From: Bacteroidales bacterium
GTDB lineage: Bacteria > Bacteroidota > Bacteroidia > Bacteroidales > UBA932
Assembly: GCA_017399865.1 (NCBI GenBank)
Contig: JAFQAT010000017.1
Coordinates: 124,001-188,000 of the forward strand
DNA length: 64,000 nt
Reading direction: 5' to 3'
Below the pieces are notes generated by a model. The model was not told the origin of the DNA. It did no database searches and saw only the letters and a program-made list of their open reading frames with translations. The translations under genes were made by a program, and so were the position numbers. Shown one piece after another: positions 1 to 64,000 of this stretch; position 1 is the first letter of the stretch; every line of letters starts with the position of its first letter.

Positions 1-539
1 CACGTTCAGATCTCGGAACCGTCACAGGATACTACCTCAGGAAGTATGTGAACGAAGCTACAAGCTTCACTCCGGAGGCCGAGGCTGAATACAAGCACCA
101 TTGGGTGATATACCGTTATGCGGAGACTCTCCTTACTTACGCAGAGGCAGCAAACGAGTATTTCAAGAATCCATCTTCGACAGATTCGGAACTTACAATG
201 TCTGCCCTTGAGGCCATCAATCAGGTTCGTGCAAATGCGCAGATGCCTGCAGTGACAGCTGACAATTATGATGCATTCACAGAAGCTGTCCGCAGAGAAT
301 GGCGTGTAGAGTTCGCATTCGAAGACCATAGGTTCTGGGATGTGCGCCGCTGGGGTATCGGAGCGGCTACCCAGACACAGGTCGACGGCGTAAGCATTGT
401 CAAGACAACAGGCGGTCTCGACTACACCCGCACATCAGTCGAGAAACGTACATGGACAGACAGGATGAACCTGTATCCTATCCCGCAGGAGGAACTTTTC
501 TGCAACCCAAATCTAAATCCACAGAATACCGGATGGTAA
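1..539 (+). CDS. SusD/RagB family nutrient-binding lipoprotein, C-terminal part
   Basis: The frame is open from the window edge (first whole codon at base 3), so this is the end of a longer gene whose start lies outside. The visible ~179 residues contain the family's TPR-like helix with RYAETLLTYAEAANE, the REWRVEFAFEDHRFWDVRRWG segment typical of SusD C-termini, and a tail ending in NPNLNPQNTGW. SusD proteins sit on the outer face of the outer membrane, cap a SusC TonB-dependent transporter and capture oligosaccharides. SusC is expected just upstream. The two BACON lipoproteins that follow would be the further surface glycan-binding proteins of the same locus. The ATG at 48 is internal and not the true start. 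Confidence 0.93.
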   Translation, partial: RSDLGTVTGYYLRKYVNEATSFTPEAEAEYKHHWVIYRYAETLLTYAEAANEYFKNPSSTDSELTMSALEAINQVRANAQMPAVTADNYDAFTEAVRREWRVEFAFEDHRFWDVRRWGIGAATQTQVDGVSIVKTTGGLDYTRTSVEKRTWTDRMNLYPIPQEELFCNPNLNPQNTGW

Positions 540-577
540 TAACCACATAGAATATTAATAATTAAAGCAATAACATT

Positions 578-2002
578 ATGAAAACAACAACATTCCTTAA
601 GAGTTTGACACTTGCAGCCGCAGCATTCTTCTTCGGCGCTTGCCAGCAGTATTACATCGAGACACAGCCGGAGGTTGCTGTCAAGATGGACACAGATGTC
701 CGCGAGGCATATACCATCTCTGGAACTAATCCACAGCCTGCTACCTTCAGCATCGCATCGACTACTCCTTGGGAAATCACAGGATATGAATCTGCCGAGT
801 GGCTTAGCGTGAAGCCGGCTTCCAGCGCTTTGTCAAGCCTTTCGACAGATGTTACTCTCACAGCTGTTCCTAATGACACTTATGAGGATCGTTCCGTAAC
901 CCTTACTCTCAAGGGAGAAGGAATTGAGAAGGTCTGGACAGTAACTGTAACTCAGTATAAGAAGAGCAAGCTCTTTGTACAGCCAATAGGCGAGGCTTTT
1001 GTGGCTGATGTAAGTTCACGTACATTCACAATCGAGACAAACCTTGCTTGGGAAGTGCGTTCAGCTGACTCATGGCTTACATTCGACAAGACCAGTGGAA
1101 CAGGTACAGGTGCTGTCGAGACTGTTACTGCAACCGCATCTATCAATCCAGGTGTAGAGAGAACTACCACAGTGATAGTTACAGCCGGTAATGAGACTAA
1201 TACTTTTGAGGTAAGTCAGAAGGGTATCACGCTTGAATTCCTTCCTGTAGAGTCTGCAGTTCTGAATTATGCTGGTGGTGAGCTTGTTCTTGATGTAGAT
1301 GCTTCAATCGGATGGAATGTTCAGTCAAAGGCAGATTGGGTTACAGTAGAGAAAATAAATGACACTCAGGTCAAAGTAACTGCTGTTGCTAACAATAAGT
1401 TTGCTGAAAGAAAGACTTTCGTGACTTTGGTTCCGGAAGCTTCAGGTCTTGACCTCAAGGATGAAATAGAGCTGACTCAGGATGTGGCTTTCGAATTTGA
1501 AGGTTGTGAGGTTCTTGAGGACGGTTCTGTCAAGCTTGACGGTGCAGCAGGTTCAAGAGTAAACATCAAGGATGGCCTCCGTTATTTCACAGCTGTTATC
1601 AATGTGAAGGAAATCAGCTTCGGTGAGAAGGGTCAGTTCTGGTTCTTCAGTGAGACAGACGGTGACTTCGGTAACTGGATGACAGTCGGCAAGTTCAGAC
1701 TCCGTACAAACAACGGTAGCGTATCCAACTATGACAACACCTACTATGATGACGACATGTCAGTCGAGTTCCTCAATACAATGACGACTTATGAGTTCAC
1801 AGTAACTCCAGACGCAGAGACTGCTGGAAACGGTAAGTTCATCTTCACTGTAAATGATACTACAATCGAGTCTCACTCTTGGGCAAGTCCATTCGCAGGA
1901 ACTGATGCAGCTTTCGAGTGGTATTTCGGATTCAACTCTTCAACATCTGACGGAACTTATTATGTGGTAGAGTCTTGCACAATTACTCCAATCGCTGAAT
2001 AA
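578..2002 (+). CDS. BACON-domain surface lipoprotein (SusE-position glycan-binding protein)
   Basis: 474 residues. A lipoprotein signal peptide ends at a lipobox with Cys22 (FFFGAC). Three BACON-like beta-sandwich repeats follow at about residues 50-127, 145-215 and 225-300; each has the W-(E/N/T)-(I/V) and (D/E)W(L/V) pattern and ends in a VTQ/VSQ/LTQ strand. The C-terminal ~170 residues form a separate, aromatic-rich beta domain that could be the glycan-binding part. BACON modules are common spacers or carbohydrate/mucin-binding domains in Bacteroidota utilisation loci. The gene lies 38 bp after susD and 12 bp before the next BACON gene, so it is probably co-transcribed. The exact ligand cannot be read from sequence. 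Confidence 0.85.
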   Translation: MKTTTFLKSLTLAAAAFFFGACQQYYIETQPEVAVKMDTDVREAYTISGTNPQPATFSIASTTPWEITGYESAEWLSVKPASSALSSLSTDVTLTAVPNDTYEDRSVTLTLKGEGIEKVWTVTVTQYKKSKLFVQPIGEAFVADVSSRTFTIETNLAWEVRSADSWLTFDKTSGTGTGAVETVTATASINPGVERTTTVIVTAGNETNTFEVSQKGITLEFLPVESAVLNYAGGELVLDVDASIGWNVQSKADWVTVEKINDTQVKVTAVANNKFAERKTFVTLVPEASGLDLKDEIELTQDVAFEFEGCEVLEDGSVKLDGAAGSRVNIKDGLRYFTAVINVKEISFGEKGQFWFFSETDGDFGNWMTVGKFRLRTNNGSVSNYDNTYYDDDMSVEFLNTMTTYEFTVTPDAETAGNGKFIFTVNDTTIESHSWASPFAGTDAAFEWYFGFNSSTSDGTYYVVESCTITPIAE

Positions 2003-2014
2003 CGATAATTTCTT

Positions 2015-3535
2015 ATGAAACGATATTTATTATCATTCTGTGCGGCCATAGCCCTGATTTCAGGGCTTGGCGGCTGCCAGGAAAAGGAAGAGGGGCCTAT
2101 GAAGTGGGTTGACCTCCGTTACCGTGCGGAGGACAGCTACTCTCTTCCGTGGGAATCTCCTGAAGCATTCAGCTTCCTGGTGAAGTCCACCGATCCTTGG
2201 ACTGTACGCAGCTACAATCCGGACTGGTGTACCATCACCCCTGCTGAAGGCGAAGGAAATCCTGCCATAGCTGATGCGGAAACTTATACTGTCTCTGTTC
2301 AGTATAAGGACAACGCTCAGCTTGACGACAGGGTGGATACTCTCGAGATCAAGAGTGATTATTGGGTAGGAAAGCTCATCACTGTATACCAGAAGGGTAA
2401 TGCATACCTTGATGTGAAGGATGAGGAGCAGAATCTTGAAATCGCAAAGACCGGCGGTGAACTCACATTCGCAGTAAAGGCAAATCAGGACTGGTCTGCC
2501 AAGGTTATCGAAGGCGGAGACTGGCTTTCTGTCAAGTCTGGAGCGACAGGTTCTCTTGACGGTTCTGTGTCTCTTACTGTCGGTGAGAACACAGGTGAGA
2601 AACGTTATGGAGCAGTTTCTGTAATAGACCGCCACGGAGAAGAAAGAGTAGTGGTAAAGGTTACCCAGGACGGTGTCCAGCTCGACCCTGCAACCTTTGA
2701 GATACGTGCGGCATACAATCAGGGAGTATATGAGCTTGATGTCGTGTCAAATGCTTCTTGGAAGATCGAGAAGACTGATGACAAGGCCCAGTGGTTCACT
2801 ATCGAGAACCCTGAAAATACCGGTGAAGCGACTGTCCGGATCGCCATGAATGACAATGGAGGCACATCAATCCGTAAGACATCCCTGAAGATCACTACAA
2901 TTGCCGGACCTGGCGAGCCGGTAGTGACAAGAGAAATTGTCCTCAAGCAGGCATATCTCCAGGTACCTAAGCGTACGGTCTTCGATGATTCGGAGATGTC
3001 TTACTGGAGGCCGGACAAGGGTGTGAATCCTGTTTACCTTGGTGAGCAGGGAACTTATTTCGAAGCGACGACTTCAGGATCGGTCTATGCCCGTCTTTAC
3101 AGAAGCGACATGCCTATGGGAACTCATACCTACCGCTGGCATTCATTCTCGCCTGAAGTCCGTGTGCGTCTGTGGTGGACGTTCGGCAACAACAACGAGA
3201 TCAAGTACAATCTCAGAGCTGATGGTGACGGTAATGGCTATACTGAGATTTCCACATCTCCTTCAGGTCCTGATGCAGACTTCGTGAATGTAGAAGGCAT
3301 AGACATGACAGTTCCTCACGAAATGACAGTCAAGTTCACTCCAAGCGAGATAAACGAGGGCTATTGCCACGTGCAGTTCATTCTCGACGGAGTTGAGTTC
3401 CAGTCGTTTGACACTGGCGACAATGCAGTCATGGAATGTACATGGCAGAAGGAAATCGGTATTTATTTCGGCTGCTATACAGGAAATGCGATCTGTGAGT
3501 GGTACGATTACACAGAGCCATTCTCATGGGACTAA
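2015..3535 (+). CDS. second BACON-domain surface lipoprotein
   Basis: 506 residues with a lipobox at Cys21 (ISGLGGC). Three BACON-type repeats lie at about residues 45-127, 140-219 and 230-313; the last two have the W(S/K) and W(L/F) core residues and end in VTQ and LKQ strands. The remaining ~190 residues form a beta-rich domain with many Trp/Tyr residues, plausibly ligand-binding. It follows the preceding BACON gene by 12 bp and is closed by a hairpin terminator at 3566-3597, so the susCD-BACON-BACON unit appears to end here. The two BACON proteins share architecture but differ in their C-terminal domains, as SusE/SusF-position proteins often do. Confidence 0.83.
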   Translation: MKRYLLSFCAAIALISGLGGCQEKEEGPMKWVDLRYRAEDSYSLPWESPEAFSFLVKSTDPWTVRSYNPDWCTITPAEGEGNPAIADAETYTVSVQYKDNAQLDDRVDTLEIKSDYWVGKLITVYQKGNAYLDVKDEEQNLEIAKTGGELTFAVKANQDWSAKVIEGGDWLSVKSGATGSLDGSVSLTVGENTGEKRYGAVSVIDRHGEERVVVKVTQDGVQLDPATFEIRAAYNQGVYELDVVSNASWKIEKTDDKAQWFTIENPENTGEATVRIAMNDNGGTSIRKTSLKITTIAGPGEPVVTREIVLKQAYLQVPKRTVFDDSEMSYWRPDKGVNPVYLGEQGTYFEATTSGSVYARLYRSDMPMGTHTYRWHSFSPEVRVRLWWTFGNNNEIKYNLRADGDGNGYTEISTSPSGPDADFVNVEGIDMTVPHEMTVKFTPSEINEGYCHVQFILDGVEFQSFDTGDNAVMECTWQKEIGIYFGCYTGNAICEWYDYTEPFSWD

Positions 3536-3565
3536 CAGAGGGTTAGTAGTTTTAAATATGTGTTT

Positions 3566-3599
3566 GGTGGCGGCTGAATTTCCGGCCGCCGCCTTTTAC
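3566..3599 (+). terminator. Rho-independent terminator after the BACON genes
   Basis: A GC-rich hairpin (GGCGGC pairing with GCCGCC across a ~10-nt loop) is followed by a short T-run. It separates the binding-protein genes from the enzyme operon. Confidence 0.7.
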
Positions 3600-3617
3600 T
3601 ATATGCCTCTAAATCCT

Positions 3618-3625
3618 TATATTTG
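3618..3625 (+). promoter_or_regulatory. -7 promoter element for the enzyme operon
   Basis: TATATTTG is an exact match to the Bacteroides -7 consensus TAnnTTTG, 22 bp before the GH20 start. No clear -33 TTTG is seen. With the terminator just upstream, it suggests an independent transcript for the genes at 3648-12158. Confidence 0.6.
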
Positions 3626-3647
3626 CATATTTGATAAATGACCGCAT

Positions 3648-5732
3648 ATGACAGCTAAATCTTTTTACATTCAGATCCTTTGTCTGATATCAGCCCTTAT
3701 CATGGTGTCCGGTTGTGCAGACAAGACAAGTGTTGTCTGGATCGAAGGCGAGACCGACCCTCAGACCGGCAATGCCGTGCATGTGCTTAAGGTGATCAAT
3801 GCTCCTGAAGGAACAGACTGGTCGCTTTGGCTTACCTCTAACCATATCTCGTCAGGGGTGGTTGAAGGAACAGAAGGCACGATCGAACTTTTCCATGGAT
3901 GCCTCTACAAGATGACGCCGATGGAACGTGAGGGCAAGGACCTGACAGTCAGGTATACCGACCGTCCTCTCCAGCGCCATTGCTGGGCTCCTGAAGGATT
4001 CGCTCTCGAGCATGACGGAAAAGTGACAGCTTTGAAGGCAGAATATGAGTTTCTCCCTTCGGAAGCGATTCCGGATTTTCCATACAATCAGGAGGATGTC
4101 GAAGTCTGGGATATGATACCTTCCCTCAAAGAAGTTACTCCTGCCAATGGTGGCACGACCGTAGTGGACCAGATGCCTCAGGTGCAGATCGTAGATGCTC
4201 CGAAGGCCGGATGGTACAGGATCGTGCTTGACGGCGCGTGCAAGGTCGAGGCTGCCGATGAGGATGGCGCATGGTATGCAAAGGTTACCCTGGACAACCT
4301 CAAGAGGAATGCAGGCGGAAACGAAATCCCGAACATGATCATCGAGGACTGGCCTGACATGGGATACAGAGGCTTCATGCTCGACATCTCAAGGAATTTC
4401 ACCACAAAGGACAATATCCTCAAGTTCATTGACCTGCTGGCCCATTACAAGGTCAACATCTTCCACCTCCATTTCGGCGACGACGAGGGCTGGAGGGTCG
4501 AGATTGCGGAGTTTCCTGAACTTACGACATACGGCGCCCATCATGAGTTCCCATATAGGAATGAGGCTGGAGAATATGTCGAGACCGATTATCTGATGCC
4601 TTCATACAACGGAAGCATTGATCCTGATGACATGACGTCATCTGCCAACGGTTATCTGACAAAGGAGGATTATATTGAGATCCTGAAGTATGCATGGGAG
4701 CGTCGCATCAGAGTTATCCCTGAATTCGACACCCCAGGTCATTCAAGAGCCGCGATCAAAGCTATGGATGCCTATTCGAAGCGCGTGGGCAATGATGACT
4801 ACCGTCTTTCCGACCCTCAGGACAAGTCGGATTACTGCTCTGTCCAGTATTACCGGGACAACGCCCTCAATGTGGCGATGCCTTCTACATACAGATTCAT
4901 CGAAGTCGTTTTCGACGAACTTATTGCTTATCACAAGGAAGCCGGAGTTCCTCTTCCAGCCATCCATGTCGGTGGAGACGAGGTAGCGAAGGGTGCATGG
5001 TCTGCATCTCCTGCATGTCTGAAGATCATGGAAGAGAGAGGCTGGGACAACATCGAGCTGATGAAGTCTTATTATATCGAGAACGTTCTTGACATAGCCG
5101 AGGCCCGTGGCGTGAAGATTTCCGGATGGCAGGAACTTGTGATGGACCTTGAAGACCATGTATACGAGAGACTTAAGAAGAATCTCTATTCGATCAACTT
5201 CTGGCACACGGGTCATGGACAGGAAGAATATCCGTACCAGTATGCAAATGACGGTGTTCCGGCTGTGCTTTCGAACATGACGAACACCTACGTGGATTTT
5301 GCATATACTCCTGACAAGACCGAGCGTGGCCTTTCATGGGGAGGGTTCGTGGACGAGCGCCGAAGCTTCTCCCTCCTTCCTTATGACATCTATCGTTCTG
5401 TCCGCTGGGATGATCATGGAAGGATCCGTGACATAGAGAGGCTTCCTGAAGGAAAGACTCCTCTCAAGGCAAAGGAGAATATCGCAGGTGTGCAGGCACA
5501 GCTGTGGACAGAGACGGTAAGATGCTTTGACCATGTGACTTCGTATGTATTCCCTAAGGTCTGCGGAGTCTTCGAAAGAGGATGGAACGCAAGTCCTTCA
5601 TTCGAAGGAACCACGTCTGCCGATGATCCTGCATTCATGCATGCGCTTGACAGATATTACAGCACTGTCGTGTCGCATGAAATCCCTTATTATGAGGATA
5701 TGCAGATTGCATATCGCCAGAGAAAGAACTGA
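3648..5732 (+). CDS. GH20 beta-N-acetylhexosaminidase lipoprotein
   Basis: 694 residues with a lipobox at Cys23 (VSGC). An N-terminal beta domain (residues ~30-230) precedes a GH20 TIM barrel that begins near GYRGFMLDISRNF. The catalytic pair is in HVGGDE: Asp444 orients the substrate acetamido group and Glu445 is the acid/base, as expected for substrate-assisted GH20 catalysis. The enzyme should remove terminal GlcNAc or GalNAc from oligosaccharides in the periplasm or at the surface. It is the first gene of an operon with a phosphatase (14 bp downstream), a ROK kinase, a GH2 enzyme and a second phosphatase. Substrate linkage is not predictable. Confidence 0.93.
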   Translation: MTAKSFYIQILCLISALIMVSGCADKTSVVWIEGETDPQTGNAVHVLKVINAPEGTDWSLWLTSNHISSGVVEGTEGTIELFHGCLYKMTPMEREGKDLTVRYTDRPLQRHCWAPEGFALEHDGKVTALKAEYEFLPSEAIPDFPYNQEDVEVWDMIPSLKEVTPANGGTTVVDQMPQVQIVDAPKAGWYRIVLDGACKVEAADEDGAWYAKVTLDNLKRNAGGNEIPNMIIEDWPDMGYRGFMLDISRNFTTKDNILKFIDLLAHYKVNIFHLHFGDDEGWRVEIAEFPELTTYGAHHEFPYRNEAGEYVETDYLMPSYNGSIDPDDMTSSANGYLTKEDYIEILKYAWERRIRVIPEFDTPGHSRAAIKAMDAYSKRVGNDDYRLSDPQDKSDYCSVQYYRDNALNVAMPSTYRFIEVVFDELIAYHKEAGVPLPAIHVGGDEVAKGAWSASPACLKIMEERGWDNIELMKSYYIENVLDIAEARGVKISGWQELVMDLEDHVYERLKKNLYSINFWHTGHGQEEYPYQYANDGVPAVLSNMTNTYVDFAYTPDKTERGLSWGGFVDERRSFSLLPYDIYRSVRWDDHGRIRDIERLPEGKTPLKAKENIAGVQAQLWTETVRCFDHVTSYVFPKVCGVFERGWNASPSFEGTTSADDPAFMHALDRYYSTVVSHEIPYYEDMQIAYRQRKN

Positions 5733-5746
5733 TAAAGACTTAGACA

Positions 5747-6904
5747 ATGAAAAGAACATTAATATCAGCTACGCTTCTGCTAGGATCTGCCATCATGGCC
5801 TTTTCTCAGGTTGCTGACAGGGACAGGTCGAAATATGCGGTAAACAATTTCGCCGAAGACGACAAATACACGATGCTCAATCCGTATGAGACGGTATCCG
5901 TACAGGAACCTAAGGGAAAGAAGGTGAAGAACATCATCTTCATGATCGGTGACGGAATGGGACTGGAGCAGATAAGTGCCGCCTGGGTATGCAACGGAGG
6001 AAAGCTTAATCTGGATAATTTCACCAATGTGGGAATCCAGAGGACATACTCGGCAAACAAGCTTGTGACCGACTCTGCTGCTGCAGGAACGGCTCTGGCA
6101 ACTGGCCATAAGACAGATAACGGAATGATTTCGATGACTCCCGACACTGTGGCCGTGAAGTCTCTCGCTGAAGAAGCTATGGAAAAGGGGAAAAGGGCTG
6201 GTGCGGCAGTGACCTGCCGTGTGAATGATGCGACCCCGGCAGTATTTTTCAGTCATACGGCAACCCGCAAGAATCAGGAGGATATAGTCGAACAGATGGC
6301 GAACAGCGGCGTGTATTTCCTTTCCGGCGGCGGCACGAAGTTCTGGCGCGACAGAGAGGACGGCAAGGACATCACGGAAGTTGTAAAAGCAAAGGGATAT
6401 TCATACGTGGAGACAAAGGAAGACCTCATGGCGGTACAGAACGGCCCTGTAGTGGCCCTTATGGACAGTTATGAGCTCAAGCCTTCCCTTGACAGGGGAG
6501 ACATTCTTCCGGCTTCTGTCAGCAAGGCTCTCGAACTTCTCGACAACAGGAAGGGATTCTTCCTCATGGTGGAGGGATCGATGATCGACGACGGCGGTCA
6601 TGACAACAAGGCCGGACATACCATGGAGGAAATCTTTGACTTCGACAAGACTGTAGGACTCGTGCTTGAGTGGGCGGCAAAGGACGGAGAAACTCTCGTG
6701 ATCGTTACCGGAGACCATGCGACCGGAGGAATGACTCTCCTCAGCGGAGATATCGGTGACAAGAGAATACGTGTAAACTTCTCGACAACAGGTCATAACG
6801 GCATTGCCCTTCCGGTGTTTGCATGGGGACCTCATTCTGAGGACTTTGTCGGTATCTACGAGAATACCGAACTTTCAGACAGGATCAGGGCACTGATCAG
6901 ATAG
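5747..6904 (+). CDS. alkaline phosphatase family protein (periplasmic)
   Basis: 385 residues with a signal peptide (cleavage near ..AFSQV, residue ~20). Family hallmarks: metal ligand Asp69 in MIGDGMG, nucleophile Ser110 in VTDSAAAGTALATG, metal-binding EGSMIDDGGHDN and VTGDHATGG, and a C-terminal STTGHNG histidine. These match PhoA-type two-zinc alkaline phosphatases. It sits 14 bp after GH20 and 28 bp before the ROK kinase. The location inside a glycan-degrading operon suggests that it removes phosphate from a sugar or glycan released by the neighbours, rather than acting in general phosphate starvation. A paralogue follows at 10989. Confidence 0.92.
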   Translation: MKRTLISATLLLGSAIMAFSQVADRDRSKYAVNNFAEDDKYTMLNPYETVSVQEPKGKKVKNIIFMIGDGMGLEQISAAWVCNGGKLNLDNFTNVGIQRTYSANKLVTDSAAAGTALATGHKTDNGMISMTPDTVAVKSLAEEAMEKGKRAGAAVTCRVNDATPAVFFSHTATRKNQEDIVEQMANSGVYFLSGGGTKFWRDREDGKDITEVVKAKGYSYVETKEDLMAVQNGPVVALMDSYELKPSLDRGDILPASVSKALELLDNRKGFFLMVEGSMIDDGGHDNKAGHTMEEIFDFDKTVGLVLEWAAKDGETLVIVTGDHATGGMTLLSGDIGDKRIRVNFSTTGHNGIALPVFAWGPHSEDFVGIYENTELSDRIRALIR

Positions 6905-6932
6905 ATTTGAATCTGCTAAAACCAACCGAAAA

Positions 6933-7760
6933 ATGATAATAGGAGTAGATCTGGGCGGAACAAATCTCTGCATTGGCCTGGTCGATGGAGGTGTTGTTGT
7001 CAAGACGGCATCAGTCCCTTCATTCGCCCCTTCCGCAAGCATGGAGGAAACATTGGAATACATGGCGGAACACATCTCCGCCATGATGTCTCGGGATGTA
7101 GAAAGGATCGGGATAGGCGTGCCGTCTGTGGTCGATCTCAAGAAAGGGATAGTATATGAGGCAGCAAACATTCCGTCATGGAAGGAAGTGCATCTGAAGA
7201 GCTTCCTTGAAGGACGCTTTGGAGTGCCGGTCAGCATAAACAATGATGCAAACTGTTATGCCATGGGGGCATATGGCACTTATCCATCCGAATCGAAGCC
7301 GGAAGTTCTTGTAACGGTGACTTTAGGCACAGGCATCGGCATAGGAATCGTAGACCATGGACGTCTTGTATGCGGTGCCAGCTGCGGTGCAGGCGAACTA
7401 GGATACCTCGACTACAAGGACGGTTGTCTGGAAGACTACTGCAGCAGGCAGTTCTTTGACAGGCATGGCGTCAAGCCTCATGAAGCCGCTACGGCCGCTA
7501 TTGCCGGCGACCCGCAGTCCATAAGTCTGTATGAGGAATTCGGACGCCATCTGGGACATGCCGTAATGCTGCTGATGTATGCGTACGATCCGAGCCATAT
7601 AGTGTTTGGGGGTGGAATCGCTAACGCATTGCCTCTTTTCCGAGGACCGATGGAAGATTACATCAGAGAACGCTTCCCGTTTCCGTCAAACTTTGAAAAA
7701 CTTCAGATTGACGTAAAGACTGAAAATGAAATACCGATAATCGGTGCATCCTTAATCTGA
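6933..7760 (+). CDS. ROK-family sugar kinase
   Basis: 275 residues, cytoplasmic. It has the N-terminal phosphate-binding loop DLGGTN (residues 6-11), catalytic Asp105 in INNDAN, and a second glycine-rich loop LGTGIGIGIV. ROK enzymes phosphorylate hexoses or N-acetylhexosamines. Here the usual ExGH and CxCGxxGCxE zinc motif is eroded: the segment reads ELGY...GCLE with a single Cys of the triad and Tyr in place of His, so structural zinc is probably lost. Its position between a hexosaminidase and a GH2 enzyme suggests it traps the imported amino sugar as the 6-phosphate. The preferred sugar is not certain. Confidence 0.88.
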   Translation: MIIGVDLGGTNLCIGLVDGGVVVKTASVPSFAPSASMEETLEYMAEHISAMMSRDVERIGIGVPSVVDLKKGIVYEAANIPSWKEVHLKSFLEGRFGVPVSINNDANCYAMGAYGTYPSESKPEVLVTVTLGTGIGIGIVDHGRLVCGASCGAGELGYLDYKDGCLEDYCSRQFFDRHGVKPHEAATAAIAGDPQSISLYEEFGRHLGHAVMLLMYAYDPSHIVFGGGIANALPLFRGPMEDYIRERFPFPSNFEKLQIDVKTENEIPIIGASLI

Positions 7761-7764
7761 CCAA

Positions 7765-10700
7765 ATGATGAATAGAATAATTCTGATCATTGCTGCAGGC
7801 CTTCTTTGCGCCTGCACCCAGACCGTCGTCTTGAACAGCGGTGACGAGTATATGCTTGACAGATGGACGTTGAATCAGGAAGGAACTGAGACCTGCTATG
7901 ATGTTGAAGTCCCTTCTACAGTAGCAGGCGCCCTCTGTGAAAAGGGAGTATTCGGAGAAGATCTTCTTGGTGGCCTCAACTATTTCGATGTGGACAAGAG
8001 CATCTTCGACAAGACATGGACATACAGGACGTCGTTCAATCTTGATAAGGTTGAAGGACAGCGCTATGAGCTTGTGTTCAACGGATTGAACTACTATGCC
8101 GATATTTTTGTCAACGATGCATGTGTGGCTTCTTCAGACACCACTTACGGTGTCTTCATCAAGAGAGCCTACGATGTCACCGACCTTCTTGAAAAGAAGA
8201 ACGACATAGAGGTAAGGATCCGCAGGGCGCAGCCGAGAGATCTGAATATCGGCTTCGTGGACTGGAACCCGAGGCCTCTTGACGAGAGCATGGGCATAAT
8301 CCAGACGGTGAAGCTATGCGCTGCAGGAGCAGTATCCATCGAGGATGTATACGTGATTCCTGACCTTGATGTCGAGACTTTTGCCGAGGCAGATCTTGAG
8401 GTGCGCGTAGATCTTAAGAACAGTGCTTCAGCTCCTGTATGTGCAGATATCGTTCTCGCTATCCAGAATGGTGAGACATGCAAGATTCCGGTAGAGCTTG
8501 CAGCAAATGAGAGAAAGACAGTTGTGCTTGCTCCTGAGCAGGCTGCCATCCTTCATATTGAGAACCCAAGAGTCTGGTGGAGCTATGAGCTTGGAAATCC
8601 TGAACTTTATGACCTTGGCGTACAGGTGGTTTCTGAAGGAAAGGTTTCTGACCGCAAGGATGTGACCTTCGGTATCAGGAAGATCGAGAGCTGGCTGAAT
8701 GAGCATGGCTACAGACAGTTCGCCCTTAACGGTAAGGAAATTCTTCTCAAGGGTGCCGGCTGGACGGACGACATCTTCCTCAGGGACACTCCGGAGAACC
8801 TTGAAAGGCAGGTCCGTTATGTGAAGGATATGAACATGAACCTTATCCGCTTTGAGAACATCTGGGGCAAGGATGACACGATTTACGACCTCTGCGACAA
8901 GCATGGCGTTCTCGCTCTCGTAGGATGGAGCTGCCAGTGGGAGTGGGAAAGCTACTGCGGCATTCCGGAAATCCATCATGTGGGATGCATCTATGAGCCG
9001 AAGGAAATCGACCTTGCCGCGAGATATTTCGAGGATCAGGTTATAAGGCTTCATAATCATGCATCTGTGATCGCATGGATGACCGGCAGCGACTGCGTCC
9101 CTATAAAGGAACTTGAGCAGCGTTACCTTGATGCATATGTAAAATATGACTATCGTCCGTATATCAGCTCTGCGAAGAGCCTCAAGAGCGAACTCACTGG
9201 ATGGTCGGGCAGCAAGATGGCAGGCCCGTACGAATATATCGGCCCTGACTACTGGTATCTCGATACTGTGAACGGAGGTGCTTTCGGATTCAATACTGAA
9301 ACAGGTATCGGCGCAAACATCCCTCAGGCGGAGTCTTTGAAGAAGATGATTCCGCAAGACAAGCTCTGGCCGATAAGCGAGTATTGGGACCGTCACTGCA
9401 CGACTTCAACAACAGCCATGAACTCCATGGATGAGCTTACCCGCGTGATCAACGGACTCTATGGCGAGGCGGACGGTTTCAATGATTATGTAAGGAAGGG
9501 ACATGCCGTGGATTACGATGCCACCCGTGCGATGTTCGAGGCTTTCCGTGTCAATGTTCCGGTTTCCACCGGTATCGTCCAGTGGATGCTCAACTCTGCA
9601 TGGCCGGCAATCTACTGGCAGCAGTATGACTGGTACGGGGTCCCTGTTGCAGCTTACTATGGTACAAAGAAGGCCTGCGAGCCTATCCAGCTCATCTACA
9701 ATTACAAGGACTTCAAAGTATATGCTGTCAATGAGGGCAAGGAAGCGAAGGATGTCTTTGCTACGGTAAAGATCTATGATTCGGAGTCAAAGATGATCGA
9801 TGAGCAGACATGTACTCTTTCATCTTTTTACCGCAAGACAGTCAAGGCTTTCGATCTTGCAAAGTTCCAGGGCATCCCTCATTTCGTCTCATTGGAACTC
9901 AAGGATAAGGACGGTAACTTCATCACCGACAACTTCTACTGCATAGGAGCAAAACCGAATGTCTATGACTGGGAGGACTACACATGGTACTATACTCCGG
10001 TAACTGAATTCACTGACCTGAGATTCGCTTTCTCTCAGCCTGAGGCTGATGTGGACATGAAGGTTGAGGAAAAGGACGGAACCTATACGGTTACATTGAC
10101 CAACAATTCCCCTGTGATATCCTATATGAATATCCTGAAGGCTAAGGATTCCGCAGGAAATATGGTCGTGCCGGCATATTGGAGTGACAACTTCTTCCCG
10201 TTGCTTCCAGGCCAGGCCAAGACCGTGACCTGCTGCGCCGGTGTCAAAGGTGTAAGGATTGAACTGGATAATGGAAACGACGGATTGCCCGTGATGGGAA
10301 CTTCCACCGTCTTTGATGTTGATGTAGAGGAAATATCGGGACTTTGCCTTAATGCAGACAAAAGCGCTTTGATCTCATGCGGAGACCAGGGCGTGATAAA
10401 GCAGATTTCGTTTGAAGGCAAGGTCAGCGATGTACTCGTATATCCTGCGGATATGGAAGGCATTACCCTCCATCCTTCGACCGGAGACCTGTATCTTGCA
10501 ATAGAGGGACGTCAGGAAGTTGCGAGGGTTGCAGCGCCGGAATATGATGCTTATGAGACTGTTTTTCCGGTACAGGAGGCAATTGACGGCAATTATCGTA
10601 ACGGCGGTCTTGAGGGTGTCGAATATTACAAGGATGACATTATTTTCGTAGGAAGTCAGAAGGAATCGAATCTGTGGCAGTACAAGACCGACGGGACCCT

Positions 10701-10962
10701 CGTTTCAAAGATCTCACTTTCTGACTTTGCGACTGAAGTGGCTGGACTTTGCTATGAGCCGGAGGCAGATCTTCTGTGGGTTACAGATTCGAATCAGGCG
10801 AAGATATTCCTCTGCACGGTAGAAGGCTGTCTGCTAAAGACTTATAAAGTCCCTTTCATCGAGAATCTCGAATCCATATGTGTGGACCGCGAAAAAGGCT
10901 GCGTATGGGTGGCAAGTGACGAGGATTCTCCAAAACTATACAGGCTTGCATTTGACTTCTAG
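7765..10962 (+). CDS. GH2 exo-beta-glucosaminidase-type glycosidase with C-terminal propeller domain
   Basis: 1065 residues with a lipobox at Cys17. The order is a jelly-roll sugar-binding domain (~30-195), an Ig-like domain, a GH2 TIM barrel (~310-600), beta domains, and a C-terminal SdiA-regulated-like beta-propeller from about residue 855. The catalytic acid/base position reads GSD (Ser442-Asp443) in place of the Asn-Glu of most GH2 enzymes, a replacement described for GH2 exo-beta-D-glucosaminidases (CsxA type). The candidate nucleophile is Glu539 in ISEYW. It is 4 bp after the ROK kinase and so co-transcribed. A beta-mannosidase-like activity remains possible. The propeller fusion is unusual. 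Confidence 0.85.
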   Translation: MMNRIILIIAAGLLCACTQTVVLNSGDEYMLDRWTLNQEGTETCYDVEVPSTVAGALCEKGVFGEDLLGGLNYFDVDKSIFDKTWTYRTSFNLDKVEGQRYELVFNGLNYYADIFVNDACVASSDTTYGVFIKRAYDVTDLLEKKNDIEVRIRRAQPRDLNIGFVDWNPRPLDESMGIIQTVKLCAAGAVSIEDVYVIPDLDVETFAEADLEVRVDLKNSASAPVCADIVLAIQNGETCKIPVELAANERKTVVLAPEQAAILHIENPRVWWSYELGNPELYDLGVQVVSEGKVSDRKDVTFGIRKIESWLNEHGYRQFALNGKEILLKGAGWTDDIFLRDTPENLERQVRYVKDMNMNLIRFENIWGKDDTIYDLCDKHGVLALVGWSCQWEWESYCGIPEIHHVGCIYEPKEIDLAARYFEDQVIRLHNHASVIAWMTGSDCVPIKELEQRYLDAYVKYDYRPYISSAKSLKSELTGWSGSKMAGPYEYIGPDYWYLDTVNGGAFGFNTETGIGANIPQAESLKKMIPQDKLWPISEYWDRHCTTSTTAMNSMDELTRVINGLYGEADGFNDYVRKGHAVDYDATRAMFEAFRVNVPVSTGIVQWMLNSAWPAIYWQQYDWYGVPVAAYYGTKKACEPIQLIYNYKDFKVYAVNEGKEAKDVFATVKIYDSESKMIDEQTCTLSSFYRKTVKAFDLAKFQGIPHFVSLELKDKDGNFITDNFYCIGAKPNVYDWEDYTWYYTPVTEFTDLRFAFSQPEADVDMKVEEKDGTYTVTLTNNSPVISYMNILKAKDSAGNMVVPAYWSDNFFPLLPGQAKTVTCCAGVKGVRIELDNGNDGLPVMGTSTVFDVDVEEISGLCLNADKSALISCGDQGVIKQISFEGKVSDVLVYPADMEGITLHPSTGDLYLAIEGRQEVARVAAPEYDAYETVFPVQEAIDGNYRNGGLEGVEYYKDDIIFVGSQKESNLWQYKTDGTLVSKISLSDFATEVAGLCYEPEADLLWVTDSNQAKIFLCTVEGCLLKTYKVPFIENLESICVDREKGCVWVASDEDSPKLYRLAFDF

Positions 10963-10988
10963 AGTAAAGAATCATTAAAGACAAACAT

Positions 10989-12158
10989 ATGAAAAAGAAT
11001 TTTCTGATCATAGTTTCTGTATTCGCACTTGCTGCTTTGTCATGCAGCCGTGCCCCGGAGACTCCAAAGAATGTCATTTATCTTATAGGCGACGGAATGG
11101 GATTCGGTGCCGTTTCATCTCTTCTTCTTTCAGTGGATGAGGCAACCGGTTTCGAACAGGCTCCTGTAATCGGTCTTTCTGAGACATGCTCTGCAGATAA
11201 TTATGTGACAGATTCAGCTGCCGGCGGTACCGCGCTCGCTACTGGTACACGTACGAACAACGGCTTCGTTGGAGCTGACCCTGAAGGAAATCAGCTTACA
11301 AGCATTCTCCGCAAGGCTCAGGCGATGGGCAAGAAGACAGGAATTGTCGTAAACACGACCCTGACAGAAGCGACGCCTGCATCTTTCTATGCTGGCGTGA
11401 CAAGCCGTAAGATGGTGTTTGACATCGCAAAACAGTTTACGGAAAGCGAAGTGGATGTGGCGATAGGCGGTGGCCTTGACCATTTCATAAGCCGTCCGGA
11501 TTCTCTCGACCTGACAGCAACGCTTATCGAGAAGGGTTATGATGTATATCTCAACTGGGAGACCGTCCTGAATACTGATTCAGAAAAGTTCGTAGGTATC
11601 CTTCCGCTCTATGACCTTCATAGAAGAGAGGAAAACAACGGAACAGCCAGCGCAGCAGAAGGCCAGGAAGTATGTCTTGCAGCTCAGCTTGCATCACTCA
11701 ATGAAGATGTGAACGCAACCCATCTTTCCGAGCCTACGGTTTATCTCGAGAAGGCTACGGTAAAGGCTCTGGATATCCTCTCACGCAACAACAAGGACGG
11801 TTTCTTCCTCATGATTGAAAGCGCAATCATCGACGGATACGGACATAACAACGATTCGGACGGCATGATCGTGGAAATGAAGGAGTTCGACCGCACACTT
11901 CAGAATATGATCGATTATGTAAACAATAATCCGGAGACTCTTCTCGTCGTGACGGCTGACCATGAGACAGGTGGAACCGGCGTTTATTACAACGGGCATA
12001 AACCAGGCAACGAGGGCCCTCTGAAACTCAGGTTCAGCACTTCTGGTCATACCGGAACAGTTGTTCCTGTATTTGCGTATGGTCCTGGTGCCGAATCGTT
12101 TGGAGGTATCATGAAGAACACAGATATCCCGAAGAAGATAGAAGCCCTCATGAAATGA
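10989..12158 (+). CDS. second alkaline phosphatase, lipoprotein
   Basis: 389 residues with a lipobox at Cys19 (ALSC), so this copy is probably membrane-anchored, unlike the first. Hallmarks: LIGDGMG (Asp35), VTDSAAGGTALATG with nucleophile Ser76, ESAIIDGYGHNND, TADHETGG and the terminal STSGHTG histidine. It is clearly paralogous to the 5747 gene but diverged, with an insertion around residues 200-240. It is 26 bp after the GH2 gene, last in the operon, and converges on the GH18-phosphatase gene 14 bp away with no obvious terminator hairpin between them. A role in removing phosphate from glycan fragments is inferred from context. Confidence 0.92.
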   Translation: MKKNFLIIVSVFALAALSCSRAPETPKNVIYLIGDGMGFGAVSSLLLSVDEATGFEQAPVIGLSETCSADNYVTDSAAGGTALATGTRTNNGFVGADPEGNQLTSILRKAQAMGKKTGIVVNTTLTEATPASFYAGVTSRKMVFDIAKQFTESEVDVAIGGGLDHFISRPDSLDLTATLIEKGYDVYLNWETVLNTDSEKFVGILPLYDLHRREENNGTASAAEGQEVCLAAQLASLNEDVNATHLSEPTVYLEKATVKALDILSRNNKDGFFLMIESAIIDGYGHNNDSDGMIVEMKEFDRTLQNMIDYVNNNPETLLVVTADHETGGTGVYYNGHKPGNEGPLKLRFSTSGHTGTVVPVFAYGPGAESFGGIMKNTDIPKKIEALMK

Positions 12159-12172
12159 CGGATTCTGCCGGA

Positions 12173-14281
12173 CTATTGATTCAGCATTATCCTGCGAATG
12201 TCGTTTATATCCTGCTGACTTACTCCAATGGTCAGCAGGTATTTTTCTACACTTCCGGCAAATGTGGGTGCTTCGAATGTCTTTAAATAGTCACACGCAC
12301 CTCTGAAGCTGCTGGCAGTGCGGACATGTCCGTAGCTTCCGTTCCATATGCTCCAGTCTGCCGGTGCAAAGTATGTAAGTTCATAGTCTTTTGAAATGTC
12401 TCCTTCAGAAACGCCAAGTAATCCTAAAGTCAGGATTGCCATGGTTCCTGTACGGTCGCGGCCTGCGGAACAATGGATGAAAACAGGTTTGTCATTCCTG
12501 AGGCATTCGGCAATGAATGTCATGCATTCCTTGACACCTTTGGCGTAGTCCTGCAGCATGCCCTTATATCCGTGTGGAAAGCCTGGCGCACAGAAAGCCA
12601 TGTCGCTTCCGACAGGAGATTCCGACGGAACACTCTCTGCCTCCCTCAAGTCAAGCTCGGCCTTGATTCCGGCAGCCCTCCATTCCTGTTTTCCGGTTTC
12701 GTCTATCCTGACGGCACCTCCCCTGTAAAGCTTCCTGTAGGCAACCGTCTTGCCGTCCAGAGTCTTCCAGCCGCCAAGGTCACGGCAATTGCGTACTTTG
12801 TGCGGGAAAAAGACCTGGTGGACTGTTCCGCTCGTCCTGAATGTCCCCTGCGCTATGATTTCGCCAGAATTCCCCGACACCATGTATGAATAAGTTGAAT
12901 TCGGAACCAGATTCAGCAGTTCCTGACTGGTTGTTCCGGCTGACAAAGAGTATTCTCTGCTCCACCCTGTCTCCCAGACCTTGAGGGTCATGCTTTCCGC
13001 ATATCCGTTGAGATTCCAGCTTATTGTCACAGATGGCGGTATGTCAGCTTCGCCCGGGCCGCCTCCCGGATAATTGGTTATGAGGGTATAGGTGTTGTCT
13101 CCATCTCTGTAAGTGACCTCTTCCATGAAAGCCTGCATGTATGGATTCGTTACAAGGTATGCCTGCTCGTCTTCTTCATCAGTGCCGGGGGTCTCAATCA
13201 GACGCGATGCAACGGCCTTCGACAGAGTCCATGATGCATCATCGGCTTCGATGTTCCAATACATTGCTCCGCGGAGATTCTTCGTCTTTACATAGTCTGC
13301 TTTCAATCCCACCGATGTTTCGTCGTCATAGCAGAGGACCATCGTGCCGGAAGAATTGACAAGATACGGAACCATCGCGGCGCTGTCCCAGCGCTTTGTG
13401 TAGCCGTCTGTCTTAATGTCTTTGTAGTCTACGGCATCCGAACTGAATTCCACGCCGGTTCCATGTCCGTAGAACGGGATTCCAAGGACAATCTTGTCAT
13501 ATGGGACTCCGGCCTTGAAATGCAGGTCGACAGATTCGTCGCAGCTTCTATTGGTCTTCGAAGACTTGTATAGGCCGGCATTATGATACGGCGGCTTTCC
13601 CATGTCGTATGTCATGATGTTGACAAAATCCAGATATTGGGTGATGGTCTTGAAGTCAACATACCTGGCATTGGATGCGGATGCCATGGTGAGCAGAAGA
13701 TCTGAGCCGAGGATGGTCCGGAGTTCTTTCATAAGAAGGCTGAAGTTTCCGGTATCGTATGGGGATGACGATATGCCTGCGGACGAACTTGTAGGGTATT
13801 CCCAGTCTATGTCTATGCCGTCCAGTCCATGTTTCTTCACTGCATCCAGACAGTTCTTGCAGAAGTTCCTGCGATGGTTTTCATCTGCCGCCATCTCGCT
13901 GAAGTTGCCTGCTCCCCATCCGCCGACAGAAAGAAGTACCTTCAGGTCAGGGTTTGTCTTTTTCAGCCCTGCAATCCTCTCCAGACGCTCCTCGTTCTTG
14001 ATGTCCAGACTCTCAAAGTCGGATTTTATATGCGCGAACGCATAATTGATATGTGTCAGAAGCGAAGGGTCAGGCATAGTGTTTTCCCAATAAGTGGCAT
14101 AACCTACCACCACATATCCGTCTTCCGGAGGCGTCGGTGCGGCAGGATCCTGTTCCTCTGGCTTTACCGTTTCTTCTTTTTTATCTTCATCGCTGTCAGG
14201 AATCGGGACAATGAAGTCAGGTGCAGGCTTTCCGCAGCATAGCATCAAAGCGGAGATAAATATAATGCAGAAATATCTCAT
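12173..14281 (-). CDS. GH18 glycosidase fused to a tyrosine-phosphatase-like domain (lipoprotein)
   Basis: 702 residues with a lipoprotein-type signal (Cys15/16). After a Pro/Glu-rich linker comes a GH18 barrel (~55-360) with SVGGWG and DGIDIDWE, catalytic Glu161, plus MTYDM and MYWNIEADD strands, typical of chitinase/endo-N-acetylglucosaminidase folds. A fibronectin-like module (~395-485) follows. The C-terminal ~210 residues are a Y_phosphatase3-type domain with RNCRDLGGW and the CX5R signature HCSAGRDRTG (Cys604, Arg610). Both active sites look intact. GH18 enzymes cleave GlcNAc-beta-1,4 bonds; the phosphatase target outside the cell is unknown but may be a phosphosugar. Such a fusion is rare in my knowledge. 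Confidence 0.9.
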   Translation of the reverse strand: MRYFCIIFISALMLCCGKPAPDFIVPIPDSDEDKKEETVKPEEQDPAAPTPPEDGYVVVGYATYWENTMPDPSLLTHINYAFAHIKSDFESLDIKNEERLERIAGLKKTNPDLKVLLSVGGWGAGNFSEMAADENHRRNFCKNCLDAVKKHGLDGIDIDWEYPTSSSAGISSSPYDTGNFSLLMKELRTILGSDLLLTMASASNARYVDFKTITQYLDFVNIMTYDMGKPPYHNAGLYKSSKTNRSCDESVDLHFKAGVPYDKIVLGIPFYGHGTGVEFSSDAVDYKDIKTDGYTKRWDSAAMVPYLVNSSGTMVLCYDDETSVGLKADYVKTKNLRGAMYWNIEADDASWTLSKAVASRLIETPGTDEEDEQAYLVTNPYMQAFMEEVTYRDGDNTYTLITNYPGGGPGEADIPPSVTISWNLNGYAESMTLKVWETGWSREYSLSAGTTSQELLNLVPNSTYSYMVSGNSGEIIAQGTFRTSGTVHQVFFPHKVRNCRDLGGWKTLDGKTVAYRKLYRGGAVRIDETGKQEWRAAGIKAELDLREAESVPSESPVGSDMAFCAPGFPHGYKGMLQDYAKGVKECMTFIAECLRNDKPVFIHCSAGRDRTGTMAILTLGLLGVSEGDISKDYELTYFAPADWSIWNGSYGHVRTASSFRGACDYLKTFEAPTFAGSVEKYLLTIGVSQQDINDIRRIMLNQ

Positions 14282-14311
14282 AGCGTCAGTGATTATATCA
14301 TGTGATGCTTA

Positions 14312-14319
14312 CAAAGATA
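14312..14319 (-). promoter_or_regulatory. -7 promoter element of the GH18-phosphatase gene
   Basis: The minus strand reads TATCTTTG, a perfect TAnnTTTG box, about 30 nt before the ATG at 14281. A clear -33 box is not visible. Confidence 0.55.
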
Positions 14320-14412
14320 GGTGCATAACAGATGTTTTATATGCGCATTTTGCGCTAAAAAAGCGGTAATAATCGCAAAATTTGATAAATTTTATAAAAA
14401 ATCAAAGAAAAA

Positions 14413-14443
14413 TTTGCATGTTTAAAAAAACTTCGTACCTTTG
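14413..14443 (+). promoter_or_regulatory. promoter of tRNA-Gly
   Basis: -33 TTTG (14413-14416), a 19-bp spacer and -7 TACCTTTG (14436-14443) form a textbook Bacteroides housekeeping promoter, 20 bp before the mature tRNA 5' end. Confidence 0.8.
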
Positions 14444-14463
14444 CAATCCCATTCGGGAAATAT

Positions 14464-14536
14464 GCGGAAATAGCTCAGTTGGTAGAGCACAACCTTGCCA
14501 AGGTTGGGGTCGCGAGTTCGAGTCTCGTTTTCCGCT
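14464..14536 (+). tRNA. tRNA-Gly (anticodon GCC)
   Basis: 73 nt with a 7-bp acceptor stem (GCGGAAA/TTTCCGC), D-arm, anticodon loop TTGCCAA (GCC) and T-arm with TTCGAGT. CCA is encoded at 14537-14539. The 3' half (from 14511) is the attachment site of the integrative element, and integration keeps the tRNA intact. Confidence 0.96.
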
Positions 14537-14539
14537 CCA
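14511..14539 (+). repeat. attL: 29-bp att core in the 3' end of tRNA-Gly
   Basis: The 29 bp from the T-arm through CCA recur exactly at 27966-27994, marking the left boundary of the integrated element. Similarity between the two ends continues imperfectly for ~100 bp downstream of each core. Confidence 0.92.
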
Positions 14540-14543
14540 AAAG

Positions 14544-14563
14544 AGTCAGCAGAAATGCTGACT
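14544..14563 (+). other. 8-bp hairpin with GAAA loop after tRNA-Gly
   Basis: A perfect 8-bp stem (AGTCAGCA/TGCTGACT) closes a GAAA tetraloop just past the tRNA CCA. An identical copy lies at 28000-28019 beyond attR. It may be a tRNA 3' processing or recombination-related structure. Confidence 0.6.
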
Positions 14564-14603
14564 TAAATTATGAAATAACCAGACGTGGTACAATTATATA
14601 TGC

Positions 14604-14633
14604 AGTCGTTCTCTTACAGAGACGGCTTTTTTT
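14604..14633 (+). terminator. terminator of tRNA-Gly (left copy)
   Basis: A ~10-bp stem with one bulge is followed by a seven-T run. A diverged copy is at 28057-28087. Confidence 0.7.
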
Positions 14634-14660
14634 ATTGTAAATCGCCCCCCACACACCTGT

Positions 14661-14687
14661 GGCAAGGTTTTGCTCTACCAACTGAGC
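14661..14687 (-). repeat. inverted 27-nt copy of the tRNA-Gly D-arm/anticodon region
   Basis: The reverse complement matches tRNA-Gly 14473-14499 at 26 of 27 positions. It lies inside the element between attL and the integrase. It does not extend to a full tRNA. The rest of 14634-14829 holds no clear gene, only AGCAAAGCA-like direct repeats (14691-14740) that may be recombinase arm sites. Confidence 0.8.
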
Positions 14688-14829
14688 ATAAGCAAAGCAA
14701 ACAGGAAGCAAGGGAAAGCAAAAGGATGAAGTCAAGCAAAGCAGTGTCTGAACATTGGATTTTGCGACTGAATTGCGACCAAATCAGCGACCGATTGTCA
14801 ATCCTCTGAAAAAAGTAGTCGCACGACCT

Positions 14830-14862
14830 CGTGTAAATGTTTAATGTTTAACAAATTACACG
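14830..14862 (+). promoter_or_regulatory. inverted repeat before the integrase start
   Basis: CGTGTAA and TTACACG flank a 19-bp AT-rich spacer and end 3 bp before the integrase ATG. This placement suits an operator controlling integrase expression. Confidence 0.5.
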
Positions 14863-14865
14863 ATT

Positions 14866-16023
14866 ATGAACACCACTTCATCAATCACATTCTACTGTCG
14901 CAATAGCAAGACCAATGCATCAGGATTAGCGTGCATAGAAGTATGCGTCAGATTGGCAGGGGAAAGAATCACCTCAACGCTTCCGAGAAGATGTGCCCCT
15001 GCCGAGTTCAGGAAAATGATTCAATCACGGACACAGAACCCCATCAAGCAGTACACTACTGCTGTCGCATCCAAAATTGAAGAACTTATTACAAAGTGTC
15101 TCATAGAAGGGAGGTCTTTTACAAAAGAGATACTGAGAACAAACATTCAGTATGGATTTGTAGAGTACCATAGCACGGTAGGAGATTTATTCAGGAACTT
15201 CCTTGAAAGTCAGCAAAAGAAGGTGGAAGCAAAGTTATCCACTCAACGAAATTACAGGAAGTATGAGATTGTCAGAGACCTTTTCTTCAAACACAGTGGA
15301 ATCAAATGCGATTCTGTCGCTCTCTCACTTCGTCAGAAACATATAATCGACTTTAACACACGCCTGATGGAACTGTATGACAGTACCACTGTAGCGGGAA
15401 TGATGCAGAAACTGAAAAGCGTTTTCCTGCACGCCCTGAAGAACAAAATGATACAGGAAAATCCGTTTATGGGATTCAAGATTTGCAGGAAGGAAAAGGA
15501 GGTTGAGTTTCTTACGCAAGAGGAGGTTGACAAGATAAGACAGGCAAAGATGCCTTCAGATAATTTGGAACGTGTTAAAGACCTGTTTTTGTTTCAATGC
15601 TATTCAGCATTGTCGTACTGCGATATGTCTGCCTTAAGACCATCTGACTTCCAAAAGAACGAATACGGATACATATATATCAATGGTGAAAGACTTAAGA
15701 CCAAGGTCAAGTTTGTCGCTATTCTGTTTGAAGATGCGATTACGATTGCACAAAAGTATGATTACAATCTCCCGACCATCAGCAACCAGCGTTATAACAC
15801 CAACCTTAAAATCATAGCGAATATCTGTGGTATCACCAAACCCCTGCATACCCATATAGGCAGGCACACTGCTGCCTGCTATCTACTGAACAAAGGGTTA
15901 TCACTTGAAATCGTGGCAAGGATAATGGGACACTCCACGACAAAGATTACAAGGCACTATGCTAAATTGCTTGATAAGACCGTTTTCAATGCTGTGAGGA
16001 TGATAGAGCAGGGTGGTCAATAG
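14866..16023 (+). CDS. tyrosine recombinase/integrase of the element
   Basis: 385 residues: an N-terminal arm-binding domain, a SAM-like core-binding domain (~100-215) and a C-terminal catalytic domain. The C-terminal residues are clear: HIGR (H-x-x-R), MGHS (second His) and HYAKL (Tyr nucleophile). The position of the first catalytic Arg reads SALSYCDM, with no Arg there; the same loss is known in the Bacteroides conjugative-transposon integrase IntDOT, where another residue compensates. It should integrate and excise the element at the tRNA-Gly att site. The ATG lies just after an inverted repeat. No excisionase is recognised, though the small genes downstream are candidates. Confidence 0.93.
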   Translation: MNTTSSITFYCRNSKTNASGLACIEVCVRLAGERITSTLPRRCAPAEFRKMIQSRTQNPIKQYTTAVASKIEELITKCLIEGRSFTKEILRTNIQYGFVEYHSTVGDLFRNFLESQQKKVEAKLSTQRNYRKYEIVRDLFFKHSGIKCDSVALSLRQKHIIDFNTRLMELYDSTTVAGMMQKLKSVFLHALKNKMIQENPFMGFKICRKEKEVEFLTQEEVDKIRQAKMPSDNLERVKDLFLFQCYSALSYCDMSALRPSDFQKNEYGYIYINGERLKTKVKFVAILFEDAITIAQKYDYNLPTISNQRYNTNLKIIANICGITKPLHTHIGRHTAACYLLNKGLSLEIVARIMGHSTTKITRHYAKLLDKTVFNAVRMIEQGGQ

Positions 16024-16049
16024 TACCGCCATCTATGGTCAAAAGTACC
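16015..16049 (+). repeat. pair of 13-bp motifs, GGTCAAWAGTACC, spaced 22 bp
   Basis: Copies at 16015-16027 and 16037-16049 overlap the integrase 3' end. An inverted, diverged pair with the same 22-bp spacing lies at 23136-23170. Two-turn spacing suggests binding sites for one protein. Confidence 0.6.
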
Positions 16050-16070
16050 AACATATAATAAATAATATAT

Positions 16071-16108
16071 ATAGGAGGTACATACACATAAGTGTTGTAC
16101 CTCTCTAT
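16071..16108 (+). terminator. hairpin downstream of the integrase
   Basis: An imperfect ~11-bp stem (ATAGGAGGTACA with TGTACCTCTCTAT) lies 50 bp after the integrase stop. It lacks a T-run, so terminator function is uncertain. The rest of 16024-16292 contains only a short CTAAGGT/ACCTTAG inverted repeat before the next gene. Confidence 0.4.
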
Positions 16109-16292
16109 ATGAGTGATTGAAGTTCCTATATTCCTCTGCGTTCAGGGTAGGACTGTAAGCACCCTCTTATATTTTAGGTACTCACCTTTCAACTAACCAC
16201 CCCACAGTTGTTCATGATAATTTTCCCTGATTTTTCCGTCCCGAAAGTGAACTAACTAAACTAAGGTGATATTTATAAATAAACCTTAGATT

Positions 16293-16517
16293 ATGAGACA
16301 GAGACAATTATCAGAAGAAGTCAGAGCAAGAATCAGTCAGGCAATGAAAGAGTTTCATCGAAACAGAACAGAAACACAGAAGCAAAAGACCAGAGAAAAG
16401 CAGTCGCAAAGTATGAAAAATCATTGGGATAGCATCCCTGACGGACAACCCATCAACACAGGCATAAAAGGCAGTAAACCCTGTAAAAAAGCGGTACAAC
16501 CTATCAAAAATCAGTAA
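16293..16517 (+). CDS. small basic protein with NUMOD3-like repeats
   Basis: 74 residues, strongly basic and rich in Gln/Arg/Lys. Two segments, LSEEVRARISQAMK and TREKQSQSMKNHW, resemble the short DNA-binding NUMOD3 motif known from homing-endonuclease tails, but there is no nuclease domain. It could be a DNA-binding accessory factor such as a recombination directionality factor or a repressor; this is inferred from size, charge and position after the integrase. An inverted repeat (16261-16267 with 16283-16289) precedes the ATG. The family assignment is tentative. Confidence 0.55.
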   Translation: MRQRQLSEEVRARISQAMKEFHRNRTETQKQKTREKQSQSMKNHWDSIPDGQPINTGIKGSKPCKKAVQPIKNQ

Positions 16518-16661
16518 TTTTCTCCACCTGCCTAATATATTGATTTCTAAGAGTTATTTTCCATTTTAGAGGTGCTTGTATATGCCTGCTCATCAGTGTA
16601 TTATGGTGTAATCATGTACTGAAAACACGCCTAGTTTTATGACGCATTTTAAAGTAAAAAC

Positions 16662-16690
16662 CTCGCATCAAACAGATTGGTGCGAGATTT
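16662..16690 (-). terminator. terminator of the small minus-strand gene
   Basis: A 10-bp stem (CTCGCATCAA with TTGGTGCGAG, one G.T) is flanked by A- and T-runs on its two sides, so it can act in both directions. It lies directly after the stop of the 16691-16927 gene. Nothing else is evident in 16518-16661. Confidence 0.65.
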
Positions 16691-16927
16691 TTATGCTTCC
16701 TCTTGTACTTTTCTACCTCTTTCTCCTTTTGCTGAAATCAGTACGCCCTCCTTAATTACCACCTTTCCATTGGAGTAAGGATGCTCAGGACTCAGACCAT
16801 AGTTTCTTAATGCACCATAACCAATGCCTATATCTTCTTTAGAGAACATTGAAAATATTGCTGACACAGACCCAAAGTAGTAATCTTCTCCATCTTTATG
16901 GAGATGTATGACCTTTCTTTCTGCCAT
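16691..16927 (-). CDS. hypothetical small protein, divergently transcribed
   Basis: 78 residues, not recognised. The N-terminus reads MAERKVIHLHKDGEDYYFGS; the C-terminus is basic (KGERGRKVQ). No signal peptide or membrane segment. It is divergent from the 17059 gene across a 131-bp region with three copies of a TATGACA/TGTCATA motif, the usual layout for a small autoregulator, and it has its own terminator. I infer a regulatory or DNA-binding role from layout only. Confidence 0.6.
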   Translation of the reverse strand: MAERKVIHLHKDGEDYYFGSVSAIFSMFSKEDIGIGYGALRNYGLSPEHPYSNGKVVIKEGVLISAKGERGRKVQEEA

Positions 16928-16959
16928 AATAAATCATTTAGTCCTGCAAATCTATGAAA

Positions 16960-17035
16960 ATATGACAAATATTCAAAATATGTCATAATTTTTCATTCAG
17001 ATTGTTGCATATATTGAATATATGTCATATATTTG
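16960..17035 (+). promoter_or_regulatory. divergent promoter region with three operator-like repeats
   Basis: TATGACA occurs at 16961-16967 and its inverse TGTCATA at 16981-16987 and 17023-17029. A perfect -7 box TATATTTG (17028-17035) overlaps the third copy, with TTG (17005-17007) at -33 spacing (20 bp). A repressor bound here would block the rightward promoter. Confidence 0.6.
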
Positions 17036-17058
17036 TGTCAACAAAATGAGACAAGGAT

Positions 17059-17325
17059 ATGGATAAGACACTTGAAATAACAGCAAAGAATGGAATCTCC
17101 TACAAGTTTGTAGAATGGACTCTGTTCAGAACAATAGTCGATACATATTCTTGGTATAACAACAAATGGAATCGCATAGGAAAGAGTTTTGATTCAATGG
17201 AAGATGCAAAGGCGTGGATTGAAAAACTCAATGCAGACTATGAGGCAAAGATGAATGCCCCTAAAGTCAATTACACTATGCCTGTATCAGCATACTATAG
17301 CATTACAGGATATTACGGAGATTAA
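17059..17325 (+). CDS. hypothetical protein
   Basis: 88 residues, mildly acidic, Trp/Tyr-rich (VEWTLFRTIVDTYSWYNNKW), no signal or membrane segment, no family recognised. It begins 24 bp after the -7 box of the operator-bearing promoter and is followed 24 bp later by the DUF2693-like gene, so the two are probably one transcript. The start is fixed by the ATG after the promoter; there is no strong Shine-Dalgarno, which is normal for this phylum. Confidence 0.6.
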   Translation: MDKTLEITAKNGISYKFVEWTLFRTIVDTYSWYNNKWNRIGKSFDSMEDAKAWIEKLNADYEAKMNAPKVNYTMPVSAYYSITGYYGD

Positions 17326-17349
17326 GTTTAACCATTAACCATCTATATT

Positions 17350-17682
17350 ATGAATACCATCATTACCACCAATCCGCTTGTAGCAAGACACATTGCAGTT
17401 ATTTCACATAAGACATCATCACCCCTTATGGGAGCGAGCAAGGCACTTCTGATTGAGGAGGCAAAGAGGCAGATGAGAAACGGAGTATGCCACTTTATCT
17501 ATATGAAGAAGAACGGAGAGTGCAGAGAGGCGTTTGGAACCCTTGTGAAAGGCGTGCTCAATGCCACACTAAAGGGAACAGGCGAAAGTCCTGAATCATG
17601 GGGTTGCTGTTATTATCATGATACCCTTAAGGGTGGTGCAAGAAGTTTCAGATGGGAAAACCTAGTAGCGGTGTTGTCATAA
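17350..17682 (+). CDS. DUF2693-like SH3-fold protein
   Basis: 110 residues. The core, with VCHFIYMKKNGECREAFGTL and a C-terminal FRWENLVAV strand, matches the pattern F-x-Y-x-K-x-[DN]-G-x-x-R-E-A-x-G-T-L of DUF2693 proteins, which are small SH3-like beta barrels frequent on Bacteroidota mobile elements. Molecular function is unknown; binding nucleic acid or protein is plausible. It lies 24 bp after the 17059 gene. Nothing beyond a short AT-rich spacer separates it from the next recombinase. Confidence 0.65.
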   Translation: MNTIITTNPLVARHIAVISHKTSSPLMGASKALLIEEAKRQMRNGVCHFIYMKKNGECREAFGTLVKGVLNATLKGTGESPESWGCCYYHDTLKGGARSFRWENLVAVLS

Positions 17683-17806
17683 CAGTCAGAGGGGGCAACC
17701 CCTCTGATATACACACTTCTAAGAAAAATGAATATTGATTGAAAATCAATGCTTTAGCAAATAGATATACGCTAAAACATTCACTTACATTTAAAACACT
17801 ATAAAA

Positions 17807-18394
17807 GTGAGTCAAAAACACACATACACGACATCTGATTATATGGAGTGGAGTACAATGCTCAACCTTGTCAGAAGATTATACCGAGACGGATATTTCT
17901 GTATCAGTATGCTTATCGGTTGCGGATGCTTTTTCGGTCTGAGGATTTCAGACCTCCTTTCCCTGACGTGGAAAATGCTGTTGGAGGGAGATAGTTTTAT
18001 GATACAGGAGAAAAAGACAGGCAAAAGGCGAATAATACGCATCAACCCCAACTTCAGATTGCATATAGAGGACTGCTTCAATGCTCTTGATATTCGGGAC
18101 AAGTCAGAGAAATGCTTTCTATCAAAGAAGAGGACGGTCTATTCTATACAGCGAATCAATGTCATCCTGAAGGAGATTCGGGAGCGATATAACCTGAAGA
18201 TTGAGCATTTCAGTACCCATACTTTCCGTAAGACCTTTGGCAGACAGGTCGTAGAACAAGCAGGAGAGAACAGCGAAATGGCATTGATTAAACTATCTGA
18301 GTTATTCAATCATTCAAGTCCTCAAATTACAAGGCGATATTTAGGTCTAAGACAGGAGGAACTTATGGAAGTATATGATAGTCTTACATTCTGA
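17807..18394 (+). CDS. minimal tyrosine recombinase (catalytic domain only)
   Basis: 195 residues from a GTG at 17807; an in-frame ATG at 17843 would give 183. Unlike the main integrase, the first catalytic Arg is present (FFGLRISDLL), followed by HTFRKTFG (H-x-x-R), NHSS (second His position) and RRYLGL (Tyr). The N-terminal core- and arm-binding domains are absent, so it is either a stand-alone small recombinase (inversion or dimer resolution), a helper of the main integrase, or a truncated relic with an intact frame. Its neighbours give no obvious inverted target; the inverted motif pairs at 16015 and 23136 enclose it and are one candidate. Confidence 0.85.
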   Translation: MSQKHTYTTSDYMEWSTMLNLVRRLYRDGYFCISMLIGCGCFFGLRISDLLSLTWKMLLEGDSFMIQEKKTGKRRIIRINPNFRLHIEDCFNALDIRDKSEKCFLSKKRTVYSIQRINVILKEIRERYNLKIEHFSTHTFRKTFGRQVVEQAGENSEMALIKLSELFNHSSPQITRRYLGLRQEELMEVYDSLTF

Positions 18395-18492
18395 TTTAAG
18401 TCGTTCGGACTATTCTTCAATCATTTTAAAATAACGAACTTTGCGGTTCAATGCTCCAAATGAGTGTTGTTCGTTTTAAGGAAAATATTTTC

Positions 18493-18500
18493 TACCTTTG
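18493..18500 (+). promoter_or_regulatory. -7 promoter element of the cargo operon leader
   Basis: TACCTTTG matches TAnnTTTG exactly; TTG at 18467-18469 is a weak, slightly distant -33 candidate. An AACGAAC/GTTCGTT inverted repeat (18434-18473 region) lies just upstream and may terminate the recombinase transcript. Confidence 0.55.
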
Positions 18501-18547
18501 TGGGTGCTGAGCAATCGGCACATACATACGGAAAGTGTTTTCCTCGC

Positions 18548-18716
18548 CTAAGTCGAAAATGTGGCAGTTTTCAGAATAAAGGGCAACGGACAGCACTCAT
18601 TCTTGGTATATCTATTGTGAAAGGGCGCATTGTGCGTTCTGATGTCTCGCATATATACCGAGTGTGGGGCATTGGAACGTTTACTTTTATTCAGGTAGCC
18701 ACAACCTTCGACTTAG
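18548..18716 (+). ncRNA. predicted structured RNA / leader before the cargo operon
   Basis: About 290 nt without a convincing gene separate the promoter from the first cargo ORF. Long-range pairs give a rod-like fold: CTAAGTCGA...TGTGGC (18548-18565) with GCCACA...TCGACTTAG (18698-18716); GAATAAA with TTTATTC; CTTGGTATAT (18602-18611) with ATATACCGAG (18653-18662); and an apical hairpin GCGCA/TGCGT near 18625-18637. The composition is more GC-rich than the genes around it. It may be a regulatory leader or an independent small RNA with a 6S-like rod shape. This is a manual fold; no covariance was tested. Confidence 0.5.
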
Positions 18717-18792
18717 TGAACGGAATCAGCCTCACACTTTTCTTTTTATAATGCATAATCTTCTAGGGGCTGAGGGGTATTTTTTCACAATT

Positions 18793-19068
18793 ATGAAGAA
18801 GAATCTATTCTACAACATTTTAGCTGGCACTGTAAACTTTACATGCGTTATTTTTTGTGCCGTGTCTTCGATTCCTCTTTGTCGAATAATCTTCGCATGC
18901 TTATCTTTAGTACCCATTATTATCGCAATTAGACTTAATTATCAAACTGAAAAGGAGTTAGAAAAGATTAATGCAAAGCAAAAAACGATTGATAATGAGT
19001 TTCGAATCAAGCGCGATAAAAATGGAGAAATAGTCTCTAAGGCTGTAGTGGATTGTGGTGAGTTTTAA
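18793..19068 (+). CDS. small membrane protein, first gene of the cargo operon
   Basis: 91 residues from the ATG at 18793 (MKKNLFYNILAG...). Two hydrophobic helices (about residues 6-24 and 29-48) are followed by a charged cytoplasmic-type tail with a short coiled coil (QTEKELEKINAKQKTIDNE). The frame extends upstream to 18664, but that stretch overlaps the structured leader and reads as unlikely protein, so 18793 is preferred. It is 18 bp before the next gene. No family recognised; it may anchor or chaperone the exported proteins encoded downstream. Confidence 0.6.
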   Translation: MKKNLFYNILAGTVNFTCVIFCAVSSIPLCRIIFACLSLVPIIIAIRLNYQTEKELEKINAKQKTIDNEFRIKRDKNGEIVSKAVVDCGEF

Positions 19069-19086
19069 TCATAAAAACATTTTTAT

Positions 19087-20037
19087 ATGAACAATCTATT
19101 TAAAACATTATCATTGATGGTTGTCTTGTTTTCATTGACACTCAATGCTCAGGAGAAAAAACCAACATTAATGATTCTCCCGAGCGACGCTTGGTGCGAA
19201 GCAAGATATTTTACGACGACCTATACCGACATTGATGGTACAAAAGTATCTGTTCCAGATTATCAGAAGGCCTTCAAGGAAGACTCTGAATTAGGAATGA
19301 CAATCAGCAAAATAGGACAACTTCTGACTTCTAAGGGATATTCTCTTAAAGATGCAGAGCAGAACATAAAAAACATTTCTACGAGAACATCTGAAGATAA
19401 TATGACTTTCAGCAAGACATCTGCTTCCACATTTGCAGAAAGTCCACTGGACATGATTAAGAAACGGGCAAAAATGGATATTCTTATTCAGTTGTGGTGG
19501 AAAGTAAATCTAGATGCTGGTGGAAGGAGTGTTTCATTTACTTTGGAAGCATTTGACTCATATACTAACAAACGTATTGCAACAGCAACAGGCACAGGAA
19601 AACCTTCTCAAGAAAGTGTTCCCGTATTGTTGGAAAATGCTGTTAAATCCAAGATAAAAGATTTTGATAAACAGATGACGACATATTATAAGGGACTTCA
19701 CAAACAAGGTCGAGAGGTGCTTTTGACTATCAAACGGTGGGATTCATGGGAAAATGATTTGGAAACAGAGTATGATGGAGAAGAACTCTTGGATTGCATC
19801 CAAGCTTGGCTCCGCAAACATACCTTAAACGGAAACTTCAACTTAACAGACGCTACTGAAAACTTTGCACAATTTGAACAGGTTATGATACCTCTTTATG
19901 ACAGAGACAGTGAAGCAGTGGATGCAAGAAGTTTTGCAGTAGAGTTGAGAAAATATCTCAGAGATGAATATGATATCGTTTCAAAAGTAATGACTAGAGG
20001 ACTTGGAGAAGCGATAATAGTGTTAGGAGAAAAATAA
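19087..20037 (+). CDS. exported DUF6175-like protein
   Basis: 316 residues with a cleavable signal peptide (cleavage near LNAQEKK, residue ~21). The mature start KPTLMILPSDAWC, the IPDYKxA-like VPDYQKAFKEDSELG segment, MDILIQLWWKV strand and the ATENFAQFEQV...PLYD region match my recollection of DUF6175 proteins of Bacteroidota; function unknown. The fold hint is an alpha/beta domain resembling CsgG/FlgO-like periplasmic proteins, an inference only. It lies 8 bp before the next exported protein and is co-transcribed with three others. Confidence 0.65.
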   Translation: MNNLFKTLSLMVVLFSLTLNAQEKKPTLMILPSDAWCEARYFTTTYTDIDGTKVSVPDYQKAFKEDSELGMTISKIGQLLTSKGYSLKDAEQNIKNISTRTSEDNMTFSKTSASTFAESPLDMIKKRAKMDILIQLWWKVNLDAGGRSVSFTLEAFDSYTNKRIATATGTGKPSQESVPVLLENAVKSKIKDFDKQMTTYYKGLHKQGREVLLTIKRWDSWENDLETEYDGEELLDCIQAWLRKHTLNGNFNLTDATENFAQFEQVMIPLYDRDSEAVDARSFAVELRKYLRDEYDIVSKVMTRGLGEAIIVLGEK

Positions 20038-20045
20038 CCTTTTAT

Positions 20046-21161
20046 ATGAAAAAATATACTTTCATACTTTTCCTCGTGGTGATGACATTATCGCTACCTG
20101 CTCAAATCTTAAATGATGAGCAGCGTCTTTCAATACTGCCCTATGTTCCTCAACGAACGGGCTTGTCAGAACCAGCAAGAAGCCTTCTTGAATCCAAAAT
20201 ACAACAGGTGATATCGAATAATGGGATATCCGATAAAGGATTTCAACAACGTTTTGTAATGACCGCCAAAGTCAATGCTACAAGCAAGGATATTATTGCA
20301 GGGCCTCCTTCAATGGTCTCCCTTAAATATGATGTTATGTTTATGATTGGAGATGTGATTGAAAATAAGATATATTCCACAATTACTATTCCGATTGTAG
20401 GCGTTGGCCAGACAGACGCCAAGGCCATGTTGAATGCTCTGAAAGCAATTAAATCCAATGATGCTCGTTTAACTCAATTGATAGAAAAATCTAAGGAGAC
20501 AATCATTTCCTACTATCGCGCAAATAGTCAGAGAATAATTTCTGATGCGTATACCAAAGTAGAGCAAAACATGTATAATGAAGCATTATATATGTTAGCG
20601 TCTGTGCCTGATGTGTGTTTGGATTGTTATTTCTTATGTCAGGATGCAATAGTCGATATCTATAGACGATTGATTAATGATAACGGACAAAGACTCTTAA
20701 ATAAGGCAAAGGAAGAGTGGGCAAAGAATCCTAACTATGTAGGAGCCGAAATCGCAATTAATTATATTGAACAGATTGATATAAATGCAGAATGTCAGAA
20801 TGACGTTCAGAGTCTGTTGGTGGAAATTGGAGAAAAGATAAAGGTGGATGAGAAGAGAGATTGGGACTTTAAGATGCAGAAATATCGAGACGAGCAAAAA
20901 AGAAAACAGCAAGAGTGGGATTTCAAGGTTCAGCAATATGAAGATGCTCTTGAAAAAGAACAGAGAGATTTTGAGTTCGAGAAACAGAAGTACCAAGATG
21001 GTGTAAGAAGAGAAAACCAAGAATTAGACTTCGCTCGTCATAAGTTTGATACCAATGCAGCAATAGAGAAACAAACTATATCTGCAGCTAGAGATGTTGC
21101 TATAGAATATGCTAAGAATCAACCTGAGACAATTAATTATAATAATATTATTTACTGGTAA
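20046..21161 (+). CDS. exported protein with four 18-residue coiled-coil repeats
   Basis: 371 residues with a signal peptide (cleavage near SLPAQ, residue ~20). Residues 25-165 look like a CsgG/LPP20-type alpha/beta domain (GVGQTDAKAMLNALKAI). Residues 165-265 are helical. Residues 271-342 are four exact 18-residue repeats (start residues 271, 289, 307, 325) with the pattern x-x-(W/F/L)-(D/E)-F-x-x-x-(Q/H)-(K/Q)-(Y/F)-x-D, predicted as a long charged helix. The C-terminus ends in aromatic IIYW. Family not recognised. It is tightly packed with the genes at 19087 (8-bp gap) and 21167 (5-bp gap), suggesting a complex in the periplasm or outer membrane. Confidence 0.7.
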   Translation: MKKYTFILFLVVMTLSLPAQILNDEQRLSILPYVPQRTGLSEPARSLLESKIQQVISNNGISDKGFQQRFVMTAKVNATSKDIIAGPPSMVSLKYDVMFMIGDVIENKIYSTITIPIVGVGQTDAKAMLNALKAIKSNDARLTQLIEKSKETIISYYRANSQRIISDAYTKVEQNMYNEALYMLASVPDVCLDCYFLCQDAIVDIYRRLINDNGQRLLNKAKEEWAKNPNYVGAEIAINYIEQIDINAECQNDVQSLLVEIGEKIKVDEKRDWDFKMQKYRDEQKRKQQEWDFKVQQYEDALEKEQRDFEFEKQKYQDGVRRENQELDFARHKFDTNAAIEKQTISAARDVAIEYAKNQPETINYNNIIYW

Positions 21162-21166
21162 TCAAC

Positions 21167-22639
21167 ATGAAAAAGATTTTAACAACATTGTTATTGCTCT
21201 TAGCAATCGTAAACCTATCAGCAAAAAGTAATGAGGTCGTAACATTGACGTGTTCAGGTTCAGCGAAAACTGAGGCAGAGGCGATAAACATTGCACTTAG
21301 GAGTGCAATAGAGCAAACCTATGGAGCGTTTATTTCGTCTAATACGAACATTATCAATGACAAACTGGTCAAAGATGAAATAGTCTCCATTTCCAATGGA
21401 AATATTCAGGGGTACGATAAGATAGCTGTGATAAACCACCCTAATGGAAGCATAAACGTAACTTTAAGAGCGACAGTGTCAATCAACAAACTTGTAGATT
21501 TTGCTGTTAGCAATGGCGCTACAGTAAACTTTGATGGAAGTACATACGCTGCGAATGTCAAGATGGCAAAACTCCGTCAAGAAAACACATTTAAAGCATT
21601 CTCAAACATGTGTGACCAAGTAGAAGAAATGTGTCCGAGGGCATTTGATTGGCACATAAGAATGGAAACTCCTAAAGCATACTCTAACAATGTCACAGTT
21701 ACTGTTGAACTTATTCCCAATGCTGTAACAGTCGAGATATACCAACTTATAAACAGAACCATTCGTTCGCTGGCTCTGTCCGAATCTGACATCCAATTAT
21801 ATAATACAATGGGCATTAGAACATTCTGTTATCATAATCCTGATATATATAAATACGAAAAAGCGAAAAGAGGTGGTCATTGGCAGCGTGTGGAAGTCTC
21901 TGAAAATCCAATTATTTTACCTATTTCAAACGATGTCAGATATGATGAGCGCCAATTTTATAAGAGGCAACAAAACATGTTTGACTCAATTATTGAGTCA
22001 ATGAAAAACTATACAATATCAGAAATACATACGGACCCCTCTATCGTAAGAGAACACAACCTAAACTTGCATGCATTACAGATAGATATGACAATCGTAG
22101 AAGGTCCTAGCGAAACTCATAGAGTATATCGTTTAGAAGATATCTTCGATAAAGATGCTTTTAAAATAGTGAACTGGAAAGACTGGGATAATAATAAAAT
22201 AATTGATTCGCAATCAATTGATTATGAATACTCATCTGAGGCTCTTGGGGATACATTTGAATATTTGTATGAGCATGGAATGTCTAGGTATGAATTAGAA
22301 GAAATTATGGAGGAGACAGCTTCTGTTGGAAGCACGCTGTCCTATTTGGAGCGTTTTCATTATGACGCCTTTAGTTTTCTCTATAGAAAGTATGTTCCTG
22401 CTAAAACCAAAAACTCAAAAAAAACAACAGGAGATTGGTCCAAAAAAGTAGAAACCTTGTTGGAATATATACCCACCAAAGGAGTAACGTTGTATACTTG
22501 GACTCATAGTATTCCTGCGGAAACAGTTAAAAACGATACTTTCCGAGGTTTTAAGATAGAGCGAAAAAACACTGAGTTTAAAAAAGAAGCAGATGAGACG
22601 GATATTGACAATGATATTTTTGATTTCCTTGGTATTTAG
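21167..22639 (+). CDS. exported protein with FlgT/LPP20-like N-terminal domain
   Basis: 490 residues with a signal peptide (cleavage near LSAKS, residue ~20). The mature N-terminus, with VTLTCSGSAKTEAEAINIAL and QTYGAFISSNT, has the G-x-G/S-x-x-x-T-E-x-E-A-x-x-x-A-L pattern of FlgT-N and LPP20 domains, which in other bacteria help build outer-membrane or flagellar-basal structures. The remaining ~350 residues are not recognised. The end overlaps the next ORF by 47 bp in another frame, so translation is probably coupled. With the genes at 19087 and 20046 it forms a set of exported proteins that likely act together. No flagellum genes are present, so the role is not motility. Confidence 0.7.
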   Translation: MKKILTTLLLLLAIVNLSAKSNEVVTLTCSGSAKTEAEAINIALRSAIEQTYGAFISSNTNIINDKLVKDEIVSISNGNIQGYDKIAVINHPNGSINVTLRATVSINKLVDFAVSNGATVNFDGSTYAANVKMAKLRQENTFKAFSNMCDQVEEMCPRAFDWHIRMETPKAYSNNVTVTVELIPNAVTVEIYQLINRTIRSLALSESDIQLYNTMGIRTFCYHNPDIYKYEKAKRGGHWQRVEVSENPIILPISNDVRYDERQFYKRQQNMFDSIIESMKNYTISEIHTDPSIVREHNLNLHALQIDMTIVEGPSETHRVYRLEDIFDKDAFKIVNWKDWDNNKIIDSQSIDYEYSSEALGDTFEYLYEHGMSRYELEEIMEETASVGSTLSYLERFHYDAFSFLYRKYVPAKTKNSKKTTGDWSKKVETLLEYIPTKGVTLYTWTHSIPAETVKNDTFRGFKIERKNTEFKKEADETDIDNDIFDFLGI

Positions 22640-23054
22640 TTCGAGTGCTCAGAGTTATAATTTAGAAAAGGTAGAGTTTACAAACTATATAAAGAGGATG
22701 TATCAAAATGAACGATTTGAAGGACTACGAATAGTTACGGATTATGATAGCACTTATATGATTGTTGTTATTCGTATTGACAATTCTTCTGCTCCTGAAA
22801 GTTCACTATCTCGTGTTGCTTCTGTCAAAGCAATGAATGAAGCGAATCGCTATATAAATGGTTCGCTCATTAAGTCAGAGTTTATATATGAGATGAAGCA
22901 AGTAAAAAAAGGAAAAAAGGTGGAAATGCAGGAGAATATAATAGACAACATTCACGAAAACTCAATGGGGTATGTAAAATCTCTAGAGTTGCTCTCCTCA
23001 TTTGAAGAAGAAACGAAAAAGATATATATCTTCGGTAGAAAACTCGCTATGTAA
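22593..23054 (+). CDS. small exported protein, last gene of the cargo operon
   Basis: 153 residues with a signal peptide (MRRILTMIFLISLVFSSSAQ). The mature part is an alpha/beta domain with YDSTYMIVVIRIDN and ASVKAMNEANRYINGS, again reminiscent of the LPP20-type repeated helix. The start lies 47 bp inside the upstream gene; signal peptide quality and length support it as real rather than a shadow. It is followed by a strong terminator at 23078-23117. Family not recognised. Confidence 0.65.
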   Translation: MRRILTMIFLISLVFSSSAQSYNLEKVEFTNYIKRMYQNERFEGLRIVTDYDSTYMIVVIRIDNSSAPESSLSRVASVKAMNEANRYINGSLIKSEFIYEMKQVKKGKKVEMQENIIDNIHENSMGYVKSLELLSSFEEETKKIYIFGRKLAM

Positions 23055-23077
23055 ATCTTAGGATATACCCTTGTGCT

Positions 23078-23117
23078 ATAATGAGAGGAATTGACATAAG
23101 TCATATCCTCTCATTAT
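23078..23117 (+). terminator. terminator of the cargo operon
   Basis: A 12-bp perfect stem (ATAATGAGAGGA with TCCTCTCATTAT) encloses a loop that itself contains TTGAC/GTCA; T-rich sequence follows. Confidence 0.75.
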
Positions 23118-23135
23118 TATTAATTATTATATGTT

Positions 23136-23170
23136 GGTAAAAATGACCACCCCTGACGGTACTTTTGACT
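23136..23170 (-). repeat. inverted copy of the paired 13-bp motif
   Basis: GGTAAAAATGACC (23136-23148) and GGTACTTTTGACT (23158-23170) are 22 bp apart and inverse to the pair at 16015-16049. The flanking TTATTATATGTTGGTA is shared as well, giving a ~50-bp inverted repeat around the 7-kb interior segment. Confidence 0.6.
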
Positions 23171-23201
23171 ATCCTACGAACACTTGTACCTTTTATAGAG
23201 A

Positions 23202-23614
23202 AACAGAGATAACACCGTCAGGCATTATCTCTGTTATAAACACCGAGGGGAAGAAGAACCGCTAAGGAGCGGTCAAGGTTCAAGCCTCATCACTTAGCAT
23301 CCCCTAATGCGTCTGTAATGTGAACGAACCTTTACTACTTTGCCATTGATTGAGCGCCTATGCGCTCTAACTCTGACATACTTAGGGGCTTCAACTTCGA
23401 TACGAAGCATCAGCAGTAGCAATAGGAATGTTATCATATGAAAATAATGTGGGCGTCAGTGCCCGTTTGCTGAGAAAATTGTAAAACATCCTTCGGCTCA
23501 ACTGTGTACGTCCCTCGGCTTCTATGTCTTACCTCCTTAAAAGAAGAAAAGGTATTCAGTAGGGGCTGAATACCTAATCCGCTTTCTCAGCAAGCCTTTC
23601 GGCTCATTTCCATA
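23202..23614 (-). ncRNA. predicted large structured RNA of the element
   Basis: No convincing ORF lies in 23055-23701. On the minus strand a near-perfect promoter (23623-23653) precedes ~410 nt rich in perfect helices: ATCATATG/CATATGAT (23433-23440 with 23611-23618), an 11-bp stem 23467-23477 with 23583-23593, a 9-bp hairpin 23551-23574, a GAAA-capped hairpin 23593-23604, GAGCGC/GCGCTC 23352-23367, CCCCTAA/TTAGGGG (23301-23307 with 23382-23388), ACCGCT/AGCGGT 23258-23273, and a final 11-bp hairpin 23202-23235 followed by a U-rich tail. The final loop is complementary over 9 nt to 23152-23160. I infer an abundant independent RNA; class unknown. Confidence 0.6.
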
Positions 23615-23622
23615 TGATGTTG

Positions 23623-23653
23623 CAAAGGTAAGACTTTTTAGGATTCACACAAA
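23623..23653 (-). promoter_or_regulatory. promoter of the predicted large RNA
   Basis: Read on the minus strand: -33 TTTG (23653-23650), exactly 19 bp, then -7 TACCTTTG (23630-23623). This is the same spacing and box as the tRNA-Gly promoter. Transcription would start near 23614 and run leftwards. Confidence 0.75.
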
Positions 23654-23674
23654 TATTAGATGAAAAAACTTTCG

Positions 23675-23682
23675 TAAGTTTG
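23675..23682 (+). promoter_or_regulatory. -7 element of the 23702 gene
   Basis: TAAGTTTG fits TAnnTTTG and lies 19 bp before the ATG, divergent from the structured-RNA promoter. The -33 region is weak. Confidence 0.5.
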
Positions 23683-23701
23683 CACCATAGATGATAAACA
23701 T

Positions 23702-24424
23702 ATGGATACGAGAGCGTTTTTCAGTTTTATAGATGCATTATATGCTTTCAACGGTCAGAAAAGAACTGTTGACGCGTTTTGTTTAGGAAAAATTAGATTT
23801 GGTAAATGGGCCGAGACTATTTCGAACAAGAGAAGAGCATTTGAGGCTTGTGCATTTACCTGTTGTGCTGAAAGTCCTGACTTCAGAGAGCAATTAACTA
23901 TCTATTACGACAGGTTAAAAACGTCGGTGGATAATTATGAAAAGTCCCATTGGTTCGATAATCAGTATGACATTAAGACTCAAAAACGAGAGTTCTTTGA
24001 GCAGAAATATCACGAAGTAAGGCGAAAGGAAATAACGATAGCATATAATTATCTGACCGCTCTTATGGGAAAGGCAACGAGCACTAATGATGAGGAGTCG
24101 CACTATATAGACATATATACCATAGAACAGTTAAACACTATATTTGACTATCTAATAGAAAATAAGCATTTAGACCCGAAAGCTAAGCGAGAAGATTTCA
24201 TTTATTATTTTTCAGGTAAAGGTGAAACACCTCATACGCCATTGAGGTGGATTGGTACAAAGATAAATGCTGCATTTTTCATTGAGGCATTTTATGATAA
24301 AGATGCAAAGAAATGGAAGAAAGCGCAAACAGTATTTGGGCTTACGAGACTAAACAACTCATTAAGTTGTCTTTCGTATAGCGACAGAAAGAATCCTTTC
24401 GAAGAACTTAAGAACAACATATAA
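23702..24424 (+). CDS. hypothetical protein, possibly RteC-like regulator
   Basis: 240 residues, cytoplasmic, helix-rich. The C-terminal part (FIYYFSGKGETPHTPLRWIGTKINAAFFIEAF) loosely resembles the C-terminus of RteC-type regulators of Bacteroides conjugative transposons, where a W-x-G-(S/T)-K-T motif precedes a helix. This is a weak, remembered similarity and not a family assignment. It is monocistronic, with its own -7 box and a terminator at 24445-24468, and lies divergent from the large-RNA promoter, so it might control that transcript or excision. Confidence 0.55.
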   Translation: MDTRAFFSFIDALYAFNGQKRTVDAFCLGKIRFGKWAETISNKRRAFEACAFTCCAESPDFREQLTIYYDRLKTSVDNYEKSHWFDNQYDIKTQKREFFEQKYHEVRRKEITIAYNYLTALMGKATSTNDEESHYIDIYTIEQLNTIFDYLIENKHLDPKAKREDFIYYFSGKGETPHTPLRWIGTKINAAFFIEAFYDKDAKKWKKAQTVFGLTRLNNSLSCLSYSDRKNPFEELKNNI

Positions 24425-24444
24425 GTGATATTACCTTTTAGAGA

Positions 24445-24468
24445 CTGGCCATTGTGCCAGCCTTTTTT
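24445..24468 (+). terminator. terminator after the 23702 gene
   Basis: Stem CTGGC/GCCAG with a 6-nt loop, followed by CC and a six-T run. Confidence 0.75.
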
Positions 24469-24537
24469 GTTTATAGACAATATGGATATCATATAGACAT
24501 CTACTATCCATCCATTTTTTCCCATACAAAAGGCCCG

Positions 24538-24545
24538 TATCTTTG
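24538..24545 (+). promoter_or_regulatory. -7 promoter element of the replication operon
   Basis: TATCTTTG matches TAnnTTTG exactly. A near-palindromic ATATGGATATCATAT (about 24480-24494) upstream may be an operator. The promoter is ~265 bp before the first start codon. Confidence 0.6.
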
Positions 24546-24557
24546 CATTGTAATTAA

Positions 24558-24810
24558 GGTTGAGACCGAAACAGAGTACTCCCGAGATTACAGTATTGTA
24601 CAATAGTCTTCACACAGACTAAGGTTAGTTCGAAATAATCTTCGTTTGCTCTCATAGGTGAAACAGGTACTATTCGCCTATTATCCAATATCAACATCGG
24701 GTATTCCCGATATAGCATTTAATACGCTTAACTGCGTAAAAGGAGAGATTGTATCTGCTTCTATAGGGATAGGTATGTCCGAGTGATACTTTAAACTGTA
24801 ATGTCAACTC
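24558..24810 (+). promoter_or_regulatory. long hairpin-rich 5' leader of the replication operon
   Basis: About 250 nt without an ORF. Local hairpins: AGTCT/AGACT (24607-24622), ATAGGTGA/TCGCCTAT (24653-24683), TCGGG/CCCGA around 24698-24711, and TACGC/GCGTA near 24722-24738. It may control translation of the HTH and helicase genes or act as a replication origin. No riboswitch class recognised. Confidence 0.4.
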
Positions 24811-25221
24811 ATGAACAGACTGCAAAAACAGATAAGCAAAGGAGAGCAGGTTCTCATTGATATGGGACTTTATGTACCCCTGCCTATCAACCTTCAGATA
24901 CTGCTTGACCAATCCGAAAGGGACGTTCTCAATAGTCTTAGGCACTGCTACAATATGGGAGAGACCTTTGTAAGCACATCAGTCATTGCATTAATGACAG
25001 GACTAGGTGAAAAGACCGTACGCAAGGCAAGGGATAGACTTGTCGATATGGGATTCCTATCAAAAGGGAAGGTGTGCGGATTGGGTACACACTACCCCAT
25101 TGAGTATAAGAAGTTATATACCTCCCTTCTTACGCTCAACAACGAGCCAGACCCCGAGAAGCGGGTGGCACTAGCAAAAGAAATGAGGGATAAACATTTA
25201 AATAATAATAAATTATGTTAA
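24811..25221 (+). CDS. helix-turn-helix protein of the replication module
   Basis: 136 residues. The middle part (TFVSTSVIALMTGLGEKTVRKARDRLVDMGFLSKG) is a winged helix-turn-helix of the kind found in phage and plasmid replication proteins, with a recognition helix around EKTVRKARDRL. There is no signal peptide. It overlaps the helicase-primase start by 7 bp, so the two are translationally coupled. It likely binds the origin or its own promoter and loads the helicase; this is inferred from gene order. Confidence 0.75.
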   Translation: MNRLQKQISKGEQVLIDMGLYVPLPINLQILLDQSERDVLNSLRHCYNMGETFVSTSVIALMTGLGEKTVRKARDRLVDMGFLSKGKVCGLGTHYPIEYKKLYTSLLTLNNEPDPEKRVALAKEMRDKHLNNNKLC

Positions 25222-27065
25222 ATAATAATATAAAAACTGATTTCGGCAAGATGCCGACCATCCTTCCTAAAGCATACTTGAAAGAGAGCATTGATGCTCT
25301 CTCAAAGGGAGGTCTTCCTAAGGGATTCTATACAGGCGTTAAAGGTCTTGATAACTTATGTCGCCTTGACAAGGGCAGACTTATCACCATTACAGGTGTC
25401 CCAAACTACGGAAAATCCGAGTTCGTGGACTTTCTGACGACAACCTTTAACAAGAAGTACGGAATGAAAACTTTATACTTCTCACCTGAAAATCAACCTG
25501 TTTCCTTTCATCTAGCAAAATTAATGGCAAAGTTCACAGGCAGAAAGTTCAGTCCTGAATCATACACCCCTGAGGAAATGAACGCAGCAGTTGACTATAT
25601 AGGAGACAATCTATTCTTCTTTAACTACGAGCGTATCACGAAACTTGAAGACATCCTTGCACTCAGTGAGAAACTGATTAAGGAAAAGGGAATTGACATA
25701 ATCGTTCTCGACGCTTATAACAAGATAGATTCTGATAAAAGCGTAGGCGAAATGGAAACAGAGTTTATCGGCAAGTTGCTTGATGTATTGTGTCGCTTTG
25801 CCATTAAGCATGATATTATGATAATGCTTGTTGCTCATCCCAAGAAAATGGATGGTAGTAAGAATCTAACATATCCGATACCATCTGCCTATGACATCAA
25901 CGGTTCGGCACACTTCTTTAACAAGAGTGATTTTATCTTAACGGTTCACAGGGACATACCTAAAGACGAGGTACTAATCAGGGTGTCAAAGGTGAAGTTC
26001 TCCCACTATGGCAAACAGGGTGATTGCAGACTGAAGTATGATGTCGAGTCAGGAAACTACTATGATTCCACATTTGACCCACTGGCATTCTTGGATGGAG
26101 ACAGCAACGAAGGCGGATATGTACATACCCCATTTCAGTTTCCAAGCATGTCAGTTAAGCGAAATCCGCTTGATGTTGAGGTGTCTTGCTATAAGGGTGC
26201 TTCCGACAATATCGGGACTCCCATTAAGTTAAAGGACTTTCTGCTTACTGACAGATTCAAGAGCATTGCAGGGGAAATCAGGCAGAAAGCAACCCCTGAG
26301 GAGAGACACGAGTATAAAAAGGTAAAGGTACACGACATACCTGCCATTACAATCTCAGGTCTGTTCAATACAAGGGATAGCAAAGGACTTGTTTCGCCTT
26401 CAGGTCTCATGTGCATAGACATAGACCATAAGGACAATGCACCTGAGACTATGGCAAAGGTACCTAGCATCCTTAAGAGTCTCCCTTACGTATGCTATGC
26501 GTCAAAGTCAATTTCAGGAGACGGGTACTTCGGCATCATACCGATTGAAAACCCTTCGCATTTCAGACAGCACTACAATGCGTTGGAGGAGGAAATGAAG
26601 TCTTATGGCATAATCATAGACAAGAGTTGCAAGGACATCACAAGGTTGAGGTTCGCCACATACGATGACGAGTATTACTACAACCCTTCTGCAAGTTCAT
26701 TCTATTTAGAGGTTGACGCAACTCAACCTCTTGATAGAAAGCAGAGTAGGCAATTTGTTTCGTCAAGCACGCATTCGGACGAGGACAGGGTGAAAGGCGA
26801 GATTGAGTTTCTTAAGAATAACAGCATTTCGCTTCCTGACGATTACGATACATGGTTTAAACTTGCCATGTCGTTAAGTTCACTTGGTGAAAAGGGTCGT
26901 AAGTTCTTCCACGAGTTGTCTAGTCTGTCAAGCAAGTACGATAAGTACGAGTGCGACAATCAGTATGACGAGGTGATAAACCATTACTCAGGTGATAACG
27001 AAGTTTCACTTGGTACATTCTTCCACATTGTTAATAACGCTAAAAATAATCAATTAACATCTTAA
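25215..27065 (+). CDS. helicase-primase fusion (DnaB-like RecA domain + BT4734-like primase)
   Basis: 616 residues. N-terminal DnaB/TWINKLE-type RecA domain (~20-290): Walker A GVPNYGKS (61-68), Walker B DIIVLD (161-166), then VAHPKK. C-terminal archaeo-eukaryotic-primase-like BT4734/VirE-N region (~360-500) with CIDIDHKD (Asp402, Asp404), SGDGYFGI and CKDITRLRF, followed by a PriCT-2-like helical domain (~520-610). Helicase precedes primase, the reverse of TWINKLE/T7 gp4. It should unwind DNA and prime synthesis during autonomous replication of the excised element. It is 2 bp before the annealing protein. Confidence 0.85.
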   Translation: MLNNNIKTDFGKMPTILPKAYLKESIDALSKGGLPKGFYTGVKGLDNLCRLDKGRLITITGVPNYGKSEFVDFLTTTFNKKYGMKTLYFSPENQPVSFHLAKLMAKFTGRKFSPESYTPEEMNAAVDYIGDNLFFFNYERITKLEDILALSEKLIKEKGIDIIVLDAYNKIDSDKSVGEMETEFIGKLLDVLCRFAIKHDIMIMLVAHPKKMDGSKNLTYPIPSAYDINGSAHFFNKSDFILTVHRDIPKDEVLIRVSKVKFSHYGKQGDCRLKYDVESGNYYDSTFDPLAFLDGDSNEGGYVHTPFQFPSMSVKRNPLDVEVSCYKGASDNIGTPIKLKDFLLTDRFKSIAGEIRQKATPEERHEYKKVKVHDIPAITISGLFNTRDSKGLVSPSGLMCIDIDHKDNAPETMAKVPSILKSLPYVCYASKSISGDGYFGIIPIENPSHFRQHYNALEEEMKSYGIIIDKSCKDITRLRFATYDDEYYYNPSASSFYLEVDATQPLDRKQSRQFVSSSTHSDEDRVKGEIEFLKNNSISLPDDYDTWFKLAMSLSSLGEKGRKFFHELSSLSSKYDKYECDNQYDEVINHYSGDNEVSLGTFFHIVNNAKNNQLTS

Positions 27066-27067
27066 TT

Positions 27068-27814
27068 ATGAATAACATAACATTTAGAACCCTGCGTGCA
27101 GATGAAATCGAGGTTCGCCCATCGCACGTCAAAGAGGGAAAGGCGAATATGCTTCTTTATATTGACTCTAGAGCAGTAGTTTCATTGCTCAACGAGACAG
27201 TAGGTAATATGAATTGGCAGTCTGAGTTCTATGGTGTCAATGGCCAGACTATAGGTAGGATTGGCATTTATGACGAGGACAGGAATATGTGGGTATGGAA
27301 ATCAGACACAGGTTCTGAGAGCAACATCGAAGCGGAGAAGGGTCTGATAAGCGACATTTACAAGCGTGTAATGTCGAGATGGGGAGTTTGCGAGTTGTAT
27401 AGCGCTCCTAAAATCTCTGTTTCTGATGATGGATTCGGAAACTCAGGATACAAGGTCGTTGAGATACTTTACAACGACCATCGGGAGATTACCCATTTAG
27501 TCATTGCAAATCGCTTTGGCAAAGAGGTATTCAGATGGGATTCTGACAAGCAGTTGCAAACTCAGGCATCCACTACGACAGTGCCTGCATCCAAAGCAAC
27601 TGTTCAGAAGTCCACTACAGGTGATAACCGTAATGAGGTCATCCAGTCCATTAAGGACAATGCGAATAAGGTGTATCGCTTAGAGGGAACTAATCAGGAG
27701 GAGTTGAAGAAGTTCGTAAACTTCTATGTCGCTATGATTGAGGAGAAAGGGTGGAAAGGAACATTCAACTTCGACACTCTCTTTAAACGTTGGATGGATA
27801 GGGTAAAGAGTTAA
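27068..27814 (+). CDS. Rad52-like single-strand annealing protein
   Basis: 248 residues. The N-terminal half has the Rad52/Sak-like pattern: LLYIDSRAVVSLLNETVGNMNWQ, a VWVWKSDTGSESN turn, and KGLISDIYKRVMSRWGV, the conserved K-G-x-x-S-D-x-x-K-R-x-x-x-x-W-G motif. The C-terminal half has a low-complexity Thr/Ser linker and a helical end. Such proteins anneal complementary single strands in phage and element recombination. It is the last gene of the replication operon, closed by the terminator at 27831. Confidence 0.82.
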   Translation: MNNITFRTLRADEIEVRPSHVKEGKANMLLYIDSRAVVSLLNETVGNMNWQSEFYGVNGQTIGRIGIYDEDRNMWVWKSDTGSESNIEAEKGLISDIYKRVMSRWGVCELYSAPKISVSDDGFGNSGYKVVEILYNDHREITHLVIANRFGKEVFRWDSDKQLQTQASTTTVPASKATVQKSTTGDNRNEVIQSIKDNANKVYRLEGTNQEELKKFVNFYVAMIEEKGWKGTFNFDTLFKRWMDRVKS

Positions 27815-27830
27815 TGATTGCTCTTTTAAA

Positions 27831-27868
27831 GTCTTCAAGGAGAACACCTTGGAGACTTTGTTTTTTTG
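27831..27868 (+). terminator. terminator of the replication operon
   Basis: A 10-bp stem (GTCTTCAAGG with CCTTGGAGAC) with a 6-nt loop, then a T-rich tail. The remaining ~100 bp to attR contain no gene. Confidence 0.75.
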
Positions 27869-27965
27869 TGCTTACAGCTTGCATGTTTTGCTTAAAAGCT
27901 CTAATTTAGCGCCACGAGTTCTGAGACATACTTGATAAAGGATTGATATATAATTGCTTGTTTGG

Positions 27966-27994
27966 CGCGAGTTCGAGTCTCGTTTTCCGCTCCA
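27966..27994 (+). repeat. attR: 29-bp copy of the tRNA-Gly 3' end
   Basis: Exact duplicate of 14511-14539. It lacks the 5' half of the tRNA, so it is a truncated copy left by integration. Confidence 0.92.
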
Positions 27995-28056
27995 GAAAAA
28001 GTCAGCAGAAATGCTGACTTAAATTATGAATAACCAGACGTGGTACAATTATATTC

Positions 28057-28087
28057 AGGTCGTCCTTTACACAGGTCGGCTTTTTCT
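28057..28087 (+). terminator. diverged copy of the tRNA-Gly terminator past attR
   Basis: A hairpin with a long T-run corresponds to 14604-14633 with several compensating differences. It was probably the original terminator of tRNA-Gly before integration. Confidence 0.55.
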
Positions 28088-28142
28088 TTTATATGATATC
28101 AGCCTGCTTTTTCATTTGATCCCAAAATACCATGAAATGGGT

Positions 28143-28174
28143 ATTGCCATCCTTCCGATATGGAGTTAATTTTG
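28143..28174 (+). promoter_or_regulatory. promoter of the TonB-receptor operon
   Basis: ATTG (28143-28146), 20 bp, then TAATTTTG (28167-28174). Because the -7 box lies after the first in-frame ATG (28160), translation must begin further down. Confidence 0.6.
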
Positions 28175-28222
28175 CATTTCCAAAATAACGGATGTAAAAG
28201 GAAATCATTATCTTTGCTTATT

Positions 28223-31057
28223 GTGTTGAAGAGACTTTTCATATCGTTGCTGCTGTCTGCCGTGTGTCTGGCAGAGGTTCTTGCTGCGGACGACCGTAAG
28301 AATGTCTCGTTGTCGGGTACGGTGACGGAATACGGAACGGACGTTCCTGTAATCGGTGCGGCCGTTCAGCTAGGCGACGATTATCTCTGGACGACGGTCG
28401 ATGCTGAGGGAAGATTCTCTTTTGAGAAGGTCCAGCCTGGAAAATATGTGCTCGAAATATCATGCCTTGGATATGTGGCCGCTGCCTTCGAGGTGGACCT
28501 CACCAAGGATGTAGAGGACCTTAAGGTCTCCATGCATGAAAGTTCGCTGGCCCTTGACGAAGTGGTGGTGACCGCCCAGAAGGCGAAGGACGGCCTGAGC
28601 ACATCCCACAACCTTGGTCGTGACGCCCTGAACCACCTCCAGCTTTCGAACATGACGGATGTAGCCTCCCTTCTTCCGGGAGGAAAGACCGTCAATCCTG
28701 ACCTTACCTCTGAGAATACGTTTTCTTTGAGGGAAGGCGGTTCGACTCTCGGCAATTCCGCTTTCGGAACCGCTGTCGTGGTCGACGGGGTCCGCTTGGG
28801 GAACAATGCCTCGTTCGGCGGGATGCAGGGAGTGGATACGCGCAGCGTGGCAGTGGACAATATTGAATCAATAGAAGTCATCACCGGAGTGCCTTCTGCG
28901 GAATACGGCGACCTTAACAGCGGAATGGTAAAGATTAATACCCGCAAGGGCCGCACGCCGGTCAATGTGTCATTCTCCGTAAATCCGCGTACATATCAGA
29001 CGTCGGTTTCAAAAGGCATTGACCTTCAGGATGATAATGGAGTACTGAACGTGAGTGCCGAGTGGGCCAGGGCGGTGAAGAAACTCATTTCGCCATATGA
29101 ATCCTATACAAGAAGCGGCATAACCCTCAGTTACAGCAATACCTTCGCAAAAGTTCTGCGCTTCGAAGCCGGACTGGCAGGAAATCTGGGAGGAATGGAT
29201 TCGAAGGACGATCCTGATGCGTTCACAGGTGAATATCAGAAGGTCCGTGACAATGTCTTCCGTGGAAACACCTCCCTTACATGGCTTCTGAACAGGTCCT
29301 GGATCACCAATCTCAAGCTGGATGCTTCAGTGAATTTCCACGACAACCTTGATACCTGGCATAAGTTCGAATCATATGGTTCGCAGCAGCCTGCCGTCCA
29401 CGCACAGCAGGAAGGATATTTCCTTGCCGACCGCCTGCCTCTGACATTCTTCTCGGACCAGGTGACGGACTCCAAGGAACTGGATTTCGCGGCATCTCTG
29501 AAATATAACTGGCACAAGAGATGGGACGATGTAAAAAGCTCGCTCAAAGCCGGAGTGCAGTGGAAGGCGAGCGGCAACGTCGGACAGGGAGAATACTACA
29601 AGGATCCGTCCTTGGCAGCAAACGGATACAGGCCGCGACCATACACGGATTATCCGTTCATGCACAATCTTTCGGCATATGTTGAGGAGCATCTTACCCT
29701 GCCGGTAGCGCAGACCAGGCTCGAGGTGACGGCAGGTCTCCGAATGGAGAATGTGTTCATAGCTAATTCGTTATATGACAACAAGACGACCTTTTCGCCG
29801 AGATTCAACGCCAAGTGGCAGCTCGCGGAAGGCTTCTCGATAAGGGGAGGATGGGGAGTCACCGAGAAACTCCCGTCATACTATATCCTTTATCCGAAGC
29901 AGGAATACAGGGACATACAGTCCTTCGGATTCTCATATGAAGGCGGATCAAGCTACGTCTATTATACCCAGCCATATACGGTAAGATATAATCCTGCCTT
30001 GAAATGGCAGAGGAACAGCAATTCCGAGTTCGGATTTGACGCCGAGTTCCTTGGAACCAAGGTATCTCTCGTAGGATTCTACAACATCACGAAGAATCCT
30101 TACAATTTCCTTGACGTCTATGATCCTTTCTCATACGACATCCTGCAGCGTCCGGAAGGCTTCGATATGCCTTCGGATCCTCAGATAAAGGTCGACAGTC
30201 AGACAGGCATGGTGTATCTGCGTGGCGGCGACGGCGACTACTGGACTCCGATGGACGTAAAGGTTACCGACCGTTCGTTCGCAAGGTCTAGCCAGCAGAA
30301 CAATGGTGCGGACATCCGCAGGGCAGGAGCCGAGCTTGTCGTCGAATTCCCTGAAATCGCGCCTTTGCGCACGAAATTCAGGCTGGATGCATCATATACA
30401 TATACCGATTATATAAACGACCAGCTCTCATACCACTACCAGACAGGCTGGTCGCATACCTCACTTCCGGACAGGTCATATCAGTATGTGGGAATATATG
30501 CAAACGGCGGAAACTCGAATTCCGTCATCAACGGAAAGATAACCCACAATCTGGATGCCAACGTGACTGCCATAACGCACATCCCGCAGGTGCGTCTGAT
30601 CATCACCTGCCGTCTCGAGATGTCTCTCCTGCGCAGGAACAGGAACATCTCGCGTTATGAAGGAAAGGACTATGCGTTCACTGTCGACCAGAACGGCAAG
30701 ACTCCGACCGGAGGCAACATAAGCGACGGTAATTCTTATACTGCGGTCTATCCTGTGGCATATATGGACCTTGACGGAAACGTCCATCCGTTCACGGATG
30801 CCCAGGCCGCAGACCCTGCCTTCGCCAGCCTCATACTGAAGTCGGCAAATGCCTATACATTCGCCCAGGACGGCTATGGACCATATATGTCCGCCAACCT
30901 GAGCATAACAAAGGAGATCGGAGACCATGTGTCCCTTTCCTTCTTTGCCAACAATTTTACGAATTCAAGGCCATATGTCAGGTCCATCGCCACCGGAGTC
31001 GGAGCCATCTTCACGCCGGCGTTCTACTATGGCCTGACCTGTCGCCTGAAATTCTGA
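28223..31057 (+). CDS. TonB-dependent receptor with carboxypeptidase-like N-terminal domain
   Basis: About 945 residues from a GTG at 28223 (or TTG at 28226), giving MLKRLFISLLLSAVCLAEVLA as signal peptide; the upstream ATG at 28160 precedes the apparent promoter. A CarboxypepD_reg-like beta domain (~25-110 of the mature region) is followed by a linker EVVVTAQK, a plug domain (VVVDGVRLGNN...NIESIEVITGVPSAEYGDLNSG) and a 22-strand-type barrel ending in CRLKF with a C-terminal Phe. It imports an unidentified ligand across the outer membrane. No SusD partner follows; instead DUF4876, DUF6850 and a fimbrillin-like lipoprotein, a combination I know from other Bacteroidota but without a defined substrate. 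Confidence 0.9.
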   Translation: MLKRLFISLLLSAVCLAEVLAADDRKNVSLSGTVTEYGTDVPVIGAAVQLGDDYLWTTVDAEGRFSFEKVQPGKYVLEISCLGYVAAAFEVDLTKDVEDLKVSMHESSLALDEVVVTAQKAKDGLSTSHNLGRDALNHLQLSNMTDVASLLPGGKTVNPDLTSENTFSLREGGSTLGNSAFGTAVVVDGVRLGNNASFGGMQGVDTRSVAVDNIESIEVITGVPSAEYGDLNSGMVKINTRKGRTPVNVSFSVNPRTYQTSVSKGIDLQDDNGVLNVSAEWARAVKKLISPYESYTRSGITLSYSNTFAKVLRFEAGLAGNLGGMDSKDDPDAFTGEYQKVRDNVFRGNTSLTWLLNRSWITNLKLDASVNFHDNLDTWHKFESYGSQQPAVHAQQEGYFLADRLPLTFFSDQVTDSKELDFAASLKYNWHKRWDDVKSSLKAGVQWKASGNVGQGEYYKDPSLAANGYRPRPYTDYPFMHNLSAYVEEHLTLPVAQTRLEVTAGLRMENVFIANSLYDNKTTFSPRFNAKWQLAEGFSIRGGWGVTEKLPSYYILYPKQEYRDIQSFGFSYEGGSSYVYYTQPYTVRYNPALKWQRNSNSEFGFDAEFLGTKVSLVGFYNITKNPYNFLDVYDPFSYDILQRPEGFDMPSDPQIKVDSQTGMVYLRGGDGDYWTPMDVKVTDRSFARSSQQNNGADIRRAGAELVVEFPEIAPLRTKFRLDASYTYTDYINDQLSYHYQTGWSHTSLPDRSYQYVGIYANGGNSNSVINGKITHNLDANVTAITHIPQVRLIITCRLEMSLLRRNRNISRYEGKDYAFTVDQNGKTPTGGNISDGNSYTAVYPVAYMDLDGNVHPFTDAQAADPAFASLILKSANAYTFAQDGYGPYMSANLSITKEIGDHVSLSFFANNFTNSRPYVRSIATGVGAIFTPAFYYGLTCRLKF

Positions 31058-32283
31058 TGATAAGAATGAAGAAGTTAATATACATACTGACAGCGATCCT
31101 GACATCCGCCTGCATGGACATAAGCAATGCCGACCCTTATGCCGGCAGCCTTAATGTGCTCAAGGTGACTGCGGACTGGCCTTCGCAGGACTTCGTCCGC
31201 GAAGGGGCCTCTGTCCGCGTCGAAGACATGAACACAGGCAATGCATATCATGTGTTGACGGATGCTTCAGGCGAGGCGGTCTTCAGCCTGCCGAACGGCC
31301 TGTACCGTGTCACCATGAGCGGAAAAAGCGGGGAAGATATGTTCAATGCCGCTGCGGACAAGGTCGTTGTGTCCGGCCAGGACAGGACATTGACTTTGAG
31401 TCTCGCTGTGTCGAGGGCGGGTTCCATTGTCATCAAGGAACTATATTGCGGCGGCTGCAAGAAGCTTCCTCAGGAAGGCGACTATCAGTCAGACCAGTAC
31501 TTCATCCTGCATAACAACCATTTCGAGGTCCAGTATCTCGACGGCCTCTGTTTCGGAACCCTGTCGCCATATAATTCGACAGGTTCTAATCCGTGGGTTA
31601 CCGTTGATGCGGCGACCGGAACCGGCAAGCTTCCGGATTTCGTCCCTCTGATACAGGCGGTATGGCAGTTTCCTGGAGACGGTGATGATTTCCCTTTGCA
31701 GCCCGGAGAGGATGCCGTGGTATGCCTTCGCGGCGCCATAGACCACGCTGCCCAATATCCGTTGTCAGTGAACCTGAACAAGCCGGGATATTTCGTATGC
31801 TATAATCCGACTTACTTCCCGAATACAATGTATCATCCGGCTCCCGGAGAACTGATATCGGTCGACAGATACCTGGATGTCGTAATAAAGACAGGAAAAG
31901 CCAATGCATACACACTGTCGAATGCTTCTCCAGCACTGGTGATCTTCCGTGCCGAGGGAGTGTCCATCCATGATTATGTGCTGGCTGTCGATAATGTAAT
32001 TCCTGTTCCAGGCAGCACTGTCGACAATGTGGTCAAGATACCTTGCGAGTGGGTACTTGATGCCGTAGAAGTCTTTGATGCACGCTCCTCAAACAATCAG
32101 AAACGTCTGGTTCCGTCTCTTGACGCCGGATATGTGCTTCAGACGGATGTCTATCTTGGCAGAAGCCTGATGCGTCAGGTGGATGAGACAGCATCTGAGA
32201 TTTCCGGATATGAAATACTTGCAGATACGAACAACTCGCTGAACGATTTTTACGAAACACAAAAACAGTCGCTGCATGAATAG
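31057..32283 (+). CDS. DUF4876-type surface lipoprotein
   Basis: 408 residues from the ATG at 31057, overlapping the receptor stop; the internal ATG at 31066 (MKKLIYILTAILTSAC) gives the better signal peptide with a lipobox Cys16. A CarboxypepD_reg-like fold (VRVEDMNTGNAYHVLTDASGEAVFSLPNGLYRVTMSG) precedes the DUF4876 core with SIVIKELYCGGC and DQYFILHNNH. Function unknown; likely a surface partner of the receptor. The end overlaps the next start by 8 bp, indicating coupling. Confidence 0.8.
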   Translation: MIRMKKLIYILTAILTSACMDISNADPYAGSLNVLKVTADWPSQDFVREGASVRVEDMNTGNAYHVLTDASGEAVFSLPNGLYRVTMSGKSGEDMFNAAADKVVVSGQDRTLTLSLAVSRAGSIVIKELYCGGCKKLPQEGDYQSDQYFILHNNHFEVQYLDGLCFGTLSPYNSTGSNPWVTVDAATGTGKLPDFVPLIQAVWQFPGDGDDFPLQPGEDAVVCLRGAIDHAAQYPLSVNLNKPGYFVCYNPTYFPNTMYHPAPGELISVDRYLDVVIKTGKANAYTLSNASPALVIFRAEGVSIHDYVLAVDNVIPVPGSTVDNVVKIPCEWVLDAVEVFDARSSNNQKRLVPSLDAGYVLQTDVYLGRSLMRQVDETASEISGYEILADTNNSLNDFYETQKQSLHE

Positions 32284-33814
32284 GATGAGGATCATACTGC
32301 TTGTCAGCATGCTCGCATGCGGCTTTGCTGCTTCTGCCCAGCCTTATGAGAAGATGGTCAGGAACAGCCTGTGGAGCGTTTCCTATAATGTGACAGGCAT
32401 ACGTCAGGATACTGTTTCCGCTTCATACGCGGAACTGTATGCCGGCTATGAAGGAGGTGAATTCCGCGATACATGGCAGGCCGCAGAAGGATGGAATGCC
32501 GGTGCCCGTACTGCGAGCGTCAGACATATGGAAAGGATTTCCTTTGCCGGATCCTTCGCTTTCCGTCAGACGGAAGGTTATGATATGTGCGGCTCCATGT
32601 TCATACGTCCGGGCTCATATCCGGTGGATGTGCTGGAGTTTACTCCGGGACGGAAGACACTGCAGACTTATCAGTTCGACGGCGGGTTCTCCTATGATGT
32701 GGCTTCGAAATGGAGGATAGGCGCAATGATGGATTTCGAATCTGCTAATATCGCCAAAAGGAAGGACCTCCGCCATTCGAACTGGCTGCTCGACATGACC
32801 GTCGCTCCGGGATTCATGTACCATGACGGCGATTTAGCAGTCGGAGCATCCGCGATTTTCGAAAAAGTTTCGGAAAGGGTCGAGGCCGAGCAGGTCGGTA
32901 CATTGGAATCTTCATATCATGCATTCCTGGACAAGGGAATCATGTACGGAACTTATTCCGTATGGAGCGGAAGCGGGCTGCACCTTGATGAGGCCGGCGT
33001 GAACGGATTCCCTGTCAAAGAACTTTCATATGGAGCCTCCGCCCAGGTCCAGTATCGCGATTTCTTTGCAGATTTCAAGTATCTCCAGACATCAGGAACC
33101 ATAGGAGAAAAGGAATACATCTGGTTCAGATATCCCGGCAACGATATGGCTCTCAACATGAAGTACCGTATAGTCGGCAGATTCTCCGGAGACCATTATT
33201 TCCGTCTGTCAGCCGGCAGGAAGAAGCTGGTAATGGATGAGACCGTGCTTGAGAGGGTGTCTGAAAACGGAATCACGACAGTCATAAACCATGGAAAGAA
33301 CAGGATTCTGTCGAGAGTGGTATGGAACGTGTCGCCGCAGTATGAGTTTGTCCATGACGTCATGGAGTTCAGTGTCGGTACGGACGTCTCGGTTCAGCAG
33401 AGCATGGCCTCCCAGGTTTATCCTTTTGTCTTCAGCCAGTCTCTGACTGATATGTCTGTCCATATGGGACTGATCTTCCATTTCGGTCGGTTCGACTGGG
33501 GTGCGAAGGGCACCTGGGGACGAGGATGGGTGTCTGAGGATGAGATGGTCCTGAATCATGAAACAGGCATACAGACGAATCCATTCAGGCTGACTGACTG
33601 GTATGACAGGCAGATGGAATACAGGACTGCATCAAGATTCCGCTCGGAACTGATGGTGAGGTACAATTTTGACAAGGGAGTATATCTGAGACTTGATGGG
33701 TCTTCTTTGAATGGAAAAATACATCCGCGCTTGCTTCCTGGAGAGGGAAAACCAGTCAAGGATGCCGGTGGATACCGTCTTGAAGCTGTTCTTTCCCTGG
33801 GATTGGATTTTTAG
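32276..33814 (+). CDS. DUF6850-type outer-membrane beta-barrel protein
   Basis: 512 residues with a signal peptide (cleavage near FAASAQP, residue ~21). The protein is dominated by alternating amphipathic strands with many aromatic residues and ends in LSLGLDF with a terminal Phe, the usual mark of a BamA-inserted barrel. It matches the DUF6850 proteins that follow DUF4876 in Bacteroidota. It might form a second pore or a scaffold for the receptor complex; the role is not known. It overlaps DUF4876 by 8 bp and precedes the fimbrillin-like gene by 23 bp. Confidence 0.75.
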   Translation: MNRMRIILLVSMLACGFAASAQPYEKMVRNSLWSVSYNVTGIRQDTVSASYAELYAGYEGGEFRDTWQAAEGWNAGARTASVRHMERISFAGSFAFRQTEGYDMCGSMFIRPGSYPVDVLEFTPGRKTLQTYQFDGGFSYDVASKWRIGAMMDFESANIAKRKDLRHSNWLLDMTVAPGFMYHDGDLAVGASAIFEKVSERVEAEQVGTLESSYHAFLDKGIMYGTYSVWSGSGLHLDEAGVNGFPVKELSYGASAQVQYRDFFADFKYLQTSGTIGEKEYIWFRYPGNDMALNMKYRIVGRFSGDHYFRLSAGRKKLVMDETVLERVSENGITTVINHGKNRILSRVVWNVSPQYEFVHDVMEFSVGTDVSVQQSMASQVYPFVFSQSLTDMSVHMGLIFHFGRFDWGAKGTWGRGWVSEDEMVLNHETGIQTNPFRLTDWYDRQMEYRTASRFRSELMVRYNFDKGVYLRLDGSSLNGKIHPRLLPGEGKPVKDAGGYRLEAVLSLGLDF

Positions 33815-33837
33815 AAATAATTATAAAAACATATATT

Positions 33838-35412
33838 ATGAGACGTTACTTTTTATTTGCTCTTGCTGCCCTGTCTTTGGCAGCATGCCAGCAGAAGGAA
33901 TCGACAGATCCTGTTCCTGCAGGCAGACTTACGGTTGAACCTATCATCACCAAGGCAACAGAAGTGAACTTCGAGGCCGGAGACAAGATCGGCCTGACTG
34001 TGGTTGCAGAAGGCGCTGCTGAGAACTACGCGACAAACGAATGCCTCACATTCGCAGCGGATGTCTTCTCAGGCGACCTCGAGTGGTATGCCGATGTATA
34101 TACAAAGGCAGACCTCTACGCATATTACCCATATGCATCTGCTGGTGTTCCTCAGGCATATTATACTTTTTATGACCAGACGGCCGGCATCAATGCAGCC
34201 GACTTCATGGCTGCATCGAAGACAGGAGTGCTTCCTACAGCGAATTCCGTTGCGATGGTATTCAGGCACATGATGACCAAGCTTGTTGTCAATGTGGACA
34301 ACCAGTCTGGAGCGGAGATCGAGAGCATAGGAATCGAGGGCACCCCAAGAGCTACAGGATTTGACCTTGTCAACATGGCGCTGACAGAATTCACAGGCGA
34401 ACTTCCTGAGGAGTCAACCGGTCCTGTCATCGCATACGAAGCTGCAGCAGGAAAGACATGGCAGGCAATCGTGATTCCTCATTCCAATGTGATGAGCATA
34501 GTGATAACCCTTTCAAACAAAAAGGTGATGACCCAGCCTCTCGCTGCCATGACCCTCAAGTCTGGCGGACAGTATACCATCAATGCACGCGTGCTTCCTG
34601 AAAACGTAATTGTAAGCGCATCCGGCGAGATCGAGAACTGGACAGATGAAGGCGAGATCGGATTCGAGGGAGAAGGAACATCTGAGGATCTTCCTGTAGA
34701 GTTTGAAGAGCACGAGGGATATTTCGTATATGATGGAGTAAGATATAATACCGTTACTCTTGCTGACGGCAATACATGGATGGCACAGAACCTCCGTTTC
34801 GTGCCTCGCGGACGTACTGTTTCAAGCGACCCTGCCGAGGACGCAGGCATATGGTATCCGGCTGCAAACGAGGCAAAGACTGCGGATCCTGCCCTTGCCG
34901 AGACCCTCGGTCTTCTCTATGATGCAGCAACAGCATTCGGCGTGGAGGCTGTGACTGTTGAGAATGCCGCTACATTCGAGGGCACCCAGGGAATCTGTCC
35001 TGCTGGCTGGCATATCCCTACCGTGACTGAAATGACTGGACTTGTAGGCCACTGCTCTAAGGCAGAACTGGTCAATCCTGAAGGTGCATATTATGACTCT
35101 ACAATCAAGGGAGCAAGCCTTGCCTCCCTCAAGGAAGCAGGTTTCGAGTGGCAGTTCGCAAGCATGAGGAACAAGGCAAATACGGCAGGCAAGGGAAGCT
35201 ACACCGTTACGAACTACAACGGCATCTATGGCGTAATGTCATACCTTATCGGCTCGACTATGCATCAGACTACGAAGAACGATGACGAGAGCCTGAAGAA
35301 TGTCCAGTACTATTACATGATGCCTACATATAATTCTTCGAACGAGAAGGTTACTGTAGCATATGGAAACTTCCTCGCCGGTGCCTCTCTCCGCTGTGTA
35401 AAGAATAAATAA
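33838..35412 (+). CDS. fimbrillin-like lipoprotein with FISUMP domain
   Basis: 524 residues with a lipobox at Cys17 (LSLAAC). Residues ~20-270 resemble the fimbrillin/Mfa-like fold (FEAGDKIGLTV, LYAYYPYASAG, FRHMMTKLVVNV, GGQYTINARV). Residues ~295-524 are a FISUMP domain with TLADGNTWMAQNL, GICPAGWHIPTVTEM and a SLRCVKN end. FISUMP folds are related to C-type-lectin/formylglycine-like domains. Unlike the paralogue at 40702, its C-terminus lacks the NNC-codon hypervariable block. It is the last gene of the receptor operon and is closed by a strong terminator. Probably surface-exposed; ligand unknown. Confidence 0.82.
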   Translation: MRRYFLFALAALSLAACQQKESTDPVPAGRLTVEPIITKATEVNFEAGDKIGLTVVAEGAAENYATNECLTFAADVFSGDLEWYADVYTKADLYAYYPYASAGVPQAYYTFYDQTAGINAADFMAASKTGVLPTANSVAMVFRHMMTKLVVNVDNQSGAEIESIGIEGTPRATGFDLVNMALTEFTGELPEESTGPVIAYEAAAGKTWQAIVIPHSNVMSIVITLSNKKVMTQPLAAMTLKSGGQYTINARVLPENVIVSASGEIENWTDEGEIGFEGEGTSEDLPVEFEEHEGYFVYDGVRYNTVTLADGNTWMAQNLRFVPRGRTVSSDPAEDAGIWYPAANEAKTADPALAETLGLLYDAATAFGVEAVTVENAATFEGTQGICPAGWHIPTVTEMTGLVGHCSKAELVNPEGAYYDSTIKGASLASLKEAGFEWQFASMRNKANTAGKGSYTVTNYNGIYGVMSYLIGSTMHQTTKNDDESLKNVQYYYMMPTYNSSNEKVTVAYGNFLAGASLRCVKNK

Positions 35413-35440
35413 CACGTTGATTATCAGTGCGTTATTCTGA

Positions 35441-35472
35441 ATCGCCTGCGCCATTTGCCGCAGGCGATTTTC
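35441..35472 (+). terminator. terminator of the TonB-receptor operon
   Basis: A 10-bp GC-rich stem (ATCGCCTGCG with CGCAGGCGAT) followed by TTTTC. Confidence 0.8.
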
Positions 35473-35562
35473 TGTAAAGCGCTGGTGTATAACGTTTTGT
35501 CTTTACATGCGGATCCATTAGGATTTGCCCGTTTTTTGCTATATTTATCCGGAATATTGAAA

Positions 35563-36279
35563 ATGACGGACATGGAAAAAGGAAAATTCTACAGCGGCCT
35601 GTTCATCATGATAGGCCTTATCGTCATCGGCTTCCATATGTCGGGGGCCGTTGGGAAGTATCGTTCATATGACCGTACGGTCAATGTGAAAGGTCTGTGC
35701 GAGAAGGAGGTGAAGGCCGACAAGGTCATATGGCCGGTGGTGTACAGGGTCATGGCGAACGACATTCAGTCGGTCTATGATCAGACCGACAGGAACAATG
35801 CATCCATTGTAGCCTTCCTGAAGGCCGGAGGCATTGATGATGCTGAAATAACCGTATCAGTCCCGGAGATCTCCGATAAGTATGCTACGGAATACGGAAG
35901 CAACGACAGGACTTTCCGTTACATCGCCAAGAATGTCATCACCGTATGCACTTCGGATGTCGACGAGGTTCTTGCCCTTATGTCGGAGCAGTCGGACCTT
36001 CTCAAGAAGGGGATTGTGATCGGAGGAAGCAACCAGTGGGAGAATCCTGTCGAGTTCAAGTATGAGGGCTTGAACGGCATAAAGCCTGAAATGATAGAGG
36101 AGGCGACCCGCAACGCGCGTGAGGCCGCCGAGAAGTTTGCAAAGGATTCTGACAGCAAGCTTGGCAAGATCAAGACTGCAAATCAGGGAACCTTCACGAT
36201 CGAGAACCGAGACAGCAACACTCCATACATCAAGAAGGTGCGCGTCGTGACCTCTGTCACATATTACCTTAAGAACTAG
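35563..36279 (+). CDS. SIMPL-domain protein
   Basis: 238 residues from the ATG at 35563 (MTDMEKGKFYSG...); upstream in-frame sequence to 35455 contains the terminator and is not coding. One N-terminal membrane helix (residues ~8-26) is followed by a SIMPL domain (RTVNVKGLCEKEVKADKVIWPV ... ATRNAREAAEKFAKDSDSKLG ... KVRVVTSVTYYL). SIMPL (DUF541/Oxidative-stress-defence) proteins are periplasmic with unclear function. A TATATTTA sequence at 35540 is a near-match -7 box. It is 6 bp before the plug-domain gene, so the two are likely co-transcribed. Confidence 0.85.
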   Translation: MTDMEKGKFYSGLFIMIGLIVIGFHMSGAVGKYRSYDRTVNVKGLCEKEVKADKVIWPVVYRVMANDIQSVYDQTDRNNASIVAFLKAGGIDDAEITVSVPEISDKYATEYGSNDRTFRYIAKNVITVCTSDVDEVLALMSEQSDLLKKGIVIGGSNQWENPVEFKYEGLNGIKPEMIEEATRNAREAAEKFAKDSDSKLGKIKTANQGTFTIENRDSNTPYIKKVRVVTSVTYYLKN

Positions 36280-36285
36280 AAGACT

Positions 36286-36807
36286 ATGAAACGAGTATTG
36301 GTTTTTATCATTACAGCATTGCTTCTGCTGACGGTCTCATATTCTGTTCCGGCCCAGAACAGAAAGGAAGAGCGTAGGGCTCGCAGGGAGATCCGCAGGC
36401 AGGAGCGTGCAATCAGGGACTCCCTTCTGCAGTTGATCTCAGAGAACGAGTCTGTGAATGTGGGATACGGACACACTAAGAAGAAGAGTCTGACCACGTC
36501 AGTATCGTCTGTGAAAGCTGATCGTGCGGAGACTGATGGTTATACTCATGTGGCCGAATACCTCCAGGGGCGTGTGCCGGGACTGAATGTGATAAAGTCA
36601 GGAGGTTCGTATAAATTCATCGTCCGGGGACTGAATTCCATCAATGCCTCAACGGATCCTCTTCTGATAGTTGACGGGCAGACCGTGAATAATCTTGACT
36701 TCCTTAATCCGAAGGACATAAAGTCAGTTGAAGTCCTCAAAGACGCTTCGGCTTCAATCTATGGCAGCCGAGGTGCGTGTGGAGTAATCCTCATCACCAC
36801 AAAATAG
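36286..36807 (+). CDS. stand-alone TonB-receptor plug-domain protein
   Basis: 173 residues with a signal peptide (cleavage near SVPAQNR, residue ~23), a short very basic helix (RKEERRARREIRRQERAIRD), and then a complete plug fold: VAEYLQGRVPGLNVIKSG, IVRGLNSINASTDPLLIVDG, DIKSVEVLKDASASIYGSRG and GVILITTK. The protein stops where a receptor barrel would begin. Barrel-less plug proteins occur in Bacteroidota but their role is unclear; partner or decoy for a receptor is possible. The last 54 bp overlap the convergent gene at 36754. Confidence 0.82.
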   Translation: MKRVLVFIITALLLLTVSYSVPAQNRKEERRARREIRRQERAIRDSLLQLISENESVNVGYGHTKKKSLTTSVSSVKADRAETDGYTHVAEYLQGRVPGLNVIKSGGSYKFIVRGLNSINASTDPLLIVDGQTVNNLDFLNPKDIKSVEVLKDASASIYGSRGACGVILITTK

Positions 36808-38832
36808 AATATTGCCATCCTCATCATAGTACAGCCTGTCTACACATACGGAGCGACGGATTGAACATGCTCCTGCCAGCTGGGGATTGTTCTCGATATC
36901 AAGATTCCTGCGGCTCAGATCGGCTGTATGGTAGAATATGAACCATTCACCACGGTATTCCACTATGCTGTGATGATTGGTTCCGCTGTTTACAGGCCCC
37001 AGTATCACACCCTTATACTCATATGGTCCGAGAGGTGAGTCGGAAACCGCATATGCAATCTGCGGCTGGTGGCCGGTAAACGGACTGTTGGAGTATGACA
37101 TGTAGTACTTGCCGTCTTTCTTATGTACCCAGACAGCTTCGAAGAATTCTTCCAGTCCTTCTATGATATGTACTTCTCCATCATATGAGGTCATGTCTTC
37201 GTTAAGCTTTATCGCGCAGACCGTGTTCTGGCCCATGAACAGGTATGCCTGTCCGTCGTCATCGATGAACACGCAAGGATCTATGAAATCGCGGTCGCAT
37301 ATGACTCCCGGCGAGTCGATGGAAATGAGAGGATGTCCAAGAGGATCCTCGAACGGTCCTGTAGGACTGTCGCTGACAGCAACTCCGATATGCTTCCTGT
37401 CTGTCGGATAGTAGAGATAGTACCTGTCTTCGCGCTCGATACAGTCTGGAGCCCAGGCGGCTTCGTGTGCCCAGGTTGTCTGCTCGATGGGATTGAACGC
37501 CACTCCATGATCGGTAAATTCAACCATATCGACAGTGCTGAATACATGATAGTCGATCATATCGAAACCTTTTGCATCGTCACGGTCGTGGCTGGGATAG
37601 ACATATAATGTGTCTCCGAAGACACGGGCTGACGGGTCGGCGGTGTAGATGTCGGTAATCACCGGATTAGGACCTAACTTGAATGCGCTGCCTTTGCTGG
37701 ATGGAGTTGCCTCGGAACCCGAATCCGATTCGGAACGCAATGACATCAGCACGCTTGACGGTCTGTCTGATTCGAATCTCAGGACAGATGGGGTGAGGGT
37801 CAGCAGGCCGTCTTCCGTTATGCGGAAGACCTGGATGACCCTGTCGTCGCGACATGCTGCAAGCAGGAGCTTTCCGTCTTCGGTGATCATGAAGTTGCGC
37901 GGATGGCTGGCAGTCCTGGTGTATCCGATCTTCTCGATTGTGCCGTCCGGACATGTCTTGAATATCGCGATTCCGTCATTGTCAAGGCGATGGGATGTGT
38001 ATAGATAATCGCCTGATGGATGGAGATGTATGTCCGCGCTGCCTCCGGCATTCACTTCGTCTGCCCGGACTTCCTGTATCAGCCTGAACTCCGGCTTTTC
38101 GGAGGTGTATTCGATCGAGTATACCAATACGTTTCCTGACAGTTCGGCTATGCAGTACATTGTCCGGCCGTCCTTGCTGAATTCCATATGGCGCGGACCG
38201 CTGCCGGCCGGACATGGGATGTCACCTTCATGGGACAGGAGGTTTTCATTGTCCGGCGATGCCTTCAGAATCCTTATACAGTCCGCTCCAAGATCAGAAG
38301 CAAGTATCCATTCCGGACTATTAGGCATGGTCCTGAGCTGGTGGATATGGGATTTTTCCTGTCTTTCGGTTACCGGACCGCTTCCCTCGAACCTCAATGT
38401 CTGGCAGCAGTCCTTCAGGACTCCGTTCTCAGTAGGGAAGACGCTGACCGATCCTCCGCTGTAGTCTGCGGTCATGACATGATTTCCATATGTCATTATG
38501 AAGCACGGGTCGGCGCCTGTCTGAAGCAGTCCGGCTGTCTTCGACCCGTGCTTGTCGAATGAATACAGCCCTGATTCCGGCCCGGTTTCGCTTACGGCAT
38601 ATATGTGTCCGTCTTTATACAGGGCATATGACGGGTTGTCTGCTTCGTAATGTCCTTTCTGTCTGAATTCGAGATTATCCGTGTCGAATTCATAGATGTA
38701 AAGATTATCTCCGTATGTGCCGATACAGATTTCCATGCTTTTGTCTTGTGAGATGATGCCGAGAAGTACACTGCCGGCCAGAATCACTGCAGCCGCTCCG
38801 CATACCCATGTCAAGGCAGTATGGGTTTTCAT
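36754..38832 (-). CDS. lactonase-type propeller fused to GH43 glycosidase
   Basis: 692 residues with an N-terminal membrane/signal helix (residues ~8-27). Residues ~30-370 form a seven-bladed lactonase-family propeller (PF10282-like: GSGPRHMEFSKDGRTMYCIAE, HLHPSGDYLYTSHR). Residues ~385-690 are a five-bladed GH43 domain with the catalytic base in TADPSARV (Asp399), the pKa-modulating Asp in FIDPCVFIDDDG and the acid Glu in FFEAVW. GH43 enzymes remove arabinose, xylose or galactose residues. The two domains form one frame. It is coupled to the small basic gene upstream by an ATGA overlap, and its end overlaps the plug gene. Confidence 0.88.
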   Translation of the reverse strand: MKTHTALTWVCGAAAVILAGSVLLGIISQDKSMEICIGTYGDNLYIYEFDTDNLEFRQKGHYEADNPSYALYKDGHIYAVSETGPESGLYSFDKHGSKTAGLLQTGADPCFIMTYGNHVMTADYSGGSVSVFPTENGVLKDCCQTLRFEGSGPVTERQEKSHIHQLRTMPNSPEWILASDLGADCIRILKASPDNENLLSHEGDIPCPAGSGPRHMEFSKDGRTMYCIAELSGNVLVYSIEYTSEKPEFRLIQEVRADEVNAGGSADIHLHPSGDYLYTSHRLDNDGIAIFKTCPDGTIEKIGYTRTASHPRNFMITEDGKLLLAACRDDRVIQVFRITEDGLLTLTPSVLRFESDRPSSVLMSLRSESDSGSEATPSSKGSAFKLGPNPVITDIYTADPSARVFGDTLYVYPSHDRDDAKGFDMIDYHVFSTVDMVEFTDHGVAFNPIEQTTWAHEAAWAPDCIEREDRYYLYYPTDRKHIGVAVSDSPTGPFEDPLGHPLISIDSPGVICDRDFIDPCVFIDDDGQAYLFMGQNTVCAIKLNEDMTSYDGEVHIIEGLEEFFEAVWVHKKDGKYYMSYSNSPFTGHQPQIAYAVSDSPLGPYEYKGVILGPVNSGTNHHSIVEYRGEWFIFYHTADLSRRNLDIENNPQLAGACSIRRSVCVDRLYYDEDGNILFCGDEDYSTRTSAAID

Positions 38833-39077
38833 ATGTTCTTGATGGTTATGTTGCTTTTCGGTACGAAATAATAGCGGACAAGATCTGTTGCAATCTCGGG
38901 ATTTTCAGCCACGATCTTTTCTGCTTTTTTCAACGCCAGGCGAAGGCGGTGGTGGCGATAGTGACGCCTGAACCATCCGTAGCGGTGGTTGCGGTCGCTA
39001 AGGAAACTGAGGTCCTTGACCTCGACCACCCTTTTGTGGATCCTGTAGTCACTATGCTTTTTCTTTCCGGATTTCAT
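38829..39077 (-). CDS. small very basic protein of unknown function
   Basis: 82 residues, rich in Lys/Arg/His (HRYGWFRRHYRHHRLRLALKKAEK), no signal peptide. It overlaps the propeller-GH43 start by four bases (ATGA), the classical coupling arrangement, which supports it as a real gene. The charge suggests nucleic acid or ribosome binding; nothing more can be said. Confidence 0.6.
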   Translation of the reverse strand: MKSGKKKHSDYRIHKRVVEVKDLSFLSDRNHRYGWFRRHYRHHRLRLALKKAEKIVAENPEIATDLVRYYFVPKSNITIKNI

Positions 39078-39127
39078 CAGAAACTTTGATTTTCTGCAAA
39101 TTTAGCGAATAGTTCCGAATTTTGGAT

Positions 39128-39135
39128 TATCTTTG
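39128..39135 (+). promoter_or_regulatory. -7 promoter element of tRNA-Leu
   Basis: TATCTTTG fits the -7 consensus, 11 bp before the mature 5' end. Confidence 0.6.
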
Positions 39136-39145
39136 CATCCGGTTC

Positions 39146-39492
39146 GCCTTGGTGGTGGAATAGGTAGACACGCGGGACTTTAAAGGGCAGACGAAACAGT
39201 TTGTCGTACAAGAGTGCCTCAAAGGAAACTTTGAGAGTAGAACTCCCCTAACAAACAGAAGCCTCGCTTGCAGAAATGCAGGTTTTGGTGATGGCTCACT
39301 AAGTTCGACATTGTCGATAAATGGCGTAGAGACTATACAGGGAGGGCCTAAACGCGTAAGCGCATGGTCAAGAAATAGTCCAGACTACAACGGCTTAACA
39401 TCCAGGATGAAGCCGGCTTGTGTAAAAGCAAGAGTAGCAAGAAAATCCCGTGGCCAGAAATGGCCGTACGGGTTCGATTCCCGTCCGAGGCA
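39146..39492 (+). tRNA. tRNA-Leu (anticodon UAA), interrupted by an intron
   Basis: 5' exon 39146-39180 (acceptor GCCTTGG, D-arm, anticodon stem CGGGA and loop CTT); 3' exon 39442-39492 (loop AAAA, stem TCCCG, variable arm with TGGCC/GGCC, T-arm ACGGG-TTCGATT-CCCGT, acceptor CCGAGGC, discriminator A). Joining them restores an 86-nt class II tRNA with loop CTTAAAA. CCA is not encoded. The intervening 261 nt sit between U34 and A35. Confidence 0.95.
39181..39441 (+). ncRNA. group I self-splicing intron in tRNA-Leu(UAA)
   Basis: 261 nt, no ORF. The 5' splice site follows a U; the last intron base is G (omega-G), as group I splicing requires. Core elements: GTAGAGACTA (R, 39326-39335) and AAGAAATAGTCC (S, 39370-39381), with P7 formed by GACTA (39331-39335) and TAGTC (39376-39380). 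A CTCAAAG/CTTTGAG hairpin and a GACGAAAC/GTTTGTC stem lie near the 5' end. Insertion site, size and the AAAATCC(C)G junction match the well-known cyanobacterial/plastid tRNA-Leu(UAA) intron (IC3-like). Confidence 0.92.
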
Positions 39493-39494
39493 CA

Positions 39495-39534
39495 TTAATC
39501 CCTTGTAATCGTTTGATTATAAGGGATTTTTGTT
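39495..39534 (+). terminator. terminator of tRNA-Leu
   Basis: AATCCCTTGTAATC pairs with GATTATAAGGGATT around a GTTT loop, followed by a T-run. Confidence 0.8.
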
Positions 39535-39583
39535 GTTGACTTCAATACTGTCCACGTCTTATATGGTTATGCGGGACATCCCA

Positions 39584-39721
39584 AAGACGTTGAGCGGCGG
39601 GTTCTCTTTTGTATGGCTTGTAATCACGATTTCGTCGCTCAACATCGGAAATTTCCCGACGTTGAGCGACTGATGTTCCGTCAGACACGCGTATACCAGC
39701 GTCTCTGCCGCTCAACGTCTT
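39584..39721. repeat. nested palindrome element
   Basis: Outer arms AAGACGTTGAGCGGC (39584-39598) and GCCGCTCAACGTCTT (39707-39721) are perfect 15-bp inverted repeats. Inner arms 39634-39648 and 39656-39670 are 14/15 and share the same GCTCAAC core. The whole 138-bp unit can fold into a branched hairpin. It overlaps the 3' end of the adjacent minus-strand gene. Confidence 0.75.
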
Positions 39722-40137
39722 GCGGGTTCAATTGCAGATTCCAAAGAATCAATCACATCATTCAGATATTCAACTGTGTTGACTATTTCCCGATTGCAAT
39801 CACCTGAACAGTTCCACGGATAGAAATTGACTGATATCTCATCAAGTTCGGCGCAGGCGCAATATATGGCTCCGACTGCCTGCTCCAGTTCATATTCATA
39901 ATCTCCTGAATAATCATCAATATAGCGGTTCAGATCTCCTGAAAGATCTTCAAGTATCTCCCTCTGATTTTTGATGACCGTTTCGAACTCGCTTTCCAGA
40001 TAATACCCGTCATCACAATCCGTGTATTCATCTTCGATGTCGTACTCGTCTTCCATCTCGATAGAGAACCTCTTGAGCTTGTTTATGACACATCTGATGC
40101 AACTAATGAACTTTTTGAGCCTCTTTCTCGTATTCAT
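39712..40137 (-). CDS. hypothetical acidic protein
   Basis: 141 residues from the ATG at 40137 (MNTRKRLKKF...). The frame extends to 40266, but a -7 box at 40163-40170 and a palindrome lie inside that extension, so 40137 is preferred. A short basic N-terminus is followed by a strongly acidic, helical body (EDEYDIEDEYTDCDD) with likely coiled-coil segments and six Cys. No family recognised. The final codons form one arm of the palindrome element, suggesting the C-terminus was replaced by repeat insertion. Confidence 0.55.
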   Translation of the reverse strand: MNTRKRLKKFISCIRCVINKLKRFSIEMEDEYDIEDEYTDCDDGYYLESEFETVIKNQREILEDLSGDLNRYIDDYSGDYEYELEQAVGAIYCACAELDEISVNFYPWNCSGDCNREIVNTVEYLNDVIDSLESAIEPARR

Positions 40138-40162
40138 ATCATCATCTTTTAATATACATGTA

Positions 40163-40197
40163 CAAATATATTGCACCCTTGTGCCGAAATACGGCAC
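40163..40197 (-). promoter_or_regulatory. promoter with palindrome upstream of the acidic-protein gene
   Basis: The minus strand reads TATATTTG (40170-40163), a perfect -7 box, 26 bp before the ATG. A GTGCCG/CGGCAC inverted repeat (40181-40197) covers the region where the polymerase -33 contact would fall and may be an operator. Confidence 0.55.
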
Positions 40198-40252
40198 ATT
40201 TAAAAGATGATATATATGTTTACACATTATCATCCTGAACGAAGTCTTTTCC

Positions 40253-40360
40253 CTAGTGTCCCACAAATCCCAGCGTAGCGACGCTGATGCGGACCGATGC
40301 CGGCAGTACCGTCCTTAACGCCACAAAGCAGGCATGCAGCGTCGCCCCTGTTGTAAATAC
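40253..40360 (-). pseudogene. comF 3'-end fragment
   Basis: The minus strand encodes VFTTGATLHACFVALRTV and then ...SVRISVATLGFVGH with a stop, closely matching the last 35 residues of the intact ComF at 44512 (VFTTGSTLMACFTALRTV, then SVRISVATLGFVGGR). Nothing of the rest of comF is attached. It marks a duplicated or displaced comF tail about 4.2 kb from the functional gene. Confidence 0.85.
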
Positions 40361-40469
40361 GTGATATGACATTAATATAAGAACAACTATTTCTTATATT
40401 ATTATATTTTTCTAACTTTACTTGTTCAAAATCGAATAATAGTTTATTCGAGAAATAACTAGCGTCATT

Positions 40470-40583
40470 ATGGAAGAAAACAAGTACATCTCCCCGGAAG
40501 TGGAAGTTCTGGATGTTTATCCAGAGGGAGTGCTCTGCGACAGTACGGATCTTGACATGGATCCGGAAGAGGGCTATATGTAG
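40470..40583 (+). CDS. 37-residue peptide
   Basis: Starts MEENKYISPEVEVLDVYPEG and ends GYM. It is acidic with a single Cys, no signal peptide. Short peptides beginning with a KYxxPExEVxxV pattern are frequent next to surface-lipoprotein genes in Bacteroidota; their role is unknown. A TAACTTTA box (40412-40419) is a near -7 match. A REP-like hairpin begins at the stop codon, and the DGR-type lipoprotein follows 118 bp later. Below normal ORF cut-offs, so confidence is moderate. Confidence 0.6.
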   Translation: MEENKYISPEVEVLDVYPEGVLCDSTDLDMDPEEGYM

Positions 40584-40658
40584 ATTGCCGGTCGCAGCCG
40601 GCAATGACGTCCTCTGTCATTCCCGACGTCCTCTGTCATTCCCGACTTGATCGGGAAT
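40584..40658. repeat. two REP-like palindromes
   Basis: ATTGCCGG/CCGGCAAT (40584-40605) and ATTCCCGA/TCGGGAAT (40638-40658), each with a GTCA(T)-containing flank, separated by a short direct repeat of CTCTGTCATTCCCGA. They match the family near the transposase gene. Confidence 0.75.
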
Positions 40659-40701
40659 CTTATAAAGTCGTCGTATCAATGTAAATAATGATTGTAACTA
40701 T

Positions 40702-42510
40702 ATGAAACTCCGATTCTTTTCAATTTTTGCTCTGGCAGGATTGCTGTTAAGCAGTTGCGCAGTAGAGGAGGTTCCAGTAACAGAACATACAATCCTCGCT
40801 GTAATGGAAGGTGACCAGACCCGTACTTCTGTCACCGATGGAGGTGTATTTTCCTGGTCTGCTGGTGACCAGGTGTGGCTTCAGACAACAAATGGAAGTG
40901 TTGTCGGAACCCTTTCATCGGGAGCCGGGACATCGCGTGCAAGTTTTTCCACAGGTGCGTTTATTGGCGATCTGACAGGCAAGGCGGTTTATCCATATAA
41001 TGCTTCTCACTCGATTTCAGGTGATGAACTTAGTTTCGTTCTGCCAGCCTCATATGATCTCGGCTCGAATCTCACAAACACCAATGCTGCGATGTATGGG
41101 GTCGATGTTGATGGAACCATCAGGTTCAATCATCTTGCCGGTGTTATGCGATTCAAGTTCAAGGATGTCCCTGCTGGTGTGAACAAGTTCACGATCACCC
41201 TCGACAAGAAGATCAACGGAACTTTCACGGCGGATCTTGCTGAGGAGTATCCTGTGATCGAGACATCATCGGCTTCGGCTGCCTCAGAGAAGACAATCAC
41301 ATTGAACTTCATCGCATTGACAGCAAAGTCTGACATCAGTATCTATGTCCCGCTTCCGATCGGAACATACAATTCTCTCGAACTCGGTCTCTACGATGAC
41401 GGCCAGGCAGTATGGACATATTCAAAGTCTGTCACCAACACAGTCAGCCGCAAGAGTCTGAAACTCATGCCAACTGTCGATATTGAGGGCGGTGTGGTTG
41501 ATCTCTCAGAGAATGGAACAGCAAACAGTTACATTGTCTCAAAGTCCGGCACTTACAAGTTCAGCACTGTCAAGGGCAACAGCAGCGAATCAGTGGGTGC
41601 AGTGTCATCTGCTGAAGTGCTTTGGGAAAGTTTCGGAACAGATGTGACTCCTAATGTGGGTGATCTTGTGAAGAATATTTCTTACAAGAATGGTGAAGTC
41701 ACATTCCAGACCGCCGACACCTTCACGAGGGGTAACGCTGTCATCGCAGCCAAGGATGCGTCAGGCGCCATCCTCTGGTCATGGCATATCTGGCTTACAG
41801 ACGAGCCTCAGGGTCAGGAGTATTACAACAACGCCGGCACAATGATGGACCGTAACCTCGGTGCGACAAGTGCAACTCCTGGTAACGTCGGTGCTTTGGG
41901 CCTTCTGTATCAGTGGGGTAGAAAGGATCCGTTCCTTGGTTCTTCAAGCATCAGCAGCGACATAGAAGCCAAGTCAACCGGAACCTGGCCGTCAGCGGTA
42001 TCTTCAAATTCAACAAACGGCACCATAGAGTACGCAACTGCCTACCCTACTACTTTCATTAAATATAATAGTAGTAATTACGATTGGTATTACACAGGTT
42101 CATCCACTACAGATAACACCCGTTGGACCACTTCTACAGCAACGAAGTCAATCTACGATCCATGTCCATCAGGTTGGCGTGTTCCGGATGGTGGCGACAA
42201 TGGTATATGGTCAAAGGCTCTTGGTCCAAGTTCAGATTTTGCTCAAAGTTCATTATATGACAGCACCAACGAGGGTATGAACTTCTCCGGCAAGTTTGGC
42301 TCAGATCAGACTATCTGGTATCCTGCTTCGGGTTTTCGCTGCGACTACGATGACGTCCTGGACAGTGTCGGTCGCGGCGGCGACTATTGGTCTGCCTCTC
42401 CTTTCAGCGACTTCGCGTACGACCTGTTCTTCAGCGACTATGACGACGTCATTCCGTCTAACTGCAGCTATCGCGCGTACGGTCTATCTGTCCGTTGTCT
42501 CCAAGAATAA
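40702..42510 (+). CDS. surface lipoprotein with hypervariable C-type-lectin-like domain (candidate DGR target)
   Basis: 602 residues with a lipobox at Cys19 (LLLSSC). The N-terminal part is fimbrillin-like (SWSAGDQVWL, KAVYPYNASHS, FNHLAGVMRFKF). The C-terminal ~240 residues are a FISUMP/CLec-like domain: MMDRNLGATSA, GLLYQWGRKDPF, YDPCPSGWRVPD, IWYPASGFR, YWSASPF and GLSVRCLQE. The last 55 codons before the end are almost all NNC/NNT with a single AA dinucleotide, as expected of a variable region made by adenine mutagenesis. The scaffold residues (YWSASP, GLSVRC) are kept. Likely a surface ligand-binding protein diversified by retrohoming; the reverse transcriptase is not in this window. Confidence 0.88.
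   Translation: MKLRFFSIFALAGLLLSSCAVEEVPVTEHTILAVMEGDQTRTSVTDGGVFSWSAGDQVWLQTTNGSVVGTLSSGAGTSRASFSTGAFIGDLTGKAVYPYNASHSISGDELSFVLPASYDLGSNLTNTNAAMYGVDVDGTIRFNHLAGVMRFKFKDVPAGVNKFTITLDKKINGTFTADLAEEYPVIETSSASAASEKTITLNFIALTAKSDISIYVPLPIGTYNSLELGLYDDGQAVWTYSKSVTNTVSRKSLKLMPTVDIEGGVVDLSENGTANSYIVSKSGTYKFSTVKGNSSESVGAVSSAEVLWESFGTDVTPNVGDLVKNISYKNGEVTFQTADTFTRGNAVIAAKDASGAILWSWHIWLTDEPQGQEYYNNAGTMMDRNLGATSATPGNVGALGLLYQWGRKDPFLGSSSISSDIEAKSTGTWPSAVSSNSTNGTIEYATAYPTTFIKYNSSNYDWYYTGSSTTDNTRWTTSTATKSIYDPCPSGWRVPDGGDNGIWSKALGPSSDFAQSSLYDSTNEGMNFSGKFGSDQTIWYPASGFRCDYDDVLDSVGRGGDYWSASPFSDFAYDLFFSDYDDVIPSNCSYRAYGLSVRCLQE
42334..42498 (+). other. candidate DGR variable repeat (VR)
   Basis: 55 codons inside the lectin-like domain. 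Runs such as TTC-AGC-GAC-TTC and GAC-TAT-GAC-GAC-GTC sit where Asn-rich AAC codons occur in DGR templates. Only one AAC remains. The bordering sequence is ordinary coding DNA. Confidence 0.7.
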
Positions 42511-42543
42511 CTCTTAATCAGAACATGCCTTTTGCGGACTTCT

Positions 42544-42562
42544 TCTCGCGCCCGGCGCGAGA
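42544..42562 (+). other. 8-bp hairpin downstream of the VR
   Basis: TCTCGCGC/GCGCGAGA with a 3-nt loop, 34 nt after the stop. DGR targets in phage BPP-1 and others carry a similar short cruciform just after the VR that is needed for efficient retrohoming. Confidence 0.6.
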
Positions 42563-42576
42563 GAGTCGGCGCAGAG

Positions 42577-42860
42577 ATCCCCGATCAGGTCGGGGATGAC
42601 TGCTGGACAGGCCCGGGATGACTGATGGATAAGTCGTGGATGACTGATGTACAGGTCGGGTATGACTGCTGTACAAGTCGGGGGTGACTGGCGGATAAGT
42701 CGGGGTGACGGTTGGATTTATGAGATTGCCGGTCGCAGCCGGCAATGACTGGTGGGCCGTCATGTTCGGCTGTTTCGTCATGATCGGCTGTTTCGTCATG
42801 ATCGGCTGTTTCGTCATGCTCGGTTGTCTGTTTCGTCATGCCCGGCTCCGACCGGGCATC
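42577..42860. repeat. REP-like palindromes with tandem arrays
   Basis: Palindromes at 42577-42597, 42724-42746 and 42838-42859. Between the first two lie six degenerate 22-bp tandem units (42585-42715), each ending in TCGGG-RTGACT-like sequence. Then three 18-bp units (42758-42811) and one 22-bp unit (to 42833), all beginning CGTCATG. This fills the 350-bp gap; no gene is seen. Confidence 0.8.
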
Positions 42861-42862
42861 TC

Positions 42863-43171
42863 TCATATTAGGTCAGGGTCATCAATAATACTATGTGACA
42901 AATCCTCCCATTGGGGATTCAAGGTGTCTACAAGTTGATTCTTCCATTCTCTTTTAAAGTGCTTCAGTTGTTTTTCTCTTGCGATTGCCTGTTCAATAGA
43001 CGGAAGTTGCTCGAAGTATACCAGTTTGTTGCAGTTGTATTTCGATGTGAAGACAGAGCCGTGGCCTTCAAAATGTTCTCTTGCTCGTCGTTTAAGTGAG
43101 TTGGTTATTCCGGTATAGAGGACCTTGTTGGTCTGGTTGGTCATGAAGTATATGTAGCCTTTCTTTTGCAT
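42863..43171 (-). CDS. GIY-YIG nuclease-domain protein (YhbQ/UPF0213-like)
   Basis: 102 residues from the ATG at 43171 (MQKKGYIYFM...); the longer frame to 43207 runs into a REP palindrome and is rejected. The family motif is GYIYFMT...VLYTGITNSLKRR, with the catalytic Arg in KRRAREH and Glu in SIEQAIAREKQLK. Small GIY-YIG proteins of this type are common in Bacteroidota; proposed roles are in DNA repair or restriction, and some travel with repeats. Both ends abut REP arrays. Confidence 0.85.
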   Translation of the reverse strand: MQKKGYIYFMTNQTNKVLYTGITNSLKRRAREHFEGHGSVFTSKYNCNKLVYFEQLPSIEQAIAREKQLKHFKREWKNQLVDTLNPQWEDLSHSIIDDPDLI

Positions 43172-43186
43172 GGTCTTTGGGTTTAG

Positions 43187-43359
43187 ATGCCCGATCAGGT
43201 CGGGCATGACGGATGGACAGAGATGACTGGTGGGTCGTCATGCCCGGTTGTTTGTTTCGTCATGCCCGGCTGTTTCGTCATGCCCGGCTGTTTTGTCATA
43301 CTCGGTTGTTTTGTCATACTCGGTTGTTTGTTTCGTCATGCCCGGCTCCGACCGGGCAT
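43187..43359. repeat. REP-like palindromes with tandem array
   Basis: Palindromes ATGCCCGA/TCGGGCAT (43187-43207) and ATGCCCGG/CCGGGCAT (43338-43359) enclose five 18-22-bp units beginning (C)GTCAT, similar to those at 42758. They lie between the GIY-YIG and transposase genes. Confidence 0.8.
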
Positions 43360-43408
43360 CTCTTAGGACTGCGCCTGTCCAATAAACGCCTTTCCTGTGA
43401 CGGGAAAC

Positions 43409-44341
43409 TTAAGGAAAGAGTTCTTCCAAGACAGACAGGTCCATCCGGAGCATTCTTCTGAGTTGTTGGTTGGTGGCGTTGTAGCCAAAGTGCATATGGC
43501 GGGCGGTGTCGATCTTTTGTTGGGCGCTGAGTTGAGATGGCGACTTGATTGAGTACTCTTTGCTGATGTGTGAACATATGACCGAGTAGAGTTCTTCGTC
43601 GGTCAGGAAGATGGAGTCTTTCAGCCTTGATGCGATCTGACTGAATGCTTCTGCATTGCGGGTGAGTGAATTGAAGTAGCTTCGTGCATCCCTGAACATG
43701 CTTTCTCCGAGTTTGATGTCGCAGAAAGAAGGGATGAATGGTATGGAGTCGATTACTTTTAAATCCTTGAATGGTGCTATTTTCTTTGTATGTAGCAGGG
43801 CCCGTTGGGTCAGGATCGGCAATTCTCCTAATGGTGTGGTTGTCAGGTGCTTCAGCCAGGGACAGAAATATGCACAGCCTCCGCCCCATGGGTATGAGTC
43901 AGGAGTATATGACGGGTTGGATACAAATGCATTTCGATTGGCGTATATGATTTCGTTGCGTAGTGCCTGGAGGCTTTCAATAGGAAGGATGTCCATTTTA
44001 AACTTACTCCAGTCGATGACACGTTGTCTTTTGGGGAACGCCTGTCTGAGTCTCGCTGCAAACAGATCAAATGCTTTAATGCATTCCTCCCGTTGCCCGG
44101 CCAAGATAAGGTGGACGTGATTGCCCATCAATTCAAAGGTGAGTGCTCGCACGGGTTTGCACAGGTGCAGTGCCGAAGCAAGGCACCACATTCCTACTAT
44201 AAAGTCCTCTTCACAGCAGAAGATGTTCTGCATCTTTGTTCCGTCAGTATACACATGCCAATACGGACCGTTCGCGATAAAGATACTTTCGCAAATTCTC
44301 TCCTTCTCTGAAAAACTCAGAGCACTAAAATCCTTCTTCAT
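43409..44341 (-). CDS. Y1/REP-associated tyrosine transposase (RAYT-like)
   Basis: 310 residues. It carries the HUH motif GNHVHLIL after LTFELM, and a candidate catalytic Tyr in RNEIIYANRNAF, followed by SYPWGGG, the usual Y1_Tnp order. The C-terminal extension is helical. RAYTs are single-copy, domesticated relatives of IS200/IS605 transposases that mobilise REP palindromes by single-strand DNA cleavage. Several REP palindromes within 3 kb fit that role. The gene is intact. Confidence 0.85.
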   Translation of the reverse strand: MKKDFSALSFSEKERICESIFIANGPYWHVYTDGTKMQNIFCCEEDFIVGMWCLASALHLCKPVRALTFELMGNHVHLILAGQREECIKAFDLFAARLRQAFPKRQRVIDWSKFKMDILPIESLQALRNEIIYANRNAFVSNPSYTPDSYPWGGGCAYFCPWLKHLTTTPLGELPILTQRALLHTKKIAPFKDLKVIDSIPFIPSFCDIKLGESMFRDARSYFNSLTRNAEAFSQIASRLKDSIFLTDEELYSVICSHISKEYSIKSPSQLSAQQKIDTARHMHFGYNATNQQLRRMLRMDLSVLEELFP

Positions 44342-44511
44342 AAATACCTATATTTTAATCATCATTAAATTCTATTGGTTGGCCAGAATAATGGCCCTTT
44401 TCTTGGACGCGGGCTGGCCTCGATCTTCGCCTGCCAGAAAATAGCCCGAATTTCTGGCCACCATTCAGACATCGTCCTCGATGGCCGGAAATCAATCTCC
44501 GCACACTATCT

Positions 44512-45324
44512 TTATCTTCCTCCCACAAATCCCAGCGTGGCGACGCTGATCCTCACGGACGGCGGGAAGACCGTCCGCAGAGCCGTGAAGCAGGCCATCA
44601 AAGTAGAACCGGTAGTGAAGACATCGTCGATCAGGAGCAGATGCCTGATTCCGTTTTCTGAGGCGATGCCTGCAAGGGATGGGATGGAGACGAATGCTTC
44701 CGCCACATTCTTTCTTTTGTCTTCCACGTTCATCTTTGTCTGCGTTACTGTACGCTTTCTACGTTTGAGAAGGTCCGTTCTCATCGGTACCCCAAGCACC
44801 TCTGCCACGGCTCCTGCAATCACTTCCGCCTGATTATAGCCTCGTTTCCACTTCCTGGTCCAGTGCAGTGGCACAGGAACGACCATGTCCACATCTTCAA
44901 ACAGTTCCGAAGATGCCAGACGGTTTCCAAGCATGCGCCCGAAGTAACGTCCTGCCCGGATGTTGCCGTGATATTTGATCTGGTAGGGGATGAGTCTGTA
45001 TTGTGCTTCGCTGTGGTAGAAGAACAGTGCCGAAGCGTATGCATAATGCTCGTGGCGGGAGTCTTCAGCAGCGTCAGAAGTGTTTGTCGCACAGTCATTC
45101 CCAGGAGAGCCTCCTTCTTCCAGCGTCTTCTGTATTACTTCGTTGAATTTATCCGCCATAGGATTATGGCTCATGGTCCAGAAATATGTCTGCGGCAGAT
45201 CTGCCAGACACTCGAGGCAAAGATGCTTCTCTTCCAGGAGAAGCCTTTGCCCGCATGTGATGCACTGTCGGGGAAGCAGTATCTCTCCAGCCGCGCGCAG
45301 TCCCCTCAAAACTATCCCTTTCAT
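44512..45324 (-). CDS. comF: ComF family phosphoribosyltransferase-like protein
   Basis: 270 residues from the ATG at 45324 (MKGIVLRGLRAAGEIL). An N-terminal zinc-finger-like CITCGQ...CLECL is followed by a type I PRTase fold with the PRPP loop LLLIDDVFTTGST. ComF proteins are needed for DNA uptake in competent bacteria and, in others, for DNA import or repair; in Bacteroidota the exact role is unclear. Codons upstream of 45324 are rejected because the conserved family start is there. The last 35 codons are duplicated as a broken fragment at 40253. The 44342-44511 interval holds only an inverted TTGGCCAGAA-type repeat. Confidence 0.9.
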   Translation of the reverse strand: MKGIVLRGLRAAGEILLPRQCITCGQRLLLEEKHLCLECLADLPQTYFWTMSHNPMADKFNEVIQKTLEEGGSPGNDCATNTSDAAEDSRHEHYAYASALFFYHSEAQYRLIPYQIKYHGNIRAGRYFGRMLGNRLASSELFEDVDMVVPVPLHWTRKWKRGYNQAEVIAGAVAEVLGVPMRTDLLKRRKRTVTQTKMNVEDKRKNVAEAFVSIPSLAGIASENGIRHLLLIDDVFTTGSTLMACFTALRTVFPPSVRISVATLGFVGGR

Positions 45325-45463
45325 AGCATAATGAATTTGCTGTTTCAAAGTAATGTAAAAATCTTCGGAATAGCAACGGAAAACGGCCCGAAGATTCACA
45401 TCTGCAGGCCGCTTGGTTTAGGTTTTGTAATTTACGATTGTGTGTATGGTTAAGAAATAATTA

Positions 45464-46210
45464 TCAGCAGTTCATTCCTCCGCAGCAGCTGACCACCTGT
45501 CCGGTCACATAGGCTGAAAGGTCGCTTGCCAGGAAGACGGCTACATTTGCCACATCTTCGGGCTTTCCGGCCCTTCTGAGAGGAATCTGTTTTTCCCATT
45601 CAGTCTTTACGTTTTCAGGAAGGGCGCCGGTCATGTCTGTCTCAATGAATCCCGGAGCGATGCAGTTCGCCCTGATTCCGCGGGGTCCCATTTCCTTTGC
45701 CATGGACTTTGCCAGTCCGATGAGTCCTGCCTTTGATGCCGAATAGTTGCACTGTCCGGCGTTGCCTGCCATGCCCACGACTGACGACATGTTGATGATA
45801 CTTCCGCATCTCTGCCTTGCCATGACAGGCGTGCATGCATGTATGAAGTTGAATGCGGACTTGAGGTTCGTTCCGATCACCGCATCCCACTGCGCCTCGT
45901 CCATCCTCATCATCAATCCGTCCTTTGTTATACCAGCGTTGTTTACAAGTACGTCAATACGCCCGAACGCTGACTTCACTTCTTCAACAACCCTGTGGGC
46001 ATCTTCAAATGAAGCTGCATCCGAGGCGAATGCCATCGCTTTCACTCCGGTTGCTTCAAGTTCTGCGACAAGCGATTGTGCTGCCTCGTGCTGCGATCTG
46101 TATGTGAATGCCACATCAGCACCTTCGGCTGCAAACTTCAAGGCAATAGCTCTTCCTATTCCTCGTGTCGCTCCTGTAACAAGAGCAGTCTTTCCATCAA
46201 GAAGTCCCAT
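45464..46210 (-). CDS. fabG: 3-oxoacyl-[ACP] reductase
   Basis: 248 residues from the ATG at 46210 (MGLLDGKTALVTGATRGIGRA). A classical short-chain dehydrogenase: TGxxxGIG cofactor loop, NNAG, catalytic Ser in NMSSVVG, YSASKAG (Tyr-x-x-x-Lys), and IAPGFIETDM. It uses NADPH to reduce 3-oxoacyl-ACP in fatty-acid elongation. Length and motifs are standard. The start at 46261 is rejected because it adds a non-conserved tail. It is monocistronic and divergent from ahcY. Confidence 0.95.
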   Translation of the reverse strand: MGLLDGKTALVTGATRGIGRAIALKFAAEGADVAFTYRSQHEAAQSLVAELEATGVKAMAFASDAASFEDAHRVVEEVKSAFGRIDVLVNNAGITKDGLMMRMDEAQWDAVIGTNLKSAFNFIHACTPVMARQRCGSIINMSSVVGMAGNAGQCNYSASKAGLIGLAKSMAKEMGPRGIRANCIAPGFIETDMTGALPENVKTEWEKQIPLRRAGKPEDVANVAVFLASDLSAYVTGQVVSCCGGMNC

Positions 46211-46333
46211 GACGTTCAAGTTTGTTTCTACAAAAATACCCAGTTGCAATCTAATTGCCAAATGATTTCAGCCGGATGTCGTTAAAAACCGGCTAATGTG
46301 GCAAAAAGTACTATACAGTGGTCAAAAAATCCC

Positions 46334-46341
46334 TATCTTTG
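46334..46341 (+). promoter_or_regulatory. -7 promoter element of ahcY
   Basis: TATCTTTG, an exact TAnnTTTG box, 34 bp before the ATG. It supports the start at 46376 over 46298, which lies upstream of it. Confidence 0.65.
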
Positions 46342-46375
46342 TCCGCATATTAACGAAACAAACAGAAAAAGTATC

Positions 46376-47629
46376 ATGGCAAGCGAAATAAGAAATCAGG
46401 AACTTTGGCAGGAAGGACGTTTGAAGATAGATTGGGTAAGGCATCACATGCCGCTTCTTAACGGACTTGAGGAAGAGTTCAGACAGACCCTTCCGTTCAA
46501 GGGAAAGAAGGTGGCTCTTTCCGTACATCTCGAGGCAAAGACAGCATATCTGTGCGAAGTGCTCGCAGCAGGTGGAGCGGAAATGTATGTGACAGGAAGC
46601 AATCCGCTTTCGACCCAGGACGATGTGGCCGCAGCCCTTGTGCAGGCGGGACTGAATGTCTTCGCATGGTATGATGCCACGCCGGAAGAGTATGAGGCTC
46701 ATATCCGCAGGGTGCTGGAGGTCGGTCCGCATATCATTATCGACGACGGCGGAGACCTCGTGAACCTTATGCATACCGAGTATACGGACCTCATTCCGAA
46801 CGTTATAGGAGGATGTGAGGAGACCACGACAGGTATCCTTCGTCTTGTGCAGCTGAACAAGGCAAAGTCGCTGAAGTTCCCGATGATGCTTGTGAACAAT
46901 GCGGACTGCAAGCATCTCTTCGACAACCGTTACGGCACAGGCCAGTCGGTATGGGACGGAATAAACCGCACGACAAACCTCATTGTCGCAGGAAAGAATG
47001 TGGTGGTTGCAGGTTACGGCTGGTGCGGAAAGGGAGTTGCCATGCGTGCCAAGGGACTCGGCGCCGAGGTGATCGTGACCGAAGTCGATCCTATCAAGGC
47101 GATGGAGGCGGTCATGGACGGCTTCAAGGTGATGAAGATGGAACAGGCTGCCCGCATAGGTGATATATTCGTGACCGTGACAGGCTGTGATGCAGTCATA
47201 GTGAAGGAACATTTCCTCAACATGAAGGATGGGGCAATCTGCTGCAACGCAGGCCACTTCGATTGCGAAGTGGACGTTGCAGGACTTCGTGAGATAGCTC
47301 TCGAGGTCAAGCCTGCAAGAAAGAACATAATAGGTTACACGCTGGAAAACGGAAACAGGATATACGTCATAGCCGAAGGCCGCCTCGTGAACCTCGCGGC
47401 CGGCGACGGACATCCGGCTGAAATCATGGACATGTCCTTCGCAATCCAGGCCCTCAGCGCAAAATATCTTGTCGAGAATGCCGGAAACATATCCCGCGAA
47501 CCTGGATGCATGGTCCATGATGTCCCTCTGGCGATCGATCAGGAAGTTGCCCGCCGCAAGCTCTCATACTGGGGCTGCGAGATCGATACCCTGACCCCAG
47601 AGCAGCACCGCTACCTTTTCGGAGAATAA
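46376..47629 (+). CDS. ahcY: adenosylhomocysteinase
   Basis: 417 residues from the ATG at 46376. It hydrolyses S-adenosylhomocysteine to adenosine and homocysteine, keeping methylation cycles running. Motifs: CEETTTGILR, MMLVNNADCKHLFDNRYGTGQSV substrate lid, NAD-binding VVAGYGWCGKGVA, and the C-terminal LNLAAGDGHPAE-like VNLAAGDGHPAE. It lacks the ~40-residue insertion of many bacterial enzymes and resembles the shorter archaeal-type form. The large opposite-strand reading frame (46322-47518) is a shadow. Confidence 0.95.
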   Translation: MASEIRNQELWQEGRLKIDWVRHHMPLLNGLEEEFRQTLPFKGKKVALSVHLEAKTAYLCEVLAAGGAEMYVTGSNPLSTQDDVAAALVQAGLNVFAWYDATPEEYEAHIRRVLEVGPHIIIDDGGDLVNLMHTEYTDLIPNVIGGCEETTTGILRLVQLNKAKSLKFPMMLVNNADCKHLFDNRYGTGQSVWDGINRTTNLIVAGKNVVVAGYGWCGKGVAMRAKGLGAEVIVTEVDPIKAMEAVMDGFKVMKMEQAARIGDIFVTVTGCDAVIVKEHFLNMKDGAICCNAGHFDCEVDVAGLREIALEVKPARKNIIGYTLENGNRIYVIAEGRLVNLAAGDGHPAEIMDMSFAIQALSAKYLVENAGNISREPGCMVHDVPLAIDQEVARRKLSYWGCEIDTLTPEQHRYLFGE

Positions 47630-47633
47630 CCTG

Positions 47634-49139
47634 TTAGAAATACTTCCTCTCGTTACGGTCGAGGGCGATGAAGATGAAGAGCAAGGCGGTGAATCCCCAC
47701 AGGGATGAGCCGCCGTAGCTTATGAATGGCAGAGGTATGCCGATGACCGGCATCAGACCTATGGTCATGCCGATGTTTATGAAAAGGTGCATGAATATGC
47801 AGCATGCCACGCAGTATCCGTAAATGCGTGTGAATGCCTCCCTGCTCCGTTCGGCATCCTTGACTATCCTCCACATCAGGAACACGTACAGAAGGATGAC
47901 GAATGTGCATCCTATGAATCCCCATTCCTCTCCGATGGTGCAGAATATGAAGTCTGTGCTCTGTTCCGGCACGAATCCGTATGTTGTCTGGGTTCCGTTA
48001 AGATATCCCTTTCCTGACAGGCCTCCTGATCCGATGGCGATCATGGACTGGTTGACGTTATATCCTACTCCGGAAGGATCTTCCTTCATGCCCAGAAGGA
48101 CTTCTATCCTCTTTCTCTGGTGGTCCTGAAGCACGTCGTTGAACAGGAAGTCGACAGAGAAGACAAGGACTATTCCGGCCAGGGCGGATATGATGGCCAG
48201 ATGGGTGAAGGTGTTCCTTTCTCTGAAAGCCTGATATGCCACGAAAGGAATGGCTGCAATGATGAGACCCAGCAATATGTAGAGCGGCTTTATCTTCGAA
48301 ATGAACGACGGATCTTCGGCTGCGATCTCTTCTGCAATGACTGCGTCGGCAGGTGCTGCAGTGGCCGCGATGGCCTCCATGATGTCAGGTACGAATGCAA
48401 ACAATATTATCACCGGCACACATATGATGAGCCACCATCTGAACCTGCCGGAATACAGGCATATGCACAGCGACGCCACTCCGGCCAGCACAAGGACCGC
48501 CACGTAAGGCGATGCCGTAAGGGTGAGGATGAACAGCAGGATCGCCATGCCTACTATGAAGATAAGCCACCCTGAAAGTCCTTCCCTGTAAAGCATGAAT
48601 ATGAATCCGACATATACCAGGGCCGAGCCGGTCTCGCTCTGACCGATGATGATCATCATCGGAATGAGGATGATGGCTGCCGTGATTATGAAGTCCTTCC
48701 ATCTTCCGATCCTGTAGCCCAGCTGGCTCATCACTGCCGCCAGCATCAGGGACGTGGATATCTTGGATATCTCTGCCGGCTGGAATCTTACCGGTCCGAA
48801 TTCGAACCATGAGCGCGATCCCTTGACTTCGATTCCCAGAAAAATGACGGCGACAAGCAGGAATATGACGAAAACATATATCGGCAATGCTGCGCTTTCA
48901 TATATCCGGGGCGGTATTACGAAGAGGATGAATACCGCTATGACAAGGGCTGTGGACATCCATACGAACTGTTTTCCGCTTCGGCTTGCGAAATCGAATA
49001 TGGACGACGGCTCGGAAGCATGTACGGAGGCATAGATGTTCGCCCATCCGATGAGGATGAGTATCAGCCAGCAGAAGACCAGACTCCAGTCAATGGTCTT
49101 CGCGATGCCTCTGTTCCTGTATCCTCCTGCGCTTCTCAT
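47634..49139 (-). CDS. rodA: rod-shape SEDS peptidoglycan polymerase RodA
   Basis: 501 residues with about ten membrane helices. SEDS hallmarks: GSRSWFEFGPVRFQPAEISK, GLIIAAIP, and the late GLSGKGYLNGTQT...VPEQSTDFIFCTIGEEWGFIG and PFISYGGSS. RodA polymerises glycan strands from lipid II in the elongasome together with PBP2, whose gene ends 1 bp before its start. A hydrophilic insertion around residues 255-285 (AAPADAVIAEEIAAEDPS) is a loop extension. It is the last gene of mreBCD-mrdA-rodA. Confidence 0.95.
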   Translation of the reverse strand: MRSAGGYRNRGIAKTIDWSLVFCWLILILIGWANIYASVHASEPSSIFDFASRSGKQFVWMSTALVIAVFILFVIPPRIYESAALPIYVFVIFLLVAVIFLGIEVKGSRSWFEFGPVRFQPAEISKISTSLMLAAVMSQLGYRIGRWKDFIITAAIILIPMMIIIGQSETGSALVYVGFIFMLYREGLSGWLIFIVGMAILLFILTLTASPYVAVLVLAGVASLCICLYSGRFRWWLIICVPVIILFAFVPDIMEAIAATAAPADAVIAEEIAAEDPSFISKIKPLYILLGLIIAAIPFVAYQAFRERNTFTHLAIISALAGIVLVFSVDFLFNDVLQDHQRKRIEVLLGMKEDPSGVGYNVNQSMIAIGSGGLSGKGYLNGTQTTYGFVPEQSTDFIFCTIGEEWGFIGCTFVILLYVFLMWRIVKDAERSREAFTRIYGYCVACCIFMHLFINIGMTIGLMPVIGIPLPFISYGGSSLWGFTALLFIFIALDRNERKYF

Positions 49140-49140
49140 C

Positions 49141-50985
49141 CTACTTCTTTACCTTTACCCTGTCCAGCAGGTCTCCGTTCAACATTCTCTCCTCAAGCGG
49201 CTTTCTGCTGTCGCTGATCTCTCCGTTGAGGTATTTTTCTGCAAGAAGCGATGCTATAGGCGCCGCCCATGTCGCTCCGAATCCTCCGTTCTCCACATAT
49301 GCGGCAACGGCGATCTTAGGGTTGTCCTTCGGTGCAAAGCAGATGAATACCGAATGGTCGTTGCCATGCGGGTTCTGTGCCGTTCCCGTCTTTCCGCAGA
49401 TGTCCAACCCCGGAACAGCCGCCACGCTTGCCGTACCCCCGGATCCGTATCCGCTGTTTACAGCCCTGTACATGCCTCCGATGACCTTGTGGAAATGGGT
49501 GGTGTCCACCATCGTATAGTTCTTCTCCTTGTATTTAGGGTCAATCGTGACGTTGTCGGAATCCTTTATGATATGTGGTGTGTAATAGAAACCTCGGTTC
49601 GCGATCGTAGCGCATAGGTTTGCGAGGTGGAGAGGTGTACATCCGATCTCACCCTGTCCGATTGAGAGCGAAATGACTGTCGTCGCCTTCCATCCTCCTT
49701 TGTTGTAGACCTTGTTGTAATATTTCGAATCCGGAATGTTTCCTCCGAGCTCTGACGGGAAATCACTGCCCAGCTTCTGGCCGAAGCCGAAACTCTTGAC
49801 ATATTCATTCCATTTGTCCATGGCCTCGTCTATCGAACCGTATTTCGGATTCTCCAGCAGGGCACGCAGCACATAGCAATAGTATGCGTTGCAGGACATC
49901 ATGATGGATTCCTCGAAGTTTAGAGGGGACTTGTGTGCATGGCATCCCAGCTTGTTCCTGCCGAAGTGGTATCCCATGCTGCAGGGATATTGCGTGTTCG
50001 GAGTAAATACACCCTCTTCCAGTCCTATCAGGCCGTTTACCAGCTTGAAGACCGATCCCGGAGGGTATGATGCCTGCACGGCTCTGTTGAACATTGGCTT
50101 GTACGGGTCTGTGGATATGCTTTTGTAGTGCTGTCCGATGTTTGCCAGCTGGTCCACGTCGATACCCGGGCTTGAAACAAGAGTAAGGATCTCTCCGGTG
50201 GACGGCTCTATGGCGACAAGGCTTCCCACCTTTCTGTTCATCAGCATCTGTCCGTAGTGCTGGAGTTCTGCATCGATGGTGGTCGTGATGTCGTCTCCCG
50301 GTACAGCCTCTACATCAAGCTCTCCATTCCTGTACCGTGATTCGATCTTGTTCCTGGAGTTCCTGAGCCAGATGTTATATCCCTTATGTCCCCTCAGTTC
50401 CTTCTCCCTGGCCGCCTCTATGCCGGTCATGCCGGCATAGTCGCCGGCCTTGTATTCGTCAGGATGCCTCTCGATGTATGATGCGTTGACTTCGGATACA
50501 TAGCCCAGAAGGTTTCCTCCTGCATTGAAAGGATACTCCCTGATGCTTCTGGCCTGTCCTCGGAAGCCCGGAAACTTATATGCTACCTCTGCAAACTTCA
50601 TGTATGTCTCCGGCGGTATCTGCTTTATCATGACCACGGACTGCCATCCGATTCTCCTACGGTTCCTGTAGAATTCGTCCATCTTCTCCTTGACGAACTC
50701 CGGAGTGATGTCCAGTACGCGGCAGAGAGCGAGAGTGTCGAATTCCTCGACTTCCTTAGGCGTTACCATGAGATCGTATGCTACCTTGTTTCCTACAAGG
50801 ATGTTTCCGTTTCTGTCATGGATGATGCCTCGGGTAGGGTATATGGTCGTGTAGACCATGGTGTTGTTCTCGGCGGAAAGCTTGTACTTGTCGTCGAGTA
50901 TCTGTATGCTGAAGAGCTTGGCTATCAGTATTGCTGCAGCCGTACAGAGTCCGATGAGGAGTTTGTTTTCCCTGTTGAGCTTCAT
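49141..50985 (-). CDS. mrdA: penicillin-binding protein 2 (elongasome transpeptidase)
   Basis: 614 residues with one N-terminal membrane helix (~8-24). A pedestal dimerisation domain (YPTRGIIHDRNGNILV) is followed by a transpeptidase domain with SYPPGSVFK (active Ser in S-x-x-K), MSCNAYY (SxN) and CGKTGTAQN (KTG). It cross-links the glycan strands made by RodA. Position in the mre operon confirms the assignment. Confidence 0.95.
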   Translation of the reverse strand: MKLNRENKLLIGLCTAAAILIAKLFSIQILDDKYKLSAENNTMVYTTIYPTRGIIHDRNGNILVGNKVAYDLMVTPKEVEEFDTLALCRVLDITPEFVKEKMDEFYRNRRRIGWQSVVMIKQIPPETYMKFAEVAYKFPGFRGQARSIREYPFNAGGNLLGYVSEVNASYIERHPDEYKAGDYAGMTGIEAAREKELRGHKGYNIWLRNSRNKIESRYRNGELDVEAVPGDDITTTIDAELQHYGQMLMNRKVGSLVAIEPSTGEILTLVSSPGIDVDQLANIGQHYKSISTDPYKPMFNRAVQASYPPGSVFKLVNGLIGLEEGVFTPNTQYPCSMGYHFGRNKLGCHAHKSPLNFEESIMMSCNAYYCYVLRALLENPKYGSIDEAMDKWNEYVKSFGFGQKLGSDFPSELGGNIPDSKYYNKVYNKGGWKATTVISLSIGQGEIGCTPLHLANLCATIANRGFYYTPHIIKDSDNVTIDPKYKEKNYTMVDTTHFHKVIGGMYRAVNSGYGSGGTASVAAVPGLDICGKTGTAQNPHGNDHSVFICFAPKDNPKIAVAAYVENGGFGATWAAPIASLLAEKYLNGEISDSRKPLEERMLNGDLLDRVKVKK

Positions 50986-50996
50986 CCCTTATCCTC

Positions 50997-51509
50997 CTAT
51001 TTGCGGTCTTCGACCGTAAGAATGTTTGTCACGATAAGGGCAAGGATGTAGTTGCATGCGAGAGAGACTCCAGTTCTGGTCAGGTTGAACCATGCCGGTC
51101 TTGTTCCTGCTCCGTCCAGAAAGACGTATATGCCGAGGAAGATGATGAGCGAGACAAGAAGGATGAAGGAGATCTTGCCTATGCCGTTCTTTCTTATCGA
51201 GAAGCTGTCGCTTCTTGTTATGATGTCTTCGCCTAGGAAGAATCGGATGAGAGGCTTGCGCATTATTGCTACAGGAACCAGTGATGCCGCGTTGAGGCCT
51301 ATGATTCCTTCTGAAAGCCAGTCAACGGAAAGTCCGGTGACGAATGCCAGGATCATGCAGAACGGAGTGGTGACAGTCAGCGGTACGCAAATGATCATTG
51401 CCGGAAGCAGGGTGAGCATGACGAAAGGACTGAAGTCAGTGAAATTGCATAACACCATCTGACCCAGCACCATCAGGAAGTAAAGCAGTCCGAAATTCTG
51501 TGTCTTCAT
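50997..51509 (-). CDS. mreD: rod-shape protein MreD
   Basis: 170 residues, strongly hydrophobic with five to six membrane helices (e.g. FVMLTLLPAMIICVPL, MILAFVTGLSVDWL). MreD links MreC to the SEDS/PBP2 synthase. The start overlaps the mreC stop by 4 bp and its end lies 11 bp before PBP2. Sequence motifs are weak in this family; gene order carries the assignment. Confidence 0.9.
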   Translation of the reverse strand: MKTQNFGLLYFLMVLGQMVLCNFTDFSPFVMLTLLPAMIICVPLTVTTPFCMILAFVTGLSVDWLSEGIIGLNAASLVPVAIMRKPLIRFFLGEDIITRSDSFSIRKNGIGKISFILLVSLIIFLGIYVFLDGAGTRPAWFNLTRTGVSLACNYILALIVTNILTVEDRK

Positions 51510-52324
51510 AGCCTGTCCTCCAGTTCCTTCATTTCTTCCTTGCCCATGTTCTCTACGACCGTCACATATCTCAATGCTCCGAAGTCCTCAAATAGGCGGA
51601 CATTGATCTCATAGGTCGCACCGTTCACTATCTTTGCCTCTCCCACTTCGCCAAGAGGGATGTCCGGAGGAAAGATGGACGAATAGCCGCTTGTATAGAC
51701 GGTGTCTCCCTTTTCGAATTCCACGTGGTGCGGAATTTCCTTCAGTATGGCTCCGTCGCTTGACATTCCGTCCCATGTCAGGGGCCCTACCGCACCCTCC
51801 ATGCCCAGACGGGCGCTTATGTTCATTTCGTGATTCTTGAACGACCTCGCATATGCATGATGGCGGCTGACGGCGTCAACGATGCCGACAGCTCCTTTGC
51901 CTGTGATGACACCCGATCCCTGTGTCACTCCATCTTCATAGCCTTTGCCTATGATCATGTAGTTGTGCTGCGTGTTGTTGCTGATCTTGGATATTTCGGC
52001 AGGTATGAATCTGTAGTTTCCGGATATGTTGCCGGAAAACTCCATGTCACGGATTTCGGCAGGCATGCTGGATTTCATCTGTTCAAGACGGAGACGCAGT
52101 TCGAAGTTTTCCTGAGCGAGCGCGTCGTTCTTCTCTTTCAGGGAGAAGTAGTCGGAAATCCTCTGCGACCCGCCCCACAGCGAAGACATCACTCTCTGTG
52201 TGCCCTTTGATATCCACATTCCCTGAAGGGTCCCGTTGTTCCTGAGCATATTCAATGCAGCCACCTCCAGAACTACGAAGATGACTGCATTGACAAGATG
52301 GTATATGAGATTGCTTTTGCGCAA
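51506..52324 (-). CDS. mreC: rod-shape protein MreC
   Basis: 272 residues: one membrane helix (~12-30), a periplasmic coiled coil (SDYFSLKEKNDALAQENFELRLRLEQMK) and a beta domain with IGKGYEDGVTQGSGVITGKGAVGIVDAVSRHHA. It scaffolds the elongasome in the periplasm and activates PBP2. It overlaps mreD and lies 4 bp after mreB. Confidence 0.93.
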   Translation of the reverse strand: MRKSNLIYHLVNAVIFVVLEVAALNMLRNNGTLQGMWISKGTQRVMSSLWGGSQRISDYFSLKEKNDALAQENFELRLRLEQMKSSMPAEIRDMEFSGNISGNYRFIPAEISKISNNTQHNYMIIGKGYEDGVTQGSGVITGKGAVGIVDAVSRHHAYARSFKNHEMNISARLGMEGAVGPLTWDGMSSDGAILKEIPHHVEFEKGDTVYTSGYSSIFPPDIPLGEVGEAKIVNGATYEINVRLFEDFGALRYVTVVENMGKEEMKELEDRL

Positions 52325-52328
52325 GGCC

Positions 52329-53351
52329 TTATCTCATGAGGAATGTATAGTTCTCTGTGTTCTTGAGGGCCAGACATGTTCCTCTTGCCACAGCCCTGAG
52401 GGGGTCGTTCGCTACGTAGAACGGTATGTTGATCTTCTCTGCAAGACGCTTTGCAAGTCCCCTGAGGAGGGATCCGCCGCCGGCAAGATGGATGCCGTTC
52501 TCCACGATGTCCGAATAAAGTTCAGGAGGGGTCTGCTCGAGCACATGAATGATTCCGCTTTCGATTCTTGCGACAGACTTGTCGAGGCAGTGCGCGATCT
52601 CCTGATATGTGATGGTCGCATGTACAGGATGGGCGGTCATGAGGTTCGGACCTGTGATTGCGTATGGTTCCGGTTCTTCTTCGAGATCTGGAATTACGGC
52701 TCCGATGGCGATCTTGATCTTCTCTGCCGTGATCTGTCCTACCCTGATGTTGTGCTGCTGACGGAGATGCTGCTGGATGTCTCCAGTGAAGACGTCACCT
52801 GCCACCTTGATCGAATCCTGTACCACGATGCCTCCGAGAGAGATGACCGCGATTTCAGTCGTACCTCCTCCTATGTCCACAACCATGTTTCCCTTAGGTG
52901 CCTCGACGTCGAGTCCGATTCCGAGAGCTGATGCCATAGGCTCATAGATCAGATACACGTCACGTCCGCCGGCATGTTCCGAAGAGTCACGCACCGCACG
53001 GATCTCGACTTCCGTCGATCCTGAAGGGATGCCGACCACCATCTTGATGTTCGGTGTGAAGAGCGACCTTCTCTTGCTGTTCACCTGCTTGATGAATCCT
53101 CGGATCATCATTTCTGCAGCGTTGAAGTCTGCGATCACTCCGTCCTTCATGGGACGTACGGTCTTTATGCCCGGATTCTCCCTTTCCTGCATGAGCTTTG
53201 CCTTCTGACCGAGAGCCAAAGCTTTGCCTGTATTGTTGTCTATCGCAACGATGCTCGGCTCGTCGAGGACGATCTGGTCGTTCTGGAAAATGACCGTATT
53301 CGCCGTTCCAAGGTCCATTGCGAGTTCTTGTGTCAAGAATGAAAATGCCAT
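52329..53351 (-). CDS. mreB: rod-shape actin homologue MreB
   Basis: 340 residues of actin/Hsp70 fold: phosphate-1 loop DLGTANTV, phosphate-2 VDIGGGTTEIAVIS, KIAIGAV, and adenosine-loop GIHLAGGGSLLRGL. Membrane-bound filaments direct lateral wall synthesis. It is the first gene of the five-gene operon on the minus strand. Length and motifs are standard. Confidence 0.97.
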   Translation of the reverse strand: MAFSFLTQELAMDLGTANTVIFQNDQIVLDEPSIVAIDNNTGKALALGQKAKLMQERENPGIKTVRPMKDGVIADFNAAEMMIRGFIKQVNSKRRSLFTPNIKMVVGIPSGSTEVEIRAVRDSSEHAGGRDVYLIYEPMASALGIGLDVEAPKGNMVVDIGGGTTEIAVISLGGIVVQDSIKVAGDVFTGDIQQHLRQQHNIRVGQITAEKIKIAIGAVIPDLEEEPEPYAITGPNLMTAHPVHATITYQEIAHCLDKSVARIESGIIHVLEQTPPELYSDIVENGIHLAGGGSLLRGLAKRLAEKINIPFYVANDPLRAVARGTCLALKNTENYTFLMR

Positions 53352-53433
53352 ATTTTGTAGTCGTTTTTCTATTTTACATATTAGGGCGTAAAATTACAAA
53401 ATTTATTATTTTTGTGAAAACTTTTTTTGACAT

Positions 53434-54138
53434 ATGGAACGAAAGAAATATGTGATAATCATGGCGGCGGGAAGCGGCACCAGAATGGGGTCGGAACTGC
53501 CGAAGCAGTTCATTGAACTTGAAGGGAAACCGATACTGCAGATGACCATTGAGACATTTGTGAACGCATGTCCTGACGTGACCGTCATCACGGTGCTTCC
53601 TGAGGCCCATATGTCATATTGGAGGAGCTTGTGCCTCAATAGGAACTTCACCTGCCCGCAGATTCTTGTAAAAGGGGGAATCACACGTTTCCATTCCGTA
53701 AGGAACGCTTTGGCGAAGGTACCCGATGGGGCGGTGGTTGCAGTCCATGACGGAGTACGTCCGCTCGTTTCTCTGGAACTTATACGTAACATGTTCGCAG
53801 AGGCGGAGGAAGTTCCAGCACTTATACCTGTCGTTCCGTGTGTCGATACGATGAAGGTTCTGGAGAAGAAGGATGATATCCTTGTGACTGTTCCCGGCGC
53901 CCATGTGGACCGGTCCGTGCTTTTCGGTGCTCAGACCCCTCAGATATTTCATTCTGAGGTCATAAAGGATGCTTATTCCCTTGCTTATGATACCGCCTTC
54001 ACCGACGACGCGTCAGTGGTGGAGAAATATGGAAAAAACCTCTCCTACGTGATGGGGGAGAGGTTTAATATAAAGATAACAACGCAGGACGATCTGCTCC
54101 TTGCGCGTGCTATTTTGTCTCTTTCTTCTTTTTCTTGA
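53434..54138 (+). CDS. ispD: 2-C-methyl-D-erythritol 4-phosphate cytidylyltransferase
   Basis: 234 residues. The nucleotide-binding loop AAGSGTRMGSELPKQF and the VVAVHDGVRPLV motif identify IspD, which couples MEP with CTP in the non-mevalonate isoprenoid pathway. A TATTTTTG box (53407-53414) is a candidate -7. The 3' end overlaps the convergent Lrp-type gene by 29 bp. It is divergent from mreB. Confidence 0.95.
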   Translation: MERKKYVIIMAAGSGTRMGSELPKQFIELEGKPILQMTIETFVNACPDVTVITVLPEAHMSYWRSLCLNRNFTCPQILVKGGITRFHSVRNALAKVPDGAVVAVHDGVRPLVSLELIRNMFAEAEEVPALIPVVPCVDTMKVLEKKDDILVTVPGAHVDRSVLFGAQTPQIFHSEVIKDAYSLAYDTAFTDDASVVEKYGKNLSYVMGERFNIKITTQDDLLLARAILSLSSFS

Positions 54139-54628
54139 CGCTTGCAGAGAAACTGGTGTTCTGATACTCCTTGACCCATACCTGACGCTCGATGGCCTGG
54201 TCAAGGGAAATCTGTGTTTCAGTCTGCTGCACGTAAGGAATCTTCTGGATCGTGTTCAGGAGTACCTGCATCAGGTGGTCATGATCGAAGCAATAGATCT
54301 TGATGAGGAGATTGTGCTTTCCTGTAACGAAGTGGCATTCAACTACTTCTGAAATATTCTTGAAGGCTTCGATTACTTCAGGGTACTTGTTTGCCTCTGA
54401 AAGGGATACGCTCACATAAGCGCATACATTGAGGCCGAGTGCCTGCGGCTTTACGAGAAGACGCGAGCCTGTGATGACTCCGTTTGCTTCGAGCCTCTTC
54501 ACTCTCTGATGGATGGCGGCTCCCGATACGTTGCATTCTCTTGCAATCTCAAGGAACGGCATTCTTGCATTCTTTACCAGATATGAAAGAATCTTCTGAT
54601 CTATCTGGTCGATCTGATAGTTTGACAT
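54110..54628 (-). CDS. Lrp/AsnC family transcriptional regulator
   Basis: 172 residues. An N-terminal winged HTH (LSYLVKNARMPFLEIARECNVSGAAIHQRVKRLEANGVI) and a C-terminal RAM effector-binding domain (AYVSVSLSEANKYPEVIEAF...GKHNLLIKIYCFDHDHLMQVL). Members sense amino acids and regulate metabolism; the target is not predictable. The tail is basic and low-complexity (KKKKKE) and overlaps ispD. Confidence 0.92.
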   Translation of the reverse strand: MSNYQIDQIDQKILSYLVKNARMPFLEIARECNVSGAAIHQRVKRLEANGVITGSRLLVKPQALGLNVCAYVSVSLSEANKYPEVIEAFKNISEVVECHFVTGKHNLLIKIYCFDHDHLMQVLLNTIQKIPYVQQTETQISLDQAIERQVWVKEYQNTSFSASVKKKKKETK

Positions 54629-54720
54629 AGTTTTACAGTTTATAACATAAATCGACCGCTAATTTAATGACAAATATTAAAATGTCAAAAAAAGCAGTCG
54701 AAAATTTACACTTCTTAATA

Positions 54721-57033
54721 TTACTTGTGTCTTTTTTTACGTCCTGTAGGTTCGGAGCTGGCGATTATTTCCTTGCACTTATCTTCTGTAAGTGTAGAAG
54801 GGTCTGTTCCTTTCGGAATCTTGTAGTTGCTGCCTGCGTGCTTTATGTAAGGTCCGTAATTGCCGTCAATCACCTGGATGTCACTGTCCTTGAATTCAGC
54901 GATGATGCCTCCAGACTTCTTGTTCATGCTGTCCTCGATGATCTTGATGCATGCTTCAAGATCTATCTTCAGCGGATCTGTGCCGCGTGGCATGGATACA
55001 TTCTTGTCACCGTACTTGATGTATGGTCCGAAACGTCCTTTTGTGCATACGATGTCGATGCCGTTCAGCTGTCCGACGGTTCTAGGCAGTTCGAACAGTT
55101 TGAGAGCCTCCTCGAGAGTGATGCTTTCTATCAGCTGTCCGGGCGCAAGACTTGCGTACTGCTTTGTGTCTCCGTCACCTTTCTGAACGTAAGGACCATA
55201 CTGTCCGAAGCGGGCAACAAGCACCTGTCCGTCTTTAGGATCTACGCCGAGCTCACGGCTTACGTTGCTGTATTCCTTGCTGCTGAGGGTTTCCTGCACC
55301 TTTGTATGGAACGGACCGTAGAAGTCAGAGATCACGCTGTTCCATACCATGTCTCCGTCTGCAATCTTGTCGAAGTCCTCTTCCACATTTGCAGTGAACT
55401 TGTAATCCAGGACGTCAGGGAAGTTCTTGACAAGATAGTCGGTAACGATCATTCCGATATCCTGTGGAAGGAGTCTGCCTTTCTCGGTGCCTACGGTTTC
55501 GGTCTTGGAAGCGGATTTTATCGTTCCGTTCTTAAGGATGAGGTTGGTGACCTGGCATTTCACTCCCGTCTTGTCTCCCTTCACGATATATCCGCGTCCC
55601 TTCGTCAGTGTCGAGATGGTCGGAGCATATGTTGACGGACGGCCGATGCCGAGCTCCTCAAGCTTCTTGACCAGAGTGGCTTCGGAATATCTCGGAGGAG
55701 CGGCAGTATACTTGCATTCAGCCGTGATCTCCTTGTCGAACATCCTGTCTCCCACATTCATTTCCGGAAGGATCACCATTTCGTCGTCCTGCTGAGGGTC
55801 GTCTGAACCTTCGATGTACAGCTTGAGGAATCCGTCGAAGAGGACCTGGCTTGCCTGGACGTTGAACTTCTCTTCTCCCTTGTCCGACGAAACCTTGATG
55901 TCGGTCTTGAGGATGCGGGCGTCAGCCATCTGTGATGCTACGGTGCGCTTCCAGATGAGTTCGTAGAGTTTCTGCTCCTGCGGAGTACCCTCTATGGAAG
56001 TGTTTTCTATATATGTAGGACGGATGGCTTCGTGAGCTTCCTGTGCTCCCTTGGCCTTTGTCTTGTACTGTCTTACCTTCGAGTATTCGTCTCCGAAGTT
56101 GTCGCAGATGAACTTCTTTGCCGTATTTATGGCTAGAGACGAAAGGTTTGTGGAGTCGGTACGCATGTAGGTTATGAGTCCGTGTTCGTAAAGCCTCTGA
56201 GCTATGCTCATGGTCTGGCTTACGGACATCCTCAGTTTTCTTGAAGCCTCCTGCTGAAGGGTCGATGTGGTGAAAGGGGCCGCAGGATAGCGGTTTCCTT
56301 CCTTCTTCTCGATGCCGCAGATTGCGAATGAGGCTCCTATACACCTCTCCAGGAATTCATGTGCCGATTCGAGGGTAGGGAATCTTCTGTCCAGAGTAGC
56401 CTTGACCAGGGTCTTTTCCGGGGTTCCTTCCGGATGGAAGATAGCGTCTACCTTATAGTATTGCTCGCTGTTGAATGCAAGGATCTCCCTTTCCCTGTCC
56501 ACAACCAGACGTAGGGCGACAGACTGCACTCTGCCGGCAGAAAGCTTCGGCTGGATCTTTCTCCATAGCACCGGTGAAAGTTCGAAGCCCACAAGACGGT
56601 CAAGCACACGTCGTGCCTGCTGCGCATTCACAAGGCTCATGTCTATTTCGCGTGGATTGGCGATGGCGTTGAGTATGGCAGGCTTGGTGATTTCATGGAA
56701 GACGATCCTCCTTGTGTTCTCCTTCTTGAGTCCGAGGGTCTCGAAAAGATGCCATGATATGGCTTCTCCTTCACGGTCTTCATCGGATGCAAGCCATACG
56801 ATCTCTGCCTCCTTTGCCGCCTTCTTCAGCTCCGACACGACCTTCTTCTTGTCTGAAGGTATCACATACTGCGGTGAGAATCCCTTGCTGACGTCGATGC
56901 TCAATTCATTGTCCTGAAGATCTCTGATGTGTCCGAAGCTGGACTTTACGGTATATGCGTTTCCCAGATATTTCTGAATGGTTCCGGCTTTTGCCGGAGA
57001 CTCTACTATTACAAGATTCTGTCCTTCCTTCAT
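54721..57033 (-). CDS. topA: DNA topoisomerase I
   Basis: 770 residues. Toprim domain at the N-terminus (LVIVESPAKAGTI, WLASDEDREGEAI), catalytic Tyr289 in TYMRTDSTN, then the toroid domain and several C-terminal repeats (VLVARFGQYGPYVQKG, CTKGRFGPYIKYG, DGNYGPYIKHA) in place of the tetracysteine zinc fingers of E. coli TopA, as usual in this phylum. It ends in a basic tail. It relaxes negative supercoils. Monocistronic. Confidence 0.96.
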   Translation of the reverse strand: MKEGQNLVIVESPAKAGTIQKYLGNAYTVKSSFGHIRDLQDNELSIDVSKGFSPQYVIPSDKKKVVSELKKAAKEAEIVWLASDEDREGEAISWHLFETLGLKKENTRRIVFHEITKPAILNAIANPREIDMSLVNAQQARRVLDRLVGFELSPVLWRKIQPKLSAGRVQSVALRLVVDREREILAFNSEQYYKVDAIFHPEGTPEKTLVKATLDRRFPTLESAHEFLERCIGASFAICGIEKKEGNRYPAAPFTTSTLQQEASRKLRMSVSQTMSIAQRLYEHGLITYMRTDSTNLSSLAINTAKKFICDNFGDEYSKVRQYKTKAKGAQEAHEAIRPTYIENTSIEGTPQEQKLYELIWKRTVASQMADARILKTDIKVSSDKGEEKFNVQASQVLFDGFLKLYIEGSDDPQQDDEMVILPEMNVGDRMFDKEITAECKYTAAPPRYSEATLVKKLEELGIGRPSTYAPTISTLTKGRGYIVKGDKTGVKCQVTNLILKNGTIKSASKTETVGTEKGRLLPQDIGMIVTDYLVKNFPDVLDYKFTANVEEDFDKIADGDMVWNSVISDFYGPFHTKVQETLSSKEYSNVSRELGVDPKDGQVLVARFGQYGPYVQKGDGDTKQYASLAPGQLIESITLEEALKLFELPRTVGQLNGIDIVCTKGRFGPYIKYGDKNVSMPRGTDPLKIDLEACIKIIEDSMNKKSGGIIAEFKDSDIQVIDGNYGPYIKHAGSNYKIPKGTDPSTLTEDKCKEIIASSEPTGRKKRHK

Positions 57034-57106
57034 GCTCGTTCCTCCGTTTTTTCAAAAGAAAGTGCAAAGTAAGGCACTTTTGGGGCAATTTTCCAAATTT
57101 TGTTGC

Positions 57107-57114
57107 TAATTTTG
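57107..57114 (+). promoter_or_regulatory. -7 promoter element of the PBP1A-ddl unit
   Basis: TAATTTTG fits the consensus, 71 bp before the preferred ATG. It argues against the frame's upstream extension to 56955. Confidence 0.5.
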
Positions 57115-57185
57115 TCGACTTAAATCCCTTGATATGCAGGGGTCACCTAAAGGTGACGGAATTGATATTTGCAACAGATTATTAT

Positions 57186-59522
57186 ATGACAGACGCAACA
57201 AAAAAGAAGATCATCAGATGGTTCTGGATTCTGTTCACGGTTCCTGTGGTTCTTGTTATTTCACTCATAGGACTGGTCTGGGCCTTGGCGGATATCCCTT
57301 CATTTGAAGAACTTGAGAATCCTGACAGCAAGCTTGCCACCCAGGTGATAGCGGAAGACGGAGAGATACTGACTACATTCCATATCGAGAACAGATCCTA
57401 TGTGGGTTATGACGAACTTTCGCCAAACCTTGTCAATGCAGCTGTGGCAACAGAGGATTCCCGCTTCTACAAGCACTCCGGAATCGATTTCGAGAGTCTT
57501 GCGCGAGTTCTGGTCAAGACTGTGCTCGGCGGAAGCTCCAGCCAGGGAGGAGGAAGTACCATAACCCAGCAGCTGGCGAAGACCCTCTATCCTCGTGAGG
57601 ACATGGGAGGATCAAAGTTCAAGATGGTCTGGACGAAGCTGAAGGAATGGGTTACTGCAGTGAAGCTGGAGCGCAGCTACACCAAGGACGAGATCATGAA
57701 CATGTACATGAACCAGGTCTTCTTCGGCAGCAATGCATATGGCATCAAGGCGGCGGCGCAGACGTTCTTCGGCAAGGCACCGATAGACCTTACTGTCGAA
57801 GAAGCGGCTACCCTCGTGGGAATGGTCAACAAACCTACCAGATACAATCCGGCCCTAAACCCGGAAAGGTCGCTTCAGCGCAGGAACCTTGTGATTTCAC
57901 GTATGGAACAGAACGGTTTCCTTACAAAGGAAGAGTGTGATTCCATCCAGCAGATTCCGATAACCCTTTCATATCAGATCCAGGACCATAATGCCGGTGT
58001 GGGTCCGTATTTCAGGGACATGCTCCGCCGTACCATGAACGCAAAGGAGCCGAAGCGTTCTTCTTACAACCAGTATGAAGACTATGTGGTGGACTCGCTT
58101 CTATGGGCAGACGATGCTTTCTACGGCTGGCTGAACAAGAACACCAAGGCAGACGGATCAAAGTACAACCTTGACAGAGACGGACTCCGCATATACACCA
58201 CGATCAATTACAAGATGCAGCAGTATGCCGAGGAGGCGGTGGCCGAACATCTTGGAAAGGATCTTCAGAAGACCTTCGACCGCCATGTCAGGTGGAACCG
58301 CAAGAAGCCTTTTGCAAGCGATGTAAGTCAGGAGCAGATAGACATGCTGATGAAGCAGGCCCGCAGATGGAGCGACAGATACCGTATCATGAAGAATAAC
58401 GGTTCTTCCGAAAAGGATATTGTCAGGAGCTTCTCCGAGCCGGTGAAGATGCGCCTTTTCTCATGGAATTCGAAAGGATACATAGACACGGTGATGACTC
58501 CGGACGATTCGATCAGATACTACAAAGGACACCTTCGTGCGGCATTCATGGCGATAGAACCGAATACAGGCCACATCAAGGCTTATGTAGGAGGTCCGAA
58601 CTACCGTTATTTCAAGTATGACAATGTCCGTCAGGGAAAGCGTCAGGTCGGTTCGACCATCAAGCCTTTCCTTTATACGCTTGCCATGCAGGAGGGCATG
58701 AGCCCGTGCGACAAGGTCGTGAACGTGCCTCAGACATTCATGGTCGGAGACACCACCTGGACTCCGAAGAGTACCGACAAGGATGAATGGATCGGTCAGA
58801 CTGTGACCTTGAAGTGGGGACTTACCAAGAGTTCGAACAACATCTCTGCATATCTGATGAAGCAGTACGGACCGGAGGCGATGGTCGAGATGATGAGGAA
58901 GATGGGAGTGGGATGCTATCTAGACGCCGTAAACCCTCTTTGCGTGGGCTCGGCAGACATTTCAGTCTTTGAAATGGTTTCCGCATATAACACATTCCCT
59001 TCGAAGGGTGTTTATGTGGAGCCGATATTCGTGACCAGGATAGAGGACAGCATGGGCAATGTGCTGGGTGAATTCAACAATAAGAAGAAGGAAGCCATCA
59101 GTGATTATACGGCATACCTCATGGCGAACCTGATGCAGGGAGTGGTCAACAGCGGAACCGGAGTGCGTCTGAGGACGAAGTACGGCCTCAAGGGAGAGAT
59201 AGCCGGCAAGACAGGTACTACGAACGATCAGTCGGACGGATGGTTCATCGGATATACTCCGTCGCTTACGGCCGGAGTATGGGTCGGTGCCGAAGACCGT
59301 CAGGTCCATTTCGAGTCCCTTTCTCTCGGTGGAGGTTCGAACATGGCGCTCCCTATCTGGGGTATATTCATGCAGAAGGTTCTGCAGGATGGTACTCTTG
59401 GAGTTTATGAGACAGACCGTTTTGTGAAGCCTATGGGCATCGAGCTGAACCTGAACTGTGACGGCAGCGATTCCGATGCTCTTGTCGCTTCCGAAGATGA
59501 AGAAGAGGATTTTTTTGAATAA
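57186..59522 (+). CDS. mrcA: bifunctional class A penicillin-binding protein 1A
   Basis: 778 residues from the ATG at 57186 (MTDATKKKIIRWFW). One membrane helix (~13-36). GT51 glycosyltransferase: VATEDSRFYKHSGID (catalytic Glu), GGSTITQQLAKTLY, and the VKLERSYTKDEI region. Transpeptidase: GSTIKPFLY (S-x-x-K), SSNNIS (SxN) and AGKTGTTND (KTG). An acidic tail (SEDEEEDFFE) ends the protein. It polymerises and cross-links peptidoglycan. ddl follows after 1 bp, so the two are co-transcribed. Confidence 0.95.
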   Translation: MTDATKKKIIRWFWILFTVPVVLVISLIGLVWALADIPSFEELENPDSKLATQVIAEDGEILTTFHIENRSYVGYDELSPNLVNAAVATEDSRFYKHSGIDFESLARVLVKTVLGGSSSQGGGSTITQQLAKTLYPREDMGGSKFKMVWTKLKEWVTAVKLERSYTKDEIMNMYMNQVFFGSNAYGIKAAAQTFFGKAPIDLTVEEAATLVGMVNKPTRYNPALNPERSLQRRNLVISRMEQNGFLTKEECDSIQQIPITLSYQIQDHNAGVGPYFRDMLRRTMNAKEPKRSSYNQYEDYVVDSLLWADDAFYGWLNKNTKADGSKYNLDRDGLRIYTTINYKMQQYAEEAVAEHLGKDLQKTFDRHVRWNRKKPFASDVSQEQIDMLMKQARRWSDRYRIMKNNGSSEKDIVRSFSEPVKMRLFSWNSKGYIDTVMTPDDSIRYYKGHLRAAFMAIEPNTGHIKAYVGGPNYRYFKYDNVRQGKRQVGSTIKPFLYTLAMQEGMSPCDKVVNVPQTFMVGDTTWTPKSTDKDEWIGQTVTLKWGLTKSSNNISAYLMKQYGPEAMVEMMRKMGVGCYLDAVNPLCVGSADISVFEMVSAYNTFPSKGVYVEPIFVTRIEDSMGNVLGEFNNKKKEAISDYTAYLMANLMQGVVNSGTGVRLRTKYGLKGEIAGKTGTTNDQSDGWFIGYTPSLTAGVWVGAEDRQVHFESLSLGGGSNMALPIWGIFMQKVLQDGTLGVYETDRFVKPMGIELNLNCDGSDSDALVASEDEEEDFFE

Positions 59523-59523
59523 T

Positions 59524-60534
59524 ATGATCAAGTCAATAGCAGTTATATATGGCAGCGATTCTTCCGAGTGGGAAGTATCGGTGCGTAGCGGTGAGTTCAC
59601 CGCATCACAGATCGATGGCGGCAGATATGATGTATATGAACTGTTTGCCCGTTTCGGCAGATGGTCTCTGGCCGCATACCGCAGGCGCGGCGAGGAAAGA
59701 GTAGTGATTCCTGAGGAAGAGCGTCCTCTGGTGGACAAGACAGACTTTTCAGTGCTCCTTGGCGATGAGAAGGTGAAGTTTGACTATGCCTATATCATGC
59801 AGCACGGAACTCCGGGAGAGAATGGCCTCATGCAGGGTTACCTTGAGATGATCGGCGTACCGCACAGCGGATGTGATGCGTTTGTAGCAGCCATTACCTT
59901 TGACAAGTTCTCTTGCAAGAGCTATCTGAAGGATGTGGATTTCGTGAAGTGTGCAGATGATATCTTTGTGAGAAAGGGAGAGGTTGCCGAAGGACTGGCA
60001 CAGAAGGCGGTAGAGCGTCTCGGCCTTCCTATGTTCGTCAAGCCTACCGACGGCGGAAGCAGCTTCGGTGTTACGAAGGTCAAGAAGGTAGAGGATTTCG
60101 ATGCTGCCGTCGAGGCTGCGTTTGCCGAGGGCAAGACCGTAATGGCGGAAGGCGCCATAGTGGGACGTGAGCTCACATGTGCCGTATATTTCAACGGCCA
60201 GGAGCATGTCGCCCTTCCTGTGATAGAGATCATTACCGAGAATGAGTTCTTCGATTATGAGGCAAAGTACAACGGCCATAGCCGCGAGGTATGTCCGGCA
60301 CAGATTCCTGATGCTCTGCGTGATGAGATCCAGGCTGTTTCCAAGAATATCTATGCCCATCTCGGATGCGCCGGCCTTGTGCGTGTGGATTATATCGCGT
60401 CTGAGGACGGGCTGTACTTCCTTGAGGTCAATACGATTCCGGGCATGACGTCTGCGTCGCTTGTACCGCAGATGGTCCGCGCCGCCGGTCTTTCCATGAC
60501 TGATTTTCTCACTACCATAATAGAGAACTCGTAG
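59524..60534 (+). CDS. ddl: D-alanine--D-alanine ligase
   Basis: 336 residues from the ATG at 59524. ATP-grasp enzyme: QHGTPGENGLMQGYLEMIGVPHSG, MFVKPTDGGSSFGVTKV, and the Mg-binding FLEVNTIPGMTSASLVPQM. It makes the D-Ala-D-Ala dipeptide for peptidoglycan precursors. Tight linkage to PBP1A makes functional sense. The N-terminus (AVIYGSDSSEWEVSVRSG) is a slightly diverged version of the usual GGxSxEHEVS loop. Confidence 0.95.
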   Translation: MIKSIAVIYGSDSSEWEVSVRSGEFTASQIDGGRYDVYELFARFGRWSLAAYRRRGEERVVIPEEERPLVDKTDFSVLLGDEKVKFDYAYIMQHGTPGENGLMQGYLEMIGVPHSGCDAFVAAITFDKFSCKSYLKDVDFVKCADDIFVRKGEVAEGLAQKAVERLGLPMFVKPTDGGSSFGVTKVKKVEDFDAAVEAAFAEGKTVMAEGAIVGRELTCAVYFNGQEHVALPVIEIITENEFFDYEAKYNGHSREVCPAQIPDALRDEIQAVSKNIYAHLGCAGLVRVDYIASEDGLYFLEVNTIPGMTSASLVPQMVRAAGLSMTDFLTTIIENS

Positions 60535-60643
60535 TAATTTTTGTTGTTCCCGAGAATTCCGGAGACCCCCGCCTGCACTTCGCTCCGGCACCCCCTAGCC
60601 GGGGGTGGCATGTCTCCTCCATTCATCGGCAACAACAAAATTC
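60535..60643. repeat. rod-like imperfect palindrome between ddl and prmC
   Basis: TTGTTGTTCCCGA (60541-60553) pairs with TCGGCAACAACAA (60626-60638, one mismatch), GGAGAC with GTCTCC (60612-60617), CCCCC (60566-60570) with GGGGG (60601-60605). The arms extend through AATTTTT/AAAATT flanks. It may act as a terminator but looks like an inserted repeat. Confidence 0.65.
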
Positions 60644-60678
60644 TGTATAACTCTTTTGCTGGATTAATAACAATAGCG

Positions 60679-61695
60679 ATGTTACTGAAGCAGCTGATTA
60701 ATACCGGAATTGAGACCATTTCACAGTTGTATCCTGAAAGGGAGGCGCGGGAGATGGTCTTTGTGCTTCTGGAACATCAGATAGGTACTAAGAGACATAC
60801 GCATATCATTGAACCTGGGTATGAGGTGTCGGATGATGATGCTTCTGCTGCCATTGCGGCTTTCGGCCGGATGGCTTCCGGGGAGCCTCTCCAGTATGTT
60901 ACAGGCGTTGCTGATTTCTACGGCCGTCAGTTCCGCGTCACTCCCGACGTTCTCATTCCTCGTCCCGAAACCGAGATTCTTTGCAGAGAGCTCATTAGTA
61001 AGGCGTCGTCAGACGCCGCGACCGGCCCGGGTATTTGCGAGAGCAAATACGGAAAGGGAGAGAGGTCGCCTATGCCCCCTGGGGGGCTGTCACCGCAGGT
61101 GACTGGGGGGTGGAAATATGTGCAGGATCCAGAATCCGTCAGGATTCTGGATCTCTGTACCGGGAGTGGATGTATTGCGTGGACATTGGCGCTGGAGATG
61201 CCGGGAAGTGAGGTTACTGCAGTGGATATTTCCGATGCAGCTCTTGCTGTCGCTTCCGGTCAGGACTTTGCCGAAGAGATGTCTCGTACCGGAGCCTGTG
61301 CTCCAAAGTTTCTCAAAGCCGATGTGTTATCTCCTCCTGAGCTGCTTCTTTGTCCTCCTGAGCGAAGCGAAGGATCTTTCGCCCCTAAGTACGACATCTT
61401 GGTCAGCAATCCTCCTTATGTGATGGATAAGGAGAAGGCGATGATGCGTTCCAATGTCCTTGAACATGAACCGCATCTTGCATTATTTGTCTCTGACGAT
61501 GACCCTCTTGTGTTCTATCGCGCCATCGCAGGCTGGGCGCTCGCCGTCCTGAAACCGGACGGCTATGGCATTGTCGAGATCAATGAGGCTCTCGGCCTCC
61601 GGACTGCAGATGTTTTCCGCTCTGCCGGATTCAGAGATGTCGTTGTCATTAAAGATCTGTCTGACCGCGACCGATTCGTGTCTTTCCGCCGCTGA
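60679..61695 (+). CDS. prmC: release-factor glutamine methyltransferase with repeat-derived linker
   Basis: 338 residues from the ATG at 60679 (MLLKQLINTG). N-terminal helical domain with GEPLQYVTGVADFYG and IPRPETE, then the Rossmann methyltransferase with ILDLCTGSGCIAWTLAL and the substrate motif SNPPYV. It methylates the GGQ Gln of release factors. Between the two domains about 40 extra residues are encoded by consecutive hairpin repeats (61002-61150), and a second in-frame insert (PPERSEGSF) precedes NPPY. Family length is ~280, so this copy is enlarged but keeps all motifs and frame; probably active. Confidence 0.92.
   Translation: MLLKQLINTGIETISQLYPEREAREMVFVLLEHQIGTKRHTHIIEPGYEVSDDDASAAIAAFGRMASGEPLQYVTGVADFYGRQFRVTPDVLIPRPETEILCRELISKASSDAATGPGICESKYGKGERSPMPPGGLSPQVTGGWKYVQDPESVRILDLCTGSGCIAWTLALEMPGSEVTAVDISDAALAVASGQDFAEEMSRTGACAPKFLKADVLSPPELLLCPPERSEGSFAPKYDILVSNPPYVMDKEKAMMRSNVLEHEPHLALFVSDDDPLVFYRAIAGWALAVLKPDGYGIVEINEALGLRTADVFRSAGFRDVVVIKDLSDRDRFVSFRR
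61002..61150. repeat. cluster of perfect hairpins inside prmC
   Basis: GGCGTC-GTCA-GACGCC (61002-61017), GTATTTGC-GAGA-GCAAATAC (61031-61050), GTCACC-GCA-GGTGAC (61089-61103, flanked by G6 runs) and CCAGAATCC-GTCA-GGATTCTGG (61129-61150). All fall in the interdomain linker, leaving the frame open. Confidence 0.8.
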
Positions 61696-61780
61696 TCATG
61701 CGGTTTTCACCCCTCCGTGGAACATTCTGTAGAACAATTTGTCTGATTTTTTATAAAAATCGAACAAATTTTTGAGATTG

Positions 61781-61816
61781 AATCGTGCTTTGAGATTGCT
61801 CAGAGCACGATTTTTA
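61781..61816 (+). terminator. terminator after prmC
   Basis: AATCGTGCT pairs with AGCACGATT across a 14-nt loop and runs into T5. Confidence 0.75.
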
Positions 61817-61818
61817 AA

Positions 61819-61851
61819 AATATCCGCATACATTTTCGGTATGCGGATATT
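61819..61851. other. hairpin before the 61876 lipoprotein
   Basis: AATATCCGCATAC and GTATGCGGATATT form a perfect 13-bp stem around a 7-nt loop. It lies just upstream of a near-consensus -7 box (GAACTTTG, 61858-61865) and may be a regulatory site or a second terminator. Confidence 0.55.
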
Positions 61852-61875
61852 ACTCCTGAACTTTGCAATGTCAAA

Positions 61876-63102
61876 ATGATAAGGAGTATGAAAGTGTTAA
61901 GATTCATGTGCATGCTGCTGCCGGTTGTGGTGCTGGTCTCGTGCGAGGTTACCTTCAATGAGGTAAAAGGATTTCCTTTCGAGGAAGAAAAGATCATTGT
62001 GAATCTGGATGAGGTGGCGGAGATTCTGGCTATGGTTCCGTTGCATTCTTCGCAGATGGAAGAAGTACATGATGCCGTGACTTCCTCTTCGGCAAACGGA
62101 TACGATGAGGAGTATACGATGACAAACCTTTTCCGGGCGCCGGGATCCGGTGTCGGGGACATGGAGTTCCGTTCCGCGAAGAATTACGAGAAACCCTTAT
62201 GGAAACTGATCGAAGACCAGGTGAGGTCAATGACCTCTACAAAATCCTTGTCGATGGATGCTGATGATTTTCTTGCTGCCCTTACAGATTCCGATGTGCA
62301 GATATACTGGCCGTTTTCCGATGAATGGGATGGAGAGACCATGCCGGTCATAACTTTTGACCCGGAAGACGGTGCGTCAGCAAATATGGGTTACAGGTTA
62401 ATGATTGAAGATGATGGATCCCGCCGTGTTGAAGAGGTTGTTGTTGATGAGGAGATGGCAAAAGAAGTTCCGGTATGGGTCGTCAACAGGAATGACGATG
62501 CAGGTTACACTTCTTTGGAGATGTTGAGAAGGGAAGATCCGAATTGGGGTGAGGGAGGCGGCTCCATCATTGTCAATCCTCAGCCTAAGTCTGTCGGATC
62601 CAAGGCAGATGAGCCCGATTCCGGTTTGAAGACCCTGGTCCTCAAGGACTTCACCATGCACAGAAATTATGACTCATGGTTTGCCGGAGCATCGGAATTC
62701 TTCGTGAAGATCGGATATCTGGAAGACTTTACCGCCACAACTGAAGCAGAACTGAGGCTATACAGCCCTATGGTGACGGATTTCATGATAGTGGTAAAAC
62801 GCAAGCATGTAGGAGTGCCTCAGAATTTCAATGCGATACTGATGTCCGACTGGTCGGAGCAGGCTGATGCCTGTGCCCTTATGATAACTGAAGACGATGG
62901 GGGAACGCAGACCGAATGGACCAGCAAGGCGAAGGTATATGTGGCCGGAAAAAGCTATGGAATAGAGATAACGCTGCCTCTAAATGTGCGCGATGATATC
63001 GTGTGGAGAGGGAAGCTTGCCTATGACTGGTTCGATGAATGCAACGGCGAATCATGGCCGTTCGGAGATGTGGACCTGACTTTCGAGATTGTTGAGAACT
63101 AG
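61876..63102 (+). CDS. lipoprotein of unknown function
   Basis: 408 residues from ATG 61876; the in-frame ATG at 61888 (MKVLRFMCMLLPVVVLVSC) gives a shorter lipoprotein signal with Cys19. The body is acidic and beta-rich with VQIYWPFSDEWDGETMPVITF, repeated WxxAxEFFVK-like strands, and no domain I can name. It is likely outer-membrane or surface-attached. It is convergent with the U32 gene, overlapping it by 4 bp. A calcium-binding or peptidase-inhibitor role cannot be supported. Confidence 0.7.
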   Translation: MIRSMKVLRFMCMLLPVVVLVSCEVTFNEVKGFPFEEEKIIVNLDEVAEILAMVPLHSSQMEEVHDAVTSSSANGYDEEYTMTNLFRAPGSGVGDMEFRSAKNYEKPLWKLIEDQVRSMTSTKSLSMDADDFLAALTDSDVQIYWPFSDEWDGETMPVITFDPEDGASANMGYRLMIEDDGSRRVEEVVVDEEMAKEVPVWVVNRNDDAGYTSLEMLRREDPNWGEGGGSIIVNPQPKSVGSKADEPDSGLKTLVLKDFTMHRNYDSWFAGASEFFVKIGYLEDFTATTEAELRLYSPMVTDFMIVVKRKHVGVPQNFNAILMSDWSEQADACALMITEDDGGTQTEWTSKAKVYVAGKSYGIEITLPLNVRDDIVWRGKLAYDWFDECNGESWPFGDVDLTFEIVEN

Positions 63103-64000
63103 GCTTCTGAAAGGGTCATTTCGCAATTACGGCAGTCGAAGCCAAGGACGAACTTCTGCCCGTTGTTGAGCAGATATAATGGACCAATGTTTCTGCATCC
63201 GTGATGTTTCGGACACATTCCTAGTTCGAATCTGATGCAATATTTCGTCCTCATGAGTTCGGCGCCGCCTTTATGGCTGATTTCATATGCGGGTTCTGCA
63301 TCTTCCGCCCCGCATGAACGATAAACGGTTTCAGATAACCGGTTTGATATGTTGTTTTTGTAACTGGTCTTCTTCTGAGGGAACATGCAATCACCTTTGT
63401 CAGCAGTCTCAATCTTTCTCAGGAGAAGACCTTTTCTTCCGCATGACATGGCATTAAGCTTCTCCGCAAGGTCACGCCTGATGGAATTGAGAAAGGATGC
63501 GCTCATGAAAGGCAGGGCCTCGGAATCCGTCATTTCCCTGACACAGAACGAATATATTCCGGTATTCTTTCCGATCTGTCCCTTGATCATTTCAAGCATT
63601 CTCTCCTTGTTGTTCGCCTCCTGGCTGCCGGCGTCGTATGTACATGATACCATGCGTCCGTCCTCGCTTTGAGCCGACACGCGGACTGTCCATACATCGT
63701 TCTCGCGACTGAAGTCAATGTCTGTGGCAACGGAGAGCATCCTTACGCATGAATTCCTTTCCAGTTCCTTTTCGAAAGTCGCGTTGATGTTGCGGTACAC
63801 GGATGCACCGATGAAGATTTCAGGCACACTCTTGCATCTGATCGTGTTGCCTTCGCAGACGTCTCCTCTGAATCCGCAGATGTCACCTCTCTTAGAGACG
63901 AATGAGAATCCGTCTCCATTGCTGAGGGCAATGCCTCCGCGTGAGAACCTTACTGTAAGAACCGACTTGTCCCGGTTCAGGCCTGTTACTGTTCCGATTT
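63099..64000 (-). CDS. peptidase U32 family protein, C-terminal part
   Basis: The frame is open to the window edge; ~300 residues are visible and the start lies outside. The GTG at 63827 is internal. The C-terminus contains a conserved cluster, RTKYCIRFELGMCPKHHGC with a later FDCRNCEM, where Cys residues probably bind a metal; such tails follow U32 peptidase domains (collagenase-like, YhbU/RlhA relatives and DUF3656). RlhA-type members hydroxylate 23S rRNA; others are called proteases. The upstream part has CGFRGDVCEGN. Which function applies cannot be told from this end. Confidence 0.8.
   Translation of the reverse strand, partial: IGTVTGLNRDKSVLTVRFSRGGIALSNGDGFSFVSKRGDICGFRGDVCEGNTIRCKSVPEIFIGASVYRNINATFEKELERNSCVRMLSVATDIDFSRENDVWTVRVSAQSEDGRMVSCTYDAGSQEANNKERMLEMIKGQIGKNTGIYSFCVREMTDSEALPFMSASFLNSIRRDLAEKLNAMSCGRKGLLLRKIETADKGDCMFPQKKTSYKNNISNRLSETVYRSCGAEDAEPAYEISHKGGAELMRTKYCIRFELGMCPKHHGCRNIGPLYLLNNGQKFVLGFDCRNCEMTLSEA

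What the first reader, a model, noticed from the sequence alone, without database searches (positions are those of the whole stretch)
23202..23653. Candidate new large structured RNA (~410 nt) in the integrative element
The 650-bp gap 23055-23701 lacks a convincing ORF, yet the minus strand has a near-perfect Bacteroides promoter (TTTG, 19 bp, TACCTTTG) and at least eight perfect helices, including an 11-bp long-range stem, a GAAA-capped hairpin and a terminator-like 3' hairpin whose 12-nt loop is complementary over 9 nt to sequence just beyond it. Phages and satellites are known to carry large ornate RNAs (GOLLD, ROOL); I cannot match this one by eye. The helices are seen directly; transcription and class are inferred.
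Basis: partly seen in the sequence, partly recalled or inferred. Interest (0 to 1): 0.86.

Follow-up and report, generated by a model that had tools for sequence, protein, structure and literature searches.

The report
Mobile folded RNA encoding small protein
The stretch is a small, repeatedly relocated gene found mainly in one group of uncultured gut Bacteroidales, whose RNA folds into a conserved knotted structure around its own start region and carries the code for a tiny, strongly basic protein that matches no family in the libraries searched.

Summary
I found 101 unique ORF matches, four of them doubtful. The ORF occurs in 123 of 400 same-genus genomes; wider samples gave only weak matches outside the genus. 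Each unit has a promoter, a 128-193 nt leader, 43-60 codons and a 3' end. Partner-swap tests support four long-range helices. P1 pairs the RNA's 5' end with the sequence at the AUG (AUG wholly inside P1 in 30 of 66 units). P5 pairs the leader with early codons. P4 pairs the leader with sequence after the stop codon, so the ORF lies in a pseudoknot loop. The ORF is under purifying selection (pN/pS 0.40). Many copies moved as a cassette, often downstream of tRNA genes (14 of 86). No credible Rfam, Pfam, NCBIfam, PHROG or PDB match. Best reading: a self-repressing mRNA or RNA-protein gene of mobile elements. Structure and coding are well supported; transcription and function are inferred. Nearest analogue in architecture: type I toxin mRNAs.

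The parts
23650..23653 (-). promoter -33 element TTTG
   Evidence: promoter of this pattern in 80 of 88 units
23623..23630 (-). promoter -7 element TACCTTTG
23604..23618 (-). P1 5' strand (expected 5' end of the RNA)
   Evidence: pairs with 23433-23447; swap test 0 of 2000, own partner best in 51 of 66; at least 9 bp in 56 of 66 units, 54 distinct sequences
23594..23603 (-). GCC-GAAA-GGC hairpin
23583..23593 (-).
23550..23575 (-). P3 hairpin, the most conserved local helix
23512..23519 (-). P4 5' strand GCCGAGGG
   Evidence: pairs with 23242-23249 across the ORF; nearly invariant in close copies, compensated in distant ones
23485..23491 (-). P5 5' strand GGATGTT
   Evidence: pairs with codons 2-5 of the ORF; changes on both sides at 5 of 7 pairs in 15 units
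23467..23477 (-). P2 3' strand
23451..23464 (-). P6 hairpin GGGC...GCCC (absent in some copies)
   Evidence: changes on both sides at 3 of 4 pairs; gapped in 4 of 15 units
23433..23447 (-). P1 3' strand, contains the ATG (23435-23437)
23294..23437 (-). 47-aa basic ORF
   Evidence: AlphaFold2 model pLDDT 84.8, pTM 0.43
23425..23432 (-). P5 3' strand, inside the ORF
23258..23273 (-). P7 hairpin ACCGCT...AGCGGT after the stop codon
23242..23249 (-). P4 3' strand CCCTCGGT
23203..23234 (-). P8 terminator-like hairpin, about the 3' end of the unit
   Evidence: 11-bp stem, changes on both sides at 7 of 11 pairs in 15 units; shared sequence ends about here in many pairs of close copies
14511..14574 (+). 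attL-like repeat at the 3' end of tRNA-Gly
   Evidence: 29- and 31-nt exact blocks repeated at 27966-28030
27966..28030 (+). attR-like repeat: right end of the 13.5-kb element that holds the unit

Best explanation
A mobile, self-contained gene cassette. Its own promoter makes a ~400-nt RNA that folds as one unit around a small ORF. The 5' end of the RNA pairs with the sequence at the AUG (P1), the leader pairs with the first codons (P5), and the leader pairs with sequence just after the stop codon (P4), which closes a pseudoknot loop over the ORF. Translation of the 43-60 aa basic protein should therefore be off or slow until the fold is opened by processing, by a helper factor, or by the protein itself. 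The protein has a median net charge of +11 and a predicted beta-hairpin fold, so I infer that it binds nucleic acid, most simply its own RNA. That would give an autoregulated RNA-protein module carried by integrative elements and phages. Shown by sequence comparison: the helices, the coding, cassette-like boundaries in many copies, the mobile context. Inferred: transcription, translational repression, RNA binding, benefit to the element.
For: Helices: own strands pair better than swapped ones for P1, P2, P4 and P5 (0 of 2000 permutations each; four control region pairs were reached by 164, 29, 1613 and 240 of 2000) in 66 dereplicated units. In 15 close units 81.9% of cells pair against 75.8% shuffled and the covariation score is 0.225 against 0.138, 0 of 500 each; slid versions pair 43-47%. 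Leader z mean -4.6 over 66 units, below -2 in 65 (40 shuffles each); AUG paired with p>0.5 in 54 of 66, mean 0.79 against 0.56 in shuffles. AUG wholly within P1 in 30 of 66, partly in 8. Coding: pooled pN/pS 0.40, 29 pairs. RNA-like constraint inside the ORF: L24 CTT 50 of 53, V25 GTC 73 of 76, G36 GGC 75 of 79, while V41 uses four codons. RNA and ORF go together: of 43 RNA-model hits with E <= 1e-12, 35 have the ORF, 7 a broken one, 1 lies at a contig edge. Cassette: of 23 pairs of copies at least 85% identical with 500 nt of flank on both sides, 14 share 300 nt or less beyond the ORF on either side (boundaries). Mobile context: a tRNA gene on the same strand within 600 nt upstream in 14 of 86 units, against 1 of 86, 0 of 87 and 1 of 87 for the other side/strand combinations; 9 of 131 scanned neighbour proteins are phage-type integrases and 3 resolvases.
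Against: No transcript or protein data. P1 of 9 bp or more ends before the AUG in 18 of 66 units and is shorter than 9 bp in 10, so direct locking of the AUG is not universal. P4 hardly varies in the close family, so its support comes from distant copies. P2, P4 and P5 are weaker than P1 (own partner best in 14, 3 and 2 of 66). MAFFT misaligns P1 and P2 (50% and 67% of cells paired). The measure 'further pair types' is not significant (44 of 500 shuffles). A column-pair covariation scan was dominated by subfamily signal: 20-29% of the top 70 pairs were pairable in most sequences, against 6-8% background. The fixed synonymous sites were not corrected for codon bias or kinship. The RNA model was built from ORF-bearing copies, which favours finding ORF-bearing hits. 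9 of the 23 pairs share longer flanks. The protein has no significant structural match.
Confidence: 0.5

Rival explanations
1. Toxin mRNA of a type I-like toxin-antitoxin module: the full-length mRNA is inert through long-range pairing and becomes active after processing.
For: Start-region pairing plus pairing of the leader with the 3' end, small protein, several copies in some genomes, mobile elements. The H. pylori aapA3 mRNA has a 5'-3' long-distance interaction that makes it inert, and a serine codon conserved for RNA reasons (PMC6733600, passages read).
Against: No antisense promoter signal: 3 of 88 units, the same as 3 of 88 flanks. The proteins are basic (net charge 7-16); 8 of 85, the window copy among them, have a 15-residue stretch of Kyte-Doolittle mean 1.6 or more.
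Confidence: 0.2
2. The RNA itself is the main product (scaffold, decoy or trans-regulator) and the ORF supplies its cognate binding protein.
For: Nearly fixed synonymous sites in the ORF; one ORF-deleted copy (L145) keeps P1 (computed) and both P4 strands (by eye).
Against: The ORF evolves as protein and is present in 35 of 43 strong RNA hits; five of the seven broken copies look like truncated remnants by eye.
Confidence: 0.25
3. Ordinary small-protein gene with a cis-regulatory leader (riboswitch, attenuator or r-protein-like autoregulation).
For: The leader sits upstream of a single conserved ORF and pairs around its AUG.
Against: P4 reaches past the stop codon, and there is no constant genomic context.
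Confidence: 0.2
4. DNA-level element: the inverted repeats act as folded single-stranded DNA in recombination.
For: Cassette-like movement and tRNA-adjacent sites.
Against: P1 runs from just after the promoter to the AUG and P5 ends in the codons, which fits an mRNA; P1, P2, P3 and P5 lie inside the expected transcript and not at the ends of the cassette.
Confidence: 0.05
5. Purely non-coding ornate RNA, as first proposed.
For: Rich structure.
Against: Conserved ORF under purifying selection.
Confidence: 0.03

Closest known systems
Type I toxin mRNAs: aapA3 and hok (PMC6733600, passages read); aapA1 (recalled)
   Same: Small ORF in a compact mRNA whose start region is sequestered and whose 5' and 3' parts pair over a long distance; a codon can be conserved for RNA reasons.
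   Different: Here the sequence at the AUG pairs with the RNA's own 5' end, a pseudoknot spans the ORF, no antisense promoter signal was found, and the proteins are strongly basic.
Dual-function RNAs such as SgrS/SgrT and RNAIII (recalled) and VcdRP/VcdP (PMC8672173, abstract start seen)
   Same: RNA with an internal short ORF.
   Different: Here the first codons are part of the conserved fold, and the unit is mobile and can be multi-copy. Target regulation by pairing was not examined.
GOLLD, ROOL, OLE (PMC12286853, abstract start seen)
   Same: Large structured bacterial RNA; element or phage and rumen context here.
   Different: No Rfam match; coding; about 400 nt with the ORF inside.
Candidate structured RNAs of human microbiomes (PMC8040213, passages read)
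   Same: That study notes that 99 of its candidates may overlap small genes.

Membership tests
Any Rfam family (GOLLD, ROOL, HEARO, RNase P, tmRNA and others) | covariance-model score at or above the gathering cut-off | tested here: not met
   Searches (window; 18 homologous loci): only tRNAs reached a cut-off; three matches far below their cut-offs
Type I toxin-antitoxin | cis-encoded antisense RNA | tested here: inconclusive
   promoter-pattern scan only: 3 of 88 units, equal to 3 of 88 flanks
Type I toxin-antitoxin | small hydrophobic toxin peptide | tested here: not met
   43-60 aa, net charge 7-16, median 11; 8 of 85 have a hydrophobic 15-residue stretch
Type I toxin-antitoxin | mRNA start region paired, leader paired with 3' part | tested here: met
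   P1, P4, P5 by comparison; not shown in cells
Type I toxin-antitoxin | toxicity of the peptide | not testable with these tools
   needs expression
Dual-function RNA | conserved translated ORF | tested here: inconclusive
   selection on the ORF; translation itself not observed
Dual-function RNA | separate base-pairing regulator activity | not tested
   no target search was made
Known small-protein family | match in Pfam, NCBIfam, PHROGs or PDB sequences | tested here: not met
   Pfam and NCBIfam: 23 members, best E 0.032 and 0.016, one to three members each; Pfam and PHROGs for the window copy: none; PDB profile search best E 0.19

The most novel reading that the evidence does not exclude
A new class of selfish RNA-protein gene: a mobile cassette whose mRNA is a pseudoknotted RNA that uses its own 5' end to lock its start region, encodes the protein that binds and controls that RNA, and in one large subfamily ends through a long-range terminator whose two arms lie about 260 nt apart on either side of the ORF.
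Probability: 0.3. Interest if true: 0.9.

Novelty: new variant of a known kind. Interest (0 to 1): 0.7.

Why it matters
It joins a new RNA family and a new small-protein family in one transferable unit, and the two are interlocked: the helices use the start region and the first codons. It offers dozens of natural variants on which to test how structure at the start codon controls translation in a phylum without Shine-Dalgarno sequences (PMC6847099, passages read), and it may be a so far unseen regulator of Bacteroidales mobile elements.

Tried and rejected
Rfam with a permissive threshold gave only chance-level matches. blastn and tblastn in phage and plasmid records found nothing, apart from one Salmonella phage under two accessions at E 0.3 (plasmids were searched only with the window unit and its protein). 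L004 was judged a spurious blastn hit and dropped. L064, L065, L067 and L110 were dropped from unit statistics as doubtful or truncated, L014, L086, L027 and L070 as incomplete; L041 and units without a recognised leader start or with a leader under 125 nt were also left out of the swap test. So 101 unique ORF matches became 83 units and 66 after dereplication; searches used 88 and 86-87. A column-pair covariation scan was too dominated by subfamily signal to rank helices. Direct repeats of 12 nt or more flank 10 of 86 units against 0-3 in five shuffles, so no general target-site duplication is claimed. A remnant of a convergent gene beside several copies could not be identified and was not searched in a database. 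A search for a constant neighbour gene found none; 131 of 173 nearest neighbours were scanned. Of four weak matches in the order outside the genus (E 1.6e-4 to 8.7e-4), L180, L181 and L184 showed no unit by eye and L183 was not looked at. Foldseek against the PDB gave no significant match (best E 0.18); the viral structure library was not searched because the machine was busy.

Full report
What the window holds. The minus strand at 23202-23653 has a Bacteroides-type promoter (TTTG, 19 bp, TACCTTTG) and folds far better than shuffled sequence: z -6.8 for 23197-23617 and -5.4 for the 5' part. No Rfam family other than tRNA matches the window. The stretch lies inside a 13.5-kb element bounded by a repeat of the tRNA-Gly 3' end (14511-14574 and 27966-28030), with a tyrosine integrase, a primase-helicase and an Erf-like protein.

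The ORF. Two relatives found by blastn (L002 and L003, among 4 of 101 genomes matched including the window's own and one spurious hit) share a minus-strand ORF with the window, 23294-23437. A profile of it matched 123 of 400 same-genus genomes, in one of them six times. A phylum-wide sample gave 2 of 395 including the window's own genome. An order-wide sample gave 7 of 393: own, two of the same genus and four weak matches. A scan of named genomes gave 29 loci, nearly all uncultured Bacteroidales from rumen and gut; two loci come from one record named Prevotellaceae, one from a record named Lentimicrobiaceae (L060, a close relative of L008) and a weak one from Saprospiraceae. Two IMG/VR contigs carry it; L036 has phage tail genes and a methyltransferase, L035 was not annotated. 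In 29 hand-picked related pairs pooled pN/pS is 0.40, which supports a protein gene. The 85 aligned proteins (length-filtered to 42-62 aa) are 43-60 aa with net charge 7-16. Pfam, NCBIfam, PHROGs and PDB sequences give no credible match. AlphaFold2 predicts for the window copy an N-terminal helix and four strands (mean pLDDT 84.8, 94-95 over residues 21-40; pTM only 0.43), with no significant fold match.

The RNA. Aligning the units shows one architecture. P1 pairs the first nucleotides after the promoter with the sequence at the AUG. Among 66 dereplicated units, P1 has at least 9 bp in 56, with 54 different sequences; it contains the AUG wholly in 30, partly in 8, and ends before it in 18. 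Then come a small hairpin, P2, the P3 hairpin, the P4 5' strand, the P5 5' strand, in many copies a further hairpin, the ORF, a hairpin after the stop codon, the P4 3' strand and the end. P4 and P5 both cross P1, so the fold is pseudoknotted. I tested each long-range helix by swapping partners among the 66 units. Own pairing scored 23.5 against 11.5 swapped for P1, 17.6 against 13.3 for P2, 23.1 against 19.1 for P4 and 16.3 against 13.8 for P5; no permutation of 2000 reached any of them. Four control region pairs were reached by 164, 29, 1613 and 240 of 2000. The own partner was the single best in 51, 14, 3 and 2 of 66 for P1, P2, P4 and P5; P4 strands are shared by many copies. Examples of compensated P4 forms: CCGAGGGG/CCCCTCGG, CTCGAGGGG/CCCCTCGAG, ACTGAGGGG/CCCCTCAGT, CCAAGGGG/CCCCTTGG, ACCGTCGG/CCGACGGT, GTCGAAGG/CCTTCGAC. 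In the 15 closest units the named structure gives 81.9% paired cells and covariation score 0.225 against 75.8% and 0.138 shuffled, 0 of 500 for both; slid structures fall to 43-47%; the count of further pair types is not significant, 44 of 500. Weak points: P4 hardly varies among those 15, and P1 and P2 are partly misaligned there.

RNA-like constraint inside the ORF. Some synonymous sites are almost fixed: Leu24 CTT 50 of 53, Val25 GTC 73 of 76, Gly36 GGC 75 of 79. Val41 by contrast uses GTC 42, GTT 31, GTA 6 and GTG 4. I did not correct for codon bias or kinship, so this is suggestive. The leader and ORF go together: of 43 hits (E <= 1e-12) of an RNA model of one subfamily's leader (R1, from 24 leaders of ORF-bearing copies, hence biased towards them), 35 have the ORF, 7 a broken one and 1 is cut by a contig end; in all, 44 of 200 genomes matched at E <= 0.001. 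The window's own genome has a second copy at a contig edge (G000:C23).

The unit moves. Of 23 pairs of copies at least 85% identical with 500 nt of flank on both sides, 14 share no more than 300 nt beyond the ORF on either side; 8 share a longer upstream and 3 a longer downstream stretch, two of them both. Examples: L077/L081, 92%, from 207 nt before the ATG to 67 nt after the stop; L034/L080, 91%, from 211 to 58. The end of the shared part lies near the P4 3' strand or the terminator. A tRNA gene on the same strand lies within 600 nt upstream of the promoter region in 14 of 86 units; the three other side/strand combinations give 1 of 86, 0 of 87 and 1 of 87. Of 131 scanned neighbour proteins, 9 match the phage integrase family and 3 the resolvase family; the rest are diverse.

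How it may work. In Flavobacterium, of the same phylum, mRNAs lack Shine-Dalgarno sequences, nucleotides around the start codon tend to be unpaired, and structure tunes initiation (PMC6847099, passages read). Here the AUG is paired with p>0.5 in 54 of 66 leaders, mean 0.79 against 0.56 in shuffles. The likely effect is a repressed mRNA. In the subfamily with AACCGAGGGGA-type strands the P4 3' strand is often followed directly by a run of T: by an automatic helix choice 34 of 88 units have at least 5 T in the next 9 nt, a few of these with a mis-chosen helix (for example L020, L071), and a strict local-hairpin test was negative in 15 of the 34. This suggests, but does not show, a terminator whose arms lie on both sides of the ORF. 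What opens the fold is unknown. I favour the encoded basic protein or processing of the RNA; this step is inference.

Novelty. Not in Rfam, and not seen in the listings of paper searches. The supplementary tables of the microbiome structured-RNA survey could not be read, so an earlier anonymous listing is possible. That the host genus is Cryptobacteroides is only my recall-based guess and comes from no call.

Noticed in passing
14511-14574 and 27966-28030: Direct repeat of the tRNA-Gly 3' end that bounds a 13.5-kb integrative element holding the unit, an integrase, a primase-helicase and an Erf-like gene.
   Followed up: partly
17807-18394: A 195-aa ORF inside the element that reads by eye like a second tyrosine recombinase.
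   Followed up: no
19087-23054: Row of four ORFs on the plus strand inside the element, the first a DUF6175 protein, the next two without Pfam match and the last with only a sub-threshold one; possible cargo.
   Followed up: no
G000:C23:51539-51702 (L158): Second copy of the RNA in the window's own genome, cut by the contig end.
   Followed up: partly
L098, L101, L103, L126, L099, L112, L123, L127, just 3' of the unit: About 30-codon C-terminal remnant of an unidentified convergent gene; a GTTCGA motif like a tRNA T-arm lies within 300 nt after the P4 region in 11 of 86 units.
   Followed up: partly
L182 (G350:C13:39789-39908): Very diverged relative whose 5' end still pairs with the sequence before its ATG by eye; its protein ends in VKGYTRKKK, which may link to a wider family.
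   Followed up: partly
L021 (-217 and +60), L040, L092, L113: Direct repeats flank some units: 23 bp in L021 and L040, 358 bp in L092, 80 bp in L113.
   Followed up: no
L108, L072, L124, L177: Two units close together, about 0.7 to 2 kb apart.
   Followed up: no
neighbour proteins in alignment A9: One of 131 neighbour proteins matches a Cas9 model (PADLOC E 3.8e-29); which one was not resolved.
   Followed up: no
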